Shown one piece after another: positions 1 to 64,000 of a stretch of DNA of 64,000 nt. This DNA is from an uncultured Bacilli bacterium. GTDB taxonomy: Bacteria > Bacillota_I > Bacilli_A > RFN20 > CAG-826. Under the pieces are notes generated by a model. The model made no database searches, was not told the origin of the DNA, and was given only the letters and a program-made list of their open reading frames with translations. Positions within the stretch are counted from its first letter, which is position 1. Every line of letters begins with the position of its first letter. The stretch covers positions 1 through 64,000 of the forward strand of contig CALVUI010000004.1 in assembly GCA_944363565.1 (NCBI GenBank). Reading direction: 5' to 3'. The position numbers and the translations under genes are program-made.

Positions 1-218
1 TTGAATATTATGAGTCGAAATGATTAGAATTCAGAAGTTCTTGCAGGAACCGTTTACACAAGATTCCGCACACTCTCCCATTTCCCACATTTTGAGTTTA
101 TTATTTATATTAGTGCGAACTTTTCTTGTTCTATTAGGCTTGTGTACTAGTAGAGAAGCACCGACTACATAAAGATGGATATGATATACTTTAAATAAGA
201 ATAAAGGAGATAATAACT
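1..218. other. AT-rich leader region, no gene recognised
   Basis: No gene starts here. A plausible -10 hexamer TATACT lies at 185-190 and an AAAGGAG ribosome binding site at 203-209; both serve the small gene that starts at 219. On the minus strand, around 45-100, a short stretch reads like the tail of a protein and ends at a stop, but it is too short to name. Confidence 0.5.
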
Positions 219-482
219 ATGGGTTATAAACTTAGTGATTTAGCAATTGATACTATCAAATCTCTTCAAAGCGAAAGTGAAAAAGAGTTTAAACCGCAAT
301 CTAAAGAAGATATCGAAGAATTAGGTCTTGCTTTGACATTTACTTTGATGATGGCTGGGTTTAATAAGGAACAGCAAGAAGAAGTTGAAGTTTTAAAAGA
401 TAAAATCTCAAAAGTACTCGAAGAATTAAAAACACATATTGATGATATCGATCTTGATGATTTAAACGCTAGATTAGGTTAA
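219..482 (+). CDS. Small acidic hypothetical protein, 87 aa
   Basis: I do not recognise this protein. The start is supported by AAAGGAG nine bases upstream and a TATACT -10 box at 185-190. The product is acidic, lysine- and glutamate-rich and probably helical, with one short hydrophobic stretch (about residues 38-47, ALTFTLMMAG-like). There is no signal peptide and no cysteine. Its codons are AT-rich, like the remnants downstream and unlike the GC-rich core genes, so it probably belongs to an acquired segment. It sits alone in front of a decayed nucleotidyltransferase-like gene. Function unknown. Confidence 0.6.
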   Translation: MGYKLSDLAIDTIKSLQSESEKEFKPQSKEDIEELGLALTFTLMMAGFNKEQQEEVEVLKDKISKVLEELKTHIDDIDLDDLNARLG

Positions 483-514
483 AACATGAGTATGTTTTTT
501 TAAAATTAGTATAG

Positions 515-800
515 GAATTTAAAAACCTTTTAGATGTAGAAGCAATTGCATTAGGAAGAGGTTCAAGAGTTTCTTCTCATTTTGATCAAAGGTCTGATTA
601 TGACCTTTATGTTTATGTCAAGAATTCGGTTTCAATAGTTTAGATGGGATTGGCAAAACAGCATTTATACAAGGCAAACTGAATCCAAATTAAGGGTGAA
701 TCTGGTAGATTTACAGGCAGGAAAAGCAAACGGTTTTGTTTACTGATGGCCATATTCTTGCAAGAAGCCAATTTACAGAGTCGCATAAACGATAAATATT
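515..800 (+). pseudogene. Remnant of a nucleotidyltransferase-fold protein
   Basis: From 515 the plus strand translates as EFKNLLDVEAIALGRGSRVS, continuing to SDYDLYVY, and stops at a TAG at 641-643. The G-[RS]-G-S-R...SDYDLYVY pattern is the core of the nucleotidyltransferase fold (G-S, then D-x-D), as in the DUF4037 and minor NTase families. No start codon or binding site precedes it, and what follows to about 800 is out of frame with several stops. It is a truncated, decayed gene. The family call rests only on this motif. Confidence 0.55.
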
Positions 801-810
801 TCTAGGCATT

Positions 811-848
811 AAAAAAAGACCACCCAGTTCAGTAAGAACCAGATGGTC
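811..848 (-). terminator. Rho-independent terminator, minus strand
   Basis: Read on the minus strand, a 13-bp imperfect hairpin (GACCATCTGG paired through G-U pairs with CTGGGTGGTC) is followed by seven T. It lies about 40 bases left of the IS110 element. A close relative sits at 8218-8254 on the plus strand, so this looks like a dispersed terminator type. Confidence 0.6.
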
Positions 849-899
849 ACTAAACGAAATAATCGTATTACTTTTGAGTTAAGGTAATCCTGTACCCCC

Positions 900-1110
900 A
901 AAGGGTGGCGCCAAGCCGCTCGAGAAGGGTATAAAGAACATGGCCGCGCCACCCGTCCATAAATTTTAGCGGCTTGACCGTTGTACACATGATCGGGGCG
1001 CGGCCCTCCTTTCACGACCGTTGATCGGTTGCCTGGCGCCAGACGCCTTATCGGCTGCGATGAGACGGCTGGGAGGGCCGGTGCCCATTGGGGGCGCGGA
1101 CGGCAAGAAA
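900..1110 (+). ncRNA. Candidate IS110 bridge RNA region
   Basis: The left non-coding end contains strong self-complementarity. GGGTGGCG (903-910) can pair with CGCCACCC (947-954), and AAGCCGCT (913-920) with AGCGGCTT (968-975). These pairings cross, so they could form a pseudoknot or alternative folds. IS110-group elements are known to express a bridge RNA from this end that specifies target and donor. Location and structure fit; expression and guide loops are not shown here. Confidence 0.4.
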
Positions 1111-1122
1111 GGAGCTTTGGAT

Positions 1123-2316
1123 ATGGAAGTCAAAGCATTCGCCGGCATCGATGTAGGGAAGGCGGCCCACATGTGCTGCATAGTCGATGCCGTCGGCAAC
1201 GTCTTGGCGGGGAGCTTCCCCTTCGCCAACGACGCGGAGGGGTTCTCCAAGCTGCTGGCCGAACTTAGGAAAGCCGGCCGCCCGATCCTGGTGGGGATGG
1301 AGGCGACCGGCCATTACGGGGAGGCACTCAAGCGGTTCCTGGCCGCGAATGGGGTGCCCTACGCCGAGTACAACCCGGCGGGCGTCCTCAGCTTCGCCAA
1401 AAGCCGGGGAACGCATCACAAGAAGACGGATCGGGCAGACGCGGCGGCCATCGCCGCCTTCGCCTCGTCCTCGCCGCCCTCCGCGACCACTACATCATAC
1501 CACCCGAACGGCCTGAAATGCCTGGTAAGGCGCCGGAGGTCGCTGGTCGTGAGGCGGGCCGCCTGCTGGAACCGGGTCGTCAAGTCGCTCGACGTGGTCT
1601 TCCCGGAATTCGTCGGCTTCCTCGGCAAGGGGGACGCCTCCGCCGGGCGGAAGGCCCTGAAGTCGGCCTGGGTTCTGCGGCTTCTGCGGAAATGCCCATC
1701 GGCCCGCAAGGCCGCCTCGATGCCGGAATCCGTCGAGAAGTCGCTTTATCGGCCGTCGCGCGGAAGCATGAACGCATTGAGGGCGGCCGAGCTTAGGGAG
1801 GTCGCCAAACGGTCGGTCGGCGTCCCGTCGAAGGCGGAGTCGTCGGTCCTTAAGTCGGTCATAAGGGAGATACGTTTCCTCGACTCCGAGATCGCGGCGA
1901 CCGAAGAGGCAATCGAGGCGGAGATGGCGGAATCCGGCGACCCGATGCTCGGCATAAGGGGCGTCGGCCCCAGGCTGGCCGCCGCGATAGCCGCGGAGGT
2001 CGGGGACTTCTCCCGCTTCGACGACCCGGACAAGCTGGTGTCCTACGCCGGGCTTTTCCCGTACCACAGGCAATCGGGGTCGATGGACTACACCGGCCAC
2101 ATGGCCAAGAGGTCGTCGCCCTTCCTGCGCTACGCGGTGATGCAGGCCGCGATGATGGTCTGCCTCCACGAGCCGAGGTTCGCCGAGATCTACCAAAGGA
2201 AGCTGAAGGAAGGCAAGGCCCCGCTGGTCGCGAGGAGCCACGTCGCCAAGCGGCTCCTCCGGATCGTCTGGGCCCTCGAGACCAAGGGCCTTGCCTTCGA
2301 TCCGTCCAAGATATAG
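1123..2316 (+). CDS. IS110-family transposase (DEDD recombinase), 397 aa
   Basis: The transposase cuts and rejoins DNA for the IS110 element. The N-terminal RuvC-like DEDD domain shows D10 (AGIDVGK), E60 (VGMEATGHYG) and D103/D106 (KKTDRADA). The C-terminal Transposase_20 domain carries the helix-hairpin region GVGPRLAAAIAAE and the block RFDDPDKLVSYAGLFP...QSGS, whose serine near residue 317 is the expected nucleophile. I chose the ATG at 1123 because AGAAAGGAG precedes it and homology begins there; the frame stays open upstream to 1021. Length is normal for the family, about 400 aa, and no frameshift is seen. It is probably intact. Confidence 0.9.
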   Translation: MEVKAFAGIDVGKAAHMCCIVDAVGNVLAGSFPFANDAEGFSKLLAELRKAGRPILVGMEATGHYGEALKRFLAANGVPYAEYNPAGVLSFAKSRGTHHKKTDRADAAAIAAFASSSPPSATTTSYHPNGLKCLVRRRRSLVVRRAACWNRVVKSLDVVFPEFVGFLGKGDASAGRKALKSAWVLRLLRKCPSARKAASMPESVEKSLYRPSRGSMNALRAAELREVAKRSVGVPSKAESSVLKSVIREIRFLDSEIAATEEAIEAEMAESGDPMLGIRGVGPRLAAAIAAEVGDFSRFDDPDKLVSYAGLFPYHRQSGSMDYTGHMAKRSSPFLRYAVMQAAMMVCLHEPRFAEIYQRKLKEGKAPLVARSHVAKRLLRIVWALETKGLAFDPSKI

Positions 2317-2412
2317 GCCGAACCACCGGGCCCATCCAGAAAAATCGCCTGCGGGCGGGCTTTTCGGCATGGGCAAAAACGCGGGTCCTCAAAAATAATG
2401 GTTGTCATGTGT

Positions 2413-2889
2413 TTAAATTTGGAAGTTGGATGATTCCTTTTGCAGATTTACCATCTTATTAAATTCCCCTTTTCTTTCTATTAGGTCGCACGGATTTCCT
2501 TCTTCGACTATTGTTCCTTTGTCTAGAACTATAACCTTATCGGCATTTTCGATGGTACGCATCCTATGGGCGATAACGACCACGGTCTTCCCTTTCGTCG
2601 CATTCGATATTGCCTCTTGAACGATGGTTTCGTTTTCAGCGTCCAAAGATGCCGTTGCCTCATCAAGAAGAACAATAGGAGCATCCTTTAGCAAAGCTCT
2701 CGCAATCGAAATCCTTTGTCTTTCGCCTCCACTTAATTCAGCGCCATTTTCGCCGATATATGTGTTGTAGCCGTTAGGTAGCTTTGATACGAACTCATCG
2801 CAATTGGCTTTTTTAGCTGCTTCGATGACTTCTTCATCAGTCGCGTCTTTTCTTCCGATGCGGATGTTTTCCATGATTGTATTGTTCTA
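2413..2889 (-). pseudogene. Truncated ABC transporter ATPase (C-terminal half)
   Basis: The minus strand encodes the last 150 or so residues of an exporter-type ATPase. The signature LSGGERQRISIARALL, the Walker B block IVLLDEATASLD and the H-loop VIAHRMRTI are present. The Walker A half and the transmembrane domain are missing. In-frame homology extends just upstream of the first ATG (NNTIMENIRIG-like) into a TAG stop, so this is a broken gene, not a short one. Its 3' end lies 23 bases from the proposed IS110 right end. AT-rich codon use matches the neighbouring debris. Confidence 0.75.
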
Positions 2890-3171
2890 TGAATTCATAA
2901 GCGTCTTGCATATAAATGTTTTGAAGTTAGCACGGAAGGGATTTTGGATTTGACCGATTTGAATTTTGAAATTGCATGTCCCGAAAGCTATCAAAACAAA
3001 GATTAGAAACTTTTGAATGTATTAGAAAGCATCGACAGAGATAGAGATCAATTGAGGGTTCACACTCAATATCTTGATTTAGAACATAAGATACTTTTCT
3101 CTTGATCTCTGTTTTGAGTTTGAAAAAACCATGTCCCGAAATCCTCCCATGGTTTACCTTATGTATTAGCT
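2890..3171. other. Intergenic debris before the WYL gene
   Basis: There is no intact gene. The plus strand gives short coding-like pieces broken by stops (for example VLESIDRDRDQLR). The decamer ATGTCCCGAA appears at about 2980 and 3131, and ATGTCCCAAA at about 4228. An 8-bp inverted repeat, AAACCATG (3126-3133) and CATGGTTT (3148-3155), lies 17 bases before the WYL start. Confidence 0.5.
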
Positions 3172-4194
3172 ATGTCATTTCTAAGTCTCAAATGGAGCGG
3201 TGAAAACCAGATCACCCCCAAGGCCCTTCCCCTTTGTCTCCTCGATGTCCTCCTCACCAATAGCGACAAGGACCATCCCTTGAGGCAGCAGGAGATCATC
3301 GACGCCTTGAAAAGCGAATACGGCCTATCCATCGAAAGGAAGGCCATCGGGGCCAACCTCAAGCTCCTCGAGGACTTGGGCTTCGAGATCCAAAAGACCA
3401 AGGAAGGGGTTTATCTCAACAACCCCGTCTTCGATGTCAGCGAGATCCGTTATTTGATCGACGCCGTATTCTCCTCGAAGAACATCAAGTCGGCCCAGTG
3501 CAAGGACCTCTCGGAAAGACTGGCCGGCTTCTGCAGCAAGTACCAACGGAAGAACTATTCCTACCTGGTCAATAGCAACTCCCTGACCCGCCGCAACACC
3601 AAGGTCGACTTCTTCTACAACGTCGAAGTCATCAACGAGGCCATCGCCCAGGAGAAGATGATCTCCTTCAAGTATAGGTGCTACGGCTATGACGGCAGCG
3701 AGAAGGTGAGGGGGAAGTACGGCGATGGCCAGGTCTTCCGGGTTTCCCCTTATTACCTGATCAGCAACAACAGCCGTTACTACCTCCTTGGTTATTACAA
3801 ATACGACAACCTCTCGGCCTACCGGGTCGACCACATGGTCTCCCTCAAGATCCTCGATGAACCGCGGAAGCCGGTCAGGGAAGTGGCCCCCGACTTCAAT
3901 CTGGCTTCCTACCTGAACGAACGCATTTACCTCTTCGGGGGAGAACCGGTGACCGCCAAGCTCTTGCTCCATAACGAAGGGGCGGTCGACTCCCTCCGCG
4001 ATTGGTTCGGGGACGCCGTCAGCTTCTTCGAGGAAGAGGGGAAACACTATGCCCGGGTTCGTTCGGTCCAAAAGGCCCTCTCCTATTGGGCCCTCCAATA
4101 CGGGGAAGAGGTCACCGTGGTGGAACCTGCAAGCCTCGTCGATGACGTCAAGAAGATGATAAGCAACATCTCCAATAACTACGGATTGGGCTAG
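3172..4194 (+). CDS. WYL-domain transcriptional regulator, 340 aa
   Basis: The N-terminal part (about residues 15-90) is a winged helix-turn-helix (HPLRQQEIIDALKSEYG, then RKAIGANLKLLEDLG). From about 160 to 235 follows a WYL domain (ISFKYRCYGYDG, then SPYYLISNNSRYYLLGYY), a ligand- or nucleic-acid-sensing SH3-like fold. A C-terminal WCX-like extension completes the usual architecture. Such proteins usually regulate nearby genes, often in defence or DNA-repair islands. It is followed by an unknown gene behind a palindrome (4239-4257). No Shine-Dalgarno is visible; a weak TATGTA box ends 6 bases before the ATG. The specific target is unknown. Confidence 0.85.
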   Translation: MSFLSLKWSGENQITPKALPLCLLDVLLTNSDKDHPLRQQEIIDALKSEYGLSIERKAIGANLKLLEDLGFEIQKTKEGVYLNNPVFDVSEIRYLIDAVFSSKNIKSAQCKDLSERLAGFCSKYQRKNYSYLVNSNSLTRRNTKVDFFYNVEVINEAIAQEKMISFKYRCYGYDGSEKVRGKYGDGQVFRVSPYYLISNNSRYYLLGYYKYDNLSAYRVDHMVSLKILDEPRKPVREVAPDFNLASYLNERIYLFGGEPVTAKLLLHNEGAVDSLRDWFGDAVSFFEEEGKHYARVRSVQKALSYWALQYGEEVTVVEPASLVDDVKKMISNISNNYGLG

Positions 4195-4238
4195 AAACAA
4201 GCCCTTTTCAAGCCCCTTCACGACCTATGTCCCAAAAT

Positions 4239-4257
4239 TGACACATCTCTTGTGTCA
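4239..4257. promoter_or_regulatory. Palindromic operator candidate
   Basis: A perfect 7-bp inverted repeat, TGACACA - 5 bases - TGTGTCA, lies 12 bases before the GTG start of the unknown gene and 44 bases after the WYL regulator's stop. Its left arm overlaps a TTGACA -35-like hexamer (4238-4243). No T-run follows, so it is not a terminator. It is a natural candidate for the WYL protein's binding site. Confidence 0.5.
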
Positions 4258-4268
4258 TATGTTTCGTT

Positions 4269-5411
4269 GTGAAGGAAACAAAAGGCCTGACAACGAAGCA
4301 AAACCCGGCCATCGGCTTCTTTTTCTTCCTCGAAGACGGGATCTACGCCCAAGCCCAGTTGGTAAAGGAAGATCAGGTTGGCTACCTTGAGCCCAAGGGC
4401 CATTTCGGCAAGCTTTATGAGTCCCTCATTCGGGATAGGCCCATGGAAGCGATGTTCGCCAACGGGTCCTATACCCATCTGAGTAGGGGGAAGGTCTGCT
4501 ATGACGCCGATAAGGGGATCCATGAGCTTTATGTTCCCGCTTCCATCATGCTCGGCTTCGACACCAAGAAGGAGATCTATTCCGAATTCGGGATCGAAGA
4601 AGATGGGCTTAGGATCATCGAAAGCCACGCCCTATTGGGCCACTATAGTTTTAGGGAGCGCTACCTCCATTTGGTCGCCAATTCCATCAAGGGCTTCTTT
4701 GATTTCAAGAATCCGAAGGATAGCCTCCGTTTTTCCTCTGACTATGAGAAAGCGCTCTTTTGGTATATCAACCAAAACGAGGAATTCCCCGAGGAACTCA
4801 AAACCGGCGATGATTTGTCCGGGCTCGATCTTACCTTCGTGGGATCTGCCATAAGGCTAGGTTACTTCGATCTCAAAAAGTGCGCAGAACTCTTCCTGAT
4901 CCTTCCTTATCTTGAACTTCCGGGAGTCGGGAAAGTTCATTTATCTGCCCGTTTTACAAAGAAAAACCATTATTTCCTCTTCTTCTGCGGGGAAATCCTC
5001 GAAAAACACAAAGACCTGAAATCCGCGTATTTCCCCTATCTATGCGAGGATTTTTCCTGTGAGCCTTCGATAAAAGACGGCCATCTCCTTCTATGTCCTT
5101 CCGACTTGGGACTAGATGGCGATAGGCCCCTATCTTCCTATCGGCTTGACGTCTATCGCCTTTTGGAAGGCATATTGGCCTTGGCCCATTCCCCAATAGA
5201 AGGCCCCAAGACCCTCACCCCCATCCTTTACGCCCCCAATGGATATCGGTATCTGAGAATCGCCAAGGAGATCGAAGGGGAGGAAGGGCGGATCCTCGCT
5301 TCAAGCAAGATTTCTTCATTCCTAAGGAAATACGGGATCGCCCTTTCTTCCCTAGTGATCAAACCCATCAAGGAAGTCGGCGATCCCGTATTGGAAGGTC
5401 TTAGGAAATAG
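4269..5411 (+). CDS. Hypothetical protein next to WYL regulator, 380 aa
   Basis: I do not recognise this protein. It is soluble: no signal peptide or membrane segment, with aromatic-rich patches (GFFFFLEDGIY near the start, KNHYFLFFCGEILEKHKD near residue 230). It begins with GTG at 4269; no Shine-Dalgarno is visible, and a palindrome lies just upstream. The next ATG in frame would remove conserved-looking sequence, so I keep the GTG. It ends 4 bases from the convergent methyltransferase gene. Codon use resembles the core genes. The pairing with a WYL regulator suggests a regulated, perhaps stress- or defence-related role, but this is inference. Confidence 0.65.
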   Translation: MKETKGLTTKQNPAIGFFFFLEDGIYAQAQLVKEDQVGYLEPKGHFGKLYESLIRDRPMEAMFANGSYTHLSRGKVCYDADKGIHELYVPASIMLGFDTKKEIYSEFGIEEDGLRIIESHALLGHYSFRERYLHLVANSIKGFFDFKNPKDSLRFSSDYEKALFWYINQNEEFPEELKTGDDLSGLDLTFVGSAIRLGYFDLKKCAELFLILPYLELPGVGKVHLSARFTKKNHYFLFFCGEILEKHKDLKSAYFPYLCEDFSCEPSIKDGHLLLCPSDLGLDGDRPLSSYRLDVYRLLEGILALAHSPIEGPKTLTPILYAPNGYRYLRIAKEIEGEEGRILASSKISSFLRKYGIALSSLVIKPIKEVGDPVLEGLRK

Positions 5412-5415
5412 GATC

Positions 5416-6123
5416 TTATTCTTTCTTCATCGTCTGGAAACGATAGACGGCGATGCTGACCGCGTTGTCGAGGTTCAAGGAATCGACGAGGTCGCTTTGC
5501 CTGATCTTGAGGGGCGTTCCCATATTTAGGAACTCCTCCGGTAAGCCCTTGGCCTCGTTTCCGAAGACCAGGGAATAGGGTTTCGCGATCTTCACGTCTT
5601 CGAGGTCGGTCTTGGCCTGGAGCATGAAGGGGTAGAGGTGGTGCTCTTTATGGACGGCGAAGTAGTCCCCGATCGTGTTGAATCTCGCGATATTGAGCCT
5701 AAACAAGGCCCCCATCGAAGCCCGGACGGTCTTGGGATCGTAGGGATCGGCGGTGGCCCCAATGAGGGCCAAATCCTTGAGGCTATAGGCCCCCATGGTC
5801 CGCATGATGGTGCCCAGATTCCCCATGTTCGAGGGTTCGACCAAGACGACGTGGTTGCTACTACTCAAAGGGGCGTATTCCTTTTCGAAGACCGCCGCCG
5901 CGTAGGTCGCCTCCTTGGCTCCCGAGAAGATCTTCAGGGAATCGGTGACGATCTGGACCTTGTATTCCTTCGCTAGGGCGATGAGTTTGTCCCTGCTTTC
6001 CCCTTCCTTGAGCTTGGGATGGAGATAGAGGATCTTGGCCCTTTTGGGGGCGTATTCGAAGAGGTAATGGACCAGGGTCAGGCCGTAGGCGATGGAGACC
6101 GGTCCGTCTTTTTCGTACTTCAT
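5416..6123 (-). CDS. SpoU/TrmH-family RNA 2'-O-methyltransferase, 235 aa
   Basis: The enzyme methylates ribose 2'-OH groups in rRNA or tRNA using S-adenosylmethionine through a knotted SPOUT fold. All three SpoU motifs are visible: NMGNLGTIMRTMGAY (from residue 99), VFGNEAKGLP (about 186-195) and SLNLDNAVSIAVYRF (about 216-230). An N-terminal substrate-binding region of about 90 residues precedes them. I chose the ATG at 6123 because a TAAAAT box ends 7 bases upstream, as in many genes here; a TTG at 6153 with a distant AGGAGG is the alternative. Whether it acts on rRNA or tRNA cannot be told. Confidence 0.88.
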   Translation of the reverse strand: MKYEKDGPVSIAYGLTLVHYLFEYAPKRAKILYLHPKLKEGESRDKLIALAKEYKVQIVTDSLKIFSGAKEATYAAAVFEKEYAPLSSSNHVVLVEPSNMGNLGTIMRTMGAYSLKDLALIGATADPYDPKTVRASMGALFRLNIARFNTIGDYFAVHKEHHLYPFMLQAKTDLEDVKIAKPYSLVFGNEAKGLPEEFLNMGTPLKIRQSDLVDSLNLDNAVSIAVYRFQTMKKE

Positions 6124-6180
6124 TAGGGGAATTTTAGGGCAAAAAGGGACCAAGGGGCAATTTGCCTCCTATCTTAGGGT

Positions 6181-6552
6181 ATGGAAATGGAACCTTTGAA
6201 AATCGGCAGAATAAGCCGCCGCATCGAAAAGGCCCTCGGGAGACTTTACGAGGGCGACGTCTACGTCAGGATCGCCGAGGAGACCCTGAGGTCCTTGGTC
6301 GCCAAATACCCGACCAGGTATCTGGCGGCGATCGAAAACGCCAAAGAGACGATCAAGGACCCCGACTTCGCCGGCTACGGGGAAGGGAGGATCGTCTTGG
6401 CGAGGGCCTTCCTAACGGGCGGGAAGATCCGTTACCTTGCTATTACCATCAAGGAAGACGGGGGCTTTTGGTTAGAGAGGATGGGAGGCCTCAAGGACGA
6501 AGAGACCCTCCGTCTACAAAGGGACATGGGCCTTAGAAGGGTAATGGCCTAA
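6181..6552 (+). CDS. Small protein, possibly BECR-fold nuclease-like, 123 aa
   Basis: Residues 45-110 (RYLAAIENAKETIKDPDFAG, then KIRYLAITIKEDGGFWLERM) resemble the PBECR group of the barnase-EndoU-colicin-RelE fold, where a helix ending in a 'PD' motif is followed by strands with conserved basic residues. The likeness is judged by eye only. There is no signal peptide or membrane segment. A TATCTT box ends 5 bases before the ATG and no ribosome binding site is seen. It is divergent from the SpoU gene and its stop overlaps the convergent membrane-protein gene by 4 bases. It could equally be an uncharacterised conserved protein. Confidence 0.55.
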   Translation: MEMEPLKIGRISRRIEKALGRLYEGDVYVRIAEETLRSLVAKYPTRYLAAIENAKETIKDPDFAGYGEGRIVLARAFLTGGKIRYLAITIKEDGGFWLERMGGLKDEETLRLQRDMGLRRVMA

Positions 6553-7241
6553 TAGACTTCCTTGTCCTGCCTTTTGAACCTCCCTCCGAAGAAGTGGTCG
6601 AGGAAGACGAGGATATAGGCAATAACAAGAAAGATAACGAGGATCAAGACCGAGGCGATGCACATGCCGTTGTAGCCCCCGTTCCCGGATATGAAGGGGA
6701 GGTCCAAGAGCATGTAGGCCTGGGGCGATAAGAAACGGCAGGAGCTCAGGACGTCATAACCGGTGATGAAGGGCTTGACCCACATGATGACGACGTAGAA
6801 GAAGGGGTAGATGGCAAAGTAAGGGGGATGGGAATAGGAGACGCTGCCCTTTTCGATGAAGAGGAGGTAGTCGACCAAAACGAATAAGGGGGAAAGGACG
6901 CTGAGGGCGATCTGCCAGGGGAGGTAATAAAGGTCGAGGGGCGATTCCCCGCTGAAGAAGAAGATGGTTCCGAGAATCGAGTAACTGAGGATGGCGAGGC
7001 TCAAAGGGCCCTTGAGGGAGCCGCTGACCCCGACCCTCCCGGTCGATAGGTAGTTGGTGGCCGAGCGATAAACCCCAAAGGCAAGCGAGAAGCCACTGAG
7101 GGCCGCGGTCTGGAGCGAATAGGTCCAGAAGGTGTCGCTGAATAAGGGCGTGGTGACCAAGGAACCGATGAAAAGAAAGAGGATGGCTGAAAGGGCAACG
7201 CTACGGTAGATCAGGCTAAAGAGACGGTCGCGGATGCACAC
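6549..7241 (-). CDS. Six-helix membrane protein, Pr6Pr-like, about 230 aa
   Basis: The protein has about six hydrophobic segments spread over its length (for example IYRSVALSAILFLFIGSL at the start and ASVLILVIFLVIAYILVFL near the end), separated by short loops, and a basic C-terminus. The layout and length fit the Pr6Pr/FAR-17a-like family of six-helix proteins, whose function in bacteria is unknown. An ATG at 7247 lies right against a TAAATT -10 box, which leaves no room for a transcript start. The GTG two codons further in (7241) has the 6-base spacing typical of this genome, so I prefer it. Convergent overlap of 4 bases with the previous gene. Confidence 0.65.
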   Translation of the reverse strand: MCIRDRLFSLIYRSVALSAILFLFIGSLVTTPLFSDTFWTYSLQTAALSGFSLAFGVYRSATNYLSTGRVGVSGSLKGPLSLAILSYSILGTIFFFSGESPLDLYYLPWQIALSVLSPLFVLVDYLLFIEKGSVSYSHPPYFAIYPFFYVVIMWVKPFITGYDVLSSCRFLSPQAYMLLDLPFISGNGGYNGMCIASVLILVIFLVIAYILVFLDHFFGGRFKRQDKEVY

Positions 7242-7282
7242 GACCATAATTTAGGCCCCACGGCCCCTGTAAGCAATTTAAA

Positions 7283-7310
7283 TTGACGGAGGGACCTTTA
7301 TTGGTAAAAT
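7283..7310 (+). promoter_or_regulatory. Promoter of the Nudix gene, leaderless type
   Basis: TTGACG (7283-7288), a 16-base spacer, and TAAAAT (7305-7310) form a good sigma-70 promoter. The ATG follows after only 6 bases (GCCCCC), so transcription would begin at or next to the start codon, with no ribosome binding site. This is the clearest example of the pattern seen across the window. Confidence 0.7.
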
Positions 7311-7316
7311 GCCCCC

Positions 7317-7838
7317 ATGGTTTATCGTTTGTATAAGGAAAACGATCTTTATCCGCGCGCCATCATCACCAAAAGACGGGAAACGGTCCGGGGCATCTGC
7401 GTCCGCGACGACTACAAGATCGCCCTCCACGTCATGAAGCGGGACGATATCTTCGGGAATGCCGTCTACCACGAGCTCCCCGGGGGCGGCGTCGATAGCG
7501 GAGAAAACGAAGAAAAGGCCCTGGAAAGGGAAATCAGGGAAGAACTCGGCTGGCGGGGCACCACCATCCGCCTCCTAAGCGAGGTTTGGGATTTCTATAC
7601 CCCCATCAGACAGGAAAACCACACCATGTACTACCTCTTCCGCCTCAAGGAACCCTTGGGGGAGAGGAACCTCCAATCGATCGGCGACCTTCTCATAGAG
7701 AAGACCGTCTTCGTAACGCCTCAGGAAGCCATCGAGCTATACAAGAACCAAGAGGATTCCCCGATCGGGAATTTGGTCAGGGAAAGGGAGTTACATTTGT
7801 TGGAAGCCCTAGTAGCCGCGGATAGATTTGGCTTGTAG
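7317..7838 (+). CDS. Nudix hydrolase, 173 aa
   Basis: Nudix enzymes hydrolyse nucleoside diphosphates linked to another group, using a metal held by the Nudix box. The box is complete at residues 57-79 (G-x5-E-x7-REIREELGW), with the catalytic glutamates in place. The domain spans roughly residues 25-150. Near the N-terminus, ICVRDDYKIALHVMKRDDI fits the first strands of the fold. The start is fixed by the promoter at 7283-7310. The substrate cannot be predicted. It is a single-gene unit followed by tRNA-His. Confidence 0.9.
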   Translation: MVYRLYKENDLYPRAIITKRRETVRGICVRDDYKIALHVMKRDDIFGNAVYHELPGGGVDSGENEEKALEREIREELGWRGTTIRLLSEVWDFYTPIRQENHTMYYLFRLKEPLGERNLQSIGDLLIEKTVFVTPQEAIELYKNQEDSPIGNLVRERELHLLEALVAADRFGL

Positions 7839-7870
7839 ATTAGAGCCCTTTGCTCTAAACTATCGCGGCT

Positions 7871-7948
7871 GGCGAATGTGGTGAAGAGGTTTAACACAAC
7901 CGGCTGTGAACCGGTCACGCGTGGGTTCGATTCCCATCATTCGCCCCA
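7871..7948 (+). tRNA. tRNA-His (GTG)
   Basis: The cloverleaf is complete. G-1 is encoded at 7871, the acceptor stem is 7872-7878 with 7938-7944, the anticodon is GTG in the loop CTGTGAA, and the T arm is GGGTTCGATTCCC-type. C73 and CCA (7946-7948) are encoded. The encoded extra 5' G and C73 are hallmarks of tRNA-His. Confidence 0.95.
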
Positions 7949-7990
7949 TATTTGTACGACATGTCTGATACATTCTTAGTCGATGACTAG

Positions 7991-8195
7991 GGGTGTGCAG
8001 ACTTTTTTCAATTTTAGGCTTAAATGGCCACTTTTTAAAATTACGCCGTTGTAATAGTGGGAGCCGAAATCCCTAAAATTCGACGAAAAATCATCATTTT
8101 TAAGGCTCACTTTGAAACGGCAGGTGTGCACTATTAAACGGCAACCCTTATTTTGCACACCCTTGCACACCCCTAAACACGGCAACTGCACACCC
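7991..8195. repeat. MITE-like unit with GGGTGTGCAG ends
   Basis: GGGTGTGCAG (7991-8000) is matched by a perfect inverted copy, CTGCACACCC (8186-8195). Inside are three more copies of the core: GGTGTGCA at 8123-8130 and TGCACACCC at 8154-8162 and 8164-8172. ACGGCA also recurs. The 205-bp unit has no convincing gene. It could be a non-autonomous mobile element or a repeat-rich binding region next to tRNA-His. Confidence 0.45.
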
Positions 8196-8217
8196 TATCC
8201 TTTTAATAATATTGATT

Positions 8218-8254
8218 GACCATCTGGGTTTTATTGAGCTAGGTGGTCTTTTTT
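8218..8254 (+). terminator. Rho-independent terminator
   Basis: GACCATCTGG pairs through G-U pairs with the downstream CTAGGTGGTC, followed by six T. The sequence is nearly the same as the inverted one at 811-848. It may end the tRNA-His transcript or belong to the adjacent repeat. Confidence 0.6.
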
Positions 8255-8698
8255 GTTGCCCAGAAATAATTTCTAACTTTTTCTAATTTATACCCCCATC
8301 AAAATGGCCTCTAAATCTCCATATGGTGAGAAGGGTAGTGTTTGACCTTTTCTAGAAACTATAAGGAGGACAAAGTTATGAAACACAAATTAATCAAGGC
8401 TGATACCATATGTCATCCCGTACAACTTGGCCAAGGCCAGCAACGCAAGGACGGAGGGGAGCGATTCCCCGCATTCCCATTTGGATACGGCTTTGTTGGT
8501 CACTCCTATCAATTCCGCTTCTTTCTGTTGCGTCAGACCCTTTTTTATCTCAGGTCCACGAGGCGTTTTGCAACTTCGCTTATTTCCGTGGCCCTATTCT
8601 AGGAAGAGGGGTAGATACCCGCACTAGGAAGATCGTCTACCGACAGTGGAACGTACGACCGTGGTTAAGGAAAACGGTCAAAAATCCGGATATTAAGT
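8255..8698. other. Gene-poor stretch with a decayed regulator
   Basis: On the plus strand, a good AGGAGG with an ATG at 8378 opens a frame that never becomes protein-like, probably the start of a lost gene. A decayed helix-turn-helix gene lies on the minus strand within it (separate entry). The end of the S4-domain gene follows at 8699. Confidence 0.5.
8400..8580 (-). pseudogene. Decayed XRE-type helix-turn-helix regulator
   Basis: The minus strand reads VAKRLVDLR, a TAA stop, then KKGLTQQKEAELIGVTNKAV followed by SKWECGES, then continues in another frame as ALLALAKLYGMTYG. The LTQ..AE.IGV...AVSKWE.GES pattern is a Cro/C1-type helix-turn-helix. A nonsense codon and a frameshift (near 8448) break it. 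No function remains. Confidence 0.7.
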
Positions 8699-9472
8699 TT
8701 AACCGAATATTTTCAGTTCTACCGCGAGACGGTCCTTTTTGGTCGTGCCTTTCTGGCCGAGGTAGACGAACTTCCCCTTGCCGTGCATGGATATCCGGTC
8801 CCCTTCGTCCAAAGAATGCGAGGTATCGGTTTCGGTTCTCCCGTTTAACCTCACTAGACCAGCCTCGATGGCCTCTTGGGCCTCCTTTCTCGGAAGCCCG
8901 AAAGCCTCTTTCAGGACAACGTCCAAACGTGGGGAGTTGATGAAGGCCGTCTTTATGCTGAACTTGGGTTCGATGGGAGTGCCCCCAAGCGGGAACATTG
9001 AACACCTCACGTCGGTATGTTTGACTTTATTGAGGTCTTTCAAAACGATATCCGCGGTCGGCTTTTCCATATAGAGGTATCCGTTTGTACCGTCGGTCAA
9101 TATATCCCCGAACTGGGATCGGTTGAACCCCAAGGACATCAGGGCTCCTATATAATCGCGGTGGGTAAGTTTTTCCGAGTATCTATCGCTCTTGGGCTCT
9201 ACCTTCACGCAGGCGATGTATTCGGCAAGATCGACTTCATCCATGTAATCGGGCATGAAGAAGAGCATGCGTCTCTCGGCATCGTCGTGGCCGCCTTCCA
9301 GCTTGTATTCGACGTCCATAAATATGCCTTCTTCCTGGGGAACCGGGAGAAGCGAAAGGAAGGCCTCTATTTCCTCGAGGCTTAGGAAATCGCCGTGTGT
9401 CAGAATGCCGCGGGCCTTGCATCGGCCTGCTAGTTCCCTGTAGCGGGCAATCAGGAGTTTGGAGCCGTCCAT
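8699..9472 (-). CDS. ylmH: YlmH-family S4 RNA-binding protein, 257 aa
   Basis: The C-terminal third is an S4 RNA-binding domain (SPRLDVVLKEAFGLPRKEAQ, then AIEAGLVRLNGRTETD). The N-terminal two thirds match the YlmH/DUF2110-like RNA-binding module (GILTHGDFLSLEEIEAFL; HRDYIGALMSLGFNRSQFGD; FGDILTDGTNGYLY). In Bacillus and Streptococcus, YlmH lies near the division genes and binds stalled 50S ribosomes; here it stands alone. I use the ATG at 9472 (MDGSKLL), preceded by GAAGG at a long spacing; a start at 9511 is possible but less protein-like. Length is normal. Confidence 0.88.
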   Translation of the reverse strand: MDGSKLLIARYRELAGRCKARGILTHGDFLSLEEIEAFLSLLPVPQEEGIFMDVEYKLEGGHDDAERRMLFFMPDYMDEVDLAEYIACVKVEPKSDRYSEKLTHRDYIGALMSLGFNRSQFGDILTDGTNGYLYMEKPTADIVLKDLNKVKHTDVRCSMFPLGGTPIEPKFSIKTAFINSPRLDVVLKEAFGLPRKEAQEAIEAGLVRLNGRTETDTSHSLDEGDRISMHGKGKFVYLGQKGTTKKDRLAVELKIFG

Positions 9473-9530
9473 TTGTCGAATACCTTCGCAATTCAAGGCA
9501 AAAGCAATCAATAAATAGCCTTTTTGCGGG

Positions 9531-10448
9531 TTATTGCTTCTCCTTGAAAAGTTCCCCGCGGTTGGGAATGGAAGTCAAAAGCATCCCGGCATTGGTGAAT
9601 AGATTTGGCAATATCGTCGCTACCGGGAGATTGTTCGAATCGAATACGACGATGAGAAAGCCCTCGTAGGCATAGGTCAGTCCTTCCAATTGGAGTCTTA
9701 TGGTTTTCTTCAGGAAGCCTTTGATGGTAAGCGTCCCGTTTTCTATCTCGATCGTGTTCAGGAGGTAATAGAGGACAAGCCCTCCGCCGCTGATGAAAAG
9801 GAAGGCGAAAAGGCCGAGGCTCAACCCCATGGTGAGGCCCGTGCCTTCTTCTTTGGTTAAACCGGGCACGAGTTCAAGACCGGCAACGATCCCGAAGACG
9901 AGGAAGAACAGGGAAGTGAGGAGGAAGAGGCTTCCGAAAACCACTAGCATCCGCATTGGCTTCATCTTGTGGTTAAGGAAGGCGGGATGTTTGTTCTCGT
10001 TCTCCTTTATTTTGACTACGAGACCTTCCATGCCCTTCGCGGTCGCAAAGACGTTCCAAATGAATTTCCCGGTGGAGATCGATTCCAAGCGGACGGCCGC
10101 GGGGAGGAAACGCATGTATATGTCTTCGAAGGGGTATTCCCTTTTCCAGAAGAAGACGGATTTCGCTATGCCTTTTCCGGTGGCTTCGATATAGACCCCT
10201 TCCATCCCGAGGAAAAGCAGGGACCCGATTAGTCCGACTAGCCCTATGAGACAGCGGATCGCCGCTTCGAATCCGAAGCCGGTCGCGGCTTCGTATATGA
10301 GGCAGACAAGGAAGATGATCCAGCCTATTGCCAGGAAGAAGAAGCCTTCCTTGGCCGCGTTTCTTATCGCCTTTCTCTCGCGCAGGCAGAAAAAGAAGCC
10401 AAGCCCGGTGAGAAGCAGCATCGGTATTCCGAAATAGAGATATTCCAT
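9531..10448 (-). CDS. Membrane protein with PH-like segments, 305 aa
   Basis: I recognise no precise family. There are about five membrane segments: two at the N-terminus (IPMLLLTGLGFFFCL; FFFLAIGWIIFLVCL), one or two near residues 75-95, and two in the second half (VVFGSLFLLTSLFFLVFG; LGLFAFLFISGGGLVLYYL). Between and after them are beta-rich stretches of PH-like character (EGVYIEATGKGIAK; IEIENGTLTIKGFLKKTIRL). The ATG at 10448 is chosen because TATACT ends 6 bases upstream; the longer frame beyond it is the antisense shadow of the next gene. Divergent from the flavoprotein gene. Confidence 0.6.
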   Translation of the reverse strand: MEYLYFGIPMLLLTGLGFFFCLRERKAIRNAAKEGFFFLAIGWIIFLVCLIYEAATGFGFEAAIRCLIGLVGLIGSLLFLGMEGVYIEATGKGIAKSVFFWKREYPFEDIYMRFLPAAVRLESISTGKFIWNVFATAKGMEGLVVKIKENENKHPAFLNHKMKPMRMLVVFGSLFLLTSLFFLVFGIVAGLELVPGLTKEEGTGLTMGLSLGLFAFLFISGGGLVLYYLLNTIEIENGTLTIKGFLKKTIRLQLEGLTYAYEGFLIVVFDSNNLPVATILPNLFTNAGMLLTSIPNRGELFKEKQ

Positions 10449-10523
10449 GATTTCAGTATATACACTTTCGCGTGCGTGATGGATTCCATCGGGTATACTT
10501 TTACCGAGAAAGAAGGCACGTAT

Positions 10524-12062
10524 ATGGAAAAGAAACGTTACGACGCTGTCGTAATCGGGGCCGGGAACGGCGGTCTGATTGCCGCCCTGCGCCTCGCCAA
10601 GTCGGGCAAGAAGGTCCTTCTTGCCGAACGCCACATCCTTCCGGGCGGCTTCGCCACCGGTTTTTCGCGGGGCCGCTTCTATTTCGAAGCGAGCCTGCAC
10701 GAGCTCTGCGACCTGGGACACGAGGAAGCCCACGGGAACCTCTACGAGCTGTTCAACGAACTCGGCATTTTCGACAAACTCGAGTTCGTCGACGTTCCCG
10801 AGGCCTACTGTGCCGTCGATCTGGAAACCGGGGAACGCTACGAAATGCCTTTCGGGATAAAGGCCTACATCGACAAGATGGAGGAGTACGTCCCGGGATC
10901 GAGGAAATCCGTTACCACGTTCTTCGAACTCGGGGAAGAAATCCAAAGGGCTTTGCGCTATCTCAACGAAACGCACGGACACCCCGACACCAAGGTGCTA
11001 ATGAAGGAATACCCGAACTTCATGCGCGTGGCCGTCTATAGCGTCGACAAGGTGCTAGACGCCATCAAGATGCCGAAAAAGGCGCAAAGGATCCTCGATA
11101 CCTATTGGTCCTACCTCGGCACCCCGACCGACGAACTCGGTTTCGTCCATTACTGCATCATGGTGTACCTCTATATCCATTGCAAAGCCCAGATACCGAC
11201 CAAGAGGTCCCACCAGATAAGCGCTTTGCTGGTCGAGGAAATAGAAAAAGCGGGCGGCGACGTCTACTTTGGCGACGGCGTACGGGAAATAAAGCTCGGC
11301 AAGGACGGCGTCGAAGGAGTGGTCCTCGATTCCGGGAAGGAAATCGAAACGAGGCACGTCATTTCCAACGCTTCCCCGAATGCCGTCTACAAGGACATGG
11401 TGAAGGACAAATCCCTCATTACCGAAACGCAGAAGAAGCTCGTCAGCTTCCGCCGGCTTTCCGGCCGCGGGCTCTCCATTTTCCTAGGGCTCAACAAGAG
11501 CAAGGAAGAACTCGGGCTCAAGGACTACAGCTACTTCATTTACGATAGTCTCGACTCGAGGAAGGCCTACGAGGCCATGAAGGGGATCGGAAACCACAAC
11601 CAGGTTTCCGTCGTCCTCAACAATGCGCTTCCCGACGCTTCGCCCAAGGGAACCACGATCCTCTACATGACCACCTTGTATTTCTCCGACGTCTTCGACA
11701 AGGTCGTGGACGAATCCAATTACTTCGAGATCAAGGAAAAGGTCGCCAAGGGCTTCATCGAAACCTTCGAGAAAGCCACGGGGGCCAAGATAAGCGACGC
11801 GATAGAGGAAATAGAAGTCGCCACCCCGCTTACCTACGCCCATTACACCTCGACTCCGGACGGAAGCATCTACGGCTATTACACGGCCGGCCTCGACAAC
11901 ATGATGCCGAGACTTACCACCATGTACCAGGAAGAAGGGGTGAAGGGCCTGCGCTTCGCCGGCGGCCATGCCGCCCGTTCGAGCGGCTACAACTCGGCCT
12001 ATCTCTCCGGCGACTTGGCCGCCAAGCTGACCCTGGGGGATATGAAGGAGGACAAGCAATGA
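10524..12062 (+). CDS. Phytoene desaturase/carotenoid isomerase-like flavoprotein, 512 aa
   Basis: The protein belongs to the CrtI/CrtISO/RetSat group of FAD-dependent oxidoreductases. The N-terminal dinucleotide fold VIGAGNGGLIAALRLAKSGK continues to VLLAERH (residues 8-33) and is followed by PGGFATGF. The C-terminal FAD-binding block GLRFAGGHAARSSGYNSAYLSG fits the family. Members desaturate, isomerise or saturate isoprenoid double bonds. No carotenoid biosynthesis genes are nearby. AGAAGG precedes the ATG at 10524. It overlaps the next gene, a ferredoxin-type reductase, by 4 bases (ATGA), so an electron supply is built in; a saturase-like reductive role is plausible but unproven. Confidence 0.8.
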   Translation: MEKKRYDAVVIGAGNGGLIAALRLAKSGKKVLLAERHILPGGFATGFSRGRFYFEASLHELCDLGHEEAHGNLYELFNELGIFDKLEFVDVPEAYCAVDLETGERYEMPFGIKAYIDKMEEYVPGSRKSVTTFFELGEEIQRALRYLNETHGHPDTKVLMKEYPNFMRVAVYSVDKVLDAIKMPKKAQRILDTYWSYLGTPTDELGFVHYCIMVYLYIHCKAQIPTKRSHQISALLVEEIEKAGGDVYFGDGVREIKLGKDGVEGVVLDSGKEIETRHVISNASPNAVYKDMVKDKSLITETQKKLVSFRRLSGRGLSIFLGLNKSKEELGLKDYSYFIYDSLDSRKAYEAMKGIGNHNQVSVVLNNALPDASPKGTTILYMTTLYFSDVFDKVVDESNYFEIKEKVAKGFIETFEKATGAKISDAIEEIEVATPLTYAHYTSTPDGSIYGYYTAGLDNMMPRLTTMYQEEGVKGLRFAGGHAARSSGYNSAYLSGDLAAKLTLGDMKEDKQ

Positions 12063-13219
12063 AAGTCAAAGTATCTTTGTTCGGCCTTACCGACATGCTG
12101 AGGTTCAAGAACCTCGCCAAAAACCGCCTTGAGGCCATAGAAAACACCAAGGCCGAAAAACTCCCGGAGTATCCGATAAACGATTTGGCCAAATACTACC
12201 ATCCCTACAAACAGCATCTTCTTATCAAGGACATCCGCGAGGAAAACGAGACGAGCAAGACGTTCGTCCTCGTGCCGGATGCCGCGGAAGGCACCTCCAA
12301 GCTGGCTCCTTTCAAGGCCGGCAGTTACATTTCGCTATACGTGGACGTCCATGGGGAATTCATCTCCCGGGCCTATGCGGTTTCTTCCTCTCCGGAAGAC
12401 GCCGAAAAGGGAATCTACGAGATAACCGTCAAGCGGAAGGAAGGCGGTATCGTCTCCGGCTATCTGCTCGACGAAGCCAAGATCGGGGATAAACTCTTTT
12501 CGACCGAGCCCGGCGGCTTTTTGACCTATGACGGCCTCCGGGACGCCAAGGACGTCGTCGCCGTCGCCGGCGGGACGGGCATTACCCCCTTCGTTTCGAT
12601 GGCGAAGGCCATTTCGGAAGGAAGCGAAGATTTCAACTTGACCATCCTTTACGGCGTCAAAAAGGAAAGCGACATAATCTACCGTGCCTTCCTCGACGGT
12701 CTCAAAGGCAAGGTCAAGGTCGTCTACGTCCTCGAAGAGGGAGAATTGCCCGGAGCCGAAAAGGGGCTCATCGATGCGGATCTCATAAGGAAGTACGCCC
12801 CGAAGGGAAAAGCCTATTCCGTCTTTGCCTCCGGGCCAAACGGCCTCCTCGACCATATGGAAAAGGAAGTCGCCAAACTGGGACTGCCCAAGAAGTATTT
12901 CCGCTTGGAGCATTCCCCGTTTACCCTGGAAGGCGACAAAAACGTCTACAAGATGAAAGTCCATGTCGAAGGGGAAGTCGTCGAAGCCACGGCGCGCGGC
13001 GACGAAACCGTACTAGCGGCACTCGAAAGGACCCACGTCGTCATCAGAGCGAAATGCCATCTTGGCGGCTGCGGCTACTGCCGTAGCAGGCTGCTTTCGG
13101 GCGAAATCAAAACGACCAAGCTAAGCAAGGTCACGGACGTCGACAAGGACCTCCATTATTTCCATCCCTGCTGCTCTTATCCCGTTAGCGACATCGAAGT
13201 GGAAGTCTATCCCTACTGA
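12059..13219 (+). CDS. FAD/NAD(P) reductase with C-terminal [2Fe-2S] ferredoxin domain, 386 aa
   Basis: The order is an FAD-binding barrel (about 50-165; FISRAYAVSSSPED is the RxYS-type flavin motif), an NAD(P) domain (about 170-290; VAVAGGTGITPFVSM), and a plant-type ferredoxin domain (about 300-386) with cysteines C-x4-C-x2-C (CHLGGCGYC) and a later CC pair. It should pass electrons from NAD(P)H through FAD to the cluster and on to a partner. The overlapping upstream flavoprotein is the obvious partner. The first 45 residues are an extra basic region. The 3' end overlaps the convergent membrane-protein gene by 7 bases. Confidence 0.88.
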   Translation: MKVKVSLFGLTDMLRFKNLAKNRLEAIENTKAEKLPEYPINDLAKYYHPYKQHLLIKDIREENETSKTFVLVPDAAEGTSKLAPFKAGSYISLYVDVHGEFISRAYAVSSSPEDAEKGIYEITVKRKEGGIVSGYLLDEAKIGDKLFSTEPGGFLTYDGLRDAKDVVAVAGGTGITPFVSMAKAISEGSEDFNLTILYGVKKESDIIYRAFLDGLKGKVKVVYVLEEGELPGAEKGLIDADLIRKYAPKGKAYSVFASGPNGLLDHMEKEVAKLGLPKKYFRLEHSPFTLEGDKNVYKMKVHVEGEVVEATARGDETVLAALERTHVVIRAKCHLGGCGYCRSRLLSGEIKTTKLSKVTDVDKDLHYFHPCCSYPVSDIEVEVYPY

Positions 13220-13953
13220 TCGCCGGCTTCCTTACCTTCCTCCTTCTTCCTTTCGAGGTATTTGGCTATGGCCTCACGGAAGCGGTCGTGGGCGTTGACG
13301 AAAGGAAGGAGAAAGGACTGTTTTTCCTTGAGTTCCTTGTAGTAGTCGCGGAGTATGACCTTCGTCTTTTCCCAATGGGCAACGACGCGGGAATCCTCTA
13401 TGGCGCTGCGCAGTTTCTTCACGACGCCCAAGCTATATCCGAGGTCGATGCAGAGTACCCCGGTGAAAATGCCCAGGGGATAAGTAAGCGAGAGGTAGTT
13501 GGCGGCGAGTAATCCGCCGAAAGCTACCATCGGTTCGCCCAAAAGCAAGACGTAAAGGGCCGCGCCTATTAGCCAGAAGAAGGAAAACAGGGGACAGACC
13601 AGCCCCATGAAATTGCCCCATTGCTTCGAATAGTCCCATAGCCGGATCTTCATTCCCTTGACGAAGATGAGGCCGGCAACGAGTTCTATCAGCGTCAGGC
13701 TTATTCCGAGGACGATTATTTCGACGACGGTGTTGAGCCAAGGCCAAGGCGATATGGACGCCCACGGTATGTAGGCGTCGAAGGCATAAAGTATTGCCAT
13801 CCCGAATCCGTAGAGGGGAATGAAGGGGCCGGCCAGAAAGCCGGGTTTCACCCACCTTTTCTGCGAGACATAGCGGCGGAAAAACAGCTCGAGGACAAAC
13901 CCGCCGAAACCCCCAATCGCAAATAGGGCCAAAATCGTTATGAATATTTCCAT
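13213..13953 (-). CDS. PF06541-type membrane protein ('putative ABC transporter permease'), 246 aa
   Basis: About six membrane segments are seen (ITILALFAIGGFGGFVLELFF; GFLAGPFIPLYGFGMAILYAF; VVEIIVLGISLTLIELVAGLIFV; LVCPLFSFFWLIGAALYVLLL; and others), with the family block WDYSKQWGNFMGLVCP. A charged cytoplasmic tail of about 75 residues follows. PF06541 proteins are annotated as ABC permeases but lack proof of that role. Start: ATG at 13953; a TAACAT box lies 5 bases upstream and there is no ribosome binding site. A near-identical paralogue at 19588-20364 carries a nonsense codon. Confidence 0.8.
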   Translation of the reverse strand: MEIFITILALFAIGGFGGFVLELFFRRYVSQKRWVKPGFLAGPFIPLYGFGMAILYAFDAYIPWASISPWPWLNTVVEIIVLGISLTLIELVAGLIFVKGMKIRLWDYSKQWGNFMGLVCPLFSFFWLIGAALYVLLLGEPMVAFGGLLAANYLSLTYPLGIFTGVLCIDLGYSLGVVKKLRSAIEDSRVVAHWEKTKVILRDYYKELKEKQSFLLPFVNAHDRFREAIAKYLERKKEEGKEAGDQ

Positions 13954-14004
13954 ACGCAATGTTAACGCTTTGCCCCGCCGGTGGATAGAAGGCTCCTACT
14001 TGGA

Positions 14005-14105
14005 TAGGGCGGAAAGGATGGATCTAAGCGGCAAGGTTCCATCCATTCGAAGACGTTTTGGATGGCATAAGTACCATCCCGGCCTCCGGGTGTCCTTCCG
14101 CCTTA
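14005..14105. ncRNA. Candidate structured RNA, multi-branched
   Basis: An outer stem of about 13 bp joins 14005-14018 (TAGGGCGGAA-A-GGA) with 14093-14105 (TCCTTCCGCCTTA). It encloses hairpins GGATGG/CCATCC (14060-14065 with 14074-14079) and CCCGG/CCGGG (14078-14082 with 14086-14090), plus an alternative GGATGGA/TCCATCC pairing (14016-14022 with 14038-14044). The strand is unknown; on the minus strand it lies 50 bases upstream of the PF06541 gene. I cannot match it to a known RNA class. Confidence 0.4.
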
Positions 14106-14154
14106 CACCCATAAAGTAGTCAGGGTAGAAGAACGAGGGTTAGAAAACGAATCT

Positions 14155-14285
14155 ACCGGAAAGCTGCTCGGACGAATTCTTTATTTTGCCGGCAACCGAA
14201 GACAAGTCGTCTTAGGATGGCATTGCTTTATTAATATCTTCAAAAGACAGTACTTTTAATTCTTTTATTGCCGGCACCGAAAGAA
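14155..14285 (-). pseudogene. Unidentified gene fragment, interrupted
   Basis: The minus strand gives a coding-like run, VPAIKELKVLSFEDINKAMP, followed after one serine by a stop and then DDLSSVAGKIKNSSEQL in the same frame. It has no start or binding site. The parent family is not recognised. Confidence 0.35.
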
Positions 14286-14310
14286 AATAATAGAAATAGT
14301 TACTCAAAAC

Positions 14311-14409
14311 TTAGATAAATGTAGATTGGCTTGGAATAAAACTTCTGGCCTTTTAAAGTTTAAATTCGATGCCGATGGCAAACCGAAAAATGAGCTTATT
14401 ACAGAATAA
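14311..14409 (+). pseudogene. Unidentified C-terminal gene fragment
   Basis: A short frame reads RLAWNKTSGLLKFKFDADGK then PKNELITE and a stop. It looks like the tail of a protein but has no start, and its family is not recognised. Composition is AT-rich. Confidence 0.3.
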
Positions 14410-14425
14410 ATAAATTATTTTGAAT

Positions 14426-14474
14426 GCATTAAAGGCGTTCGCTTGCCGTTTTTTAGGGCATTAAAGGCGTTCGC
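14426..14474. repeat. 17-bp direct repeat
   Basis: GCATTAAAGGCGTTCGC occurs twice, at 14426-14442 and 14458-14474, 32 bases apart. There are only two copies, so this is not a CRISPR array. It may be a duplication scar. Confidence 0.6.
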
Positions 14475-14701
14475 CAAACACAGTGAAGAACATGAAACGC
14501 CCGGGAACGGGCGCTTTTTATCTTGCAGAAAGCCGAGCCCTCTTTCAGTTCAGTATCGCATAAACACCCGAAAGGCCCTTCCACTCAATTCACGTTTCCC
14601 TATGGGACAACACCGGTTCTATCTTCTGACAATTTACCCCAGCATTTCGTCCAGCCATTCAAAAGACGGCATATCGCGAAAGCAAGGATATACGGAAAAC
14701 A

Positions 14702-15045
14702 TCAGTCGTCCGTTAAATTCGTGTCGTAGAAGTCCTGCAGGGTATAGCGGATTGTTTCATCTTTGGGAAAGTCGTCCGTAAATCCGGATTTGGTGATGAA
14801 ACCGAGGCGATAGGGATTTAACGACAATTCCTTGATCTGGGTTTCCTCTTCGTCTAAAACTGAGCGACCGATGGGCTTTGAGGCATACTTGCATTCATAG
14901 AAAAGATAGCCTTTCTTATCGTAGGTCACGACATCGAACCGGCCGTTTCGATGCGATTTCGGATCGTCGTAGAAATAGGTTCCGATCTCTGAGAAAGGTT
15001 CGGCCAGGAGACCTTTCTTGCTTCTTCTGATCAGGAATTCCCGGC
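14702..15045 (-). pseudogene. C-terminal remnant of a DUF234-type AAA ATPase
   Basis: The minus strand reads GREFLIRRSKKGLLAEPFSE, then IGTYFYDDPKSHRNGRFDVV and YDKKGYLFYECKYASKPIG. The pattern of a D at the end of 'FDVV' followed by 'ECKY' is the PD-(D/E)XK-like C-terminal domain of DUF234 ATPases. A TGA stop lies just upstream in frame (about 15046), and the ATPase domain is missing. The remnant is therefore truncated at its 5' end. Such ATPases are common in acquired regions. Confidence 0.65.
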
Positions 15046-15059
15046 CTCATCCATCGAGG

Positions 15060-15165
15060 GGATGCTCAGCCGGAGACCTTCGAAGACATGTATTATGAAA
15101 GTCTTATGGCCTTGTATAAACTAAGACTCGACAAGCAAAACTCTTTGAATAGTAAGGAGAACTAG
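15060..15165 (+). pseudogene. C-terminal remnant directly upstream of the GIY-YIG gene
   Basis: The frame reads DAQPETFEDMYYESLMALYK, then LRLDKQNSLNSKEN, ending in TAG at 15163-15165, two bases before the next start. The tail even carries the GGAG binding site of the next gene, so it looks like the end of a former first gene of the operon whose body has been lost. Family not recognised. Confidence 0.45.
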
Positions 15166-15167
15166 GC

Positions 15168-15845
15168 ATGGAACAAAAAGGTGTCATCTACATCCTTACA
15201 AACCCTTCCTTTCCAGATTACGTGAAGATCGGGTATGCCGACGATGCGGGGAAGAGGATCAAGCAACTCAACCGGAGTGAGTGCATTCCCTTCGCCTTTC
15301 GGCTATATGCCTATTACGAGGTTTCCAAGAGACTGACCGATACCAACCTGCACCAGATGATCGACCGTCTCAATCCCAACCTCAGGTCCATCGAGGAGTT
15401 CGACGGGAAGACCCGGAAGAGGGAGTTCTACAATATGAGTCCCGAGGATGCCTTTTCCATTCTGAAGACCATCGCCGAGATCAACGGGCTGGAAGACAGG
15501 CTCCACAAGGTCAAACCCTCGGAGAAGGAAATGGAGGAAGAGGAAACAGCGGAGGAAAACCGAATCCTGGCCTCCAATCGGCACCACTTCAAAGACATAT
15601 CCTTCACCAGCAGTCTCACCGGCCATTCCTATAAGTCTTCCACCAACGAGAGGGGCACCCTTTCCATCTACGACGTGACGGTTGGCGAAGAGGTTCCCAA
15701 CAACGCCACTCCCTCCAAGAGAGAGATCGTGAGGCAGGCCCTCAGCGATCTGACGGGAAAGGAAGAAGAGGGGACCCTCTACCAATTGATCCATAGACTG
15801 GAGAAATTGGTTCTGAAGAAAGAAAAGGGGAGCATCTCCTCATGA
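15168..15845 (+). CDS. GIY-YIG/T5orf172-type nuclease-domain protein, 225 aa
   Basis: Residues 4-100 match the GIY-YIG superfamily in its T5orf172/MUG113 form: GVIYILTNPSFPDYVKIGYA, then KRIKQLN, an LHQMID helix, and GKTRKREFYNMSPEDAF, with the arginine and glutamate usual in the active site. The C-terminal half (about 120-225) is charged, with no known domain. GGAGAA precedes the ATG. Its stop overlaps the next start (ATGA). The operon leads to a large helicase-nuclease, so a role in DNA processing or phage defence is likely, but this is inferred from context. Confidence 0.75.
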   Translation: MEQKGVIYILTNPSFPDYVKIGYADDAGKRIKQLNRSECIPFAFRLYAYYEVSKRLTDTNLHQMIDRLNPNLRSIEEFDGKTRKREFYNMSPEDAFSILKTIAEINGLEDRLHKVKPSEKEMEEEETAEENRILASNRHHFKDISFTSSLTGHSYKSSTNERGTLSIYDVTVGEEVPNNATPSKREIVRQALSDLTGKEEEGTLYQLIHRLEKLVLKKEKGSISS

Positions 15846-16018
15846 AGTGGGAATACAATTACCTTTTTATCGATTCAAACCTTTCCGACAAGGCGAACAA
15901 GCTTCAAATCACCGAAGAATTGAACAAACTCGGCCAGGAAGGCTGGGAACTCGTCAATTTCGTCTCGATTTTGGCGGGCTTCCGGTACGCGTTCATCTTC
16001 AAGCGGCCCAAAGAGTAA
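15842..16018 (+). CDS. DUF4177-like small protein, 58 aa
   Basis: The short product begins MKWEYNYLFID and contains LNKLGQEGWELVNF, the signature of DUF4177 (W-E-Y at the start, 'LN.LG.EGWELV' in the middle), ending FIFKRPKE. Function of the family is unknown; members often sit near DNA-metabolism or defence genes. It overlaps the GIY-YIG gene by 4 bases and is almost certainly cotranscribed. The helicase begins 143 bases later under its own promoter. Confidence 0.8.
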   Translation: MKWEYNYLFIDSNLSDKANKLQITEELNKLGQEGWELVNFVSILAGFRYAFIFKRPKE

Positions 16019-16118
16019 ACAGATAATCAGCTTCCCCCTCCAATCGGATAAGGACCAATCGGTTCTTAAGCCAAACGGGTGTCTTGGCCTGTTATCATTG
16101 GGGATGATTCCATAAACC

Positions 16119-16147
16119 TTGGTCTTTGAACCAAATCTTGTTATAAA
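16119..16147 (+). promoter_or_regulatory. Promoter of the helicase gene
   Basis: TTGGTC (16119-16124), a 17-base spacer, and TATAAA (16142-16147) precede the helicase ATG by 14 bases. The leader would be very short, with only a weak CGGAAA as binding site. So the helicase can be made independently of the two upstream genes. Confidence 0.5.
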
Positions 16148-16161
16148 TTGAAATCCGGAAA

Positions 16162-19100
16162 ATGGGCTTCCTCTCTAAACTATTCGGAAATAAGGCCGTC
16201 TCTCATCAGTCTAATCTCCCTAATGAGTGCCAGTCGGCCCTATCTTTCAACGACGAATTCCAAGAACTGCTCGATTCCGATAGATATATCGCCAGAAGCG
16301 ACTACATCCCCCTATTAAGGAGATACAAGGACATCCATACCTTCTTTGACAATGCCAAGAAGGCCGATACCCTTTCCTATTACTGCAAGAAGAACCGGAT
16401 TGCAGAAAAAGAGATCGATAAGTTCCTTACCTGTTACGAAGACATCGTCGATCTGAAGAAGGGATCTTCCTTGTTCAAGGAACACAATGAGGCTTATATC
16501 GCCAAACACCTCCAGTCCGAGAAGGATTACTTGGACCGGATCCTCGTCGAAGTGGATCCCCATATCCTCCTAGACGAAGAACAAAGGAGGGTCGTCTTAT
16601 CCGAAGAAGACCATACCCTCATCATCGCCGGGGCCGGGGCCGGCAAGACGACGACGGTGGCGGCCAAGGTCCGCTACCTGGTCGAGAAGAGGCACATCGA
16701 CCCCAAGCAGATCCTCGTCATCTCCTTCACCAACAAGGCGGTCGGGGAGCTAAGGGAAAGGATCAACGACGGCCTGAAGATTCCCTGCACCATCACCACC
16801 TTCCATAGTGCCGGCTACGCCATCCTGAGGAAACAGGAAGACAGCAAACGGAAGATCGTCAGCGAAGGCTTCCTCTTCAACACCGTCAACAACTACCTCA
16901 AGGGCAACATCCTCGAACAACCCGAGTTGGTGGATAAACTGATCCTCTTCTTCGGCTCCTATTTCGATGCCCCCTATGAAGGAAACGACATCAACCAGTT
17001 CTTCAATTACATCTCGAAGTCGACTTTCACGACCCTACGAAGCAACGTCAACGAATATACCGCCGAGATCGTCGATCGCAGGACCCACAAGGCCACGACC
17101 ATCACCAACGAGGTCCTCCGTTCGGAACAAGAAGTGAGGATCGCCAACTTCTTATATCTCTATCAGATCGACTATACCTACGAGGCCGTCTATCCCTACC
17201 ACATCCTCAAGGCCAAAAAGCCCTACACCCCGGACTTCTGCATCAGGCAAGGGGAGAAGGTGGCCTACATCGAACACTTCGGGATCACCGAATCCGGACA
17301 CCATAGCTTCTATACCCCCGAGCAACTGGCGAGGTACAAGCAGGAGGTCCTCGACAAGATCGCCCTCCATAAGAAACACGGGACCGATCTCATCTATACC
17401 TTCTCGAGTTACAAGGACGGCCGCGACCTCCTGGTCCATTTGGAAGAACAGCTTAGGGCCCATGGCTTCGTCCTTAGGAAGCGTCCTCCGGAGGAGGTCT
17501 TCCAGAAACTGGTCAATACAGAGGAAAACCGTTATATCAGTCGGTTGGTCAAGCTGATCTCCACCTTCATCACCAACTTCAAGATCGACGGCTATACCCT
17601 CGATGACTTCTACCGTTTCGAAAGGACGGCCGGGAACGTCAGGACCAAGCTCTTCATGGAGGTGGCCAAGGCCTGTTACTTGGAGTACCAGAAGAAGCTC
17701 TCGGAAGAAAACGCCATCGACTTCCAGGACATGATCAACGATTCGGCGAGGATCCTCAGGGAAAAGCAAATCGCCCATGAGGAACTCGACTACAAGTACA
17801 TCATCGTCGACGAATACCAGGACATCTCCCACCAACGGTTTGATTTGACCAAGGAACTAAGCAAGATCTGCAAGGCCAAGATCATCGCCGTCGGCGACGA
17901 CTGGCAATCGATCTACGCCTTCAGCGGTTCCGACATCTCCCTCTTCACCCATTTCACCGAGGTCATGGGCTATGGGGAGGAACTGAAGATCACCAAGACC
18001 TACAGGAACGCCCAGGAAGTGATCGACATCGCCGGGAACTTCGTCCAACGTAACGATAGCCAGATCAAGAAATCCCTTCTTTCCCCCAAGCACATCCGTA
18101 AGCCCGTCATCATTGAGACCTACAGCGAGGACTATGACCATAAGCAATACCAGGGCAAGGGTGGGCGTTACTACCATCTGGGAAAACAAGTCGAGGACCT
18201 GATCGGGAAGATCCTCGAACAGAACAAACGGGAAGGCCAAAGCCCCAGTTCCTCGATCCTTTTGATCGGGCGCTTCAACTTCGATGCCCGCAATCTCTGT
18301 TTTTCCCAGGACTTCGTCTACGACGAGAATAATGGCAAGGTCCTTAGCAAGAAGTACCCCAAGGCCCGGTTGGAATTTTTGACCGCCCATAGTTCCAAGG
18401 GACTAGGCTATGACAACGTCATCATCGTCAATGCCAGGGACGAAACCTTCGGCTTCCCCTCCAAGATCGACGACGATCCCGTCATGAAGTACGTCATCAA
18501 GGAAGACACGGCCATCGAGTACGCCGAGGAAAGGCGTCTCTTCTACGTCGCCATGACCAGGACCAAAAACCGGGTCTTCATCGTGACCCCGGAAAATCGG
18601 CCCTCGGAATTCATCTTGGAACTCGTCAACGACTATCCCGACATCACCGTCATCGGAAAGCTGAACCGTGATAAAGGCAACAAGACGGAAACGATCAAAA
18701 GATGCCCGATCTGCGGTTATCCCTTGCAACTAAGGTATAAGAAGACCTATGGGTTAAGGCTACATATGTGCACCAACGAACCGGAGATCTGTAGCTTCAT
18801 TTCCAACGACCTAACGGGCGGGGAGATGTCGATCCAGAAGTGCGATTGGTGCAAGGACGGTTACCTCATCGTCAAGAAAGGGGAAAAGGGATCCTTCTTG
18901 GGTTGCACCAACTATAAGCCCGACAATACGGGCTGCGGACGCATGATCTCCCCGGAGTACTACCATCGCTGGTGTGCCTCCGGCTTCGAGGAAGACCAAT
19001 CGGTCGACAAATCCTCATACCAGAAGGATGAACCTCTTTCGATGCCAAAGCTCAAGGAGGTACCGAAGAAAGCAACGCCCAAGAAAATGGAAGGGCCTGG

Positions 19101-19440
19101 GGTCCACGTCACGGGCTTCGGTCTTAGGCATGTGGAACACGAGGGTTTCGAGGTCATCGTCGACGATGAGGACCACACCCTCACCGACATGAAGCTCTTG
19201 GCTTATCTTCGTCACCTTCGTTTTGATATTGCCAAGGAAGATAAGAAAAAGCCCTATCAGGTCATCGGCAACATGGGTCTGGTGAGTCTCGCCACCTTCC
19301 GTCCCCAAACCAGGGAAGAGTTCATCGATCTATATGGCCTAGGGGAAAAGACCTATGAATCCTATGGAGCCCGGTTCATCGAAGCCATCAAGGAATACGA
19401 AAACAGCGATTCCCCTTCGAAAAAGGAAAGTCCAAGATAG
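16162..19440 (+). CDS. UvrD-like helicase with embedded PD-(D/E)XK-like nuclease, C4 zinc fingers and C-terminal HRDC-like region, 1092 aa
   Basis: Walker A (IIAGAGAGKTTT, about 153-165), Walker B (IIVDEYQDIS, about 547-556), GDDWQSIYAF, the AHSSKGLGYDN block (about 742) and RRLFYVAMTRTK (about 791-802) define an SF1A helicase. Inserted in domain 1B (about 318-400) is E..IANFLY...PYTPDFCI...VAYIEHFG, which fits a PD-(D/E)XK nuclease (D357, E370). Two topoisomerase-type C4 fingers follow (CPICGYP, about 848; CDWC, about 894). The last 80 residues resemble HRDC. Such helicase-nuclease fusions unwind and cut DNA; the operon with a GIY-YIG protein suggests defence or repair. Whether the nuclease is active cannot be told by eye. 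Confidence 0.85.
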   Translation: MGFLSKLFGNKAVSHQSNLPNECQSALSFNDEFQELLDSDRYIARSDYIPLLRRYKDIHTFFDNAKKADTLSYYCKKNRIAEKEIDKFLTCYEDIVDLKKGSSLFKEHNEAYIAKHLQSEKDYLDRILVEVDPHILLDEEQRRVVLSEEDHTLIIAGAGAGKTTTVAAKVRYLVEKRHIDPKQILVISFTNKAVGELRERINDGLKIPCTITTFHSAGYAILRKQEDSKRKIVSEGFLFNTVNNYLKGNILEQPELVDKLILFFGSYFDAPYEGNDINQFFNYISKSTFTTLRSNVNEYTAEIVDRRTHKATTITNEVLRSEQEVRIANFLYLYQIDYTYEAVYPYHILKAKKPYTPDFCIRQGEKVAYIEHFGITESGHHSFYTPEQLARYKQEVLDKIALHKKHGTDLIYTFSSYKDGRDLLVHLEEQLRAHGFVLRKRPPEEVFQKLVNTEENRYISRLVKLISTFITNFKIDGYTLDDFYRFERTAGNVRTKLFMEVAKACYLEYQKKLSEENAIDFQDMINDSARILREKQIAHEELDYKYIIVDEYQDISHQRFDLTKELSKICKAKIIAVGDDWQSIYAFSGSDISLFTHFTEVMGYGEELKITKTYRNAQEVIDIAGNFVQRNDSQIKKSLLSPKHIRKPVIIETYSEDYDHKQYQGKGGRYYHLGKQVEDLIGKILEQNKREGQSPSSSILLIGRFNFDARNLCFSQDFVYDENNGKVLSKKYPKARLEFLTAHSSKGLGYDNVIIVNARDETFGFPSKIDDDPVMKYVIKEDTAIEYAEERRLFYVAMTRTKNRVFIVTPENRPSEFILELVNDYPDITVIGKLNRDKGNKTETIKRCPICGYPLQLRYKKTYGLRLHMCTNEPEICSFISNDLTGGEMSIQKCDWCKDGYLIVKKGEKGSFLGCTNYKPDNTGCGRMISPEYYHRWCASGFEEDQSVDKSSYQKDEPLSMPKLKEVPKKATPKKMEGPGVHVTGFGLRHVEHEGFEVIVDDEDHTLTDMKLLAYLRHLRFDIAKEDKKKPYQVIGNMGLVSLATFRPQTREEFIDLYGLGEKTYESYGARFIEAIKEYENSDSPSKKESPR

Positions 19441-19587
19441 GAAAGCAATAGGCGTTCCCCCGGATCGGCCAAGAAAGAACATTTGGGCGATAAACCTGCA
19501 GAAGCGGGTTGCGTTGTCTTGTTTTCCCAACAAGGTCCGGGCCTTGGACCTCCTGCCTCATCCCTACCACGCCCAATACTAAGGGCT

Positions 19588-20364
19588 TTACTTCTTGTTC
19601 TTGTCCCCTTCCTTCTTCTGGAGGTAGCCCTCATAGGCGGCCTTGGCCTTTTTCTTCAGTTCCTCGACCTGCTCCCTTATGGCTTCTTTGAACTGGTCGT
19701 TCTTGTTGAAGAAGGGGAGGAGGAAGGACTGCTTGGCCTTCAGCTTGGCGTAGTAATCCCGTAAGGCCAGCTTGGTCTTTTCCCAATGGGCCACGAACTT
19801 CGGGTCGTTGACGGCTTCCCGTAGTTTCCGGGCGATACCCAAGCTATAGGCCATATCGACAAAGAGGATCCCGCTGAAGAGGCCGAGGGGATAGGAGAGG
19901 GCCTGATAATGGAGGGCGAAGAAGGCCCCCATGTCCTGGAAGGGCCCGCTTAAAAGCAAGACATAAAGGGCCGCTCCCAATAGCCAAAAGAAAGAAAAGA
20001 GGGGACAGATCAACCCCATGAAGTTCCCCCATTGACGGCTATAGTCCCAAAGCCGGATCTTCATGCCCTTGACGAAGATGAGGCCGGCGATCAGTTCGAT
20101 CAAAGTCAAGGCGATACCAAGGCTCAGGATCTCCAACAAGACATTGAGCCAAGGGAGATCTGATATGGCTTCCCAAGGGATATAGGCATCGAAAGCTTAA
20201 AAAATCGCGGCCCCGAAGCCATAAAGGGGGATGAAGGGACCGACTAAGAAACCGGGCTTGATCCAGCGCTTGACCGAGACGTAACGACGGAAGAAAACCT
20301 CGAGGATGAAGCCGAATAGGCCCCCGAGGCAGAAGAAGCTGAGGATCGTAATGAAGACGTCCAT
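19588..20364 (-). pseudogene. PF06541-type membrane protein with a nonsense codon
   Basis: This is a paralogue of 13213-13953 along its full length (MDVFITILSFFCLGGLFGF at the start, WDYSRQWGNFMGLICP in the middle, a KKKEGDKNKK-like tail). Codon 56 is TAA (20197-20199) where the paralogue has TAT: AAIF-stop-AFDAYIPW against MAILYAFDAYIPW. The rest of the frame is intact and its codon use is normal, so the lesion is recent, or a sequencing error. A TAAAGT box ends 6 bases before the ATG at 20364. A shorter product could restart at 20139. Confidence 0.8.
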
Positions 20365-20449
20365 ATAGAAACTTTAGACGAGGGGAGGGGCCTTCCGCAA
20401 GAAAGCCTTGTTCCTATATCCCCTAAGTAGGTAGTAAAATCGCCCCGTC

Positions 20450-21394
20450 ATGGATTTTCTGGCCCTCTTAAAGATCATCTTCATCGCCATCGTCGAAGGG
20501 ATCACCGAATGGCTCCCGGTCTCCTCGACCGGACACCTCATCCTCTGCGAAGCCTTATTCGACATGAAGACGGCCTTTGGCCCCAATGGCTACGCGGTCT
20601 GGGAGTTCTTCCTCGTCTTCGTCCAGTTCGCCGCCATATTGGCGGTCATCGTCGTCTTCTTCAAGGACCTTTGGCCCTGGACCAAGAAGAAGGATCAGGT
20701 CCAAAGGAAGGAAATCTATTGGACGTGGCTTTATATCCTCATCGCCTGCGTGCCGGCCGCCATCGCGGGTCTCTTCCTCGACGATCTCCTCGATCAGTAT
20801 CTCTATAACTACTGGACGGTCACCGTCACCCTCATCTTCTATGGCCTCGTCTTCCTCCTTGTGGAGTGGTATCTCCGCAAAACGGGGAGGGAACCAAAGA
20901 TAAATTCGATGAAGGACTTCACCTGGAAGACCGCCCTCATCATCGGCCTGGCCCAGGTCTTGGCCCTCATCCCGGGGACCTCCAGAAGCGGGATCACGAT
21001 CATCGCCGCCCTCCTTATCGGGGTCAACCGCGAGACCGGGACCAAGTTCACCTTCTATGTCTCGATCCCGGTGATGCTGGGAGCCTCATTGCTCAAAGGC
21101 TTCAAGTTCTTCTACGAGGGCAATACCCTGACCCCCCACCAGATCATCTACTTCATCGTCGGGGCCTTGGTCGCCTTCCTGATCTCCCTCATTGCCATCA
21201 AGTTCCTGACCGTCTTCGTCAAGAACCATACCTTCAGGGTCTTTGGCCTCTATCGGGTCTGCTTTGGCTCCTTCATGCTCTTCCTCATCATCTTTCTCCC
21301 GGCCGTCGGCTTCCCCCTCCCGGACATCGCCCCCCAGGCCGTCCAGACCGTCAACCTTATGAGGTTTCTACCGCGGCCCCTTTCCTTGCTATAA
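20450..21394 (+). CDS. uppP: Undecaprenyl-diphosphatase UppP/BacA, 314 aa
   Basis: The integral membrane enzyme dephosphorylates undecaprenyl diphosphate, recycling the lipid carrier of cell-wall synthesis, and gives bacitracin resistance when abundant. The two hallmark motifs are present: EGITEWLPVSSTGHLIL (residues 16-32) and PGTSRSGITI (about 174-183). About eight membrane segments are visible. It is slightly longer than usual (about 270) because of the C-terminus. TAAAAT (20435-20440) lies 9 bases before the ATG, with no ribosome binding site. Its presence implies a peptidoglycan wall. Confidence 0.95.
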   Translation: MDFLALLKIIFIAIVEGITEWLPVSSTGHLILCEALFDMKTAFGPNGYAVWEFFLVFVQFAAILAVIVVFFKDLWPWTKKKDQVQRKEIYWTWLYILIACVPAAIAGLFLDDLLDQYLYNYWTVTVTLIFYGLVFLLVEWYLRKTGREPKINSMKDFTWKTALIIGLAQVLALIPGTSRSGITIIAALLIGVNRETGTKFTFYVSIPVMLGASLLKGFKFFYEGNTLTPHQIIYFIVGALVAFLISLIAIKFLTVFVKNHTFRVFGLYRVCFGSFMLFLIIFLPAVGFPLPDIAPQAVQTVNLMRFLPRPLSLL

Positions 21395-21403
21395 GATAAA
21401 ACC

Positions 21404-21589
21404 ATGAAAAAGATTCTGCGTGACTATACGGGCCGGCCCCTCGGCTCGGTCGAAACCAAAAACGGGAAGAAGGTCCTCCGTGACTTCTCCGGCAAACCCC
21501 TCGGGACCTTCGATGGCAAAACCACGAGGGACTTCTCGGGCCGCATCAAGGGCTTCGGGGACCAGCTTTCCTCCTTCTTGGACGATTAA
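21404..21589 (+). CDS. Small repeat protein, beta-flower-like, 61 aa
   Basis: The 61 residues consist of three or four short repeats of the form D-[YF]-[ST]-G-[RK]-P-L-G (DYTGRPLGSVE, DFSGKPLGTFD, DFSGRIKGFG). This resembles the '4-fold beta flower' small proteins of unknown function; the likeness is by eye. TATAAG (21390-21395) ends 8 bases before the ATG. The gene lies 9 bases after uppP and 4 bases before the acetyltransferase gene. Confidence 0.65.
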   Translation: MKKILRDYTGRPLGSVETKNGKKVLRDFSGKPLGTFDGKTTRDFSGRIKGFGDQLSSFLDD

Positions 21590-21593
21590 GGCC

Positions 21594-22214
21594 ATGACCG
21601 AATTCGAAAAGATGGTTTCGGGCCGCCTCTATGACCCCAATCTCGACGGTAGCTGCTCCAAGGTCGCCAACAAATCGCGTCGCCTTTGCCAGATCTACAA
21701 CGCCATCCCGGTCGAGGATGAGAAAAAGCGCCAGGAAGTATTAAAAGAGCTTTTGCCCCACGCCGGGGAAGGCCTCTACATCCAAGGACCCCTCCAATTC
21801 GACTACGGGGTCAATACCTACTTTGGGAAGAACTGCTACGTCAACTTCAACTTCGTGGTCCTCGACTGCGCCCCCGTCCGCATCGGGAACGACGTCTTCT
21901 TCGGACCCAACTGCCAACTCCTCACCCCCATCCATCCCTATCTCCCCGAAGAAAGGAAGATGCGGATCAATGCCGCCGGCAACCTCAGCGAAGTCGAATA
22001 CGGCAAACCGATCGAAATCGGGGATGGCTGCTGGTTCGGGGCCGGAGTTACCGTGTTGCCTGGCGTCAAGATCGGCAAGAACACGATCGTCGGGGCCGGA
22101 AGCGTCGTCACCCGCGACTTGCCGGAAGGCGTGATCGCCGCCGGCAATCCCTGCCGCGTCATCCGCCCCATCGCCAAGGAAGATTCGATAACCTTAAAGG
22201 ACTTTCTTTGCTAG
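21594..22214 (+). CDS. Maltose/galactoside O-acetyltransferase-like protein, 206 aa
   Basis: The C-terminal two thirds form a left-handed beta-helix of hexapeptide repeats (CAPVRIGNDVFFGPNCQLLT; IEIGDGCWFGAGVTVLPGVK; NTIVGAGSVVTRDLP). The N-terminal Mac domain (MTEFEKMVSGRLYDPNLD) is typical of maltose and galactoside acetyltransferases. The histidine in LLTPIHPY matches the active-site position. The enzyme moves an acetyl group from acetyl-CoA to a sugar; the acceptor is unknown. The ATG at 21594 follows the previous stop by 4 bases. Length is normal for the family. Confidence 0.9.
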   Translation: MTEFEKMVSGRLYDPNLDGSCSKVANKSRRLCQIYNAIPVEDEKKRQEVLKELLPHAGEGLYIQGPLQFDYGVNTYFGKNCYVNFNFVVLDCAPVRIGNDVFFGPNCQLLTPIHPYLPEERKMRINAAGNLSEVEYGKPIEIGDGCWFGAGVTVLPGVKIGKNTIVGAGSVVTRDLPEGVIAAGNPCRVIRPIAKEDSITLKDFLC

Positions 22215-22221
22215 CAAATCG

Positions 22222-22251
22222 CTAACCAAATCCGACTCATTTGGTTAGACT
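22222..22251 (+). promoter_or_regulatory. Operator and -10 box of copA
   Basis: A perfect 10-bp inverted repeat, CTAACCAAAT - 7 bases - ATTTGGTTAG (22222-22231 and 22239-22248), overlaps the -10 box TAGACT (22246-22251), which ends 6 bases before the ATG. A repressor bound here would block transcription. It does not match the CopY box (TACANNTGTA). No T-run follows, so it is not a terminator. Confidence 0.65.
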
Positions 22252-22257
22252 TTCGGC

Positions 22258-24447
22258 ATGGAAAGAAAGAAGTATCATGTTTCCGGAATGTTCTGTGCCG
22301 CCTGTGTCGGGAGGGTCGACAAGGCCGCCAAGGCCGTAAAGGGGGTCAAGGACGCCGAAGTCTCCCTCCTTACCAATTCGATGATCGTCTCCATCGATGA
22401 GGACTTCGATGAGAATAACCTGATCAAGGCCATCGAGGGGGCGGGTTACGGCTGCGCCCTCGACATGGGCGAAAACGTCCGCGAGATGAGAAACCGCCGC
22501 AAAAAGGAACTGGGCCTTCAGCTAACGCGCGTCATCGCCGCTTTTGTGATTGCCGCCCTCACCATGTACTTCGGGATGGCCCATATGAGCAATTGGCCTT
22601 CCCTCGGCTTTGCCGTCGACCAAAGCATCGCCCTTGCCCTTTCGATATTGGTCATGGGCCTTTACTACGATTACTTCTACCATGGCCTCAAGGCCCTTTT
22701 CCGTTTGCATCCGGACATGCTTAGCCTGGTGAGTCTAGGTTCCCTCATTTCCTTTATCTATTCCCTATACGTTTACATCCGTTTCTTCGTGACCGGGATC
22801 GGAGGCCATACCTACTTCGACACGGCCTCGATGATCCTCTTCTTCATTTCGCTCGGCAAATTCCTCGAGGCCGTGGCCAAGGCCCAGTCGACTTCGTCCC
22901 TAGAAGCCCTCTTGGCCCTCATGCCGGAGAAGGCCTTCAAGGTCGTGGGGGAAGAAACGGTGGAAGTCGATGCCTCCGCCCTTAAACCCGGGGATATCGT
23001 CTTGGTGAAACCGGGTAGCAAGGTCCCTAGCGACGGCAAGGTCGTCGATGGTTATGGAAACCTGGAAGAAGCGGCCTTGACCGGGGAATCCGCCCCTGTC
23101 TACAAAGCCAAGGGCGACAAGGTCATGAGCGGTTCCATGAACCTGACCGGTTCCTTCAAGATGGAAGTGGAGGCGGTCGGGGAGAACACGACCCTAAGAA
23201 AGATCGCCCGCATGGTCGAGGAAGCCTCGGGGAGCAAGGGGAAGTTGTCCGCCCTCGCGGATACCCTTTCCCTCTACTTCGTCCCCGTCATCATCGGCCT
23301 CTCCCTCATTACCTTCATCGTCTGGATTTCCATCGCCGGGAATCTCGAAGACTCCCTGCTCCACGCCGTCTCGGCCTTGGTCGTGGCCTGCCCCTGCGCC
23401 TTGGGGTTAGCGACCCCGGTCGCCGTCATGGTGGGCGCTGGCCGTGGATCGAAATTAGGCATCCTCTTCAAAGATGCCCGCAGTTTCGAAAGCCTGGCCA
23501 AGGCCAAGGCCCTGATCGTCGATAAGACGGGCACCCTCACCACCGGCCACCTGGCCATCGTCGGGGAAGTGGGTTTCGATGAGAAGACCCTGGTCGATGT
23601 CTATAGCCTTGAGTCTTTGTCCGAGCATCCGCTTGCTTGGTCGATCGCCCTCTATCTCGAAAAGAAGGGCCTCCAAAAGAAGAAGGCCACCGACTTCAAG
23701 AACATCCCGGGCCAAGGGATCGTCGGGAAGGTCGATGGTAAAGATTATGCGATCGGGAATGCCGCCCTCATGAAGGAAGTCGGGGTTACCGTTCTTCCAG
23801 AGGAAGCCAAGGCCAATGCCGAGAAAGGGCTATTGGTGACCTATGTCGCCAGTGAGAAGAAAGTGATCGGTTACTTCATGGCGGAAGACTCCCTCAAGCC
23901 CCTGACCAAGGAAACGATCGAAAGCCTCCAAAGGGAGGGTGTCGAGGTCGTTTTGGCTTCCGGCGACTCCAAGAAGCGGACCGCTTCTCTGGCCTCCGAA
24001 ACCGGGATCACCCGTTACTATGGCGAAGTCAAACCCGAGGACAAGGAAAGGATCGTCGAGGAAATCAAAGGCGAAGGAAAATTAGTCGCCATGTGCGGTG
24101 ATGGCATCAACGACGCCCCCGCCCTCAAAAGAAGCGACGTCGGGATTTCGATCGGGACCGGGACCGAACTGGCGGTCGATTCCAGCGACATCGTTTTGCG
24201 CGAAGGCAGCATGAAGTCCCTCGAGGAAGCCTTCATTTTGGCCAAGAAGGTGAGGGCCAACATCGTCATGAATCTCTTCTGGGCCCTCATCTACAACCTC
24301 TGCCTCGTGCCCCTAGCGGCCGGAGTCCTAGACCCCATCGGCTTCCAGCTCGATCCGATGTGGGCGTCTTTGGCCATGGCCCTCTCCTCCCTCTTCGTCA
24401 TTCTCAATGCCCTAAGGCTCAAAGTCGTTTCCCTCAAGGGAAAATAG
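22258..24447 (+). CDS. copA: Copper-exporting P1B-type ATPase, 729 aa
   Basis: An N-terminal HMA domain with M-x-C-x-x-C (C13 and C16) is followed by about eight membrane segments. The transmembrane CPC motif (VVACPCALG, about 377-381), the phosphorylation site DKTGTLT (about 421-427), TGES and GDGINDAPAL (about 614-623) are complete. This is the Cu(I) exporter subgroup. Only one HMA domain is present, a compact form. Expression is probably governed by the palindrome at 22222-22248. No CopZ or CopY gene lies next to it. Confidence 0.95.
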   Translation: MERKKYHVSGMFCAACVGRVDKAAKAVKGVKDAEVSLLTNSMIVSIDEDFDENNLIKAIEGAGYGCALDMGENVREMRNRRKKELGLQLTRVIAAFVIAALTMYFGMAHMSNWPSLGFAVDQSIALALSILVMGLYYDYFYHGLKALFRLHPDMLSLVSLGSLISFIYSLYVYIRFFVTGIGGHTYFDTASMILFFISLGKFLEAVAKAQSTSSLEALLALMPEKAFKVVGEETVEVDASALKPGDIVLVKPGSKVPSDGKVVDGYGNLEEAALTGESAPVYKAKGDKVMSGSMNLTGSFKMEVEAVGENTTLRKIARMVEEASGSKGKLSALADTLSLYFVPVIIGLSLITFIVWISIAGNLEDSLLHAVSALVVACPCALGLATPVAVMVGAGRGSKLGILFKDARSFESLAKAKALIVDKTGTLTTGHLAIVGEVGFDEKTLVDVYSLESLSEHPLAWSIALYLEKKGLQKKKATDFKNIPGQGIVGKVDGKDYAIGNAALMKEVGVTVLPEEAKANAEKGLLVTYVASEKKVIGYFMAEDSLKPLTKETIESLQREGVEVVLASGDSKKRTASLASETGITRYYGEVKPEDKERIVEEIKGEGKLVAMCGDGINDAPALKRSDVGISIGTGTELAVDSSDIVLREGSMKSLEEAFILAKKVRANIVMNLFWALIYNLCLVPLAAGVLDPIGFQLDPMWASLAMALSSLFVILNALRLKVVSLKGK

Positions 24448-24463
24448 GCTATAATGCGGGCCT

Positions 24464-25204
24464 ATGAAGACCCGGGTGTTTCTAAGTCTCTTAACTCTCC
24501 CCGTCCTTCTTTTGACTAGCTGCGAGAGAGGCTATGACCTGAGCTTCGGGGAAGCCCTCACCATCTACAACGATATTGCCGCCGACATCGGGAAGAACAA
24601 CGCCGCTTCCTATAAGCTCGGTGGCTATTCCTATGTCGGGAACAGTCTTGCCCTCGACATCGACTACGCGGTCGAGGAGATGTACTTCCACCGGAGGGAA
24701 GTAAGGGTCATCGAGGAAGGGGAAGGGGAGGAAGCCCTCCCTTCCTATGACTTCGAGGAATATTGGTTCTACGTCGATGAAGGGACGGTCTATGAACTAA
24801 CCAAGACCATCGTCGAGGGGACCTTCGTCTACAGTGCGTCCACCTACAAAGAAATGACGGCCTCCGACGTCTACAAGAAGATCCGCGAATTCGGGGACGA
24901 GGTCTACCAGGAAGTGAGAAGCAGTACCCTCGAGGCCCTCGAGGATTTCCTGACCGTCGAGACGACCCCGGGGTCCAGTTACGAGGTTTTTTCGACCGAG
25001 GCCGGTTCTTTAAGCGGGACCTACAGCCAGATGGTCGGGGACTTCGAGCTTCGTTACCACGTGGTCTACGGGAACTACTATCCCTTATCGATAAAAAGGG
25101 AGTTCGGGGATTACAAAGAATCCGAGACCTTCTACTTCGGGAGTTACCGTCGGAACATCCCGGAAGACCTATCCTTGTTCCCCCTGCCTAAAGGGCGCGT
25201 ATGA
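24464..25204 (+). CDS. Hypothetical lipoprotein, 246 aa
   Basis: A signal peptide with lipobox (LLLTSC, Cys20) directs export and lipid anchoring. The mature part is acidic and beta-rich, without a family I recognise. TATAAT (24450-24455) ends 8 bases before the ATG, and no binding site is seen. The gene ends by overlapping the convergent methyltransferase-like gene by 17 bases. It is one of several lipoproteins of unknown role here. Confidence 0.75.
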   Translation: MKTRVFLSLLTLPVLLLTSCERGYDLSFGEALTIYNDIAADIGKNNAASYKLGGYSYVGNSLALDIDYAVEEMYFHRREVRVIEEGEGEEALPSYDFEEYWFYVDEGTVYELTKTIVEGTFVYSASTYKEMTASDVYKKIREFGDEVYQEVRSSTLEALEDFLTVETTPGSSYEVFSTEAGSLSGTYSQMVGDFELRYHVVYGNYYPLSIKREFGDYKESETFYFGSYRRNIPEDLSLFPLPKGRV

Positions 25205-26234
25205 GCCGATATAGATTTTCGTCTTCCAAGAAGTCCTCGAGGGATTTGTAAGAGGTAAACCTCTTCTCCCTCAGGGCTTCTTTTAGTTTTTTGAAGATGT
25301 CCTCGAAGGGTCCCTCCCCTTCGGGGGTGAAGCCCTCGGCTTCCTCGGCGATGTATTCCATCACCAAGCGTCTGAAGTAGGTGAGAAGGCTCTTCTCGAT
25401 CCAGTAGTCGGTGGGGATCTCATGTTCCCTCGAAAGCATCTTCAGGTAGATCGGTAGCCCGTCTTCTTCGTTGTGGTATAGGTCCACGAAGGCCAGGTCA
25501 TAATGGCCCTTGGGTTCATAGGCAAAGGCATCCGCCTCTTCGATATGGATCTTTTCTTGGTTGGGAGTCAAGGGACGGAGGACCTCTTCGTAAAGATGGA
25601 TGATGTCGTGGTCCAATTCGACGACCGTGACTTCAGTCACTTCCGGTTTGGCCGCGAGTAAGCCCGCGACATAACCTAGGCCCAATCCATAGACCAAAAC
25701 CCGGCCCCGGGCCTTGTTTACGAAGGGACGCATGGTGTTGATCTCGTGGGGCAAGAAGCTCATCCAGGTCACCCCATGGCGTTTTATCTCCGTATAAGAG
25801 TAATCATCCTTGAAAAAGCCGATCGGCATGTTTTCGGCGTAGAACTTCCTCCTATTGCCCGTTATTTCGTCATAGAGGAAGGGGGTATAGGCCGGCATCG
25901 CCGTTTCCTGGAGGATGAGGTCGCCTTTCTTGTAGGTCGCCCCTTTGTAGGCCTTGAGGAGGGGATCTTCCTCGTAGTCCTTGATATCGAGGCAGGCGAT
26001 CTTCGGGAGGTGGCCTTGCAGACCCTCCTCCTCATAACCGGTGAGGGCGGCGGGTAGGATCTTGCTTTGGCCCATCTCCATCTCCTCGAGGAAGTCATAA
26101 ATCGGGCCTTCGCTCAAAGGAGAGCCATTCAGGAGTTCTTCGTTTACGAAGTCGCTTATGTCGATGTTCCAGGCCAAAGAATCGAAGAGGCGCCTTAAAG
26201 AAGAGGCCTCCTTGGGACTAAGGGAAATATGCAT
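25188..26234 (-). CDS. Spermidine-synthase-like methyltransferase-fold protein, 348 aa
   Basis: Residues about 165-265 form a Rossmann SAM-type fold: VLVYGLGLGYVAGLLAAKPE (motif I), VTVVELDHDIIHLYEE, and YDLAFVDLYHNEEDGL (a DxxYH-like post-motif). This is the layout of polyamine synthases and related methyltransferases. The N-terminal 150 residues and the C-terminal 60 have no known domain. It lies 7 bases after the TetR gene on the same strand, so the two form an operon. The substrate is unknown, and the classical spermidine synthase active-site residues are not clear. Confidence 0.7.
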   Translation of the reverse strand: MHISLSPKEASSLRRLFDSLAWNIDISDFVNEELLNGSPLSEGPIYDFLEEMEMGQSKILPAALTGYEEEGLQGHLPKIACLDIKDYEEDPLLKAYKGATYKKGDLILQETAMPAYTPFLYDEITGNRRKFYAENMPIGFFKDDYSYTEIKRHGVTWMSFLPHEINTMRPFVNKARGRVLVYGLGLGYVAGLLAAKPEVTEVTVVELDHDIIHLYEEVLRPLTPNQEKIHIEEADAFAYEPKGHYDLAFVDLYHNEEDGLPIYLKMLSREHEIPTDYWIEKSLLTYFRRLVMEYIAEEAEGFTPEGEGPFEDIFKKLKEALREKRFTSYKSLEDFLEDENLYRLIRAL

Positions 26235-26241
26235 GGCTTAT

Positions 26242-26784
26242 TTAGTCGAGGACCGAGATGAGCCCTTCGCGGAGGGCAATGCCCAGACGGTCGACGTAGG
26301 GATCGGCGGGATTGATGGTGCCACGGGCCGCGAGCATCGCAAAGGAAGTGAAGGCGTCGGCCAAGACGGGGAGGATCCAATCGGAGTTCTTCCCGAATGA
26401 AGCGATGTAGTCCGTCGCGAGCTTGAGCATCGGGTCGGGATGGGCCTCGTCGAAGATGGTCTTGAGGTAGTTCCTATAGCCTTCGATGTAGGCCGCCGCT
26501 TCGGGATTCTCGGCCGCCTTCTTCAGGAAGTCGGAGAGTTTCCCTTCCATATAGCCCCGGGGGTCACCCGCGATTTCCTCGTAGATCTTCGAGAAGGCAT
26601 ATAGATAGGCCTCATAGAGAAGATTGACCTTGGTGCTGAAGTGGACGTAGATGGTCGGTTCGGTGATCTTGAGATCGATGGCGATCTTCTTGGTCGAGAC
26701 GTGGCTTAGGCCCCTCTCGGCCCCGTAATGGACGACTTTTTTTAAAATCCGTTCGTCGAGATTCCGTAAATTCCTTCTAGCCAT
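26242..26784 (-). CDS. TetR-family transcriptional regulator, 180 aa
   Basis: The N-terminal helix-turn-helix (ISTKKIAIDLKITEPTIYVHFSTK-like, about 24-50) matches the TetR family; the remaining helices would bind a ligand and dimerise. A strong AGGAGG precedes the ATG. It lies upstream of the spermidine-synthase-like gene in an operon and is divergent from the CBS-domain gene, so either could be its target. A TATTTATTG-type AT-rich stretch lies between the divergent genes. Confidence 0.85.
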   Translation of the reverse strand: MARRNLRNLDERILKKVVHYGAERGLSHVSTKKIAIDLKITEPTIYVHFSTKVNLLYEAYLYAFSKIYEEIAGDPRGYMEGKLSDFLKKAAENPEAAAYIEGYRNYLKTIFDEAHPDPMLKLATDYIASFGKNSDWILPVLADAFTSFAMLAARGTINPADPYVDRLGIALREGLISVLD

Positions 26785-26875
26785 AAAACCTCCTAGTTTT
26801 TATTTATTGTAACCCTTTTACTAAAAATTGTCCCCTCTCTTTTCTAAGAGTTTCGAGAAGGGTAGACTTTTGGGG

Positions 26876-27283
26876 ATGAAAAACACCAACATTGCCTTCC
26901 TTTTGACCCCGAAGGCCGAGGTCGAATACCTTTACGAGGACTTCACGGTCCGTCAGGCCCTAGAAAAGATGGAGTACCACCGGTACGCCATGATCCCGGT
27001 TTTGGAGAGGGCTTCCGGCAAATACCTCTATTCCCTTTCCGAAGGCGATTTGCTTTGGGCCATCAAGGATAGGCGTCTCGACTACGACGATTTCGAGAAA
27101 CTCCGGATCAACAAGATCGTCCGCCACCGGGCCGTCAACGCCGTCCCCATCAACTGCCCGGTCGAAGACGTCTACGGCATGGTCATGGCCCAGAACTTCG
27201 TCCCCATCGTCGATGACCTCGGGACCTTTATAGGCATTGTGACCCGCCGCAAGGTCCTACGGGCCATCCTCGATAGCGAATAA
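26876..27283 (+). CDS. CBS-domain pair protein, CbpB/DarB-like, 135 aa
   Basis: Two CBS motifs make up the whole protein (DFTVRQALEKMEYHRYAMIP; then NCPVEDVYGMVMAQNFVPIV followed by GIVTRRKVLRAI). Its size and sequence resemble CbpB/DarB, which binds c-di-AMP and, when free of it, stimulates the (p)ppGpp synthetase Rel and pyruvate carboxylase in Bacillota. The ATG at 26876 is chosen since TAGACT (26863-26868) ends 7 bases upstream; an earlier ATG at 26828 has no support. A terminator follows. Confidence 0.82.
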   Translation: MKNTNIAFLLTPKAEVEYLYEDFTVRQALEKMEYHRYAMIPVLERASGKYLYSLSEGDLLWAIKDRRLDYDDFEKLRINKIVRHRAVNAVPINCPVEDVYGMVMAQNFVPIVDDLGTFIGIVTRRKVLRAILDSE

Positions 27284-27290
27284 AGCAAAA

Positions 27291-27315
27291 ATCCCGGGTT
27301 CCCCCGGGATTATTT
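27291..27315. terminator. Bidirectional terminator
   Basis: The stem ATCCCGGG/CCCGGGAT with a short loop is flanked by A-rich sequence on the left and TATTTTT on the right. It can end both the CBS gene and the convergent lipoprotein gene. Confidence 0.85.
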
Positions 27316-27328
27316 TTAACTCTGCTTC

Positions 27329-28159
27329 CTATTCGGCGAGGGGTTCCCAAGTCCCATCGGCGATATCGGGAACATTGACTTCCAAGGCTTCCGGATATTC
27401 GAAGTCGATTCGGGCCGCGAAGGAGTCGCCCTTCTTGCTCGAGAAGTTGCTTTGGACTCCGTCGATGTAGGTCGACTGAAGGGAACTGGTGATCCCTTCG
27501 ACCTGGCCTTCGGCGATGATCTGGAGGCTATCGTCGTCCCCGGGTCTCGTGTAGTAGGTCAGTTTCGCGCTCCCCTCATCGAAGACCTGGTTGACTTGCT
27601 CCAAAAAGGTCCTGGGGGAGGAGTGGACATAGTGGTAGGCCTCCCTCACGGTCAGGGGGACTTCCAGATAGTTCTTGAGGTTTTCGGGGAGGGCGCTTCC
27701 TTCGATCTCCGCCTTCAAGGTTCCTTCGAAGGCCACGACATTGTCCTGTCCTTCCCTTTCGATGAGGTAGGCCCGGATATCGACCGGAAGGGGGGCGTCG
27801 TCGCTTCCGCTTGCGGTCGTTTCCTGGCCGGTCCCCATGTCGGCTTCGACCTCGCCCGTGATCGAGGCGGCGGCCTTGCCGCCTAAGAGGTCGGCCTCGA
27901 TGGTGGATTCGAGGTTGAGCTTCAGTTCGACGCTTAAGGCCTCGCCCTCGGGTAGGGGAACCCGGGTGGTCCCGACGGCCTTGATCTTGGCCCTCACGTA
28001 ATCGGGATCCTTGTCCTCTTGTTCGATTTTATCGATGATGGCGGTGACCGCGCTGTCTTCGTTGGTCCAGCTCGAAACCGAGGTGCCGGGAAGATTGGGC
28101 AAGAAGCCGCAGGAAAGAAGGAGAGGAAGGCTAGTTAAAACGTAGAGAGATTTTTTCAT
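27329..28159 (-). CDS. Hypothetical lipoprotein, 276 aa
   Basis: A signal peptide with lipobox (LPLLLSC, Cys17) marks a membrane-anchored extracytoplasmic protein. The mature part is acidic and beta-rich, perhaps of the LolA/LppX-like lipoprotein type, but no family is certain. It starts 3 bases after the mrp stop on the same strand, so they may be cotranscribed; a CATAAT box also lies 7 bases before its ATG. Confidence 0.72.
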   Translation of the reverse strand: MKKSLYVLTSLPLLLSCGFLPNLPGTSVSSWTNEDSAVTAIIDKIEQEDKDPDYVRAKIKAVGTTRVPLPEGEALSVELKLNLESTIEADLLGGKAAASITGEVEADMGTGQETTASGSDDAPLPVDIRAYLIEREGQDNVVAFEGTLKAEIEGSALPENLKNYLEVPLTVREAYHYVHSSPRTFLEQVNQVFDEGSAKLTYYTRPGDDDSLQIIAEGQVEGITSSLQSTYIDGVQSNFSSKKGDSFAARIDFEYPEALEVNVPDIADGTWEPLAE

Positions 28160-28162
28160 CCC

Positions 28163-28987
28163 CTACATTATGGCTTTTAAAGTTCCGTTTAGGTAGTCAC
28201 CCCCGACTTCTTCGATCTTTCCCTCGTCGACCGCGGTCGCGAGTTTGGGATCGATCGGGAGTTCGTCAAGCAAAGGAATGCCGTACCGTTTGGCCGCTTC
28301 TTCGCACTTCCCTTCGCCGAAGATGTAGAGCTTCTTCCCGCAGTCGGGGCAGGTGGCGTAGCTCATGTTTTCGACGAGACCATAGATCTTGATATCCATC
28401 ATCTTGGCCATGTTGACGGCTTTTTCGACGATGACCGAGACCAACTCCTGGGGCGAGGCCACGATCAAGATCCCGTCGACCGGGATGCTTTGGAAGACGG
28501 TGAGGGGGACGTCCCCGGTGCCCGGGGGCATGTCGATGACGAGGTATTCGCATTCGCCGTAGATCGTTTCCTTGTAGAAGGAACCGAGGAGTCCGGCGAT
28601 CATCGGACCGCGCCAGATGACGGGATCGGCTTCGTTTTCGAGGAGGTAAGCCGCCGACATCGTGAGGATGCCGGATTTGGATTTGACGGCGAAGATGCCG
28701 CTTTCGTCCCCGGCCGCCTTTTCGTTTTGGAGGCCGAAGGCCCGCGGGACGCTGGGCCCGGTGATGTCGGCATCAAGAAGCGCCACCGAGTGGCCCTTCT
28801 TCCTGAGCGAAACGGCTAAGAGTTCGCTGACCAAGGACTTACCGACCCCGCCCTTGCCGCTAACGACGGCAATGGTCTTCTTGAAGGAAGAGAGGGGGTG
28901 GGGTTTGTATTTTTCGATTTTGCTTCTCGAGGGGCAGTCTTCGACCCCGCAGGATGCACAGTTGTTGTCGCAATTGTTGTTTTCCAT
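28163..28987 (-). CDS. mrp: Mrp/NBP35-family Fe-S carrier ATPase, 274 aa
   Basis: The P-loop ATPase carries iron-sulphur clusters to apoproteins. The deviant Walker A VSGKGGVGKS lies near residues 45-54, followed by LLDADITGPSVPRAFG and YLVIDMPPGTGD. The C-terminal C-x2-C (ATCPDCGKK, near 210) binds the bridging cluster. The N-terminus has four more cysteines (NNCDNNCASCGVEDCP), as in NBP35-type proteins, which likely hold a second cluster. I use the ATG at 28987: TATACT ends 7 bases upstream. It is divergent from the permease gene at 29041. Confidence 0.92.
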   Translation of the reverse strand: MENNNCDNNCASCGVEDCPSRSKIEKYKPHPLSSFKKTIAVVSGKGGVGKSLVSELLAVSLRKKGHSVALLDADITGPSVPRAFGLQNEKAAGDESGIFAVKSKSGILTMSAAYLLENEADPVIWRGPMIAGLLGSFYKETIYGECEYLVIDMPPGTGDVPLTVFQSIPVDGILIVASPQELVSVIVEKAVNMAKMMDIKIYGLVENMSYATCPDCGKKLYIFGEGKCEEAAKRYGIPLLDELPIDPKLATAVDEGKIEEVGGDYLNGTLKAIM

Positions 28988-28994
28988 GGTCGAA

Positions 28995-29033
28995 AGTATA
29001 GGGGGCACATGTCGATTTATAAAGCGTTATACT
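28995..29033. promoter_or_regulatory. Divergent leaderless promoter pair
   Basis: The mrp start and the permease start are only 53 bases apart. Each has TATACT ending exactly 7 bases from its start codon: 28995-29000 on the minus strand, 29028-29033 on the plus. The two -10 boxes face away from each other, so regulation of one could affect the other. Confidence 0.65.
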
Positions 29034-29040
29034 TTTCCCC

Positions 29041-29913
29041 ATGGTCCACGTCCTTTTGCATTCCTTGGAAGAAGCCTTCGGCGTCTTCGCCCTCGCCTTC
29101 CTCTTCTATTTCCTCCTCTCCTTCGTCGAGACGAGGATCAGTTCCTTCTTGTCCTCTTCCAAGCGCCTTGGCCCGGCGGCCGGGGCCTTACTCGGCGTCG
29201 TCCCCCAATGTGGGATCTCGGTCGTCGGAGCCGGCCTCTACAAGAAAGGCCACCTGAGCTTCGGGACCATCCTCGCCCTCTTCATTTCCTGCAACGACGA
29301 GGCCCTACCGATCCTTTTCAGCAACCAAGAAACACTACCCCAGGCCTTCATGCTGGTCGGGATCAAGATCGCCGGGGCCTTGGTCTTCGGCTATCTCTTC
29401 GACCTCATCTTCAGCCGTTCTAAGAAGGAAGCCATCCATCACCATGAGCATTGCCACGGGGAGGACGAAAAGGGACTAAGGGGTTGCTGCGGCCACCACG
29501 TCGGGGAAGAGGAGGACGATGCCCTCCATACCCATCTATTACATCCCTTGTTTCATAGTCTCAGGATCTTCTTACTGAGCTTTATCGTCTTCTTCCTCTT
29601 CGGGCTTTTGATGGAATACTTCGAGGGACCGATCACTTCCTTTTTGACCGAATCCTATTGGCTTTCGCCCTTATTGGCTCTGATTATCGGTCTGGTCCCC
29701 AATTGCGCTTCCTCTGTCTTGCTATCCAGTCTCTTCGCCTCCGGGGCCTTGCCCTTCGGGGCCCTGGTGGCCGGGCTCTCCGCGAATGCGGGCCTCGGCA
29801 TGGTGGTCCTTTTCACGGGCGGAAAGAAAAACGCCCTCCGGGCCTTGCCGGTCTTGGGCGCTCTTCTAGTTTGTTCCCTTGTTTTGGGTTATCTGTTCCT
29901 ACTGGTCCTTTAG
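29041..29913 (+). CDS. Putative metal permease, ArsP_2/'manganese transporter' type, 290 aa
   Basis: Two repeats of about four membrane segments each contain the motif VPQCGISVVGAGLYKKGHLS in the first and VPNCASSVLLSSLFASGALP in the second, typical of the ArsP_2 (DUF2899) permeases. A long loop between them is rich in His, Cys and acidic residues (HHHEHCHGEDE, GCCGHH), a likely metal-binding region. These proteins are annotated as manganese transporters without firm proof. Leaderless-type promoter. The stop overlaps the convergent DJ-1 gene by 4 bases. Confidence 0.8.
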   Translation: MVHVLLHSLEEAFGVFALAFLFYFLLSFVETRISSFLSSSKRLGPAAGALLGVVPQCGISVVGAGLYKKGHLSFGTILALFISCNDEALPILFSNQETLPQAFMLVGIKIAGALVFGYLFDLIFSRSKKEAIHHHEHCHGEDEKGLRGCCGHHVGEEEDDALHTHLLHPLFHSLRIFLLSFIVFFLFGLLMEYFEGPITSFLTESYWLSPLLALIIGLVPNCASSVLLSSLFASGALPFGALVAGLSANAGLGMVVLFTGGKKNALRALPVLGALLVCSLVLGYLFLLVL

Positions 29914-30455
29914 ACCCCGCGGGTTCCCGGGAAGACGGCGGCCACCGCTTTTTCGCCGAGCATGCACTTGACCATCATCTCGGCGAAGGGAATGGTGTAG
30001 TACATCGAACGTCCGGTCACGATCTTGCCGTCGTCGACGACCCCGGCTTCCATCCGGATGCCCCCTTCGGTTTCGAAACCCGGGAAGCAGATGTAGCGTT
30101 TTCCCTTTAGTAGTCCCAGTTCCCCGAGGAAACTGGGGGCGGCGCAGATGGCGCCGACATACTTGTCATTATTGGCGAATTCCATGACCAGGTCCTTGAG
30201 TTTATTCGAGGCCTTCATGTTGTCGACCCCGACCTTCCCGCCGGGGAGGCAGATGAAGTCGTAGTCTTCTTCCTTGACTTCGTCGATGGTCTTGTCACTC
30301 CCGATCCTTAAACCACGGGAAGTGACGAATTCCTTTTTGTCCCCGAGGGTAACCAAATCTATTTCGATTTCCTTGGTCCTTAGAAAGATGTCGCGCATGG
30401 CCACGAGTTCCGTGTCTTCGGCCCCGTCGGCGGCGATGATAATGCCTTTGAGCAT
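29910..30455 (-). CDS. DJ-1/PfpI-family protein, 181 aa
   Basis: The product has the flavodoxin-like DJ-1 fold. The nucleophile elbow AICAAPSFLG holds the conserved cysteine (about residue 106), an early glutamate lies near residue 15, and PGGKVGVDN matches the family. Members act as chaperones, glyoxalases or deglycases against reactive carbonyls. GGGGG just upstream of the ATG serves as the binding site. It stands alone, divergent from the small gene at 30508. Confidence 0.9.
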   Translation of the reverse strand: MLKGIIIAADGAEDTELVAMRDIFLRTKEIEIDLVTLGDKKEFVTSRGLRIGSDKTIDEVKEEDYDFICLPGGKVGVDNMKASNKLKDLVMEFANNDKYVGAICAAPSFLGELGLLKGKRYICFPGFETEGGIRMEAGVVDDGKIVTGRSMYYTIPFAEMMVKCMLGEKAVAAVFPGTRGV

Positions 30456-30507
30456 AGTATCCCCCTTTGTCTAACGTCGATTATGCCATGATGCTACAAT
30501 CATGGGG

Positions 30508-30639
30508 ATGGAAAAAGAAAGGGAAAAGAAACCGGCCAAGACCCGTTACGGGGAAGGGCAGTGGTACAAGCGGAAACGGGAAGAAGAGGGCTATTCCAGC
30601 AATTCCGATAAGTACAAGGACCACATCGATGGAGCCTAA
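30508..30639 (+). CDS. Small basic hypothetical protein, 43 aa
   Basis: The short frame encodes a very charged protein (MEKEREKKPAKTRYGEGQWY at the start, then KRKREEEGYSSNSDKYKDH). TACAAT (30495-30500) ends 7 bases before the ATG, the spacing usual for leaderless genes here. Its stop overlaps the start of the following membrane-protein gene by 11 bases, which supports translation of both. Function unknown. Confidence 0.6.
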   Translation: MEKEREKKPAKTRYGEGQWYKRKREEEGYSSNSDKYKDHIDGA

Positions 30640-31258
30640 GGGACTTCTCATCAAGCGGACCCGGGCCGATCTTTTGAGCGCCTACGGGAAGTACGCCCTC
30701 CTCATCAGCGGCCTTCTCGCCTCCGCGGCCGGCCTCGTGGCCTATGCCTCCTATGGCCTTCCGACGGGCCTCGCCATCGCTACACTCTCGGCCTATGGCG
30801 TGAGCCTCCTCTTGATGATCCCGGAGGCCGTCTTGCTTTATGCGCCCTCCAAGGACCCCAAGAAGACCCTCGGGAGGATTACGGCGGCCCTCTTGCTTTC
30901 GTCTTTGTCCTTGGCCGCCCTCTTCGTGGCCTCTTTCCTCTTCGTCTTGCAACCGTTTGTCTTCCCCACCGAGGTCGGGGTCTACAACGAATTCATGTGG
31001 GCCTATGGGGGCTTTTCGACCGCGGTTTCCTTCCTATTATTCGTCTTCGACTTCTGGCACCAGGCCTGGATCAGGGAAAACCCCGAGCTTTACGCCCTGA
31101 GGCCCATCGATCCCGAGACCCTCATCAAGTACCGGGAGAAACGGGAAAGAAGAAGGAATCCCGAAGCCCAAGGGGCCATCGAACACAAACCCTCTCTTAG
31201 GAAGAGGGAAAACGTCGACCCCAACGTCATCGAAGGGGACTACGTTGAAAAGGACTAA
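30629..31258 (+). CDS. Hypothetical membrane protein, 209 aa
   Basis: Four membrane segments are visible (YALLISGLLASAAGLVAYA; GLAIATLSAYGVSLLLMIPE; AALLLSSLSLAALFVASFLF; and the one near FSTAVSFLLFVFDFW), followed by a charged tail of about 60 residues. No family recognised. The ATG lies inside the end of the small gene upstream; the frame stays open further 5' but without protein-like sequence. The stop overlaps the convergent amidohydrolase gene by 4 bases. Confidence 0.68.
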   Translation: MEPKGLLIKRTRADLLSAYGKYALLISGLLASAAGLVAYASYGLPTGLAIATLSAYGVSLLLMIPEAVLLYAPSKDPKKTLGRITAALLLSSLSLAALFVASFLFVLQPFVFPTEVGVYNEFMWAYGGFSTAVSFLLFVFDFWHQAWIRENPELYALRPIDPETLIKYREKRERRRNPEAQGAIEHKPSLRKRENVDPNVIEGDYVEKD

Positions 31259-32040
31259 AGTCGGTAGATCCTCTTGGCATTCCCGCCCATCAGTAGGGCG
31301 TGGTCTTCTTCGCTCAAGCCGAAGTGGTTTTCGTAATAGGGAATATAGAGGGAATTGAGGGTGGTACTATTCCCATCGATCGGGGAATCGGTGCCGAATA
31401 AGAGGCGCCTCGGTCCCAAAGAAACGATGAGGCGGGTCGCGCAGTTTTGGTTGACCCAGGCCGAATCTGCGTAGATATTGGGGCAATCCTTCATGAGGTC
31501 GATGGCCTCGTAGGCATCGCCGTATAGCTCCAAATGGGCTCCGACGAAAGTAAGGTCGGGATGGGCCTTCGCGGCCTCCCTAAGATGAACAAAGCGCGAG
31601 CATTCGTCCGCGGCCGTATGGACCAAAAGGGGGAGATCCAGTTCCTTGGCCATTTCTAGATAGGGTCTCAGGGCCTCATTGGTGATCTTGAGGCCACTTA
31701 GATAAGGATGGAACTTGAGGCCATTGACCTTCTCCCTATTGTATTTGAGGAAACTATAGAGGAGAGACGGATCCTTCTCGGCCTCGGGCCGGATCCAGCA
31801 AAGGGCGTAGATACGATTGGGATATTCCTCCATCAGGCGGAAGATTTCCTTCAGCCCTTCGACGGAAGTGAGGACCTTCTTTCTTTTCCCTTCCCCGTTT
31901 TTCTTCGAGCAGCCGGCATTGGAGACCAGGGAAGCGGAAATGTCAGCCCTCTCCATGGCCTCGATGAGGGCAGTCGAGGATTCCTTGAGGTTTTTCCCAT
32001 AGGCCCGGAGGTGGGTATGGGCATCGATGATCTCAGGCAT
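31255..32040 (-). CDS. Amidohydrolase-family metal-dependent hydrolase, 261 aa
   Basis: The TIM-barrel amidohydrolase begins with the metal-binding DAHTH motif (residues 6-10). Further ligands fit VNGLKFHPYLSG, LPLLVHTA (His on strand 5), FVGAHLELYG and the late aspartate in LLFGTDSPIDG. This is the PF04909 (amidohydrolase_2) pattern. The substrate is unknown. It overlaps the uridine kinase gene by 8 bases on the same strand, so the two are cotranscribed. Confidence 0.87.
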   Translation of the reverse strand: MPEIIDAHTHLRAYGKNLKESSTALIEAMERADISASLVSNAGCSKKNGEGKRKKVLTSVEGLKEIFRLMEEYPNRIYALCWIRPEAEKDPSLLYSFLKYNREKVNGLKFHPYLSGLKITNEALRPYLEMAKELDLPLLVHTAADECSRFVHLREAAKAHPDLTFVGAHLELYGDAYEAIDLMKDCPNIYADSAWVNQNCATRLIVSLGPRRLLFGTDSPIDGNSTTLNSLYIPYYENHFGLSEEDHALLMGGNAKRIYRL

Positions 32041-32641
32041 TGGTGATTTCTAAAAGGATGTCCCTTAGATCCTCTTCTCCCAAGCCTTCGAAGCCGTTAT
32101 TGAGATAGACGCGGTCGGCGAGGTCCTTGGTGGGTTCGACGTACTTTAAGTGCATGGGCCTGACCGAATCGAGGTACTGACGGATGATGGAGAAGGGTTC
32201 GCGGCCCCGTTCCCTCTCGTCTCTCAGGAGGCGCCTCGCCAATCTGATATCGGGATCGGCGTCGACGTAGAGCTTGTAGTCGAAGTGGTCCAAGGCTTGT
32301 TCGTGGCTATAGATGAGGATCCCCTCGGCGATGATGTAGGAGGCCGGGAAGAGGGGACGGGTCTCGGGTAAACGCGTATGGGTCACGAAGTCGTATTGGG
32401 GGACTTCGATGGTGTGGCCTTTCTTCAGCTCCTCGAGGGAAGCGTAGAAAAGCTCGAGGTCGAGGACCTTGGGATCGTCGTAGTTGAGAAGATCCCTTTC
32501 TTTTTTCTCTAGATGCGACTGGTCGCGGTAGTAGCAATCAAGGGGCAGGATGGCGGCGTCTTTGAGGAAACTACAAAGCAAACGGGCAATGTAGGTTTTC
32601 CCCGAGCCCGAACCGCCGGCGACCCCGATGATTTTTGCCAT
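32033..32641 (-). CDS. udk: Uridine kinase, 202 aa
   Basis: The enzyme phosphorylates uridine and cytidine in pyrimidine salvage. Walker A GGSGSGKT (residues 9-16), the LDCYYRD segment that binds the nucleoside, and LIYSHEQALDHFDYKLYVDA are all in place. Length is normal. TAAAAT (minus strand 32653-32648) ends 6 bases before the ATG, with no binding site, so the transcript is probably leaderless. Followed by the overlapping amidohydrolase gene. Confidence 0.93.
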   Translation of the reverse strand: MAKIIGVAGGSGSGKTYIARLLCSFLKDAAILPLDCYYRDQSHLEKKERDLLNYDDPKVLDLELFYASLEELKKGHTIEVPQYDFVTHTRLPETRPLFPASYIIAEGILIYSHEQALDHFDYKLYVDADPDIRLARRLLRDERERGREPFSIIRQYLDSVRPMHLKYVEPTKDLADRVYLNNGFEGLGEEDLRDILLEITNA

Positions 32642-32727
32642 CAGGGCATTTTAGGTTTTCTTTGGGTCTTTATGAAGAGCAAACTCTTGATAGTGGCCTT
32701 TCCTTGAGTAAAATAACCAATGCGCTT

Positions 32728-32802
32728 TGGGGTGTAGCCAAGTGGTAAGGCATCGGACTCTGAATCCGAGATGCGCTGGTCCGATCCCAGCCACCCCAGC
32801 CA
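32728..32802 (+). tRNA. tRNA-Gln (CTG)
   Basis: The cloverleaf is complete, with acceptor TGGGGTG/CACCCCA, discriminator G and encoded CCA. The anticodon loop CTCTGAA gives CTG. The T-loop reads TCCGATC, so position 55 is C where almost all tRNAs have U (pseudouridine). TAAAAT lies upstream at about 32709-32714. Confidence 0.9.
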
Positions 32803-32814
32803 CAAGAAAAAAGG

Positions 32815-32848
32815 ACCTATGACGCCCAAGGCGTCGTAGGTTATTTTT
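32815..32848 (+). terminator. Terminator after tRNA-Gln
   Basis: The 12-bp stem ACCTATGACGCC/GGCGTCGTAGGT with loop CAA is followed by TATTTTTG. Confidence 0.8.
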
Positions 32849-32883
32849 GTCCCAAACCTCGATACTCCAAAACAACGGTCAAA

Positions 32884-32910
32884 GAAAAACCTCCCTTGCA
32901 AAAGGGAGGT
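32884..32910 (-). terminator. Terminator of pepT, minus strand
   Basis: On the minus strand, ACCTCCCTT pairs with AAGGGAGGT around a 4-base loop and is followed by TTTTTC. It lies 19 bases beyond the pepT stop. Confidence 0.85.
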
Positions 32911-32928
32911 CTAAGTATCCTTTGGCTA

Positions 32929-34146
32929 TCAAGCCTTCAAGAGGCCGACCAGGATATCGATGATCTTTTCGAATTCGTCGACACTCAGGAACTCGAAGCG
33001 CCCATGGTGGTTGTAGCTCCCGGTTCCGAGGTTGGGGGTGATACAGCCTTTGAAGGAGAAGTTGGCCCCGTCGGTTCCCCCGCGGATGGGCGGGCAGTGG
33101 GCCTCGATCCCGAGTTCCTTGAAGACCTTCTTGGCCAGTTCGACGGAACGCGGATCCTCATCGACCTTTTCCTTCATGTTCCGGTAGTCGATGCCGGTAG
33201 TAAGACCGATCTCCGCGGTCGGGAATTCCTTCCTTAGTTCCTCGGCGATTTCCTCGAACTTCGCGAGTTGTTGCTTGAGGAGCGTCGCTTCGTGGTTTCG
33301 GACGATGTAGTGCATGCTGGCCTCTTCCCCGGTGGCCTTCAAGGAGACCAAGTGATTGAAGCCTTCCCGTCCTTCCGTCTTTTCGGGACGGAGGTCATAA
33401 CCCAGCATCGTATCGAAGCGGGAAGCCAGGCTAGCGGCGTTGACCAATTTCCCCTTGGCTTCCCCGGGGTGGATGGTGACGCCCTTGATCTTGATGTCGA
33501 CGTGGGCGGCATTGAAGTTATCGTAGGCGATGTCGTGGTAGTCGTCGCCGTCGACGGTGTAGGCGAAGTCGGCCCCGAAGGCCTTGGCGTCGAAGTGGTC
33601 GGCGCCTCTGCCGATTTCCTCATCGACCGTGAAGAGGATCGAGAAGGGGCGGTGGGGGAGGTCTTTATGTTCGGCGTAGTAGCGGGCCACCCCCATGATG
33701 GCGGCCACACCGGCCTTGTCGTCACCCCCTAGCAAGGTATTGCCGTCGGTCACGACCAGGGTCTGACCCCGTCTATTCCTAAGGGAGGGGAACTCCGCGG
33801 GCGACATCGAGTAATGTTCGTTGAGCTTGATGGTGCCCCCGTCGTAGTCTTCGATGATCCGGGGTTTGACGTTCTTGCCGGTCAACTCGCTCGCGGTATC
33901 GACGTGGGAGCAGAGGCCGACGGTTTCTAATCCTTCCTTCCCGGGAACCCGGCAGTAAAGGAGGCCGTATTCGTTGATTTCCGGCGCATATCCCAGTTCC
34001 TTTAGTTGTTTTTCCAGTAGATGCAGGAGGTCGTACTGCTTCTTGGTCGAGGGGGAAGTGAGTGAAGTTTCATCACTTTGGGTGTCGATTCGGACATAGG
34101 TCAGGAAGTCCTTGAGGGCTTCGGGGTATTTGTAGATTTTTTCCAT
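32929..34146 (-). CDS. pepT: Peptidase T (tripeptidase), 405 aa
   Basis: The M20-family zinc peptidase removes N-terminal residues from tripeptides. The first metal motif GLCSHVDTASE (about 77-87), LLGGDDKAGVAAIM (about 137-150) and FTVDEEIGRGADHF (about 172-185) are typical, as is the late FSFKGCITPNLGTG. Length matches the family. An extended -10 (TGC-TAGAAT) ends 6 bases before the ATG, with no binding site. With pepC and pepF nearby it points to reliance on peptide nutrition. Confidence 0.94.
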   Translation of the reverse strand: MEKIYKYPEALKDFLTYVRIDTQSDETSLTSPSTKKQYDLLHLLEKQLKELGYAPEINEYGLLYCRVPGKEGLETVGLCSHVDTASELTGKNVKPRIIEDYDGGTIKLNEHYSMSPAEFPSLRNRRGQTLVVTDGNTLLGGDDKAGVAAIMGVARYYAEHKDLPHRPFSILFTVDEEIGRGADHFDAKAFGADFAYTVDGDDYHDIAYDNFNAAHVDIKIKGVTIHPGEAKGKLVNAASLASRFDTMLGYDLRPEKTEGREGFNHLVSLKATGEEASMHYIVRNHEATLLKQQLAKFEEIAEELRKEFPTAEIGLTTGIDYRNMKEKVDEDPRSVELAKKVFKELGIEAHCPPIRGGTDGANFSFKGCITPNLGTGSYNHHGRFEFLSVDEFEKIIDILVGLLKA

Positions 34147-34232
34147 GCCGGCATTCTAGCACCCAAAACTCTTTTTTAAAAAAGAGAACGCTTTAAAATA
34201 TAGGGGCTTGGCATTAGCCAAAGGAGATTTTT

Positions 34233-35573
34233 ATGAACGTGGAAAAGGGGCGCCTCTGCGCCTGTAAATTAAAGGCCTACGCCGACGCTTACCAAAAAGA
34301 CGAGAAGAACGAGATCATCAGGCACGCCATGAGCCGGACTTCGGTCATGAACTTAGCCTACGATCCCTCCTCCTTCAAGGACGTCGACTTCCATTTCTCG
34401 GACGTCGTCAAGACGATGGCGGTCGCCAACCAGAAGAGCTCGGGCCGCTGCTGGATCTTCGCCGGCCTCAATATCCTCCGGGAGATCATCGCCAAGAAAA
34501 AGAAGATCAAGAAATTCGAACTTAGCCAAAACTACATCTCCCTCTTCGACAAGATCGAAAAGTCGAACTGGATCCTCGAAGCCTTCATCGATTTGGCCGA
34601 CAAGCCCCACGATGACCGTCTTTTGGATTACATCCTCACCAGCCCCCTCAATGACGGGGGCCAGTGGGACATGTTCGTCTCTTTGGTCAAGAAATACGGG
34701 ATCGTCCCCCAAAGCGCCTTCCCGGAGACTTACCAAAGCAACAACACGAGGGAACTAGACCAAATCGTTTCTTCGTGGCTAAGGCAATTCGCCTACGACG
34801 CCCACTGCCTCCACGAGGAAGGGAAGGACGAGGAAATCCGCCCCCTCAAGGAAAAGGTGATGGGAAGGATCTACCAGACCTTCTTCAATGCCTTCGGGGT
34901 CCCGCCCGAGAAGTTCGACTTCGAATACACCGATGAAAAGGACGAGTACCACGTCGAACGCGATCTGACCCCCCAGACTTTCTTTGAAACCTACATTGGG
35001 AAGAAGATCGACGAATACCAGTCACTCATCCATTACCCGGAAAGCGATCGGCCGTACAACCGCAACTACACGGTCGAGTATTTGGGCAACGTCGTCGGCG
35101 GCAAGCCCATCAACCACGTCAACGTCAAGATGGAACGCCTCAAGGAACTGGTGGTGGCCATGATCAAGGACGGGGAACCGGTGTGGTTTGGGAGCGACGT
35201 CGGTTATTTCCGCGACCGTTCCTCCTATGCCTGGGCCACCGGGGCCATCGACTACGAATCCTTGCTCGGCGCCGACATCAAGTTCGACAAGGGCGCGATG
35301 CTTTACTACCGGGCCTCGGCCATGGGGCACGCCATGGTCATCACCGGGGTCAACCTCGGGGTCGATGGCAAGCCCAACCGCTACAAGATCGAAAACTCCT
35401 GGGGCGAGGACAATGGCCTCAAGGGCTACTACGTCATGGACGAGGACTTCTTCGACCGCTTCGTCTACCAGGCCGTGGTCCTCAAGAAGTACCTGAACAA
35501 AGAAGAACTGGCCGCCAGCAACGAGAAGCCCATCGTCTTGCCCCTTTGGGATCCGATGGGGACCTTGGCCTAA
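34233..35573 (+). CDS. pepC: Aminopeptidase C (bleomycin hydrolase family), 446 aa
   Basis: A C1-papain-family cytoplasmic aminopeptidase. The catalytic Cys73 (QKSSGRCWIFAGL), His near 366 (GHAMVITGVN) and Asn near 388 (IENSWGEDNG) are all present. Length is normal for PepC. AAGGAG precedes the ATG, so this gene has a normal leader. It starts 86 bases from the divergent pepT. An ABC exporter gene follows after 4 bases. Confidence 0.95.
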   Translation: MNVEKGRLCACKLKAYADAYQKDEKNEIIRHAMSRTSVMNLAYDPSSFKDVDFHFSDVVKTMAVANQKSSGRCWIFAGLNILREIIAKKKKIKKFELSQNYISLFDKIEKSNWILEAFIDLADKPHDDRLLDYILTSPLNDGGQWDMFVSLVKKYGIVPQSAFPETYQSNNTRELDQIVSSWLRQFAYDAHCLHEEGKDEEIRPLKEKVMGRIYQTFFNAFGVPPEKFDFEYTDEKDEYHVERDLTPQTFFETYIGKKIDEYQSLIHYPESDRPYNRNYTVEYLGNVVGGKPINHVNVKMERLKELVVAMIKDGEPVWFGSDVGYFRDRSSYAWATGAIDYESLLGADIKFDKGAMLYYRASAMGHAMVITGVNLGVDGKPNRYKIENSWGEDNGLKGYYVMDEDFFDRFVYQAVVLKKYLNKEELAASNEKPIVLPLWDPMGTLA

Positions 35574-35577
35574 AACC

Positions 35578-36282
35578 ATGGGGAAGATCGAAGCCATCCA
35601 TTTGAGCAAGGTCTACAACCAGGGCCAAACCAATGAGGTCGAGGCCCTGAAGGACGCTTCTTTCTCTTTGGAAGAAGGGGAGTTTGCGGCGGTTTTGGGT
35701 CCCTCGGGGGCCGGAAAGTCGACCCTTCTCAATCTGCTAGGCGGGATGGATAGGCCAACTGAAGGCCAATACCTCGTCGAGGGCCTCGACGTCGCCTCCT
35801 TCAACGAGAAAGACCTCTCCATCTTCCGTCGCAAGGACGTCGGCTTCGTCTTCCAGTTCTATAACCTCTTGCCCCAACTCACGGCTCTCGAAAACGTCGA
35901 ACTCTCGGCCTCGGTGGCCGCCCACCCCCTCGATAGTAGGGAAGTCCTCAAGCAAGTGGGTCTCGAAGACCGCCTCAAGAACTTCCCGAGCGAACTCTCG
36001 GGCGGGGAGCAGCAACGGGTCGCCATCGCCAGGGCCATCGCCAAGAACCCCAAACTCCTGCTTTGCGATGAGCCGACCGGGGCCTTGGATAGTAAAACCG
36101 GGGCCCAGATCGTCGCCCTCTTGTTAGAGGTGGCGGAGAAGTACCACAAGACCGTCATCATCGTCACCCACAATTCCAAGATCGCCGACGTCAGTCGGAG
36201 GATCATCAGGATCGCCGACGGCCACATCGTCTCCGACGAGGCGAACAGCAATCCCCGCCGTCCCGAGGACATCGTCTGGTGA
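35578..36282 (+). CDS. ABC transporter ATPase, LolD/MacB type, 234 aa
   Basis: The ATPase has Walker A GPSGAGKST (about 41-49), signature LSGGEQQRVAIARAI (about 140-154) and Walker B LLLCDEPTGALD (about 160-171), with the FQFYNLLPQLTALENVEL loop of the LolD/MacB/FtsE-type family. It overlaps the large FtsX-type permease gene by 4 bases. Such pairs extract lipids or lipoproteins, export peptides, or act as mechanical sensors. The start ATG follows the pepC stop by 4 bases without a binding site, so translational coupling is likely. Confidence 0.93.
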   Translation: MGKIEAIHLSKVYNQGQTNEVEALKDASFSLEEGEFAAVLGPSGAGKSTLLNLLGGMDRPTEGQYLVEGLDVASFNEKDLSIFRRKDVGFVFQFYNLLPQLTALENVELSASVAAHPLDSREVLKQVGLEDRLKNFPSELSGGEQQRVAIARAIAKNPKLLLCDEPTGALDSKTGAQIVALLLEVAEKYHKTVIIVTHNSKIADVSRRIIRIADGHIVSDEANSNPRRPEDIVW

Positions 36283-38861
36283 AGTCCCCCTCGACCCTTT
36301 TCCTTTTGCTCAAGAAACTCTTCCGGGAGGTGAAGGCCAACTGGAAGCAGTTCCTTTCGATCCTCTTCATCGGAGGCATCGCCGTTACCCTTTTCGTCGG
36401 CCTTGAGGCCAATGCCGACTCCATTGCCAGCCGGGTGAATGAAACCTATACCCGCGGCAATATGGCCGACATCTGGGTCACGACCTCGAGCTATGTCGAA
36501 GAAGACGAGGCCCGCCTTGAAACCATCTCCGGGGGAGATGTGGAAGGTAGGGTCTATACCACTGCCACTTTGGAAGGCGCGGCTTCTTATCTCATTGCGA
36601 GGGAGAGTCTACCCACCATCTCCAAACCCTGGGAGATCGTCGGGTCGGACGCTACCCTCACCAGCGAGGACTTCTTCCTCTACGACGAAGCCTTCTTGAC
36701 CCCAAGCGCCGCCCGCGACCTCGTCATCAAGGTCGGGGACGAGGTCAACGTCGTCCTCGATTTGCCCTTAAGCGAAGAACAGAAGACCGCCATCTCCGAT
36801 CTTCTGTCCCCCTTCCTCCTCGATGGGGTCGAAGATCCTTTCCTTTCTTCCAACCTCGTCTTGCATGGCAGCGTCAACGGAGCCATGAAGTACCCGGAAA
36901 ACATCAACAAAGCTTCCTACAATAGAAGCGCCTTCCTGATTTCCTATTCCCGTCTGTCCGACATGTTCGTCGACTTCATCGAGAGGACCTACGACGTCGG
37001 GGGTCTATTGGACCGTATCCTAGAAGAACTGGGGATTCCCGGGGGGATCCTCCCGGATTTACCGATCGGGGACTATCTCCCGAGTCTCTCCACCATCCTC
37101 GATTTCCTCTCCAAATACATCGAAGGCGGGATCCCCTTGCCTTACCAATACTGCGTGAAGCTCGACGAAGGGGCCGATCCCGACAAGGTGATGGGGGACA
37201 TCGATGCCTACTTCGAAGGCAAGGGCGAGGGGAACAACCTTGTCATCTCCGCCGACCGTTACCTCATGCCCTTTTCGAGCTCCATGCAGATGGAGGTCGA
37301 TAATGCCAGGTCTTTGACCTACGTCTTCCCCTTCGTCTTCTTCTTCGTGGCCTTGCTGGTGATTCTCACCACCACCAGCCAGATCATCATCAAGGAACGG
37401 ACCCAGATCGGGGCCATGAAGGCCATCGGGGTCAGCGAGGGCCTCATCTACCTCCATTACGTGATGCTGGTCGGCTTCGTGGTCTTGCTAGGGACGATCC
37501 TCGGGGAGATCCTCGGACCCATCATCATTCCCTTCGTCATGGATCAGAAGTATTCGATCCTCTATACCTTGCCCGTGAGGGCCGCTTTCCCCTTCCCAGT
37601 GGCGGCGGGGCTTCTCACCGCGGTGGTCTTCCTATTGGTTTCCGCGCTTGTCACCATCTTGGTCTCCTATAAGACGATCCGCCTTTCCCCTTCGAGTTCC
37701 CTTCGTCCCGAAACCCCGTCCTTCAAGGGCAAGGGGAGGGTCAGCAAGAAGACCCCGAAGGCCACTTTCTTGTCTTTGAAGATCGCGATCAGGAACATCC
37801 GGACCAACCTCGTCAAATCCCTGATGGTCATCGTCGGGGTGGCCGGCTGTACCGCCCTCCTTGTCTGCGGCTTTGGGATCGAAGACACCATCAACAACGG
37901 GGTCGGTAAGGACCTCGGCAATTTCTTCAACAGCGACCTCGAGGTCAGCTACCTCTTGCCCCAGAAACCGGAGGACGTCGAAGCGGGTCTCCTGCCCATT
38001 GAAGGAATCCAAGAATACGACAACATCTACATGGGCAGCGTCCAGGCCTACAACTCCGACGGGATGGCAGTCGATGAGCGCCTCATCGCTTTTGAAAGGG
38101 ACGACAACCACTTCAAATTCGAAATCCCGACGGGAACGGTGGCGATTTCCAACAAGGTCTCGAGGGAATTGGGACTTGGTCTTGGTGATGAGGTAACCTT
38201 CGTGAACGGGGGAACCGAAGTGACCGCGGAGATCGGCAACGTCTTCGAAGCCTTCACCGCGAACGCGATCTTCGCTTCCGCCTCCTTGCCCGGAGTTTTC
38301 CAAGAAGGGCAGGAGAGCTATTCCATGACCTTTGTCTATTTGGAAGACGGTTATGACGAAGGGAAGGTCAGGGAAGAGATCCTGGACCAGTACAAGGCCG
38401 CCATCGGGGTCATGACCCACGATGAAAGGGAAACCCAGGTCGAGGATATCGTCGGGGGCATATTGGTCATGACCAACGCGGTCAAGGTCTTCGCCGTCCT
38501 CTTGGCCCTCGTGGTCCTCATCAACCTCGCCCTCCTCAACTTCCGGGAAAGGACGAGGGACATCGCCACCCTCAAGGTTTTGGGCTTCTCGAAATGGGAG
38601 ATCGGGCTCTCGCTTCTACTAGAGAGCATGCTCCTGACTTCCGTCGGGGTCGCCCTCGGCATGGTCCTCGGCTTCCCCTTCATGTACGGGGTCTTGATCG
38701 TCAACGTCGTCCCCCTCGTCGACTTCCTTTACTACATCTCGCCCCTGACCTATGTCCTGGCCTTCGTCTTGACCTTCTTGGTGGCCTTGGCCGTCAACTT
38801 CTACCTCAGCCTCTTGACCAAGAAGGTCAAGATGGTCGAGTCCCTCAAATCGGTCGAATGA
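36279..38861 (+). CDS. FtsX-like ABC permease, 860 aa
   Basis: One membrane segment at the N-terminus (FLSILFIGGIAVTLFVGLEA) is followed by a large extracytoplasmic domain (about 50-340), three segments (about 345-470), a second extracytoplasmic domain with its own first segment (about 505-710), and three C-terminal segments (VFAVLLALVVLINLALLNF; LLLESMLLTSVGVALGMVLGF; LTYVLAFVLTFLVALAVNFYL). This is a fused double FtsX unit, able to form a transporter with the ATPase upstream. It begins with GTG at 36279, overlapping the ATPase stop. The cargo is unknown. Confidence 0.88.
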   Translation: MKSPSTLFLLLKKLFREVKANWKQFLSILFIGGIAVTLFVGLEANADSIASRVNETYTRGNMADIWVTTSSYVEEDEARLETISGGDVEGRVYTTATLEGAASYLIARESLPTISKPWEIVGSDATLTSEDFFLYDEAFLTPSAARDLVIKVGDEVNVVLDLPLSEEQKTAISDLLSPFLLDGVEDPFLSSNLVLHGSVNGAMKYPENINKASYNRSAFLISYSRLSDMFVDFIERTYDVGGLLDRILEELGIPGGILPDLPIGDYLPSLSTILDFLSKYIEGGIPLPYQYCVKLDEGADPDKVMGDIDAYFEGKGEGNNLVISADRYLMPFSSSMQMEVDNARSLTYVFPFVFFFVALLVILTTTSQIIIKERTQIGAMKAIGVSEGLIYLHYVMLVGFVVLLGTILGEILGPIIIPFVMDQKYSILYTLPVRAAFPFPVAAGLLTAVVFLLVSALVTILVSYKTIRLSPSSSLRPETPSFKGKGRVSKKTPKATFLSLKIAIRNIRTNLVKSLMVIVGVAGCTALLVCGFGIEDTINNGVGKDLGNFFNSDLEVSYLLPQKPEDVEAGLLPIEGIQEYDNIYMGSVQAYNSDGMAVDERLIAFERDDNHFKFEIPTGTVAISNKVSRELGLGLGDEVTFVNGGTEVTAEIGNVFEAFTANAIFASASLPGVFQEGQESYSMTFVYLEDGYDEGKVREEILDQYKAAIGVMTHDERETQVEDIVGGILVMTNAVKVFAVLLALVVLINLALLNFRERTRDIATLKVLGFSKWEIGLSLLLESMLLTSVGVALGMVLGFPFMYGVLIVNVVPLVDFLYYISPLTYVLAFVLTFLVALAVNFYLSLLTKKVKMVESLKSVE

Positions 38862-38920
38862 GCGTTTCCCTTTTTTAAAGTTTGCTTAGCCCATATACTT
38901 TGGAGGCAAAGGAGAACAAC

Positions 38921-39061
38921 ATGGCTGATAAAGTTCAGAAATACCGTTGCACCGTCTGCGGGCAAATCGTCGTCCCCAACGAAGATGGGACCTGCCCCAT
39001 CTGCGGGGCTCCCTTCGACCTTTTGGTCCCCGTTGACGAGGACGGAAACGACATCGCCTAA
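38921..39061 (+). CDS. Rubredoxin-like zinc-ribbon protein, 46 aa
   Basis: The small protein has two knuckles, YRCTVCGQIV and GTCPICGAPFDLLVP, the C-x2-C...C-x2-C pattern of rubredoxins and rubrerythrin tails. It probably binds iron and carries electrons, perhaps to peroxide- or oxygen-scavenging enzymes. AAGGAG precedes the ATG at good spacing and TATACT lies at about 38895-38900. A strong terminator follows. It is shorter than classic rubredoxin (52-54 aa) and lacks the aromatic core there, so a zinc ribbon is possible. Confidence 0.82.
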   Translation: MADKVQKYRCTVCGQIVVPNEDGTCPICGAPFDLLVPVDEDGNDIA

Positions 39062-39065
39062 CGGT

Positions 39066-39094
39066 AAGGGAGGTCAGCCTCCCTTTCTTTTTTG
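39066..39094 (+). terminator. Terminator after the rubredoxin-like gene
   Basis: AAGGGAGG pairs with CCTCCCTT around TCAG and is followed by TCTTTTTTG. Confidence 0.9.
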
Positions 39095-39118
39095 CTTATC
39101 GAAAGGAGTTACATATAT

Positions 39119-40063
39119 ATGAACCAAAGGAAAATCGCGATCATCGGCGACGGGGCCGTCGGCTCCTCCATCGCCTTCGCCTTGTCATTAAGCGAGGTCG
39201 TGAACGAAATTCTCATCATCGACTACAACAAGGACAAGGCCGAGGGCGACGCCCTCGACATGCAGGACGGCAATTCCTTTTTGAGCGTCCCCAAGACCAT
39301 CAAGGCCGGGGACTATGAAGACGTGAGGGGCAGCCACGTCGTCGTCATCGCCGCCGGGGCGGCTCAAAAGCCGGGGGAGACCCGTCTTGATTTGCTTAAG
39401 AAAAACGTCGCCATCATCAAAAGCGTCTCCGCTTCCCTCAAGCCCTACCTCGATCCCGGGACCATCGTCCTGGTGGTGGCCAATCCGGTCGATATCCTCA
39501 GCTACATCGCCTACCAGGAACTGGGCATTCCCTCTTCGAGGGTCATCGGGTCGGGGACGGTCCTCGATACCTCGCGCCTCAAGGTGGCGATCAGCCGCGA
39601 TACCGGGATCGACCCCCGGAGCATCCACACCTTCGTGGTCGGGGAGCACGGCGATAGCGAGGTTCCCCTCTGGAGCATGACGACGGTCGGGGGTCTCCAC
39701 ATCCTCGATTACTGCCATCAATGCGGCCGTTGCAAGAAGGGCTCGAGGGAGCACCTCGAGGAACTTCGCAAGGAAGTCGCGGACGCGGCCTATAGGATCA
39801 TCGAAAAGAAAGGTGCGACCTACTACGCGGTCGCCATCGCTGTCAGCCGCATCATCCGGGCCATCGTCAATGACGAAAATAGCATCCTCACCGTCTCGAC
39901 CCTCTACAAGGAAGGGGAGAAGGGGATCTACATGTCGCTTCCCGCCATCGTCAACGCCAATGGCCTCAAGAAGGTCCTCAAACCCGTCCTGGACGAGGCC
40001 GAAGAAAAAGCCCTCAAGGCCTCTTACGAGACTTTAAGGGGCAAGATCGAGGAAATCGCCTAG
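39119..40063 (+). CDS. ldh: L-lactate dehydrogenase, 314 aa
   Basis: The enzyme reduces pyruvate to lactate with NADH, regenerating NAD in fermentation. The Rossmann motif IIGDGAVGSSIAFAL (7-21), the aspartate of LIIDYN for NAD, VVANPVDIL, and the catalytic GEHGDSE (His near 177) are present. The glutamine/arginine loop reads AQKPGETRLDLL, as in lactate rather than malate dehydrogenases. An unusual segment, YCHQCGRCKKG (about 199-209), has three closely spaced cysteines. GAAAGGAG precedes the ATG at 39119. Convergent stop overlap of 4 bases with the next gene. Confidence 0.94.
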   Translation: MNQRKIAIIGDGAVGSSIAFALSLSEVVNEILIIDYNKDKAEGDALDMQDGNSFLSVPKTIKAGDYEDVRGSHVVVIAAGAAQKPGETRLDLLKKNVAIIKSVSASLKPYLDPGTIVLVVANPVDILSYIAYQELGIPSSRVIGSGTVLDTSRLKVAISRDTGIDPRSIHTFVVGEHGDSEVPLWSMTTVGGLHILDYCHQCGRCKKGSREHLEELRKEVADAAYRIIEKKGATYYAVAIAVSRIIRAIVNDENSILTVSTLYKEGEKGIYMSLPAIVNANGLKKVLKPVLDEAEEKALKASYETLRGKIEEIA

Positions 40064-41136
40064 AGGGCGATGTAGACGTCTAGGAAGGCCTCGAGGATCG
40101 GATCGTGGAGGAGGGCGGCCTCCGAGTTCTTGATCTTGTAATGGCCTTCGCCTAGATCCAAGATCCCTTCTTCCTCCACGATCAAACCCTCCAAAACTTT
40201 GACTGCGACCTCGGAATCGCTTAAAGAAACGAGGTTCTGCAGTCTTTTTTCTGTGTAATAGGTATCGGTGAGGACGTATTGGCCGTTGACTAGGTCGACG
40301 GTGTCGTTGAGGTAGACCGCCCCATCGTCGACCTTTTCAATCGGGGTCAGACCCCCGGCCGGATTGACGTGGAAGAAGGTCGGGACCACCCCTTCGCCAT
40401 AGCCGAACTCGGGGTTGTTCTTTTCCGAGAGTCCGTAGGTGTCCTTGAAGGCCTGGTAGGCCTCCATGTCGCTTCTGAGGCCTTCGATGTCGACGTAATA
40501 GAAGTCGACGGTCTCGGTTTCCTTTAGGTAGTCGCGTAGGAAGGCGTCCTCGACGTAGGAGCAGTCCGAACAACCGCTGCGGCCATAGTAGACCGTGAAC
40601 TCATTCTCACCTTCATAGAGGTCATCGAGTTGGTTGAGGCTGACCTCGAGCATCGGGGAGTAGTCGAGGCGTTCGTCCATGTAGGTCATGAAGTATTCGG
40701 GATCGGTGGCCCAGACGTCCTCGGTCCCGACCCGGTACTTCTGTTCTTTCAGCTCGCCCTCTTCGAAGATGGCGATGGTTTCGGTGTCGCTTAGGACCTC
40801 GATCCCGAGTTCATTACTGCTATCGATGTCCTTGTAGGTCATGGAATAGAGCTTGACGTTCCTTTCTCTTAGGAAATTATTGATGGTGGAACGGAAGACG
40901 GCCCAGCACTCGCAGGTGGAGGTGTCGTCATAGACCAGAAGCAAGAAGGAATCCTTATTGACGACCTTGCTCTTTAGTTCCTCCATCGAGATGGCGTCAT
41001 AGTGAGTACTGACCCCATCTTCGTAGAGGCGGCCTTCGTCCAAGAAGGTCTTGGAAGCGGGCGCGGCCGGTTCGCAGGAGGCAAGGCCCGAGAGTATAAG
41101 GAGGCCCATTAGGGGCAATAAGGACATTCTTTTCAT
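40060..41136 (-). CDS. Lipoprotein with two thioredoxin-like regions, 358 aa
   Basis: The signal peptide ends in a lipobox (LSGLASC, Cys21). Two segments resemble thioredoxin folds. The first (about 60-160) has FLLLVYDDTSTCECW with a Cys-x-Cys. The second (about 170-290) has FTVYYGRSGCSDCSYVEDAFL with a C-x2-C and a later VVPTFFHVNP with the cis-proline. It may act in disulphide exchange at the cell surface. TAAGTT ends 6 bases before the ATG. No partner gene is adjacent. Confidence 0.75.
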   Translation of the reverse strand: MKRMSLLPLMGLLILSGLASCEPAAPASKTFLDEGRLYEDGVSTHYDAISMEELKSKVVNKDSFLLLVYDDTSTCECWAVFRSTINNFLRERNVKLYSMTYKDIDSSNELGIEVLSDTETIAIFEEGELKEQKYRVGTEDVWATDPEYFMTYMDERLDYSPMLEVSLNQLDDLYEGENEFTVYYGRSGCSDCSYVEDAFLRDYLKETETVDFYYVDIEGLRSDMEAYQAFKDTYGLSEKNNPEFGYGEGVVPTFFHVNPAGGLTPIEKVDDGAVYLNDTVDLVNGQYVLTDTYYTEKRLQNLVSLSDSEVAVKVLEGLIVEEEGILDLGEGHYKIKNSEAALLHDPILEAFLDVYIAL

Positions 41137-41401
41137 GGGGGCAACTTAGGGCAAGGGAAGGCGTTTTTCAAGGGGTTATCGGAGTTTGTTCTCATAAATT
41201 ATTAAAAATACAATTAAGGAATTTAACAAACTCATTTGTGGGAAAAGCCTAGGCCAAGCCCCATTAATCCCCACTTTTTTCGGTTTAAAAAAAGACGGGG
41301 GGTCTAAAAGGTGGTAAGTCACTCAAAAAAACTATTGCATTTTGTCGAATTTGACCCCATATTTGCGCCGTCTTGGGAATTACTTGGTAGGAGGGTTGCC
41401 T
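41137..41401. other. Leader region of the pot operon
   Basis: The 265-base gap is AT-rich in its left half. I see no gene. AGGAGG lies about 8 bases before the potA ATG, so the operon has a conventional leader. TTGTCG at about 41343 with an AT-rich ATATTT downstream may be the promoter. I recognise no riboswitch fold. Confidence 0.45.
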
Positions 41402-42928
41402 ATGGACAATAACTGCATCATCTCGTTACGTCATGTCTCGAAGGTCTTCGACGGGGTCACCGTCGTCGATGACTTCAACCTCGACATCAAGAAAGGGGAG
41501 TTCGTCACCATCCTCGGCCCCAGCGGCTGCGGGAAGACCACGACCCTCAGGATGATCGCCGGTTTCCAAAACCCCACCAGCGGGGAAATCCTCCTAAACG
41601 GGGAGGATATTTCCAAACTCCCGCCTTATAAGAGGCCGGTCAATACGGTCTTCCAACGCTACGCTCTCTTCCCGTACCTCAATGTCTACGACAACGTGGC
41701 TTTTGGCTTGAAGCTCAAACGGATCCCGGTCCAAACCAAGAATCGGAAAGGCGAGACCGTCACCAAGATGGTGAAGCTGAGCCAAAAGACCATCGACGAA
41801 AAGGTGGCGAGGGCCCTTTCCATCGTCGACCTCGACGAGATGGAGGAACGCGACGTCTCCACCCTTTCGGGTGGGCAACAGCAGAGGGTGGCCATCGCCC
41901 GGGCCATCGTCCTCGAACCCCAGGTCCTCTTACTCGATGAACCCTTGAGTGCCCTCGATCGGAAGATGCGCAAGGACATGCAGATCGAACTCAAGGAAAT
42001 GCATAGGAAACTCGGCATTACCTTCATCTATGTCACCCACGACCAGGAAGAGGCCCTCACCATGAGCGATACCATCATCGTCATGAAGGACGGCCACATC
42101 GAACAGGTCGGGACGCCCGAGGACATCTACAACGAACCGGTTTCGGCCTACGTCGCCGACTTCATCGGGGAGAGCAATATCTACAATGGCACGATGGTCG
42201 GCAAGAAGAAGGTCCGCTTCCTCGGCGGCGTCTTCAACTGCGTCGACGACTTCCCCCTCAACGAAAAGGTCGATGTCGTGGTCCGTCCCGAGGACGTCGT
42301 TTTGGGCAATCCCGGCAAGGGCGTGGTCGACGGCGTCATCGAAAACAAGGTCTTCCAAGGGGTCCATTACTCCTTCTCGGTGGCCGTCGGCAAGGCCGAG
42401 GTCATCGCCCGCGATACCCACGACCGGGCCGTCGGTAGCAAGGTCTCGGTCCACGTCGCCAAAGACAACATCCAGGTCATGCACCGCGACAATCTCGAAA
42501 ACGAATACCGCGACGCCTGCATCACCGGCGAGGGCCAGGTCATGATCGGGGAGGACTCCTTCCCCTGCGACCTGACCCAGCTCCTCAAGGGAAGCCACGT
42601 CGAGGAAGAGGGGAGTTCGATCCTCGTTTCTAAAGACGGGAAACGTTATGACCTCAAGGACGCCGAAGTGATCGCCCGGGTCGCCTTCGACCAGGTCAAT
42701 ATGAGCGACGACCTCGAGACCGGCAAGGCCCAGGGCCGCATCGTCTTCAGCGTCTACATCGGCGACCATTACCATTACATCATCAGGACCCTCGACGAGG
42801 AGGAAGACTACGAGGCCGATTCGCCCTACGAATGGCTCAATAGCGACGTCGTCTCCGTCGATATCCCCGCAAAAGCTATCCGTTTGCAGCTGAAAAAGCC
42901 CTTGGAGGACTATGAAGCCGAAGACTAG
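41402..42928 (+). CDS. potA: Spermidine/putrescine ABC transporter ATPase PotA, 508 aa
   Basis: Walker A GPSGCGKTTTLRMIAG (about 39-54), signature LSGGQQQRVAIARAI (about 153-167) and Walker B LLLDEPLSALD (about 173-183) are typical of PotA, followed by TOBE-type domains from about 255. The protein is about 140 residues longer than usual; the extra part lies within the C-terminal TOBE region (about 375-470, acidic) and recurs with similar character in PotD. An N-terminal insertion in the ATPase (PVQTKNRKGETVTKMVKLSQ) is also seen. AGGAGG precedes the ATG. Confidence 0.94.
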   Translation: MDNNCIISLRHVSKVFDGVTVVDDFNLDIKKGEFVTILGPSGCGKTTTLRMIAGFQNPTSGEILLNGEDISKLPPYKRPVNTVFQRYALFPYLNVYDNVAFGLKLKRIPVQTKNRKGETVTKMVKLSQKTIDEKVARALSIVDLDEMEERDVSTLSGGQQQRVAIARAIVLEPQVLLLDEPLSALDRKMRKDMQIELKEMHRKLGITFIYVTHDQEEALTMSDTIIVMKDGHIEQVGTPEDIYNEPVSAYVADFIGESNIYNGTMVGKKKVRFLGGVFNCVDDFPLNEKVDVVVRPEDVVLGNPGKGVVDGVIENKVFQGVHYSFSVAVGKAEVIARDTHDRAVGSKVSVHVAKDNIQVMHRDNLENEYRDACITGEGQVMIGEDSFPCDLTQLLKGSHVEEEGSSILVSKDGKRYDLKDAEVIARVAFDQVNMSDDLETGKAQGRIVFSVYIGDHYHYIIRTLDEEEDYEADSPYEWLNSDVVSVDIPAKAIRLQLKKPLEDYEAED

Positions 42929-43736
42929 TCGGGGCAGCCGCTTCTTCGCCTTGAAGCGCCAATACCTGGCCATCCCCTACGGGCTCTTCCTGGCCCTATT
43001 CGTGGTCATTCCGCTCCTTCTGATTCTTTTCTACGCCTTCACCGACAGCGAGGGGACTTTCTCCTTCGCGGCCGCCGAGTCCTTCCTGACCTCGGGGGCC
43101 AAGTGGAGCGTCCTCTTCACCTCCCTCTTCGTCGGGATCCAGACCACCCTCATTTGTTTGGTCATCGGTTATCCGGTTGCCTATCTATTGGCGAACCGCA
43201 AGTACAACAAGAATGTGGTTTTGGTCATGCTCTTCGTGATGCCGATGTGGATCAACTTCGTTCTAAGGACCGGGGCCACCCGCGATCTTCTCAGTTGGAT
43301 GGGGATCGACGGGGGCGAGCACCCTTGGGAAGCCACCCTCATCGGCATGGTCTATAACTACCTGCCGTTTACCATATTGCCTCTCTACACCACGATGCTG
43401 AAGCTCGACAAAAGCCAGATCGAGGCGGCCTCGGACCTCGGGTGCAATCCCTTCCAGGTCTTCTTGCGTTCGATCTTGCCGCAGTCCTTGCCCGGCATCG
43501 TCTCGGCCGCCGAGATGGTCTTCATGCCGGTCATGTCTAGCTACGTCATCAGCGATACCCTGTCTGAAGGCAAGATCACCCTCTTTGGGAACTCGATCTA
43601 CTTCAACTTCTCGAACTCCCTCTGGAACGAGGGCTCCTTCATGGCCTTTGTCATGTTGATTCTCGTGGCCCTCGGGATGCTGGTCTCGGGCTTAACGGGC
43701 CATAAAAGCGAAGAAAGGGGGACCGGGAGATGGTAA
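42912..43736 (+). CDS. potB: Spermidine/putrescine ABC permease PotB, 274 aa
   Basis: Six membrane segments and the EAA loop (EAASDLGCNPFQVFLRSILPQ) that docks on PotA identify this permease. It forms the channel with PotC. The gene overlaps potA by 17 bases and potC by 7, so all four pot genes are translated together. GGAGGACT precedes the ATG within potA. Length is normal. Confidence 0.94.
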   Translation: MKPKTSRGSRFFALKRQYLAIPYGLFLALFVVIPLLLILFYAFTDSEGTFSFAAAESFLTSGAKWSVLFTSLFVGIQTTLICLVIGYPVAYLLANRKYNKNVVLVMLFVMPMWINFVLRTGATRDLLSWMGIDGGEHPWEATLIGMVYNYLPFTILPLYTTMLKLDKSQIEAASDLGCNPFQVFLRSILPQSLPGIVSAAEMVFMPVMSSYVISDTLSEGKITLFGNSIYFNFSNSLWNEGSFMAFVMLILVALGMLVSGLTGHKSEERGTGRW

Positions 43737-44590
43737 GCCAGAAAGAAATGTGGAAGAAGATCGCGGCCCAGTCCTTCATCTGGCTGGTCCTGCTTTTGAT
43801 GTATCTTCCCATCCTCACCCTCATCGCCTTCTCTTTCACGACCGCGACCAACCTCGGGACTTGGACCGGCTTTTCCTTCGACCTCTACGCCTCCCTCTTC
43901 CACGATGAGGAGATCATGACCGCCCTCGGAAATACGGTCATCCTGGCCTTGATCTCGGCTTCGGTCTCGGTGTTACTCGGCACCACCGGGGCCATCGGGG
44001 TCTTCTATATGAAAAAGAAGAGCAAGAAGGCTCTGGAATTCGTAACCCAGATCCCGGTCGTCAATCCCGAGATCGTCATCGCCATGTCGCTGGTCGTCAC
44101 CTTCGTCTTCCTTGGAAACTACATCTTCCAGGATTCCCTCTTCTCCTTCTGGACCTTGTTGGCCGGCCACGTCATCCTGTCCCTGCCCTTCGTCTATCTT
44201 TCGGTCAAGCCGAAGCTCCTGCAGATGGACCCCTCCCTTTACGAGGCGGCTTTGGATCTAGGTTGCACTCCCGCGAAGGCGTTGCGGAAGGTCATCCTGC
44301 CGGAGGTGATGCCGGGGGTGGCGTCTGGCTTCTTACTCGCCATCACCCTCTCCCTCGATGACTTCATCGTCACCGCTTTTACGAGGGGTTCGGGCTTGCT
44401 CTCGGGCGTCAATCAGATCGAAACCCTTTCGACCTTGGTCCAGGCCAAGATCAAGAAGGGGCCGATCCCGCCGGAGATGCGGGCCCTCACCACCGTCATC
44501 TTCTTATTCGTCCTCGTCCTCGTGGTCGGGGTGACTTTATATAGGAACCACAAGGCCAAGAAGCCCTTCAAGGCGGCTAGGGAGGGATAA
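43730..44590 (+). CDS. potC: Spermidine/putrescine ABC permease PotC, 286 aa
   Basis: Six membrane segments with the EAA loop YEAALDLGCTPAKALRKVIL define the second permease subunit. TLSLDDFIVTAFTRGSG is typical of PotC. The start overlaps potB and the stop is 1 base from the potD start. Length is normal for the family. Confidence 0.94.
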   Translation: MVSQKEMWKKIAAQSFIWLVLLLMYLPILTLIAFSFTTATNLGTWTGFSFDLYASLFHDEEIMTALGNTVILALISASVSVLLGTTGAIGVFYMKKKSKKALEFVTQIPVVNPEIVIAMSLVVTFVFLGNYIFQDSLFSFWTLLAGHVILSLPFVYLSVKPKLLQMDPSLYEAALDLGCTPAKALRKVILPEVMPGVASGFLLAITLSLDDFIVTAFTRGSGLLSGVNQIETLSTLVQAKIKKGPIPPEMRALTTVIFLFVLVLVVGVTLYRNHKAKKPFKAAREG

Positions 44591-44591
44591 C

Positions 44592-46505
44592 ATGGACAAA
44601 AGGTATTTATTCTTGCTTCTCGGGGCCGGTCTAATGACCCTTTCTTCCTGCGGCCCGGCCGCGGAGAGTAGCGACACGATGTTACTCAGAGTCTACAACT
44701 GGGAGGACTACATCAGCGAGGACCCCGACGTCATCAGTGCTTTCGAGGACTACGTCTACGAGACCGACGGGGTCAGGATCAAGGTCGTCTACGATACGTT
44801 TGACACCAACGAGACGATGCTCAGCCAACTCGAGACCGGGGCCTCGACCTACGATCTTTTGTGTCCCAGTGACTACATGATCCAAAGACTGGCGGCCCGC
44901 GGCATGCTTGAACCCTTCGCCTTCGGCGAGGAACGGGAAGCCCTCTATACCCATGGGACCGCGGGTTGGGAGGATAGCTATTCCCTCTATACCTCGCCCT
45001 ATCTCCAAGATCAGTTCGAGAAGATCAAGGTCAAGGTCGATGGGAAGGACTATCCCCTTTCGAGTTATGCCAAGGGCTACATGTGGGGGACCTTGGGCCT
45101 CATCTACCATCCCGCTTGGTTTACCGATGAGAATTCTTCGACCTACGAGGAAGACATCGAACAGGTCAAGATCGACATGTACGACTGGAATTCCCTCTGG
45201 GACGAGAAGTACCACGGCTCCTTCCAGATCAAGGACTCGATGCGCGATACCTACGCGGTCGGGATCATGCACGGCTACGATGAGGAGTTCCAAAGCTATC
45301 TGGACCTCTATGAAGCCGGGGAGATCAGCGCCGAAGAATACAACGACCGGATCAATACCCTCTTCAATAACATCGTCTACCCTCTAGGGAAGGAAGGGGG
45401 AACCCCCGAAGAGGAAGAGGCCGCCCTTGAGGAAATCGAGGACCATATGGGCAGCGTCCTGATGGACCTCAGGAACAATTCCTACGGCCTCGAGGTCGAC
45501 TCCGGGAAGCAGGACATCGTGGTCGGGCGGACCGGCATCGGCATCGCCTGGAGCGGTGACGCCGTCTGGTCGATGGATCTCGGGGATAACGAGGAGGGGA
45601 TCGAGCTTTACTATTCGGTCCCGAAGACCGGGGCCAACATCTGGTTCGACGGCTGGTGCATGCCCAAGAGCAATTCCCTGAACAAAGAGTACGCCCAGAA
45701 GTTCGTCGACTTCCTGGCCCGCCCCGAAATCGCCTCCCTCAACATGGACTACATAGGCTACACCTCCTTCTCCGGCGGAGACGACATACTTTCCCTCATC
45801 AGGGAATGGTACGACCCCCGCACCTACGAGATGTACCAGTATCTGGAGATCGCCGACGAGGCCCTTAGACCCCAGTACTGGGAGGAAGAAGGGATCCTCT
45901 ATGACGAGGAGACCGGGGAGCCCCTCTATCTCGACGGAAGTGGCGACGAGGACGGTTACATCTACGAAAAGTACGAGATCGAAACCGAGACGGGTCTAAG
46001 GACCATCGACGTCAAGATCTACGTCGGGACTTCCTCGATGGAGGGCTCGACCTACGAGGAAGCCGTGGTCGACGGGGTTCCCATGAGCTGGGACCAGTAC
46101 AACGAGGAAAACGAACTGGGCTGGACCAAACGCGACCTCGGCTGGTTCTTCGACGACACCCTGGTCGAACTCGAGGATTCGGCCTCCCTCCTTTATAGCG
46201 ACGAGATCGAAACCCTGGTCGACAAGGATGGGGACGAGTTCGAAGTGGGCCGTCAGTTCTATGCCCAATATCCGAGCGAGGACATGCTCTCGCGCCTCTG
46301 CATCATGGAGGACTACGGGGCCAACAACGCCTACGTCTTGCGTCTATGGGAAGAGGTCAAGGCCGGGACCATGGAGACTTGGGTCATCGTCGTCTTCTCC
46401 TTAGAAGTCGGAATCGCCGCCTTGGCCCTTTCCTGGTACCTGATCGGGAAGGCGCGTAAGAAGCGCCTCCGCCTCAGAAGGCGGGAAGAAGCCAAGAAGG
46501 CCTAG
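44592..46505 (+). CDS. potD: Spermidine/putrescine-binding lipoprotein PotD, enlarged, 637 aa
   Basis: The signal peptide with lipobox (TLSSC, Cys20) precedes a PotD domain (RVYNWEDYISEDPDVISAFE; YDLLCPSDYMIQRLA). The family is about 350 residues long; here an acidic, tyrosine-rich insertion of about 160 residues (roughly 405-570) splits the last part of the domain, which resumes with YPSEDMLSRLCIMEDYG. A C-terminal membrane segment (WVIVVFSLEVGIAALALSWYL) and a basic tail follow, so the protein is anchored at both ends. The last gene of the pot operon. The role of the insertion is unknown. Confidence 0.9.
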   Translation: MDKRYLFLLLGAGLMTLSSCGPAAESSDTMLLRVYNWEDYISEDPDVISAFEDYVYETDGVRIKVVYDTFDTNETMLSQLETGASTYDLLCPSDYMIQRLAARGMLEPFAFGEEREALYTHGTAGWEDSYSLYTSPYLQDQFEKIKVKVDGKDYPLSSYAKGYMWGTLGLIYHPAWFTDENSSTYEEDIEQVKIDMYDWNSLWDEKYHGSFQIKDSMRDTYAVGIMHGYDEEFQSYLDLYEAGEISAEEYNDRINTLFNNIVYPLGKEGGTPEEEEAALEEIEDHMGSVLMDLRNNSYGLEVDSGKQDIVVGRTGIGIAWSGDAVWSMDLGDNEEGIELYYSVPKTGANIWFDGWCMPKSNSLNKEYAQKFVDFLARPEIASLNMDYIGYTSFSGGDDILSLIREWYDPRTYEMYQYLEIADEALRPQYWEEEGILYDEETGEPLYLDGSGDEDGYIYEKYEIETETGLRTIDVKIYVGTSSMEGSTYEEAVVDGVPMSWDQYNEENELGWTKRDLGWFFDDTLVELEDSASLLYSDEIETLVDKDGDEFEVGRQFYAQYPSEDMLSRLCIMEDYGANNAYVLRLWEEVKAGTMETWVIVVFSLEVGIAALALSWYLIGKARKKRLRLRRREEAKKA

Positions 46506-46550
46506 TTCCGCTTTGCCTTTTGGCGCCTTAGCGGTTATAATCCGCTTCGC

Positions 46551-46624
46551 GCATCCATAGCCAAGTGGTAAGGCAAGTGACTGCAACTCACTCACCGTCG
46601 GTTCAAATCCGGCTGGATGCTCCA
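46551..46624 (+). tRNA. tRNA-Cys (GCA)
   Basis: Acceptor GCATCCA/TGGATGC, anticodon GCA in the loop CTGCAAC, discriminator T, and encoded CCA. TATAAT lies upstream at about 46536-46541. Confidence 0.95.
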
Positions 46625-46633
46625 AAAGACGCT

Positions 46634-46658
46634 AATGCCGGGGTTCCCCGGCATTTTT
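46634..46658 (+). terminator. Terminator after tRNA-Cys
   Basis: A perfect 9-bp stem ATGCCGGGG/CCCCGGCAT with loop TT is followed by TTTT. Confidence 0.9.
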
Positions 46659-46792
46659 CTTTCCTCCCCTCAAGGCCATCTGTCTTCCTCAAGGAAGACG
46701 TTAAGCAAAGGAAAATGGCCAAGTGGCCATATTTCGTTTGCTTTATAGGCCCAACAAGTCTATATTTAACGCGCTGTCCTACGATAGCACAC

Positions 46793-46869
46793 GCGCCGGT
46801 AGAGCAACTGGATAGATCGTCAGACTACGAATCTGAAGGTTACGGGTTCGATTCCTGTCCGGCGCGCCA
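46793..46869 (+). tRNA. tRNA-Arg (ACG)
   Basis: Acceptor GCGCCGG/CCGGCGC, anticodon ACG in the loop CTACGAA, discriminator G, encoded CCA. It abuts the next tRNA with no gap, so both are cut from one precursor. Confidence 0.95.
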
Positions 46870-46947
46870 CGGGATGTAGCGCAGCTTGGTTAACGCGTCT
46901 GCTTTGGGAGCAGAAGATCGCGGGTTCAAATCCCGCCATTCCGACCA
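46870..46947 (+). tRNA. tRNA-Pro (TGG)
   Basis: Acceptor CGGGATG/CATTCCG with one G-U pair, anticodon TGG in the loop TTTGGGA, discriminator A and encoded CCA. Confidence 0.95.
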
Positions 46948-46960
46948 AACTGCTTAAAAG

Positions 46961-46984
46961 TGCCGGCCATGTCGGCATTTTTTC
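46961..46984 (+). terminator. Terminator after tRNA-Pro
   Basis: TGCCG pairs with CGGCA around a 7-base loop and is followed by seven T. Confidence 0.75.
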
Positions 46985-47133
46985 TTATATTCGGCCATCT
47001 AGTCTGTCCTAGTTCTATCAACATCGCATCAAACGCGGTTATGTTTTCTTTTCAACTAGACAGAGGGCCGGGCATTGTCGGGCTTTTCCCTTCGTTTTGC
47101 CCTATACTATGGCGAAAGGTTTATTTGACTACT

Positions 47134-48900
47134 ATGGATAAATGGAATCTCAATCTCATCTACCCGACTGAGGAAGCCTTCGAGGAAGACCTCAAGAAGG
47201 CCGCCTCCTTGATGGGGCGTTATGCCGCCCTCAAGGGGCACCTGAAGGAAGAGGAGGGCTTCAAGAGCTACCTCGACCTCAGCCGCGAGACGGAACTGCT
47301 CTTCAACCGCCTCTACATGTTCGCCGCCCACCGGAGCGACCTCAACAAGAAAGACGTCAAGAACGCCGAGGCCGAGGCCAAGGTCGAACACCTCCTCTAC
47401 GAGCTCAATTCGGCCGCTAGCTACGCCGAACCGGAGATCCTCGAGGGAGGCAAGGACTTCGTGGATGCCTTCTTCAAGAAGTATCCCGAATACAAGGAAT
47501 TCGACTTTGCCTACGAAAAGCTCTTCAGAGGGCAGAAGTACGTCCTCGACGAAAAGTCGGAGAAGTTACTAAGCTACTACGCCGCCTTGGCGGAAGAAGG
47601 GGGCAACCTCTATAGCAACCTCGCGGTCGCCGACTATACGCCCTCTAAAGCCAAGCTCGAGGACGGAAGCGAGGTTAGTGTCACCCAGTCTTCCTGGGTG
47701 AGCCTCGTTTCCAAGGCCAAGTCCGCCAAGGACAGGCAGACCATCTTCGAGGCCCTCTACAAGCACTTCGACCAAAACAAGAACACCTACGGGGAGATCT
47801 ATTCGACCGCCCTCAAGGCCCAGGTGGCCTCGGTCAAGGCCAGGGGCTATGACTCGGTCCTCCAAAGCCACCTTTATGGCAATGCCATCCCCGAGAAGGT
47901 CTACCGGACTTTGATCGAGGCAGCCCACGAAGGGGCTTCGGAACTCCATCGTTACTACGAGATGAGGCGGAAGTACCTAGGATTAGAGAAACACCGTTCC
48001 TACGACCGCTTCCTCGAACTGGCCGATTCCGACAAGAAATACACCTACGAAGAAGCCAAGGACATGTTCTTTGCTTCCCTTAACAACATGCCAACGGACT
48101 TCAAGGAGAAGGCCCATGAGGTTTTGAAGGAAGGCTATGTCGACGTCTATCCCAGCGATGGCAAGCGGACCGGGGCCTATTCCTCGGGCGGGGCCAACAT
48201 CCACCCGTTCATCCTTCTCAACTTCGAAGGGACCCTCGACGACTGCTTCACCGTCGCCCACGAGTCGGGCCACTCGATCCATACCCTCTATTCGATGGAG
48301 AGCCAGCCCCTCATGAAGTCCTCCTACACCATCTTCGTGGCCGAGATCGCCTCGACCTTCAACGAACACAACCTCCTCGATTACCTCCTCGAGAAGGGAA
48401 CCCTGAGCAAGCAAGAGCAGATCAAGCTCCTCCAAAAGGAGATCGACGAGATCTGCGGGACCTTCTTCCGTCAGACCCTCTTCGCCGAATACGAACTCTT
48501 GATGGCGGAAAAGGCGGAGAAAGGCGAGCCCATCAACTACGACGTCTGTTCGAAGACGATGGTGGATCTCTATAAGCTCTACTACGGCATCGACATCACC
48601 GAGGAAGTCTACAAGCCCTTGGTCTGGGCCTACATCCCCCATCTCTTCTACACCCCCTTCTACGTCTATCAGTACGCGACCTCCTTCACGGCCTCGATGC
48701 TCCTCTATAGCCGGGTCAAGAAGAAGGAAGCAGGGGCCATCGATGACTACATCGGCCTTTTGAAGTCCGGTGGCAGCGACTACCCGGTCGAAGAGGTCAA
48801 GGCCGCCGGGGTCGACCTCACCGACAAGGCCTCCTATGAGGCCGTCACTTCGAGGATGAAGGAGCTCCTCGATCGCCTGGAAACGCTTCTACAGGCATAA
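47134..48900 (+). CDS. pepF: Oligoendopeptidase F, 588 aa
   Basis: An M3-family zinc endopeptidase that cuts oligopeptides in the cytoplasm. The HExxH motif is AHESGHSIHTLY (His376, Glu377, His380), with the third ligand glutamate in VAEIASTFNEHNL. The N-terminal oligo-F domain precedes it. I start at the ATG at 47134 (MDKWNLN), with GAAAGG some 14 bases upstream; earlier in-frame codons run through a tRNA terminator. Length is normal. Confidence 0.93.
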   Translation: MDKWNLNLIYPTEEAFEEDLKKAASLMGRYAALKGHLKEEEGFKSYLDLSRETELLFNRLYMFAAHRSDLNKKDVKNAEAEAKVEHLLYELNSAASYAEPEILEGGKDFVDAFFKKYPEYKEFDFAYEKLFRGQKYVLDEKSEKLLSYYAALAEEGGNLYSNLAVADYTPSKAKLEDGSEVSVTQSSWVSLVSKAKSAKDRQTIFEALYKHFDQNKNTYGEIYSTALKAQVASVKARGYDSVLQSHLYGNAIPEKVYRTLIEAAHEGASELHRYYEMRRKYLGLEKHRSYDRFLELADSDKKYTYEEAKDMFFASLNNMPTDFKEKAHEVLKEGYVDVYPSDGKRTGAYSSGGANIHPFILLNFEGTLDDCFTVAHESGHSIHTLYSMESQPLMKSSYTIFVAEIASTFNEHNLLDYLLEKGTLSKQEQIKLLQKEIDEICGTFFRQTLFAEYELLMAEKAEKGEPINYDVCSKTMVDLYKLYYGIDITEEVYKPLVWAYIPHLFYTPFYVYQYATSFTASMLLYSRVKKKEAGAIDDYIGLLKSGGSDYPVEEVKAAGVDLTDKASYEAVTSRMKELLDRLETLLQA

Positions 48901-48954
48901 AGTTGTTGTGTCTCCTCGGGGCTTGGCCTATAATGGCCCGGCCCTGAGGGAACT

Positions 48955-49030
48955 GGGGCTTTAGCTCAGTTGGGAGAGCGCGTGCTTTGCAAGCATGAGG
49001 TCAGGGGTTCGAGCCCCCTAAGTTCCACCA
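48955..49030 (+). tRNA. tRNA-Ala (TGC)
   Basis: Acceptor GGGGCTT/AAGTTCC with two G-U pairs, including one near G3-U70 as required by AlaRS, anticodon TGC in the loop TTTGCAA, and encoded CCA. TATAAT lies at about 48929-48934. Confidence 0.93.
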
Positions 49031-49035
49031 TTAAT

Positions 49036-49112
49036 GGCTGTGTAGCCCAGTTGGTTAGAGCAATCGGTTCATACCCGATGTGTCGAGGGTTCGAGTCCCC
49101 CCACAGCCACCA
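49036..49112 (+). tRNA. tRNA-Met (CAT), elongator
   Basis: Acceptor GGCTGTG/CACAGCC with a paired first base, anticodon CAT in the loop TTCATAC, which matches elongator Met rather than tRNA-Ile2, and encoded CCA. The D stem has one C-A mismatch. Confidence 0.9.
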
Positions 49113-49157
49113 TCTAAAATGAAGCCTTCGATGGCAGAGCCACCGAACGTCCGATAA

Positions 49158-49180
49158 AGCGCCTCCAAAGGCGTTTTTTC
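49158..49180 (+). terminator. Terminator after tRNA-Met
   Basis: CGCCT pairs with AGGCG around CCAA and is followed by six T. Confidence 0.75.
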
Positions 49181-49305
49181 TTTTCCATCGAAGTGGGGCC
49201 TTCAAGTTCCTCTCTTTTGGACTGGGGCCAAGAATTTCCCCTTTTTTGGCCCTAGCCCTTGTATCGGGGGCCAAGCAAAACGGACAATTAAAGAAAGGAG
49301 AAAAC

Positions 49306-50232
49306 ATGTCTAGTTTCAAGGATCTAAGAATCGTCGATAACTTCTACCAAAGCTCGGCTTACTTTCCGATGCCGACCGTCCTCATCTCGACCGTCGATGA
49401 TAAGGGGAATACTTCACTCGGGGCCTATTCCCTCGTCTTCCCTTATTACATCGCCGGCAAGGATTACTACGCGATGGTCCTGGAGTGCCGTAACTCCAGC
49501 AATACCGCCCAGAACATCCTCAAGCGCGACCACTGCGCCCTCAACTTCTTAGAAGATTCCTACAAGGACTTCAAGGAAACCGTCCGTCTCGGTTTCCCGG
49601 GCCAAACCTGCAAGGAAAAGATGAAGAACTGCCCCTTCGAGCTCGAAGACGGTTTGGCGGAAGGGGAGAACCGCCCCAAGGTCTTGAAGAAGGCCTACCA
49701 GGTCTTCGAATGCACCTGGGACCATAGGCTCGAAAAGGCCTACGAAGACAAGAAGCGGGTCGGGGAACTCGACGGCGTCGAACCCCCGTACCGCGACTTC
49801 AACGGCATCACCAGCAAGTTCGGCTGCCACTTCATCCTCAAGATCGACAAGATCTTGATGAAGGAGAAGTACTACAACGCCATCGTCAACGGGGTCAAGA
49901 GCCATGACTTCCCGCGGGTTCCCATCGATTTCGGTTACCGCGATTCCACCTACTTCTGGTACACGAAGTTCAGAAGGGCCCTCAAGTGTCCGATCCCCGA
50001 TATTTCCAGCAATTCTGTTTCTAGTGTGAGATTTGCCGCCGATCGGATCGACCCCAGCGTCAAGTTCACCGACGAGGCCTGCGCCGCCCTGGTCAAGGTC
50101 CCGCGGGTCTTCCTCAAGACCGTCCTCAATGGCTGTGTCAAATACGCGAAGGAAAACAACATCTCCGTCATCGACGCGAAGGTCATGAAGGACATCAACG
50201 ACAAGCGGAAGGCCGAAAAGAGCCGGAAGTAA
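49306..50232 (+). CDS. Flavin-reductase-like FMN-binding protein, 308 aa
   Basis: The N-terminal 220 residues fit the flavin reductase-like split-barrel family (PMPTVLISTVDDKGNTSLGA; YYAMVLECRNSSNTAQNILK; DHCALNFLEDSYKDF), which bind FMN. The last 45 residues (DEACAALVKVPRVFLKTVLN then GCVKYAKENNISVIDAKVMK) resemble the PCP_red helical domain found at the end of some Fe-S and flavin enzymes. AAAGGAG precedes the ATG at 49306. The substrate is unknown. A strong terminator follows. Confidence 0.78.
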   Translation: MSSFKDLRIVDNFYQSSAYFPMPTVLISTVDDKGNTSLGAYSLVFPYYIAGKDYYAMVLECRNSSNTAQNILKRDHCALNFLEDSYKDFKETVRLGFPGQTCKEKMKNCPFELEDGLAEGENRPKVLKKAYQVFECTWDHRLEKAYEDKKRVGELDGVEPPYRDFNGITSKFGCHFILKIDKILMKEKYYNAIVNGVKSHDFPRVPIDFGYRDSTYFWYTKFRRALKCPIPDISSNSVSSVRFAADRIDPSVKFTDEACAALVKVPRVFLKTVLNGCVKYAKENNISVIDAKVMKDINDKRKAEKSRK

Positions 50233-50251
50233 GTCATTCAACGACGATAAA

Positions 50252-50280
50252 AAAGGGGCAACGCGGTTGCCCCTTTCCTT
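50252..50280. terminator. Bidirectional terminator
   Basis: An 11-bp perfect stem AAAGGGGCAAC/GTTGCCCCTTT with loop GCG serves both the flavin-protein gene and the convergent ABC operon. Confidence 0.88.
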
Positions 50281-50307
50281 TTGTTCTGCGGGGATTTCGT
50301 AATCCTA

Positions 50308-51318
50308 CTAAAGTCCCCATTCCCCTTTTTCCAAGGCCTTTTTGCGGGCTTTTTTCTTCTTGCCGAGGACTCCGAGGCGGAGGCTTCTACCCGATAGAAG
50401 GATATTCAAGAGGAAGAAGAGGACGATGCCGACGCCTAACATTAGGTACATCCAGTTGACGGAGAGGGAAGAACCGAAGACCGTGAGGTCGAGGGAGAAG
50501 GAACCGCTTAAGGCATCGAGCAGCTCATCGACGTGGGGGGCGTATTCGGGGACGCTTCGCATGTAGGCTTCGAGGGAAGCGATCTGGTCGGACATGAAGT
50601 AGTTACGGAGCAATCCCGCCGAATAGGTCCCGGGGAAGAAGGCGGTCAGGTTCTGGGCTCCTTCGGGGAGCATCGAGATCGGCATGTAGCCCCCGATCAG
50701 AAAGCCGATGGCCGCCGACATGATGGCGATCAAAGAGTTGTAGGTATTGCCGCTATGGATGAAGCCCGAGAGGAAGGTCGAGATGGTGGCGGCCGAGATG
50801 ACCGAAAGGATTATGACCAAATAGATGTAGCCGAAGTTGGCGAAGGTGAGGCGGAAGTTGCCAGAGGCCCCGAGATAGGCGAGGCAAATGAAGAGGACGG
50901 CCGAGACGATGATGAGGGTGACGATGCAGTTGAAGACGAAGTAGGAAAAGGAGATGAGGGACTTCGAGACCGGGGCCGCCAAAAACTCGCGGTTCACCCC
51001 CTTCTCGCGGTCGGAGATGATGATGTAGCAGGCATTGAAGGAGACGGAGATGCAGGAGACCGCCAAGATGCCCGAAAGCATCCAGCTATCGATGAGGCGG
51101 TAGGAGGCGTTGATCAAGGGATCGGGATCCTGGAGATTGAGGCCCCCGATGACCCCGGTGACCGCGGAGACTTCGAGTTCCCTCAGGAACAAGAAATAAA
51201 TCGCCAGGGTGATGCAGGGAACCAGAAGCGAAAAGAAGAAGGTCATCTTGTTCTTGAAGAACATCTTCAGGTGCCTCGAAACGAGGGCCCCGAGGAGTTT
51301 CGGGGAATGGGTTTTCAT
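50308..51318 (-). CDS. ABC-2 type permease, 336 aa
   Basis: Six membrane segments in the ABC-2 (DrrB-like) layout: one N-terminal (MTFFFSLLVPCITLAIYFLF), a large extracytoplasmic loop, then five (including FNACYIIISDREKGVNREFLAAPVSKS as the coupling region and NSLIAIMSAAIGFLIGGYMPI). It overlaps the upstream ATPase gene by 4 bases (ATGA), so the two make one exporter. A further extracytoplasmic loop (about 240-290) is acidic. The cargo is unknown; the glycosyltransferase fused to the ATPase suggests a glycosylated substrate. Confidence 0.88.
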   Translation of the reverse strand: MKTHSPKLLGALVSRHLKMFFKNKMTFFFSLLVPCITLAIYFLFLRELEVSAVTGVIGGLNLQDPDPLINASYRLIDSWMLSGILAVSCISVSFNACYIIISDREKGVNREFLAAPVSKSLISFSYFVFNCIVTLIIVSAVLFICLAYLGASGNFRLTFANFGYIYLVIILSVISAATISTFLSGFIHSGNTYNSLIAIMSAAIGFLIGGYMPISMLPEGAQNLTAFFPGTYSAGLLRNYFMSDQIASLEAYMRSVPEYAPHVDELLDALSGSFSLDLTVFGSSLSVNWMYLMLGVGIVLFFLLNILLSGRSLRLGVLGKKKKARKKALEKGEWGL

Positions 51319-53084
51319 TTGCCTTCCTCCTTTTCCTTGTTGAAGTCGATGCCGGTGACGGAGAGGAAGACGTCGTCCATCGTCCCCTTCTTGACCTCGA
51401 AGTCTTTGATGAGGTCCTTGTGGCTAGCAAGGAAGCGCCTGGCTTCCTCCGAGTCCTTGACCGGGAAGCGGTAGGCCAAAGCATCGGTGTTGTAGATGGC
51501 CCCTTTGCTTTGCTCCATCAAAGCATCGAGGTCCTTGGTCCTTTCGGAGTAGGCGAGGACAAAGTCGCTGGCGTACCTATTCTTGAGATCGTTGGGGGTC
51601 CCTTGGGCGATGATCTTCCCATGGTCCATGATCACGACCTCGGAGGCCTTTTCGGCCTCTTCGAGGTAGTGGGTGGTGAGGAAGACCGTCATCCCGGTCT
51701 TTTCACGGATGTCGTCGATCAGGTGCCAGACGCTTTGGCGGGTCTTGGGATCGAGCCCCGTGGTCGGTTCGTCGAGAATCAAAAGCTTGGGTTCGTGGAT
51801 CATCGATCTCGCGATGTCGAGGCGCCGGCGCTGGCCCCCGCTTAGGGCCTTGACGGGACGGTTGAGGAGGGGCTCGAGTTCGAGCATCTCGACGATCTTG
51901 GCGATCCGTTTCTTCTTTTCTTCGCCCGAGATCCCGTAGAACTCGGCCCTGGTCGAAAGGTTTTCGTAGCTGGTCAGGACATCGTCGAGGGTCGAGGTCT
52001 GGAAGACGATCCCGATTTCCCGTTTGACCTCGGTCCTTTCCCTATCGAGGTCCTTGCCGTCGATGAGGATCCTCCCGTAGTCCTTTTCCAGGATGGAGGA
52101 AATGATGTTGATGGTCGTGCTCTTGCCGGCCCCGTTGAGGCCGAGGAAGGCAAAGAGGGCCCCTCTTTTGACTTTAAAGGAGACATCGTCGACGGCCTTG
52201 AGCTTCCCGTAGTTCTTGTAGAGATGGCTGATCTCGAGGATGTATTCATTTTGGCGTTTCTTGGCCGCTTCCTGGCTTTCCCTTTCCCGTCTATCCATGA
52301 TTTCGATGTAGGGCTCGTAGACCGCCTTGGTCTTTTCTTCGCCTAGCAAACGGGCCACGGCCTTGGCATCGGTGGACTTGAGGGGAGTGAGGAAGGAGAC
52401 CATGGGCCTGGCATCCCTCGAGAAATGTTTGAGGACGGTCTTATCGCCGATTTCCTTCCTGGCGATCAGATTTCCCGGCAAAACCGCGGTATCTTTTTCG
52501 AAAAGCCGCGAGAAGGAAAGGTCATCAAGGTAGAATTTGCGGCCATTTATGTCTTCGATGGCCTGACAAAAGAGACTCCCGCATTTGGAGGGATCGAAGA
52601 GGATGATGGCGGGATCATAGAGGCTATGGCCCCGTTTGGAGTCCTTCTTGAGGGGGGCCGCCAGGGCCTTATCCTTTAAATCGAAGGAAACGAGGGGAGC
52701 GATATTCGAAAAAGCCAAGACGTCGGCGTCGATAACAAGGGCCTTGTCTTTTTCGTTTGGGAAAAGATCCGGAATCAGATAACGGAGCAAGGGGTAGGGG
52801 GAGCGCATCCTTAATTCGGGGATCGGGCGGCCGAACCTCTTTTCGAAGGCCTCGGTGGCGTCCACGACCTCAAGGCTGGATTTGGGATTTCTTTTTCTTA
52901 TTTCCCTTTCGATTTCGCTGGCGTGCCTTTTGGAAAAGGGCCGGTAATGGAGGCTCAGATCCAAAAAGGGCATGGTGAGGATATAGAAGGCAATCGGTTC
53001 CTCGTGGTTAAGGGTGAGGGAGAGGGCGGAAAGCATGATCTCCCGGAAGCGGTTATCGGCCGCCGGATAATAGACGCGGAGCAT
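51315..53084 (-). CDS. GT8-like glycosyltransferase fused to an ABC-2 exporter ATPase, 589 aa
   Basis: Residues 1-260 look like a GT8-family glycosyltransferase: FYILTMPFLDLSLHY, the YPLLRYLIPDLFP block, a DxD metal motif in LVIDADVLAF (D119, D121), and LKHFSRDARP (His220), like the 'HF' that ends GT8 domains. A charged linker (about 262-282) leads into a complete DrrA-type ATPase: Walker A GLNGAGKST (315-323), signature ALSGGQRRRLDIARSM (413-428), Walker B LLILDEPTTGLD (434-445). The frame is unbroken, and TAAAAT ends 7 bases before the ATG. I know of no described fusion of this kind. Confidence 0.82.
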   Translation of the reverse strand: MLRVYYPAADNRFREIMLSALSLTLNHEEPIAFYILTMPFLDLSLHYRPFSKRHASEIEREIRKRNPKSSLEVVDATEAFEKRFGRPIPELRMRSPYPLLRYLIPDLFPNEKDKALVIDADVLAFSNIAPLVSFDLKDKALAAPLKKDSKRGHSLYDPAIILFDPSKCGSLFCQAIEDINGRKFYLDDLSFSRLFEKDTAVLPGNLIARKEIGDKTVLKHFSRDARPMVSFLTPLKSTDAKAVARLLGEEKTKAVYEPYIEIMDRRERESQEAAKKRQNEYILEISHLYKNYGKLKAVDDVSFKVKRGALFAFLGLNGAGKSTTINIISSILEKDYGRILIDGKDLDRERTEVKREIGIVFQTSTLDDVLTSYENLSTRAEFYGISGEEKKKRIAKIVEMLELEPLLNRPVKALSGGQRRRLDIARSMIHEPKLLILDEPTTGLDPKTRQSVWHLIDDIREKTGMTVFLTTHYLEEAEKASEVVIMDHGKIIAQGTPNDLKNRYASDFVLAYSERTKDLDALMEQSKGAIYNTDALAYRFPVKDSEEARRFLASHKDLIKDFEVKKGTMDDVFLSVTGIDFNKEKEEGK

Positions 53085-53163
53085 CGTCCTAATTTTAGGT
53101 AAGAAGGGCCCTAATTCCTAGTCTTAAACAAAGGGGTTCAAAAGCGTGTATAATCACCCACGC

Positions 53164-53240
53164 GGTCCATTAGCTCAGTCGGTTAGAGCGAGCGCCTTAT
53201 AAGCGCTAGGTCCGGTGTTCAAGCCACCGATGGACCACCA
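53164..53240 (+). tRNA. tRNA-Ile (TAT)
   Basis: Acceptor GGTCCAT/ATGGACC, anticodon stem AGCGC/GCGCT, loop CTTATAA, so the anticodon is TAT, and CCA is encoded. The body resembles tRNA-Ile(GAT). It would read AUA directly, which in most bacteria is done by tRNA-Ile2(CAT) modified by TilS. TATAAT lies at about 53149-53154. Confidence 0.9.
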
Positions 53241-53247
53241 CTTAGGT

Positions 53248-53338
53248 GGAGGCGTACCCAAGCGGCTGAAGGGATCGGTCTTGAAAACCGATAGTGGGGC
53301 CTGCCCCAGCCAGAGTTCGAATCTCTGCGCCTCCGCCA
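53248..53338 (+). tRNA. tRNA-Ser (TGA)
   Basis: Acceptor GGAGGCG/CGCCTCC, anticodon TGA in the loop CTTGAAA, the long variable arm typical of serine tRNAs (GGGGC...GCCCC), discriminator G and encoded CCA. Confidence 0.94.
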
Positions 53339-53390
53339 TCTTATAACTAACATTTTGATACAAACTAAGGGTCTCAAAATGAACGATATT

Positions 53391-53414
53391 TGTCCGAGAA
53401 ATCGGGCATTTTTT
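53391..53414 (+). terminator. Terminator after tRNA-Ser
   Basis: TGTCCGA pairs with TCGGGCA around GAAA and is followed by TTTTTT. Confidence 0.8.
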
Positions 53415-53701
53415 ATTTTGTTGCGTTTTTCCAGTAGATATAAATTGGCTCGAAACTACGGATTTTCTAATTTTAGTCCTACTAGACAAACGATAACCCT
53501 ACTAGAAAAACGTTAGGCTACTAGAATATTCGACTTAGCGAAAAATATAAATAATGGTGCCTTAAACCTCCCCCAGGTAGGTCTTAAATAGTCCTTGGGG
53601 TACCGAGCAAGGGGGACTCACGAAAAATACGGGATAAATATTTTGGAATTCTCGGTTTTTCAAAAAATATATGGGTTTTGTAGGGTTTTTGCTTCCAAAT
53701 A
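53415..53701. other. AT-rich spacer with short repeats
   Basis: There is no gene. CTACTAGA occurs three times at 53479, 53499 and 53518, about 20 bases apart; the first two are followed by (C/A)AAACG. The base composition drops here, marking the left edge of an acquired block. Confidence 0.5.
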
Positions 53702-54145
53702 TTATTGTTTATGAGCCAATTCATAGAGCTCTTTAATTTCTTTTGGTCTATATGAATCGATATTGTTCTCAAGTTCTATTGTCGATCCAAGTTCCTTGGC
53801 CTTCGTATAGTACCATTCCTTGTATTCGAGCATCTGGAGGGCCTTCTTAAGCACTTTGATTTGGTTCAACGTCTTTTCTTTTTGTTCTTTGAAGAAATTA
53901 AGCCTTTCATCGATAGTAGAATCGCCTTGCTTGACCATCATGATAAAACGTTTTATGTCCTTCAGCTCGACGTTTGTCTTCTTGAGACATTCGATTATGA
54001 ATATAGTTTCCACGTCTTGTTCGCTAAATTTTCTTATGCCGTTCTCTCGTTTGATGTCGGGAAGTAAACCTTCCTTGTCATAATAACGGATAGTGGATAT
54101 TGAGATGTTGAATCTTTTGGAAATCTCACCGATTGTATACGTCAT
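53702..54145 (-). CDS. MerR-family transcriptional regulator, 147 aa
   Basis: The N-terminal winged helix (YTIGEISKRFNISISTIRYY, then DKEGLLPDIKRENGIRKFSE) is a textbook MerR domain. The dimerisation helix follows (DERLNFFKEQKEKTLNQIKV). No metal-binding cysteines are present, so the inducer is probably an organic or reactive compound. AAGGAG-type sequence precedes the ATG. It is divergent from an alpha/beta hydrolase, whose promoter carries a MerR-type palindrome (54172-54185). Low-GC codon use suggests transfer. Confidence 0.92.
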   Translation of the reverse strand: MTYTIGEISKRFNISISTIRYYDKEGLLPDIKRENGIRKFSEQDVETIFIIECLKKTNVELKDIKRFIMMVKQGDSTIDERLNFFKEQKEKTLNQIKVLKKALQMLEYKEWYYTKAKELGSTIELENNIDSYRPKEIKELYELAHKQ

Positions 54146-54168
54146 TTTAAATTTCTCCTTTTTATGTA

Positions 54169-54199
54169 TTGACCTAAAGTTAGGTTTAGGGTTTATAAG
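54169..54199 (+). promoter_or_regulatory. MerR-type promoter with 19-bp spacer
   Basis: TTGACC (54169-54174), a 19-base spacer and TATAAG (54194-54199) form the overlong promoter that MerR activators untwist. The palindrome ACCTAA-AG-TTAGGT (54172-54185) lies at the -35 edge and in the spacer. It drives the hydrolase gene at 54240. Confidence 0.75.
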
Positions 54200-54239
54200 T
54201 ATATTAGCACATCAAGTGACTAGAAAGTGAGGAAAAATT

Positions 54240-55232
54240 ATGAATAAAAACGTTGTTTTGGAACAAGAGTGGGACAAGACTTTCAAGTTGGATGAGAATG
54301 TAAACCATGAGAAAGTCGTATTCCACAACAGATTCGGTATCGATTTGGTTGGTGATTTATATTCGCCTAAAAACATTAACGAAGATAAATTACCTGCATT
54401 AGCAGTGTGTGGCCCATTCGGTGCGGTTAAAGAACAAGCCAGCGGATTATATGCGATGGAGATGGCAAAAAGAGGATTCATCACGCTTGCATTTGACCCT
54501 TCATACACTGGTGAAAGTGGTGGTTATCCTCGTTATAACGCATCGCCCGATATCAACACTGAAGATTTTCAAGCAGCCGTAGATTTCTTATCGTCATATG
54601 GGAAAGCAGATCCTGATCGCATCGGAATCATCGGCATATGCGGTTGGGGAGGATTGGCTTTGAATACTGCAAGCATCGACACGAGAATAAAAGTGACAAT
54701 CGTCTCTACGATGTATGACATGAGTAGGATTGCCGCAAAAGGGTATTTTGATCAAAACGACAGCGAGGTAGAGCGTCATAAAATAAGAGACACTTATAGT
54801 AATCTAAGAACAAAAATCTATGGAAGCGGTGATTATGGTAGAGCGGGAGGTTGTATTCCTTTACCAGTACCTGACGAAGTTCCTTTTTATGTCAATGACT
54901 ATAGCGAATACTACAAAGGACGTGCCTATCATCCTCGTTCGCTTAATTCTACGGATGGATGGAATCTTATCGGAACGATGTCTTTCTTGAATGCGCCTAT
55001 TCTTCAATACACGAATGAAATACGCTCGGCAGTCTTAATTATTCATGGCGAAAAAGCCCATTCCTGCTATATGGGAAAAGAGGCCTTTGAGAACATGATG
55101 AAGGGAAATCCGAATCCAGAGAATAAAGAGTTATTAATTATTCCTGGTGCGGTTCATACGGACCTTTACGACAACCTTGACATCATACCTTTCGAGAAGA
55201 TCGAGAGCTTCCTTAGAACTAATTTAAAATAA
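54240..55232 (+). CDS. Alpha/beta hydrolase, dienelactone-hydrolase-like, 330 aa
   Basis: The fold is clear: oxyanion region VCGPFGAVKEQ, nucleophile elbow IGICGWGGLAL with cysteine in place of serine (as in dienelactone hydrolase), and a late histidine in IPGAVHTDLYD. ALAFDPSYTGESGG is typical of the family often annotated YcjY. The substrate is unknown; control by a MerR regulator suggests a reactive or toxic compound. AGGAAAAATT precedes the ATG. AT-rich codon use unlike the core genes indicates acquisition. Confidence 0.85.
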   Translation: MNKNVVLEQEWDKTFKLDENVNHEKVVFHNRFGIDLVGDLYSPKNINEDKLPALAVCGPFGAVKEQASGLYAMEMAKRGFITLAFDPSYTGESGGYPRYNASPDINTEDFQAAVDFLSSYGKADPDRIGIIGICGWGGLALNTASIDTRIKVTIVSTMYDMSRIAAKGYFDQNDSEVERHKIRDTYSNLRTKIYGSGDYGRAGGCIPLPVPDEVPFYVNDYSEYYKGRAYHPRSLNSTDGWNLIGTMSFLNAPILQYTNEIRSAVLIIHGEKAHSCYMGKEAFENMMKGNPNPENKELLIIPGAVHTDLYDNLDIIPFEKIESFLRTNLK

Positions 55233-55253
55233 GTGTATCAGGAATGATATAAC

Positions 55254-55754
55254 ATGAAAGTTACACTTTTGATATTGCCAATCTTTTTGTTTGCAGCATG
55301 TTTGAGCTCTTGCAACAGCACTCGACCAACTACTAATGAAACCGGAAGTTCAACAAACGAAAATCAGGAAAGCGAGAATGAATCAAATGAGGATGAAAAC
55401 GAAATGAAGTTAAAACTTGAGATTAAAGATTATGAATTCGATGTGACACTAGAAGAAAACGATGCCTCGCACGAACTTGTCGAAATGGCAAGAAACGAAC
55501 AGATAACAATCAATTTCGAGGATTACGGCGGTTTTGAGAAAGTCGGTCCTTTGGGAAGAAGCCTGACAACCGATAATACTCGTATCACGACGAAGCCAGG
55601 GGATATCGTTCTTTATCAAGGAAACCAAATCGTGATGTTCTATGGATCGAACACCTGGAGTTATACGATGCTTGGGCATGTCGATGATTTGACTTATTGG
55701 GAAGAGGCATTAGGAGACGACGACGTCGTAGCGACCTTTACCTTATCGGAGTGA
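55254..55754 (+). CDS. Cyclophilin-like-fold lipoprotein, 166 aa
   Basis: A signal peptide with a lipobox (CLSSC, Cys20) is followed by an acidic Asn/Glu/Ser-rich linker and a cyclophilin_like2 (PF18050) domain: FDVTLEENDASHELVEMA, INFEDYGGFEKVGPLGRSL, TKPGDIVLYQGNQIVMFYG, SYTMLGHVDD. Such proteins often accompany alpha/beta hydrolases and oxidoreductases in Bacillota. It begins 21 bases after the hydrolase stop and is probably in the same transcript. Confidence 0.85.
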   Translation: MKVTLLILPIFLFAACLSSCNSTRPTTNETGSSTNENQESENESNEDENEMKLKLEIKDYEFDVTLEENDASHELVEMARNEQITINFEDYGGFEKVGPLGRSLTTDNTRITTKPGDIVLYQGNQIVMFYGSNTWSYTMLGHVDDLTYWEEALGDDDVVATFTLSE

Positions 55755-55762
55755 CAAAAATA

Positions 55763-55837
55763 ATGAATAGAGAAGAATATTCAAGTAAGGGTGTCGTTTT
55801 GTATCAATCCGATAGCACAAAGACATATTTGTATTAA
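55763..55837 (+). pseudogene. Tiny frame, possible gene remnant, 24 aa
   Basis: The frame reads MNREEYSSKGVVLYQSDSTK then TYLY and a stop. 'VVLYQSDSTKTYL' resembles the start of RhuM/Fic-type proteins, but the piece is too short to be sure. It may be the stub of a lost gene. Confidence 0.3.
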
Positions 55838-55839
55838 CA

Positions 55840-55868
55840 TTGACATGAAATAGAACGGGGTCTATATA
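55840..55868 (+). promoter_or_regulatory. Promoter of the Ig-like lipoprotein gene
   Basis: A consensus TTGACA (55840-55845), a 17-base spacer and TATATA (55863-55868) precede the gene by 27 bases, with AAAGGAG before the ATG. This is the best sigma-70 promoter in the window and implies strong expression. Confidence 0.8.
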
Positions 55869-55895
55869 AATTCGTTCTCAAAAGGAGAAAACCGC

Positions 55896-58800
55896 ATGAA
55901 GAAAAGAATCCTGTTGGCCCTTTTGTTGGGGGTATTGCCCCTGACGGGCTGCAATCCCACTTCTTCCTCTACTTCCAGCGGGTCGACCACACCGGAGACC
56001 TCGACTTCCGAGACGGCCCAACCCGTCCTCGTTTCCCAAATCACCTTGAGCGCTTCCAAGACCGAGCTCATCGAAGGCGAGTCCGTCCAACTCGAGGCCG
56101 TCGTTCTTCCCGAAGACGCCTCCGACAAGGCCCTTGTCTACCAAAGCTCCGATCCGAGTGTCGCGACTGTTTCTGAAACCGGTTTGGTAACCGCGATCAA
56201 GGAAGGGAAGGCCATCATCACCGCCGAAAGCGCCGATGCCGGTGAGGCTAAAGCCACCATCGAAATCACCGTCACCAGGAAAGTGGTCCTGGTTTCCGAG
56301 ATCAGCCTCACGGCCGAAAAAACCGAACTCATCGAAGGCGACACGGTCCAACTCACGGCCACCGTCCTTCCGGAAGATGCTGATGACAAAGGCCTCGTTT
56401 ATTCTTCTTCTGATGTTCAAGTGGCGACCGTCTCCGAATCCGGTTTGGTGACCGCCCTCAAGGAAGGCATCGTCACCATCACCGCCGAAAGCGCGGATGA
56501 GGGCAACGCCCAAACCACCATCCAAATCACGGTCAAGCGGAAGATCATCCTCGTTTCGGATATCAACCTGACCGCGGAGAAAACCGAAATCACCGAGGGG
56601 GATACCCTCCAGCTGAATGCCACGGTTTTGCCGGAAAACGCCGACAACAAAGGTCTCGTCTATACCAGTTCCGATGACAAGATCGCCACGGTTTCCGAGA
56701 CCGGTTTGGTAACTGCCCTCAAAGAAGGGAAGGTTACGATCACTGCCGAAAGCGCCGATCCCGGAAATGCCAAAGCCACCATCGATTTGACGATCCTTAG
56801 GAAGATCGTCCTCGTTTCCGAGATCGAATTGACCGCCGACAAGACGGAGATCGAGGAGGGGGAGACGGTTCAACTTAAGGCTACCGTCTTGCCTGAGAAT
56901 GCCGACAACAAGGCTCTGGTCTATTCGAGTTCCGAGCCCGCTGTCGCTACCGTTTCCGAATCGGGTCTTGTGACCGCGATCAAGGAAGGGAAGGCCACCA
57001 TCACCGCCGAAAGCGCCGATGCCGGTGAGGCCAAAACCACTATCGAGATCACCGTCAACAAGAAGATCATCTTGGTCACCAATATCGCCTTGAGCACCGA
57101 GAAGACCGAACTCTTCGTCGGGGAAACGACCAAGATTTCCGCGGTCGTCACCCCCGAAGAGGCGACCGACAAGGCCGTGACCTTCGAATCGTTGACCCCG
57201 GACATCGCCTCGGTTTCCGAAGACGGGCTTGTGGCCGCCTTGGCCAAGGGGACGGCCAAGATCGCCGTTAGAAGCGCCGATGGCAACGCCACTGCCGAAT
57301 TGACCCTGACGATTTTGGAAAAGGACATCCCCTATCTGGCTAATCTTTTAGGGGAGAGCCGCTCTTTGGAATTGCTCCATTCCTCCAAGGGGACCTATGC
57401 CTTGAACGAGACCAGCTATGACTGGAACACCTATAGCGATGGGGCTACCCAGATCAATACCAAGGTCAACGGGGTCCTCTCGGAACAGGTCCTCTATGCG
57501 ATGGAAGGGACTTCCCTCTATGCCTTGGACCTCAAGCAGGGGAGCAATCCCAGTGTTTCCAAGGACTTGATCGGCACGGTCGGGAACGAATTCACCCAGG
57601 AGATGGCGGACGGCTATACCAAGGCCTTCTCTCTCAATGGGGTTTCTACCGTCTCGACATTAGCCCTCAATTACCTCACTTCCGAGTACTTCAACAACAA
57701 AGAGGTCACCTATAGCAGTGTTGCGGAAGGCAGCATCACCACTTACCGGGGCGAGACCTCCTACGAAGAAGCGACCAAGGGGGAGTACTACGAGAACTTC
57801 TTTGCCCTCAGCTTCGACGAGGAGGGGAAATTGACCTCCTTCATCCTCACCGTCGACATCTACGATGCGACCGGTTATGACTTCGAAACCCATAGCCTCA
57901 AGGCCGACGCCGTCAAGCTCGGCCGTTCCATCGCCGTCAAGGCCAGCGTCTCCTACGAGGAGAGGGTGGCGGAGACCGCCGACCGCCTCCAGGAAGCCGA
58001 CTTCCGTCCGACCGAGTACGAAATCGTGACCACGGGCAGCGCTTGGCACCCCAACAACACCCTTTACGTCGGTGACCGGGTCCCGGTCGAAGTCAAGGTC
58101 CTGGCCCCGGCCGTCCATCTGCCTTTGGACTTCAGGATCGAGGATGAGGACATCGGCAATCCCAGTGTCCTCCACCTCGAAAAGATCAACGGGATCTACT
58201 ACATCACCGCCGCAGAGGCCGGCCAAAGCACCCTCACCATCCGTGACCAATTCGACAACACCAAGAGCGTCACCATCAACGTCACCGAGGTCCCGCCTAC
58301 CAAGATCGAAATCCGGGCCAATGCCTTGACCGAGCTCGAGGAAGGCCAGTCCTCCGACTACATGGTCGAGGTCAGTCCCTATTCGACGGTCGACAAGTCC
58401 TTCACCGCCGAATTCCTGACCCCGGAGATGGGGAACTACGCCGAGATCAAGGTCGACCTGACCCGTTCCTGCTTCACCTTGACCGCCAAAGAAATCGAGG
58501 CTGATCAGCAAGTCACCGTCATCGTCAAGTCGACGGTCGATCCTTCGGTCAAGACCGAGATCACCGTCACCATCAAGGACAAGCCGGCCCCGGTCACCAC
58601 GCCCTTAGACGAATTCAAGGCCAGCGTGGTCGGTAACCGTTACAACTATAGTAGCCTCCATGACATCTACTTCACCTCGACGACCGAAGGCTACGTCAAA
58701 CTCTACGGCGGGAACGTCTACACCTTCAACTGGACCGTCGAGGAAGTCGATGGCTTCAGCGATTACCGTCTGATCTTCACCAACGTCGTCCAGACCGCCG

Positions 58801-58964
58801 GCAGCAATACCCGTTATGTCTTCACGGGCGAAGATAGTCCCTACTACAAGCCGGAATCCCCGAGGGAAAGCTTCTCCAATACCTTTGCCAAGGATGGCCA
58901 GGTCTGCCGGCCCTTCTTCGAGATGAACGGCGATTACGTGAAGCGTGACTTCAAACTCAAATAA
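55896..58964 (+). CDS. Lipoprotein with five Ig-like (BIG2) repeats, 1022 aa
   Basis: The signal peptide has a lipobox (LPLTGC, Cys18), then a Ser/Thr-rich linker. Five BIG2 repeats of about 87 residues follow (residues about 43-477), each beginning V-L-V-S-x-I-x-L-[ST]-A and holding LPEDADDKGLVYSSSD-type and ESGLVTALKEG-type blocks. The last about 545 residues are a separate extracellular region with a late BIG2-like segment. BIG2 repeats serve as stalks or adhesion modules on surface proteins. The next gene encodes another large lipoprotein 9 bases later, so they form an operon. Confidence 0.85.
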   Translation: MKKRILLALLLGVLPLTGCNPTSSSTSSGSTTPETSTSETAQPVLVSQITLSASKTELIEGESVQLEAVVLPEDASDKALVYQSSDPSVATVSETGLVTAIKEGKAIITAESADAGEAKATIEITVTRKVVLVSEISLTAEKTELIEGDTVQLTATVLPEDADDKGLVYSSSDVQVATVSESGLVTALKEGIVTITAESADEGNAQTTIQITVKRKIILVSDINLTAEKTEITEGDTLQLNATVLPENADNKGLVYTSSDDKIATVSETGLVTALKEGKVTITAESADPGNAKATIDLTILRKIVLVSEIELTADKTEIEEGETVQLKATVLPENADNKALVYSSSEPAVATVSESGLVTAIKEGKATITAESADAGEAKTTIEITVNKKIILVTNIALSTEKTELFVGETTKISAVVTPEEATDKAVTFESLTPDIASVSEDGLVAALAKGTAKIAVRSADGNATAELTLTILEKDIPYLANLLGESRSLELLHSSKGTYALNETSYDWNTYSDGATQINTKVNGVLSEQVLYAMEGTSLYALDLKQGSNPSVSKDLIGTVGNEFTQEMADGYTKAFSLNGVSTVSTLALNYLTSEYFNNKEVTYSSVAEGSITTYRGETSYEEATKGEYYENFFALSFDEEGKLTSFILTVDIYDATGYDFETHSLKADAVKLGRSIAVKASVSYEERVAETADRLQEADFRPTEYEIVTTGSAWHPNNTLYVGDRVPVEVKVLAPAVHLPLDFRIEDEDIGNPSVLHLEKINGIYYITAAEAGQSTLTIRDQFDNTKSVTINVTEVPPTKIEIRANALTELEEGQSSDYMVEVSPYSTVDKSFTAEFLTPEMGNYAEIKVDLTRSCFTLTAKEIEADQQVTVIVKSTVDPSVKTEITVTIKDKPAPVTTPLDEFKASVVGNRYNYSSLHDIYFTSTTEGYVKLYGGNVYTFNWTVEEVDGFSDYRLIFTNVVQTAGSNTRYVFTGEDSPYYKPESPRESFSNTFAKDGQVCRPFFEMNGDYVKRDFKLK
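56022..57325 (+). repeat. Tandem 261-bp repeats (Ig-like)
   Basis: Five copies of an about 261-bp unit begin near 56022, 56285, 56546, 56807 and 57067. Copies 1 and 4 share long stretches of near-identical DNA (for example in ACCGCCGAAAGCGCCGATG), suggesting recent duplication or gene conversion; the fifth copy is more divergent. Confidence 0.75.
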
Positions 58965-58973
58965 GGAATGAAT

Positions 58974-61343
58974 ATGTCTAAGAAAACCTTCTTCCCGCTC
59001 TTTTTGCTCGGGATCTTCGTCCTGAGTGCCTGCTCGGAAGTCCCGGCCTCGAGTTCCAGCGACTCGACCGGGCCCGCTCCCGAGACTTCTTCCCCTGGTG
59101 GTGAAACCTCGACTTCCGAGGGTCCTAGCGACCAAGACAAGGTCGAGGCCGTCATCAATGTCCTCGAGTCCGTGGGTAGGAGCACCACCTACAGCGTGTT
59201 CTCCGAGGAAGACGACGGGACCGGGATGTCGGTCCTAAAATTGACCGACATCTACACCCCGGAATACATTTCCATCGGCTTCATGAACGGGGGCTACCTG
59301 ACCCTTCCGAGTTACGATTCTTCGCTAGGGGAGACCCTGGTCTATGACTTCAAGTACGATGCCGCGGGCAACGTCGTCTTGGGCAAGGTCGTGACCTATT
59401 ACGACGAGGAAGGGGAGATCAAGACCCTCCGGGATTGCACGGAGCTCGATTACATGAAGCTCTTCGTCGAGGATCCCAACTACGCCCTCGATCCTTCGAT
59501 GTTCGACGTCGAGGCCGGGGTCATCACCACCAAGAACGAGAAGCTCCTCTATGTGCTTTCCCATCAGATGGGCTATTCCCCCGAGACCGACGACTACATC
59601 ATCACCTCGGCCCGTTTCGAGATGGATGACGGTAAGCTGACCTTCTACCTCTACAATCAGATCGATCCCGATTCCACGGGGGTGGAGCTCTTGATCAAGG
59701 CCACCTTCGACGATCTGAACGCCACGAAAGATGAAAAGCTGGAGGGATACATCGCTTCCTATGAGGCCCCGAGCCAGAAACTCGACGCCGAGTCCCTCGC
59801 CTTGTTCCAAGCCGAGACCGTCGGCTTCGAGACCAAGATCCGTTATCGGAGCACCTCCGGCTTCGTCGATTTCGGGAACCTCTCCGTCGCTACCAAATAC
59901 GATGCGGAAAACCCCAATAACAGCCTCGTCTCCTACAAGGTCGAGGACACCATCAACCAGGAGAAATATTCCTACCTCCTATCCTTCGACGAAAACGGCC
60001 AGCCGACCGACCACTTCATCAACGGGAAGAACGAACCGGAGACCCAGAAATTCGACCGCGTCGGTTATTACCTCGGGAACGGGATCTTCCCCATCCAGGA
60101 GGAGATCGACGACTTCTTCTATAGCGATGATGGTTCCTCCTACAAGTACTACGGGGTCAACATCGACCGCCTCTATGAGGCCGTGACCGCCATCTCGGTT
60201 CTCACCGACCTCAACATCAAGTCCATCGATTCCCTGGTCCTATCCAAGGCCGATGCCAAAACCCTCGTCCTCGAAGCCGAACTCTCGGCCTACTACGAGG
60301 ACCTCGAGGGGAACCAGACCGACCTTTCGGTCAATACGGTGTCCACCATGTTGGTGGATCCCATCGTGGAAATCCCCAGTAGTTTTGCTAGTTCCGAGAC
60401 CAGCGACACCCTGGCCCAGGCTTTTGAGGGCATCAAGAACGCCTCCAACTACATCGCCCGCGGCTATGGATTAAAGTCCGATGGCTCCGAAGCCTCGACC
60501 CTGCCTTCCAATAGCTACTACATGAAGAAGGACGAGTACTTCATCATGCACGAGACGAGCCGCGACTACATCACCACCATCAAGGGCTACAAGCAGTATC
60601 AAAATACCCTCATTCCCTTCACCGTCGATGCCCAGGGCAAAGTCGCCCAAAGCGGGGACGTCATTACCGACCAGACCCTCGGGGACATCGTTCCCTGGAA
60701 CGCTTCCCCCGACCTCTTCGAGCAAGTCACCGGCCTTACCTACCGGGTCAAGGACCACGTCAAGAACGTCGACGAGGTCATCTTCGGGGGTTCGACTTTG
60801 AATTCCCTCATCGATTGTTCCTTGACCCTGGCCCTTGATGACCAGGGGCGGCTCGACAAGGTCAACTACCAATATGTCTACCGCGGTTTGCTTTCGGGGA
60901 GGGAAGAACTTTCCTTCGAATATTCCTCCGAGCAGGCCTTCCCGGACTTCATCGACCAAGCGAGCTTCGAGGCCTTGGATGGAGTGACCCACGTCCTGAC
61001 TTCCTGGGAGCAGGAAAAGGACAGCAACATCTATAAGAGGATGAGCCAGATGTTCGGGGTGGAGGCCGCGGACATTCCATATCTCTATGACGCGGAGGTC
61101 TCCAACACCTGGAACCTCGGGACCAACTACGACGGCACCGGTGACATGTGCATCTACTCCAGCAGTGCCGCGGTCTCTGCCTTCATGGAGGAGTATCGGA
61201 ACTACATCGTCTCCCTCGGCTACGCCGAGCAGACGATCGATGGGCTAGAGTATTACGTCAAGGGGAGCATCAAGATCCGCTTCGGCGATGACTTGAGCGG
61301 TTACGACTACTCCGACTACCTCTACTTCGGCCTTGTCGCTTGA
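58974..61343 (+). CDS. Large hypothetical lipoprotein, about 789 aa
   Basis: A signal peptide with lipobox (VLSAC) leads to a Ser/Thr/Pro-rich linker (SSSSDSTGPAPETSSPGGET) and a long acidic, beta-rich extracellular region rich in Tyr and Asp. I recognise no domain. Two ATGs are possible (58968 and 58974); AAGGA is 6 bases from the second, so I prefer it. It follows the Ig-like lipoprotein by 9 bases and ends in a terminator. The two may form a surface complex. Confidence 0.75.
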   Translation: MSKKTFFPLFLLGIFVLSACSEVPASSSSDSTGPAPETSSPGGETSTSEGPSDQDKVEAVINVLESVGRSTTYSVFSEEDDGTGMSVLKLTDIYTPEYISIGFMNGGYLTLPSYDSSLGETLVYDFKYDAAGNVVLGKVVTYYDEEGEIKTLRDCTELDYMKLFVEDPNYALDPSMFDVEAGVITTKNEKLLYVLSHQMGYSPETDDYIITSARFEMDDGKLTFYLYNQIDPDSTGVELLIKATFDDLNATKDEKLEGYIASYEAPSQKLDAESLALFQAETVGFETKIRYRSTSGFVDFGNLSVATKYDAENPNNSLVSYKVEDTINQEKYSYLLSFDENGQPTDHFINGKNEPETQKFDRVGYYLGNGIFPIQEEIDDFFYSDDGSSYKYYGVNIDRLYEAVTAISVLTDLNIKSIDSLVLSKADAKTLVLEAELSAYYEDLEGNQTDLSVNTVSTMLVDPIVEIPSSFASSETSDTLAQAFEGIKNASNYIARGYGLKSDGSEASTLPSNSYYMKKDEYFIMHETSRDYITTIKGYKQYQNTLIPFTVDAQGKVAQSGDVITDQTLGDIVPWNASPDLFEQVTGLTYRVKDHVKNVDEVIFGGSTLNSLIDCSLTLALDDQGRLDKVNYQYVYRGLLSGREELSFEYSSEQAFPDFIDQASFEALDGVTHVLTSWEQEKDSNIYKRMSQMFGVEAADIPYLYDAEVSNTWNLGTNYDGTGDMCIYSSSAAVSAFMEEYRNYIVSLGYAEQTIDGLEYYVKGSIKIRFGDDLSGYDYSDYLYFGLVA

Positions 61344-61357
61344 ACCTATTCCAAGGA

Positions 61358-61386
61358 AGCGGTCCCATGACGGGGCCGCTTTTTTG
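61358..61386 (+). terminator. Terminator of the lipoprotein operon
   Basis: AGCGGTCCC pairs with GGGGCCGCT and is followed by six T. Confidence 0.85.
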
Positions 61387-61610
61387 TTATCAAAACAAGT
61401 TTGAATTCTAATTTTGTTCGGCACTGGATCAATGATTTTGGGCCTTCTCTTGGCCCGGCCGTGGCCTTTTCCAACCGAATTTAGGGAAGCCAAATTAACG
61501 GGGATTTTTGAGGGCAATTGATAGGGAAAGGAACGGAAAATTGGCGTAAACCCCCCTTATTGCAAAGTCATTGGTCCCGTGCTGAAATACGCGCTCGGAA
61601 ATAGAAACCC

Positions 61611-62374
61611 ATGAAAAAAGCCTTGTTCTTCCTCGCGGCTCTGACCGCGACTACCTTGATCGCCTCCAGTGCCTTCTACAACATGTATAACCTCATGAAG
61701 GTCAATCTGCCTTCCTCCCTCAAGATCATCGGCTCCAAGGCCTTCCTGGGGATCGACAAGCTTTCTTCCATCGATTACGTGGGGACCGAACTCCACACCA
61801 TCGGCTTCGACGCCTTCGATGGGACCGGCAACGTCGAGAAATACCAAAGCACCGATAACTGCGTCTACCTGAATAACTGGGTCATCGCCGTCAAGAATAG
61901 ATCCGCGACCTCTTTCACCGCCAAAGAAGGGACGGTCGGGATCGCCGACTTCGGAAGCTATGCCGACAGCATGTTCGGGAACGATGCCTATAACGTCACC
62001 TCCATCACCCTTCCGAGCACCCTCAAGTACATCGGTTCCTATGCCTTTGACCAAACCAGTCCCGAGAGTCTGACCATCCCTGACTCCATCATCAAGATCG
62101 GGGACTATGCCTTCAGGGGAGTGGACACCATCGGGAGCCTCGACCTCAGGACCGCGAGGGGTCTCTCCTACGTAGGCGACGGGGCCTTCTCGTTTGGGAA
62201 ATACAGTGACCTCTATTTCCCGAGCACCGTCACCTACTTCGGAAGCTACGCCTTCAACAACAACAAGCAGGAACTAAATGTCCATCTCGAAGACGGAGGA
62301 CCGCTTGATAGCTTCAACGCCGACTGGCTCAAGCCTTTAGCAAGTTCCCCCTCAACCTCATCTACAATGCCTAA
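61611..62374 (+). pseudogene. BspA-like leucine-rich-repeat protein, frameshifted at its end
   Basis: A signal-peptide-like start (MKKALFFLAALTATTLIASSA) is followed by LRR_5/BspA-type repeats (LPSSLKIIGSKAFLGID; LPSTLKYIGSYAFDQTS; IPDSIIKIGDYAFRGVD; FPSTVTYFGSYAFNNNK). The frame runs into a terminator hairpin and stops at 62420. One base back, the sequence reads FSKFPLNLIYNA and stops at 62374, just before the terminator. So a base was lost near 62336, in a CCTTT run. The repeats begin unusually close to the signal peptide, suggesting an earlier deletion as well. Confidence 0.65.
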
Positions 62375-62385
62375 GTTAATGAAAA

Positions 62386-62415
62386 GATGCCCGCCTAAGC
62401 CGCGGGCATCTTTTT
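62386..62415. terminator. Bidirectional terminator
   Basis: GATGCCCGC (62386-62394) pairs with GCGGGCATC (62402-62410) and is followed by TTTTT; an AAAA run lies on the other side. Confidence 0.88.
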
Positions 62416-62433
62416 CATAAGCAAGGGCCGGTT

Positions 62434-63069
62434 CTAATTCTTCTTTTTGTCGTGGAGCAAATGGTCGACCGGATCGGCGATGATGTAGTAAAGGGGAATG
62501 AGGAGGAAGAGGAACCAGTAGGGGTGCCAGAGGTGGTAAAGCATCCCGAGGAAGCAATAGATGGCGACGATGAGGATCGGGAAGGCGAAGACGTTCATCC
62601 TTTTGAGACGGATGCTTTCGACGAGGGTCACGGCGACCGGAATAATGAGCAAGATGATCCAAGAATAAGTCCAACCCCCTTCCACCAAGGCCCCGACTAA
62701 AATGAAGGCTAAGAAGCAGAGGATGGAAATCGCGGAAGTCAGGGCGATGAAGAGGGGATTCTTTTCAAAGGCCTGTACCTCTTGTTCTTCGGTTGTTTCC
62801 TGCGTCTCTTCTACTTCGGGAGAATCTTCGGACGCGGGCGAACTTTCCTGACTGTCCTCTGTGTTTTCGGTGAGAGCCCCATTGACCAAATCGTCAAGGG
62901 AGATAGCGAAGAGCCGTGATATTTGGATGAGGTTGTTGGTGTCGGGCAAAGCCAGATCCTGTTCCCATTTGCTGACCGCTTGTCTGGAGACCTTGAGTTT
63001 GTCCGCCAGATCTTCCTGGGAGAGGTGGTGTTCACCCCTCAAACGTCTGAGATTTTCGCCTAAGGACAT
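62434..63069 (-). CDS. XRE-family regulator with C-terminal membrane segments, 211 aa
   Basis: The N-terminal 65 residues are a Cro/C1 helix-turn-helix (LGENLRRLRGEHHLSQEDLA, then KLKVSRQAVSKWEQDLALPD). An acidic Glu/Ser/Thr linker (about 75-115) leads to four membrane segments (IALTSAISILCFLAFILVGAL and others). Membrane-bound XRE regulators are common in Bacillota and may sense envelope state. GGAGGAAAG precedes the ATG at 63069, and TATACT lies about 25 bases further upstream. The target is unknown. Confidence 0.85.
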   Translation of the reverse strand: MSLGENLRRLRGEHHLSQEDLADKLKVSRQAVSKWEQDLALPDTNNLIQISRLFAISLDDLVNGALTENTEDSQESSPASEDSPEVEETQETTEEQEVQAFEKNPLFIALTSAISILCFLAFILVGALVEGGWTYSWIILLIIPVAVTLVESIRLKRMNVFAFPILIVAIYCFLGMLYHLWHPYWFLFLLIPLYYIIADPVDHLLHDKKKN

Positions 63070-63286
63070 AATGTCTTTCCTCCGTGGCCAAAGTATAGGG
63101 TGAGAGGGAGAAGGGCCACAATCGCCTTTCATTTACAGGGCCGCAACTATCGGTTGCAAGAGGCCATAAATCACGCATAAAAGGCTTATATCTTTCGAAT
63201 ATCCACGCAAAGATTGGGTTTGAAAAATGTTTGTAAAGCAAAATTCAATATAGGTTATGGGTTATTCGCCTGCCTAAATAGGCGTT
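63070..63286. other. Spacer between two regulators
   Basis: No gene is seen. It contains the promoter of the XRE regulator and an AT-rich stretch downstream of the HxlR regulator, with CCTGCCTAAATAGGCG (about 63269-63285) as a weak hairpin that may end the HxlR gene. Confidence 0.4.
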
Positions 63287-63610
63287 TCAAATCCGTTCCT
63301 TGTAGTAATCCCCGAACTCGGCGAGTTCGTCCAAGACTCCTTTGAGTTTGGTCCCTAGTTCCGTAAGGCCATATTCGACCTTCGGGGGATTGCACTTATA
63401 GTCCTTGCGGTAAACGATGCCATCCGCCTCGAGTTCCCTGAGGCTCGTGGTCAAGACCTTCTGGGAGATCCCGTTTATCGACTTCATTAGTTCGTTGAAA
63501 CGCCAGGGCCTAACCACGAGATTACGGATGATCATCAGTTTCCATTTGCTTCCGATGAGGCCGACGGTCGTGGCCACCGGGCACACGGGCAGTTCTTTCT
63601 TCGTTTTCAT
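63287..63610 (-). CDS. HxlR-family transcriptional regulator, 107 aa
   Basis: The winged helix of the HxlR family spans the protein: the N-terminal CPVATTVGLIGSKWKLMIIR (with the redox-type cysteine), RFNELMKSINGISQKVLTTSL, LEADGIVYRKDY. Members respond to reactive aldehydes, quinones or redox changes. I use the ATG at 63610, preceded by AAAGAG. It is divergent from the cupin gene by 117 bases and probably controls it. Confidence 0.88.
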   Translation of the reverse strand: MKTKKELPVCPVATTVGLIGSKWKLMIIRNLVVRPWRFNELMKSINGISQKVLTTSLRELEADGIVYRKDYKCNPPKVEYGLTELGTKLKGVLDELAEFGDYYKERI

Positions 63611-63727
63611 AGTCTCTTTACACATATAAATATTACTACGCATTCCAAAATGCATATGCAGGCACCTTTTTGTGCGTACTCTTATCGGATTGGTTAGTTG
63701 CTAAACTAAGGCCCGGAGGAAGAAACC

Positions 63728-64000
63728 ATGAAAAACTACACCAAATTCGAAAAAACCAAAGGCGGCCGCGTCGAACTCCACGAGAAGCTCGGCCTCACCG
63801 GTTCGGAAATCAGCATCAACGCCTTGCCCGCGGGGGCCAACATCCCCTTCGTCCACGCCCACAAGGAAAACGAGGAAGTCTATTACATCCTCGACGGCGA
63901 TGGAAAGTTCGTCATCGACGGGGAAGAAGTCGCCCTCAAGGCCGGGAACGTCGTCAAGGTCGCTCCGGCTGGGAAGCGCCAGATCTTCGCCGGCGACAAG
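63728..64000 (+). CDS. Cupin-domain protein, cut by the window end (91 aa seen)
   Basis: A cupin barrel is visible: PFVHAHKENEEVYYILDGDG holds motif 1 (H-x-H...E...G) and VALKAGNVVKVAPAGKRQIF begins motif 2. GGAGG precedes the ATG at 63728. The gene runs past 64000. It is divergent from an HxlR regulator, a pairing often linked to reactive electrophile or quinone response. Function not determined. Confidence 0.85.
   Translation, partial: MKNYTKFEKTKGGRVELHEKLGLTGSEISINALPAGANIPFVHAHKENEEVYYILDGDGKFVIDGEEVALKAGNVVKVAPAGKRQIFAGDK

Follow-up and report, generated by a model that had tools for sequence, protein, structure and literature searches.

Can an enzyme of sugar transfer and the ATPase of an exporter be a single protein and, if so, would the pump carry away what the enzyme makes? 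The question is raised by a locus in the window, as we call the whole analysed stretch of 64,000 nucleotides from an uncultured Bacilli bacterium. A prediction made from its letters had proposed a GT8-like glycosyltransferase joined in frame to a DrrA-type exporter ATPase, and a physical coupling between adding a sugar and exporting the product.

Two domains in one chain

The unbroken protein of the original prediction is indeed present: a single open reading frame at 51315–53084 (all coordinates in this paragraph refer to the minus strand) encodes 589 residues without a stop, matches both Glyco_transf_8 and ABC_tran in Pfam, and has full-length homologues in 16 genomes. Its first domain, residues 1–262 (52299–53084), is assigned to GT8 with a predicted GT-A fold on the basis of an AF2 model of the domain alone and the conservation count described below; a linker of roughly residues 249–282 (52239–52338), with a long helix predicted at 249–280 by DSSP on the AF2 model, joins it to a DrrA-type ABC ATPase domain with a C-terminal extension, residues 282–589 (51315–52241). 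Downstream of the fusion lies the gene of an ABC-2 permease of 336 residues (50308–51318) with, by hydropathy, about six transmembrane segments and a Pfam match to ABC2_membrane_3 (PF12698, 56.6 bits). The start of the permease gene and the stop of the fusion gene share four nucleotides, 51315–51318, the overlap that had been foreseen.

The Pfam match of the first domain is partial, Glyco_transf_8 (PF01501) covering residues 10–146 only with 35.4 bits against a cut-off of 24.3; ABC_tran is found at residues 299–442 with 125 bits, and DrrA1-3_C at residues 495–576 reaches 22.7 bits, below its cut-off of 27.4. In NCBIfam, the ATPase half comes closest to DrrA (TIGR01188), matched over the full profile length with 289 bits, which is below the cut-off of 312, and the permease resembles DrrB weakly. 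The motifs lie where the first reading had placed them: D119-x-D121 and H220 in the GT domain and, in the ATPase, Walker A at 315–323 (GLNGAGKST), the LSGGQ signature at 414–418 and Walker B with E439. Q362 and H472 are present as well. The A-loop, Walker A/B, Q-loop, signature, D-loop and H-loop form a complete set that is invariant in the alignment of 17 fusions. The window fusion is a predicted GT8-fold domain and, complete in its motifs, a DrrA-type ATPase in one chain.

Predicted structure

The full-length fusion was modelled by AF2 with a mean pLDDT of 90.8 and a pTM of 0.78. A search of the PDB with this model returned ABC chains only, and the GT domain was therefore modelled separately, residues 1–262 alone giving a pLDDT of 90.5 and a pTM of 0.91. 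The best structural match of the domain is the galactosyltransferase LgtC (1g9r; Z 22.1, rmsd 3.0 Å over 229 residues), a comparison to be read with the facts that the AF2 input alignment included true GT8 relatives and that the model carries no information on activity or assembly. Other GT8/GT24-type enzymes follow closely, and glycogenin is found at a Z of about 17–18. For the ATPase, the best match is 4yer_B, TM_1403 (Z 31.8, rmsd 4.2 Å over 273 residues). A GT-A fold is predicted for residues 1–262, so the original worry that a model might reveal no such fold finds no footing.

Profile searches with the GT sequence give GlyE and LgtC as its best relatives of solved structure. With LgtC, GlyE, the GT8 domain of WbbM and WciN, the window domain has in common the predicted GT-A fold and the DxD and C-terminal His metal ligands, whereas enzymes of the LgtC type are not joined to a transporter, and the window copy is without the equivalent of N153, the glutamine of DQ and the G..K of HxxG..K. 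GT8 enzymes such as GlyE, whose structure 5gvv is among the best matches in both the profile and the structure searches, act on glycoproteins, and one could thus imagine a glycocin-like system in which the GT modifies a short peptide and the pump exports the glycosylated peptide or protein. We consider this highly improbable: peptide exporters usually bear a C39 protease domain, and the flanks of the cassette, compared for ORFs of at least 80 amino acids, contain no conserved small ORF or peptidase.

Distribution and surroundings of the fused cassette

Two further genomes of the window's genus hold the full-length fusion, with 60% and 49% identity (37 genomes searched), and a GT-domain search of the family (224 genomes) added 14 fusion loci in five other genera. 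ORFs, BLAST and alignment together place the fusion and the following permease in 17 genomes including the window, belonging to six genera of one family; the permease lies downstream in 17 of 17 loci, and the GT–ATPase junction is at the same place in all fusions, with 37–49 residues between the columns of V243 and of Y292 in the A-loop. Because 16 other genomes carry the same fusion, with the permease, an assembly error or a chance read-through is ruled out, and the related genomes, where signs of a local error might have been expected, do not point to one.

Outside the family, all near relatives in the order and class samples are single-domain GT8 proteins, and a scan of the order of G619 matched in three of 200 genomes. 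A separate family of proteins of about 590–630 amino acids with a weak GT8 stretch is common in this order (about 20 places; e.g., L070:4515–6383 in G212). Unfused GT8 genes that are close kin of the fused GTs were seen in G102 (L075:2823–3644) and G106 (L178:4626–5324). In the tree, the G102 protein branches as the sister of the fused GT from L060, and no ATPase lies near its gene; the fusion may therefore also split again.

The distribution of the cassette is patchy, and the flanking genes differ between loci, which argues that the cassette is self-contained and without a gene for synthesis of the acceptor. The neighbourhood was considered as a clue to the substrate and set aside, the flanks being unrelated housekeeping genes (tRNA methyltransferase, UvrD-like helicases, CofD-like, LemA, peptidase M3). 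Patchiness and varying flanks are also reminiscent of resistance cassettes, and the best NCBIfam match of the ATPase, just below the cut-off, is the daunorubicin-resistance protein DrrA; the GT might inactivate an antibiotic or a toxic small molecule by glycosylation and the fused DrrAB-type pump expel the product. Antibiotic producers, with their separate pairs of macrolide glycosyltransferase and exporter, provide the model for such self-protection. We nevertheless find it unlikely, as no producer or resistance genes were seen near the cassette and known drug glycosyltransferases belong to GT1, with a GT-B fold, and not to GT8.

In three genera, permease and binding-protein genes like those of a spermidine/putrescine ABC importer lie within a few kilobases of the fusion (window 42912–46505, L060:1690–4911, L066:9158–12001) and may reflect nothing but an ancestral location. 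At window positions 53500–56000, adjoining tRNA-Ile and tRNA-Ser (53164–53338), the GC content is 37–44%, compared with about 54% for the window; this stretch, with a MerR-type regulator recognized by eye (53702–54145), an S15/DLH-like hydrolase (54240–55232) and a cyclophilin-like lipoprotein (55254–55754), looks like a recently acquired island. The window also encodes a predicted lipoprotein of 1022 residues with five Big_2 immunoglobulin-like repeats (55896–58964) and, adjoining it, a lipoprotein-like ORF of 791 residues (58968–61343).

An unfused three-gene operon in Clostridia

In scans of named public genomes, the window GT alone gave no match and the GT alignment of genus g20 gave 80 loci. 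In 13 of the latter (among them L101, L108, L113, L139, L143 and L149), GT8, ATPase and permease are separate genes in the order of the fused cassette, on a single strand, each abutting or overlapping the next; by record titles or sequence kinship, these loci were assigned to Clostridia MAGs, including Candidatus Gallimonas faecavium. The remaining loci are named copies of known fusions or GT8 genes without an adjoining ATPase of the fusion type. Across the 13 operons, the ATPases are 59–65% and the permeases 43–48% identical to their fused-cassette counterparts, and the GT and ATPase genes of six operons share a reading frame. An unrooted ATPase tree gathers the operon sequences into a single supported group (97/100), separate from the fused ATPases. 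Most simply, these data are explained by a joining of the first two genes in an older GT8–ATPase–permease cassette, the trees being unrooted and the direction unproven.

A fusion found within an otherwise unfused three-gene cassette is a Rosetta-stone case, and it therefore supports the view that sugar transfer and export are functionally coupled; the functional link between the GT8 domain and the exporter is the best-supported point of this analysis, held with high confidence on the strength of fusion and operon together. Of the predicted coupling of sugar addition to export, the physical side is supported, by the fusion in six genera and the unfused operon in Clostridia. Unconnected to this, several Anaeroplasmataceae loci (L150, L156, L158–L162 and L165) have a single-domain GT8 gene followed, 0.2–1.4 kb on, by the gene of a 396-residue ABC ATPase, which is 28% like the fusion ATPase and of an unrelated subtype.

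Losses in the GT domain of the window's lineage

The window's lineage, g1, comprises three genomes: that of the window, G032 and G033. We aligned 46 GT8 domains, fused and unfused, and counted 28 columns that are at least 93% conserved in the 43 sequences outside g1. The window and G032 keep 12 of these and G033 keeps 13, compared with 21–28 in the 43 others, most of which keep all 28; for the 14 fusions outside the window's genus, the count is 25–28. D119, D121 and H220 are invariant in all 46 domains. The two aspartates correspond in the profile alignment to the DxD metal ligands of LgtC, and H220 corresponds to the metal-ligand histidine of GT8 enzymes. The rest of the active site has changed: the window has YDPA for NSG, DL for DQ, IAR for NEQ and HFSRDAR for HF..G.K, with the Asn of FNSG replaced by D157, and g1 is also without the aromatic stretch PFFHVYNIKQW that most other members conserve. 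The full GT8 signature (DxD, NSG, DQ, NEQR, HF..G.K) is intact in the 14 fusions outside g1 and in the operon GTs.

The domain also evolves fast. In the tree, the g1 GT branches measure 0.9 to 5 changes per site; at about 81% ATPase identity, the GTs of the window and G032 are 39% identical, versus 56–61% for pairs within g20; and the Nei–Gojobori dN/dS of the GT is about 0.40, with dS near saturation, between the window and G032, versus 0.02–0.21 in other clades. Such accelerated and loosely constrained evolution would fit a GT half that decays neutrally as a passenger on an ordinary exporter. Against this, which we hold to be very unlikely, the three g1 genomes all have an open, full-length ORF in which D119, D121 and K219-H220-F221 are invariant, the dN/dS is still about 0.4 and not 1, and the fold is predicted with high confidence.

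The active GT8 enzyme WciN has been reported with Leu at the position of LgtC Gln189 (PMC9240355); loss of the glutamine alone is therefore not decisive, and the case rests on the summed losses. Some activity may survive in the window GT, yet the substitutions suggest that the domain, as an enzyme, is probably weak or dead and has been kept for binding or gating. We classify it by its GT8 fold and, the remaining active-site motifs being absent, not as an active GT8 enzyme. The sugar-adding part of the predicted coupling is accordingly plausible where the GT8 motifs are intact, as in most members, and doubtful for the window protein, where most family-invariant positions outside the metal triad are lost.

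The same pattern can be taken further, to a GT8 half that is purely binding or regulatory in all members and would sense UDP-sugar and license ATP hydrolysis, without a transfer reaction anywhere in the family. That g1 keeps the metal triad, loses most other GT8 positions and still maintains the fusion speaks for it, and Wzt provides a precedent with its binding, non-catalytic carbohydrate module. We would give such a family-wide role a low probability, however, since the other 14 fusions and the operon GTs retain the full signature under purifying selection.

Host cell wall

A domain search of the window genome found no PF00905 (peptidoglycan transpeptidase) and no PF00953 (MraY/WecA-type transferase). 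Both are absent from all 16 fused-cassette genomes tested and present in all seven operon genomes tested; the completeness of the MAGs weakens such absences for single genomes but not for the 16 together, and control genomes gave the expected matches. The fused form thus apparently occurs in wall-less and the split form in walled bacteria. It follows for the fused hosts that the product may be something other than a wall or undecaprenyl-linked glycan, and export of a wall or teichoic-acid polymer on an undecaprenyl carrier is disfavoured. Occurrence of the cassette both with and without a wall argues against a wall polymer or an undecaprenyl-linked glycan and leaves glycolipids, glycosylated small molecules and glycopeptides as product candidates.

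Proposed mechanism

Starting from what can be read in the sequences, namely a conserved fusion, an operon of the unfused genes, an intact ATPase and a degraded GT, we propose a two-gene cassette that glycosylates and exports, the GT product being flipped outward and the g1 domain now serving as a binding module; we put this forward tentatively, at somewhat less than an even chance. On the cytoplasmic face, the ATPase of an ABC-2 exporter of the DrrAB type would bear the GT8 domain, and dimerization of the ATPase would bring two GT domains to each pump. In most members, a UDP-sugar would supply the GT with a hexose for an acceptor that is small and amphipathic; a membrane lipid is the most likely one, diacylglycerol for example. 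The GT would then pass its product to the pump for delivery to the outer leaflet; the role of the fusion would be to keep enzyme and pump together. In g1, with catalysis probably lost or weakened, the domain might bind the metal and UDP-sugar or the product, and so gate the pump or dock its substrate.

The lipid acceptor, the outward flipping and the gating role are what we infer, and the direction of export and the product are suggested by family resemblance. That the GT of most members makes the pump's cargo, probably a hexosyl lipid, we hold with moderate to low confidence. Since exporters of the DrrAB type carry drugs and peptides as well, a lipid is not singled out as cargo; a flipped glycolipid is our best guess. 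Bolder, and in our judgement doubtful, is the claim that these proteins represent a novel class of exporters, where a GT built into the ATPase would make glycosylation and translocation the work of one machine and the window lineage would have turned the enzyme into a metal- and nucleotide-sugar-binding regulator of the pump.

Relation to known systems and significance

Several known systems share parts of this design. DrrA/DrrB, known from daunorubicin resistance and, as DrrABC, from mycobacterial lipid export, has the same ATPase subtype and an adjacent ABC-2 permease gene, but DrrA is without a GT domain and the fusion scores below the NCBIfam drrA cut-off. The Clostridia operon consists of related parts in the same order, though as three separate genes and in walled hosts. 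Carbohydrate modules on ABC transporters were reportedly surveyed by Mann et al. in Glycobiology in 2019.

In the Wzm–Wzt O-antigen exporter, the ATPase Wzt carries a C-terminal carbohydrate-binding module and couples the state of the glycan to export (PMC9445017, PMC11231755). As in the fusion, a sugar-related domain shares a chain with an exporter ATPase; however, the Wzt module is a C-terminal beta-sandwich that only binds, whereas the extra domain of the fusion is N-terminal and of the predicted GT-A type, and the Wzt cargo is an undecaprenyl-linked polymer, whereas the fusion hosts are without the PF00953 enzymes with which synthesis on such carriers usually begins. By its N-terminal extra domain and the lack of a PF00953 enzyme in its host, the window fusion falls outside the Wzt type, which is defined by the C-terminal beta-sandwich module, the Wzm partner and an undecaprenyl-linked substrate, and the analogy may be one of logic, its GT domain being comparable in that sense to the carbohydrate-binding module. 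Our literature search, of partial coverage, found no published case in which a glycosyltransferase and an exporter ABC ATPase are fused.

The handover of glycolipids and glycosides from enzyme to flippase is usually hard to study, as the partners meet only transiently. A pair in a single chain, its unfused operon kin and a lineage with a degraded enzyme together make up ready-made constructs for testing the coupling of transfer and transport. For the small, apparently wall-less gut Bacilli that carry it, organisms known from metagenomes only, the cassette is a first handle on the export of surface glycans or glycolipids.
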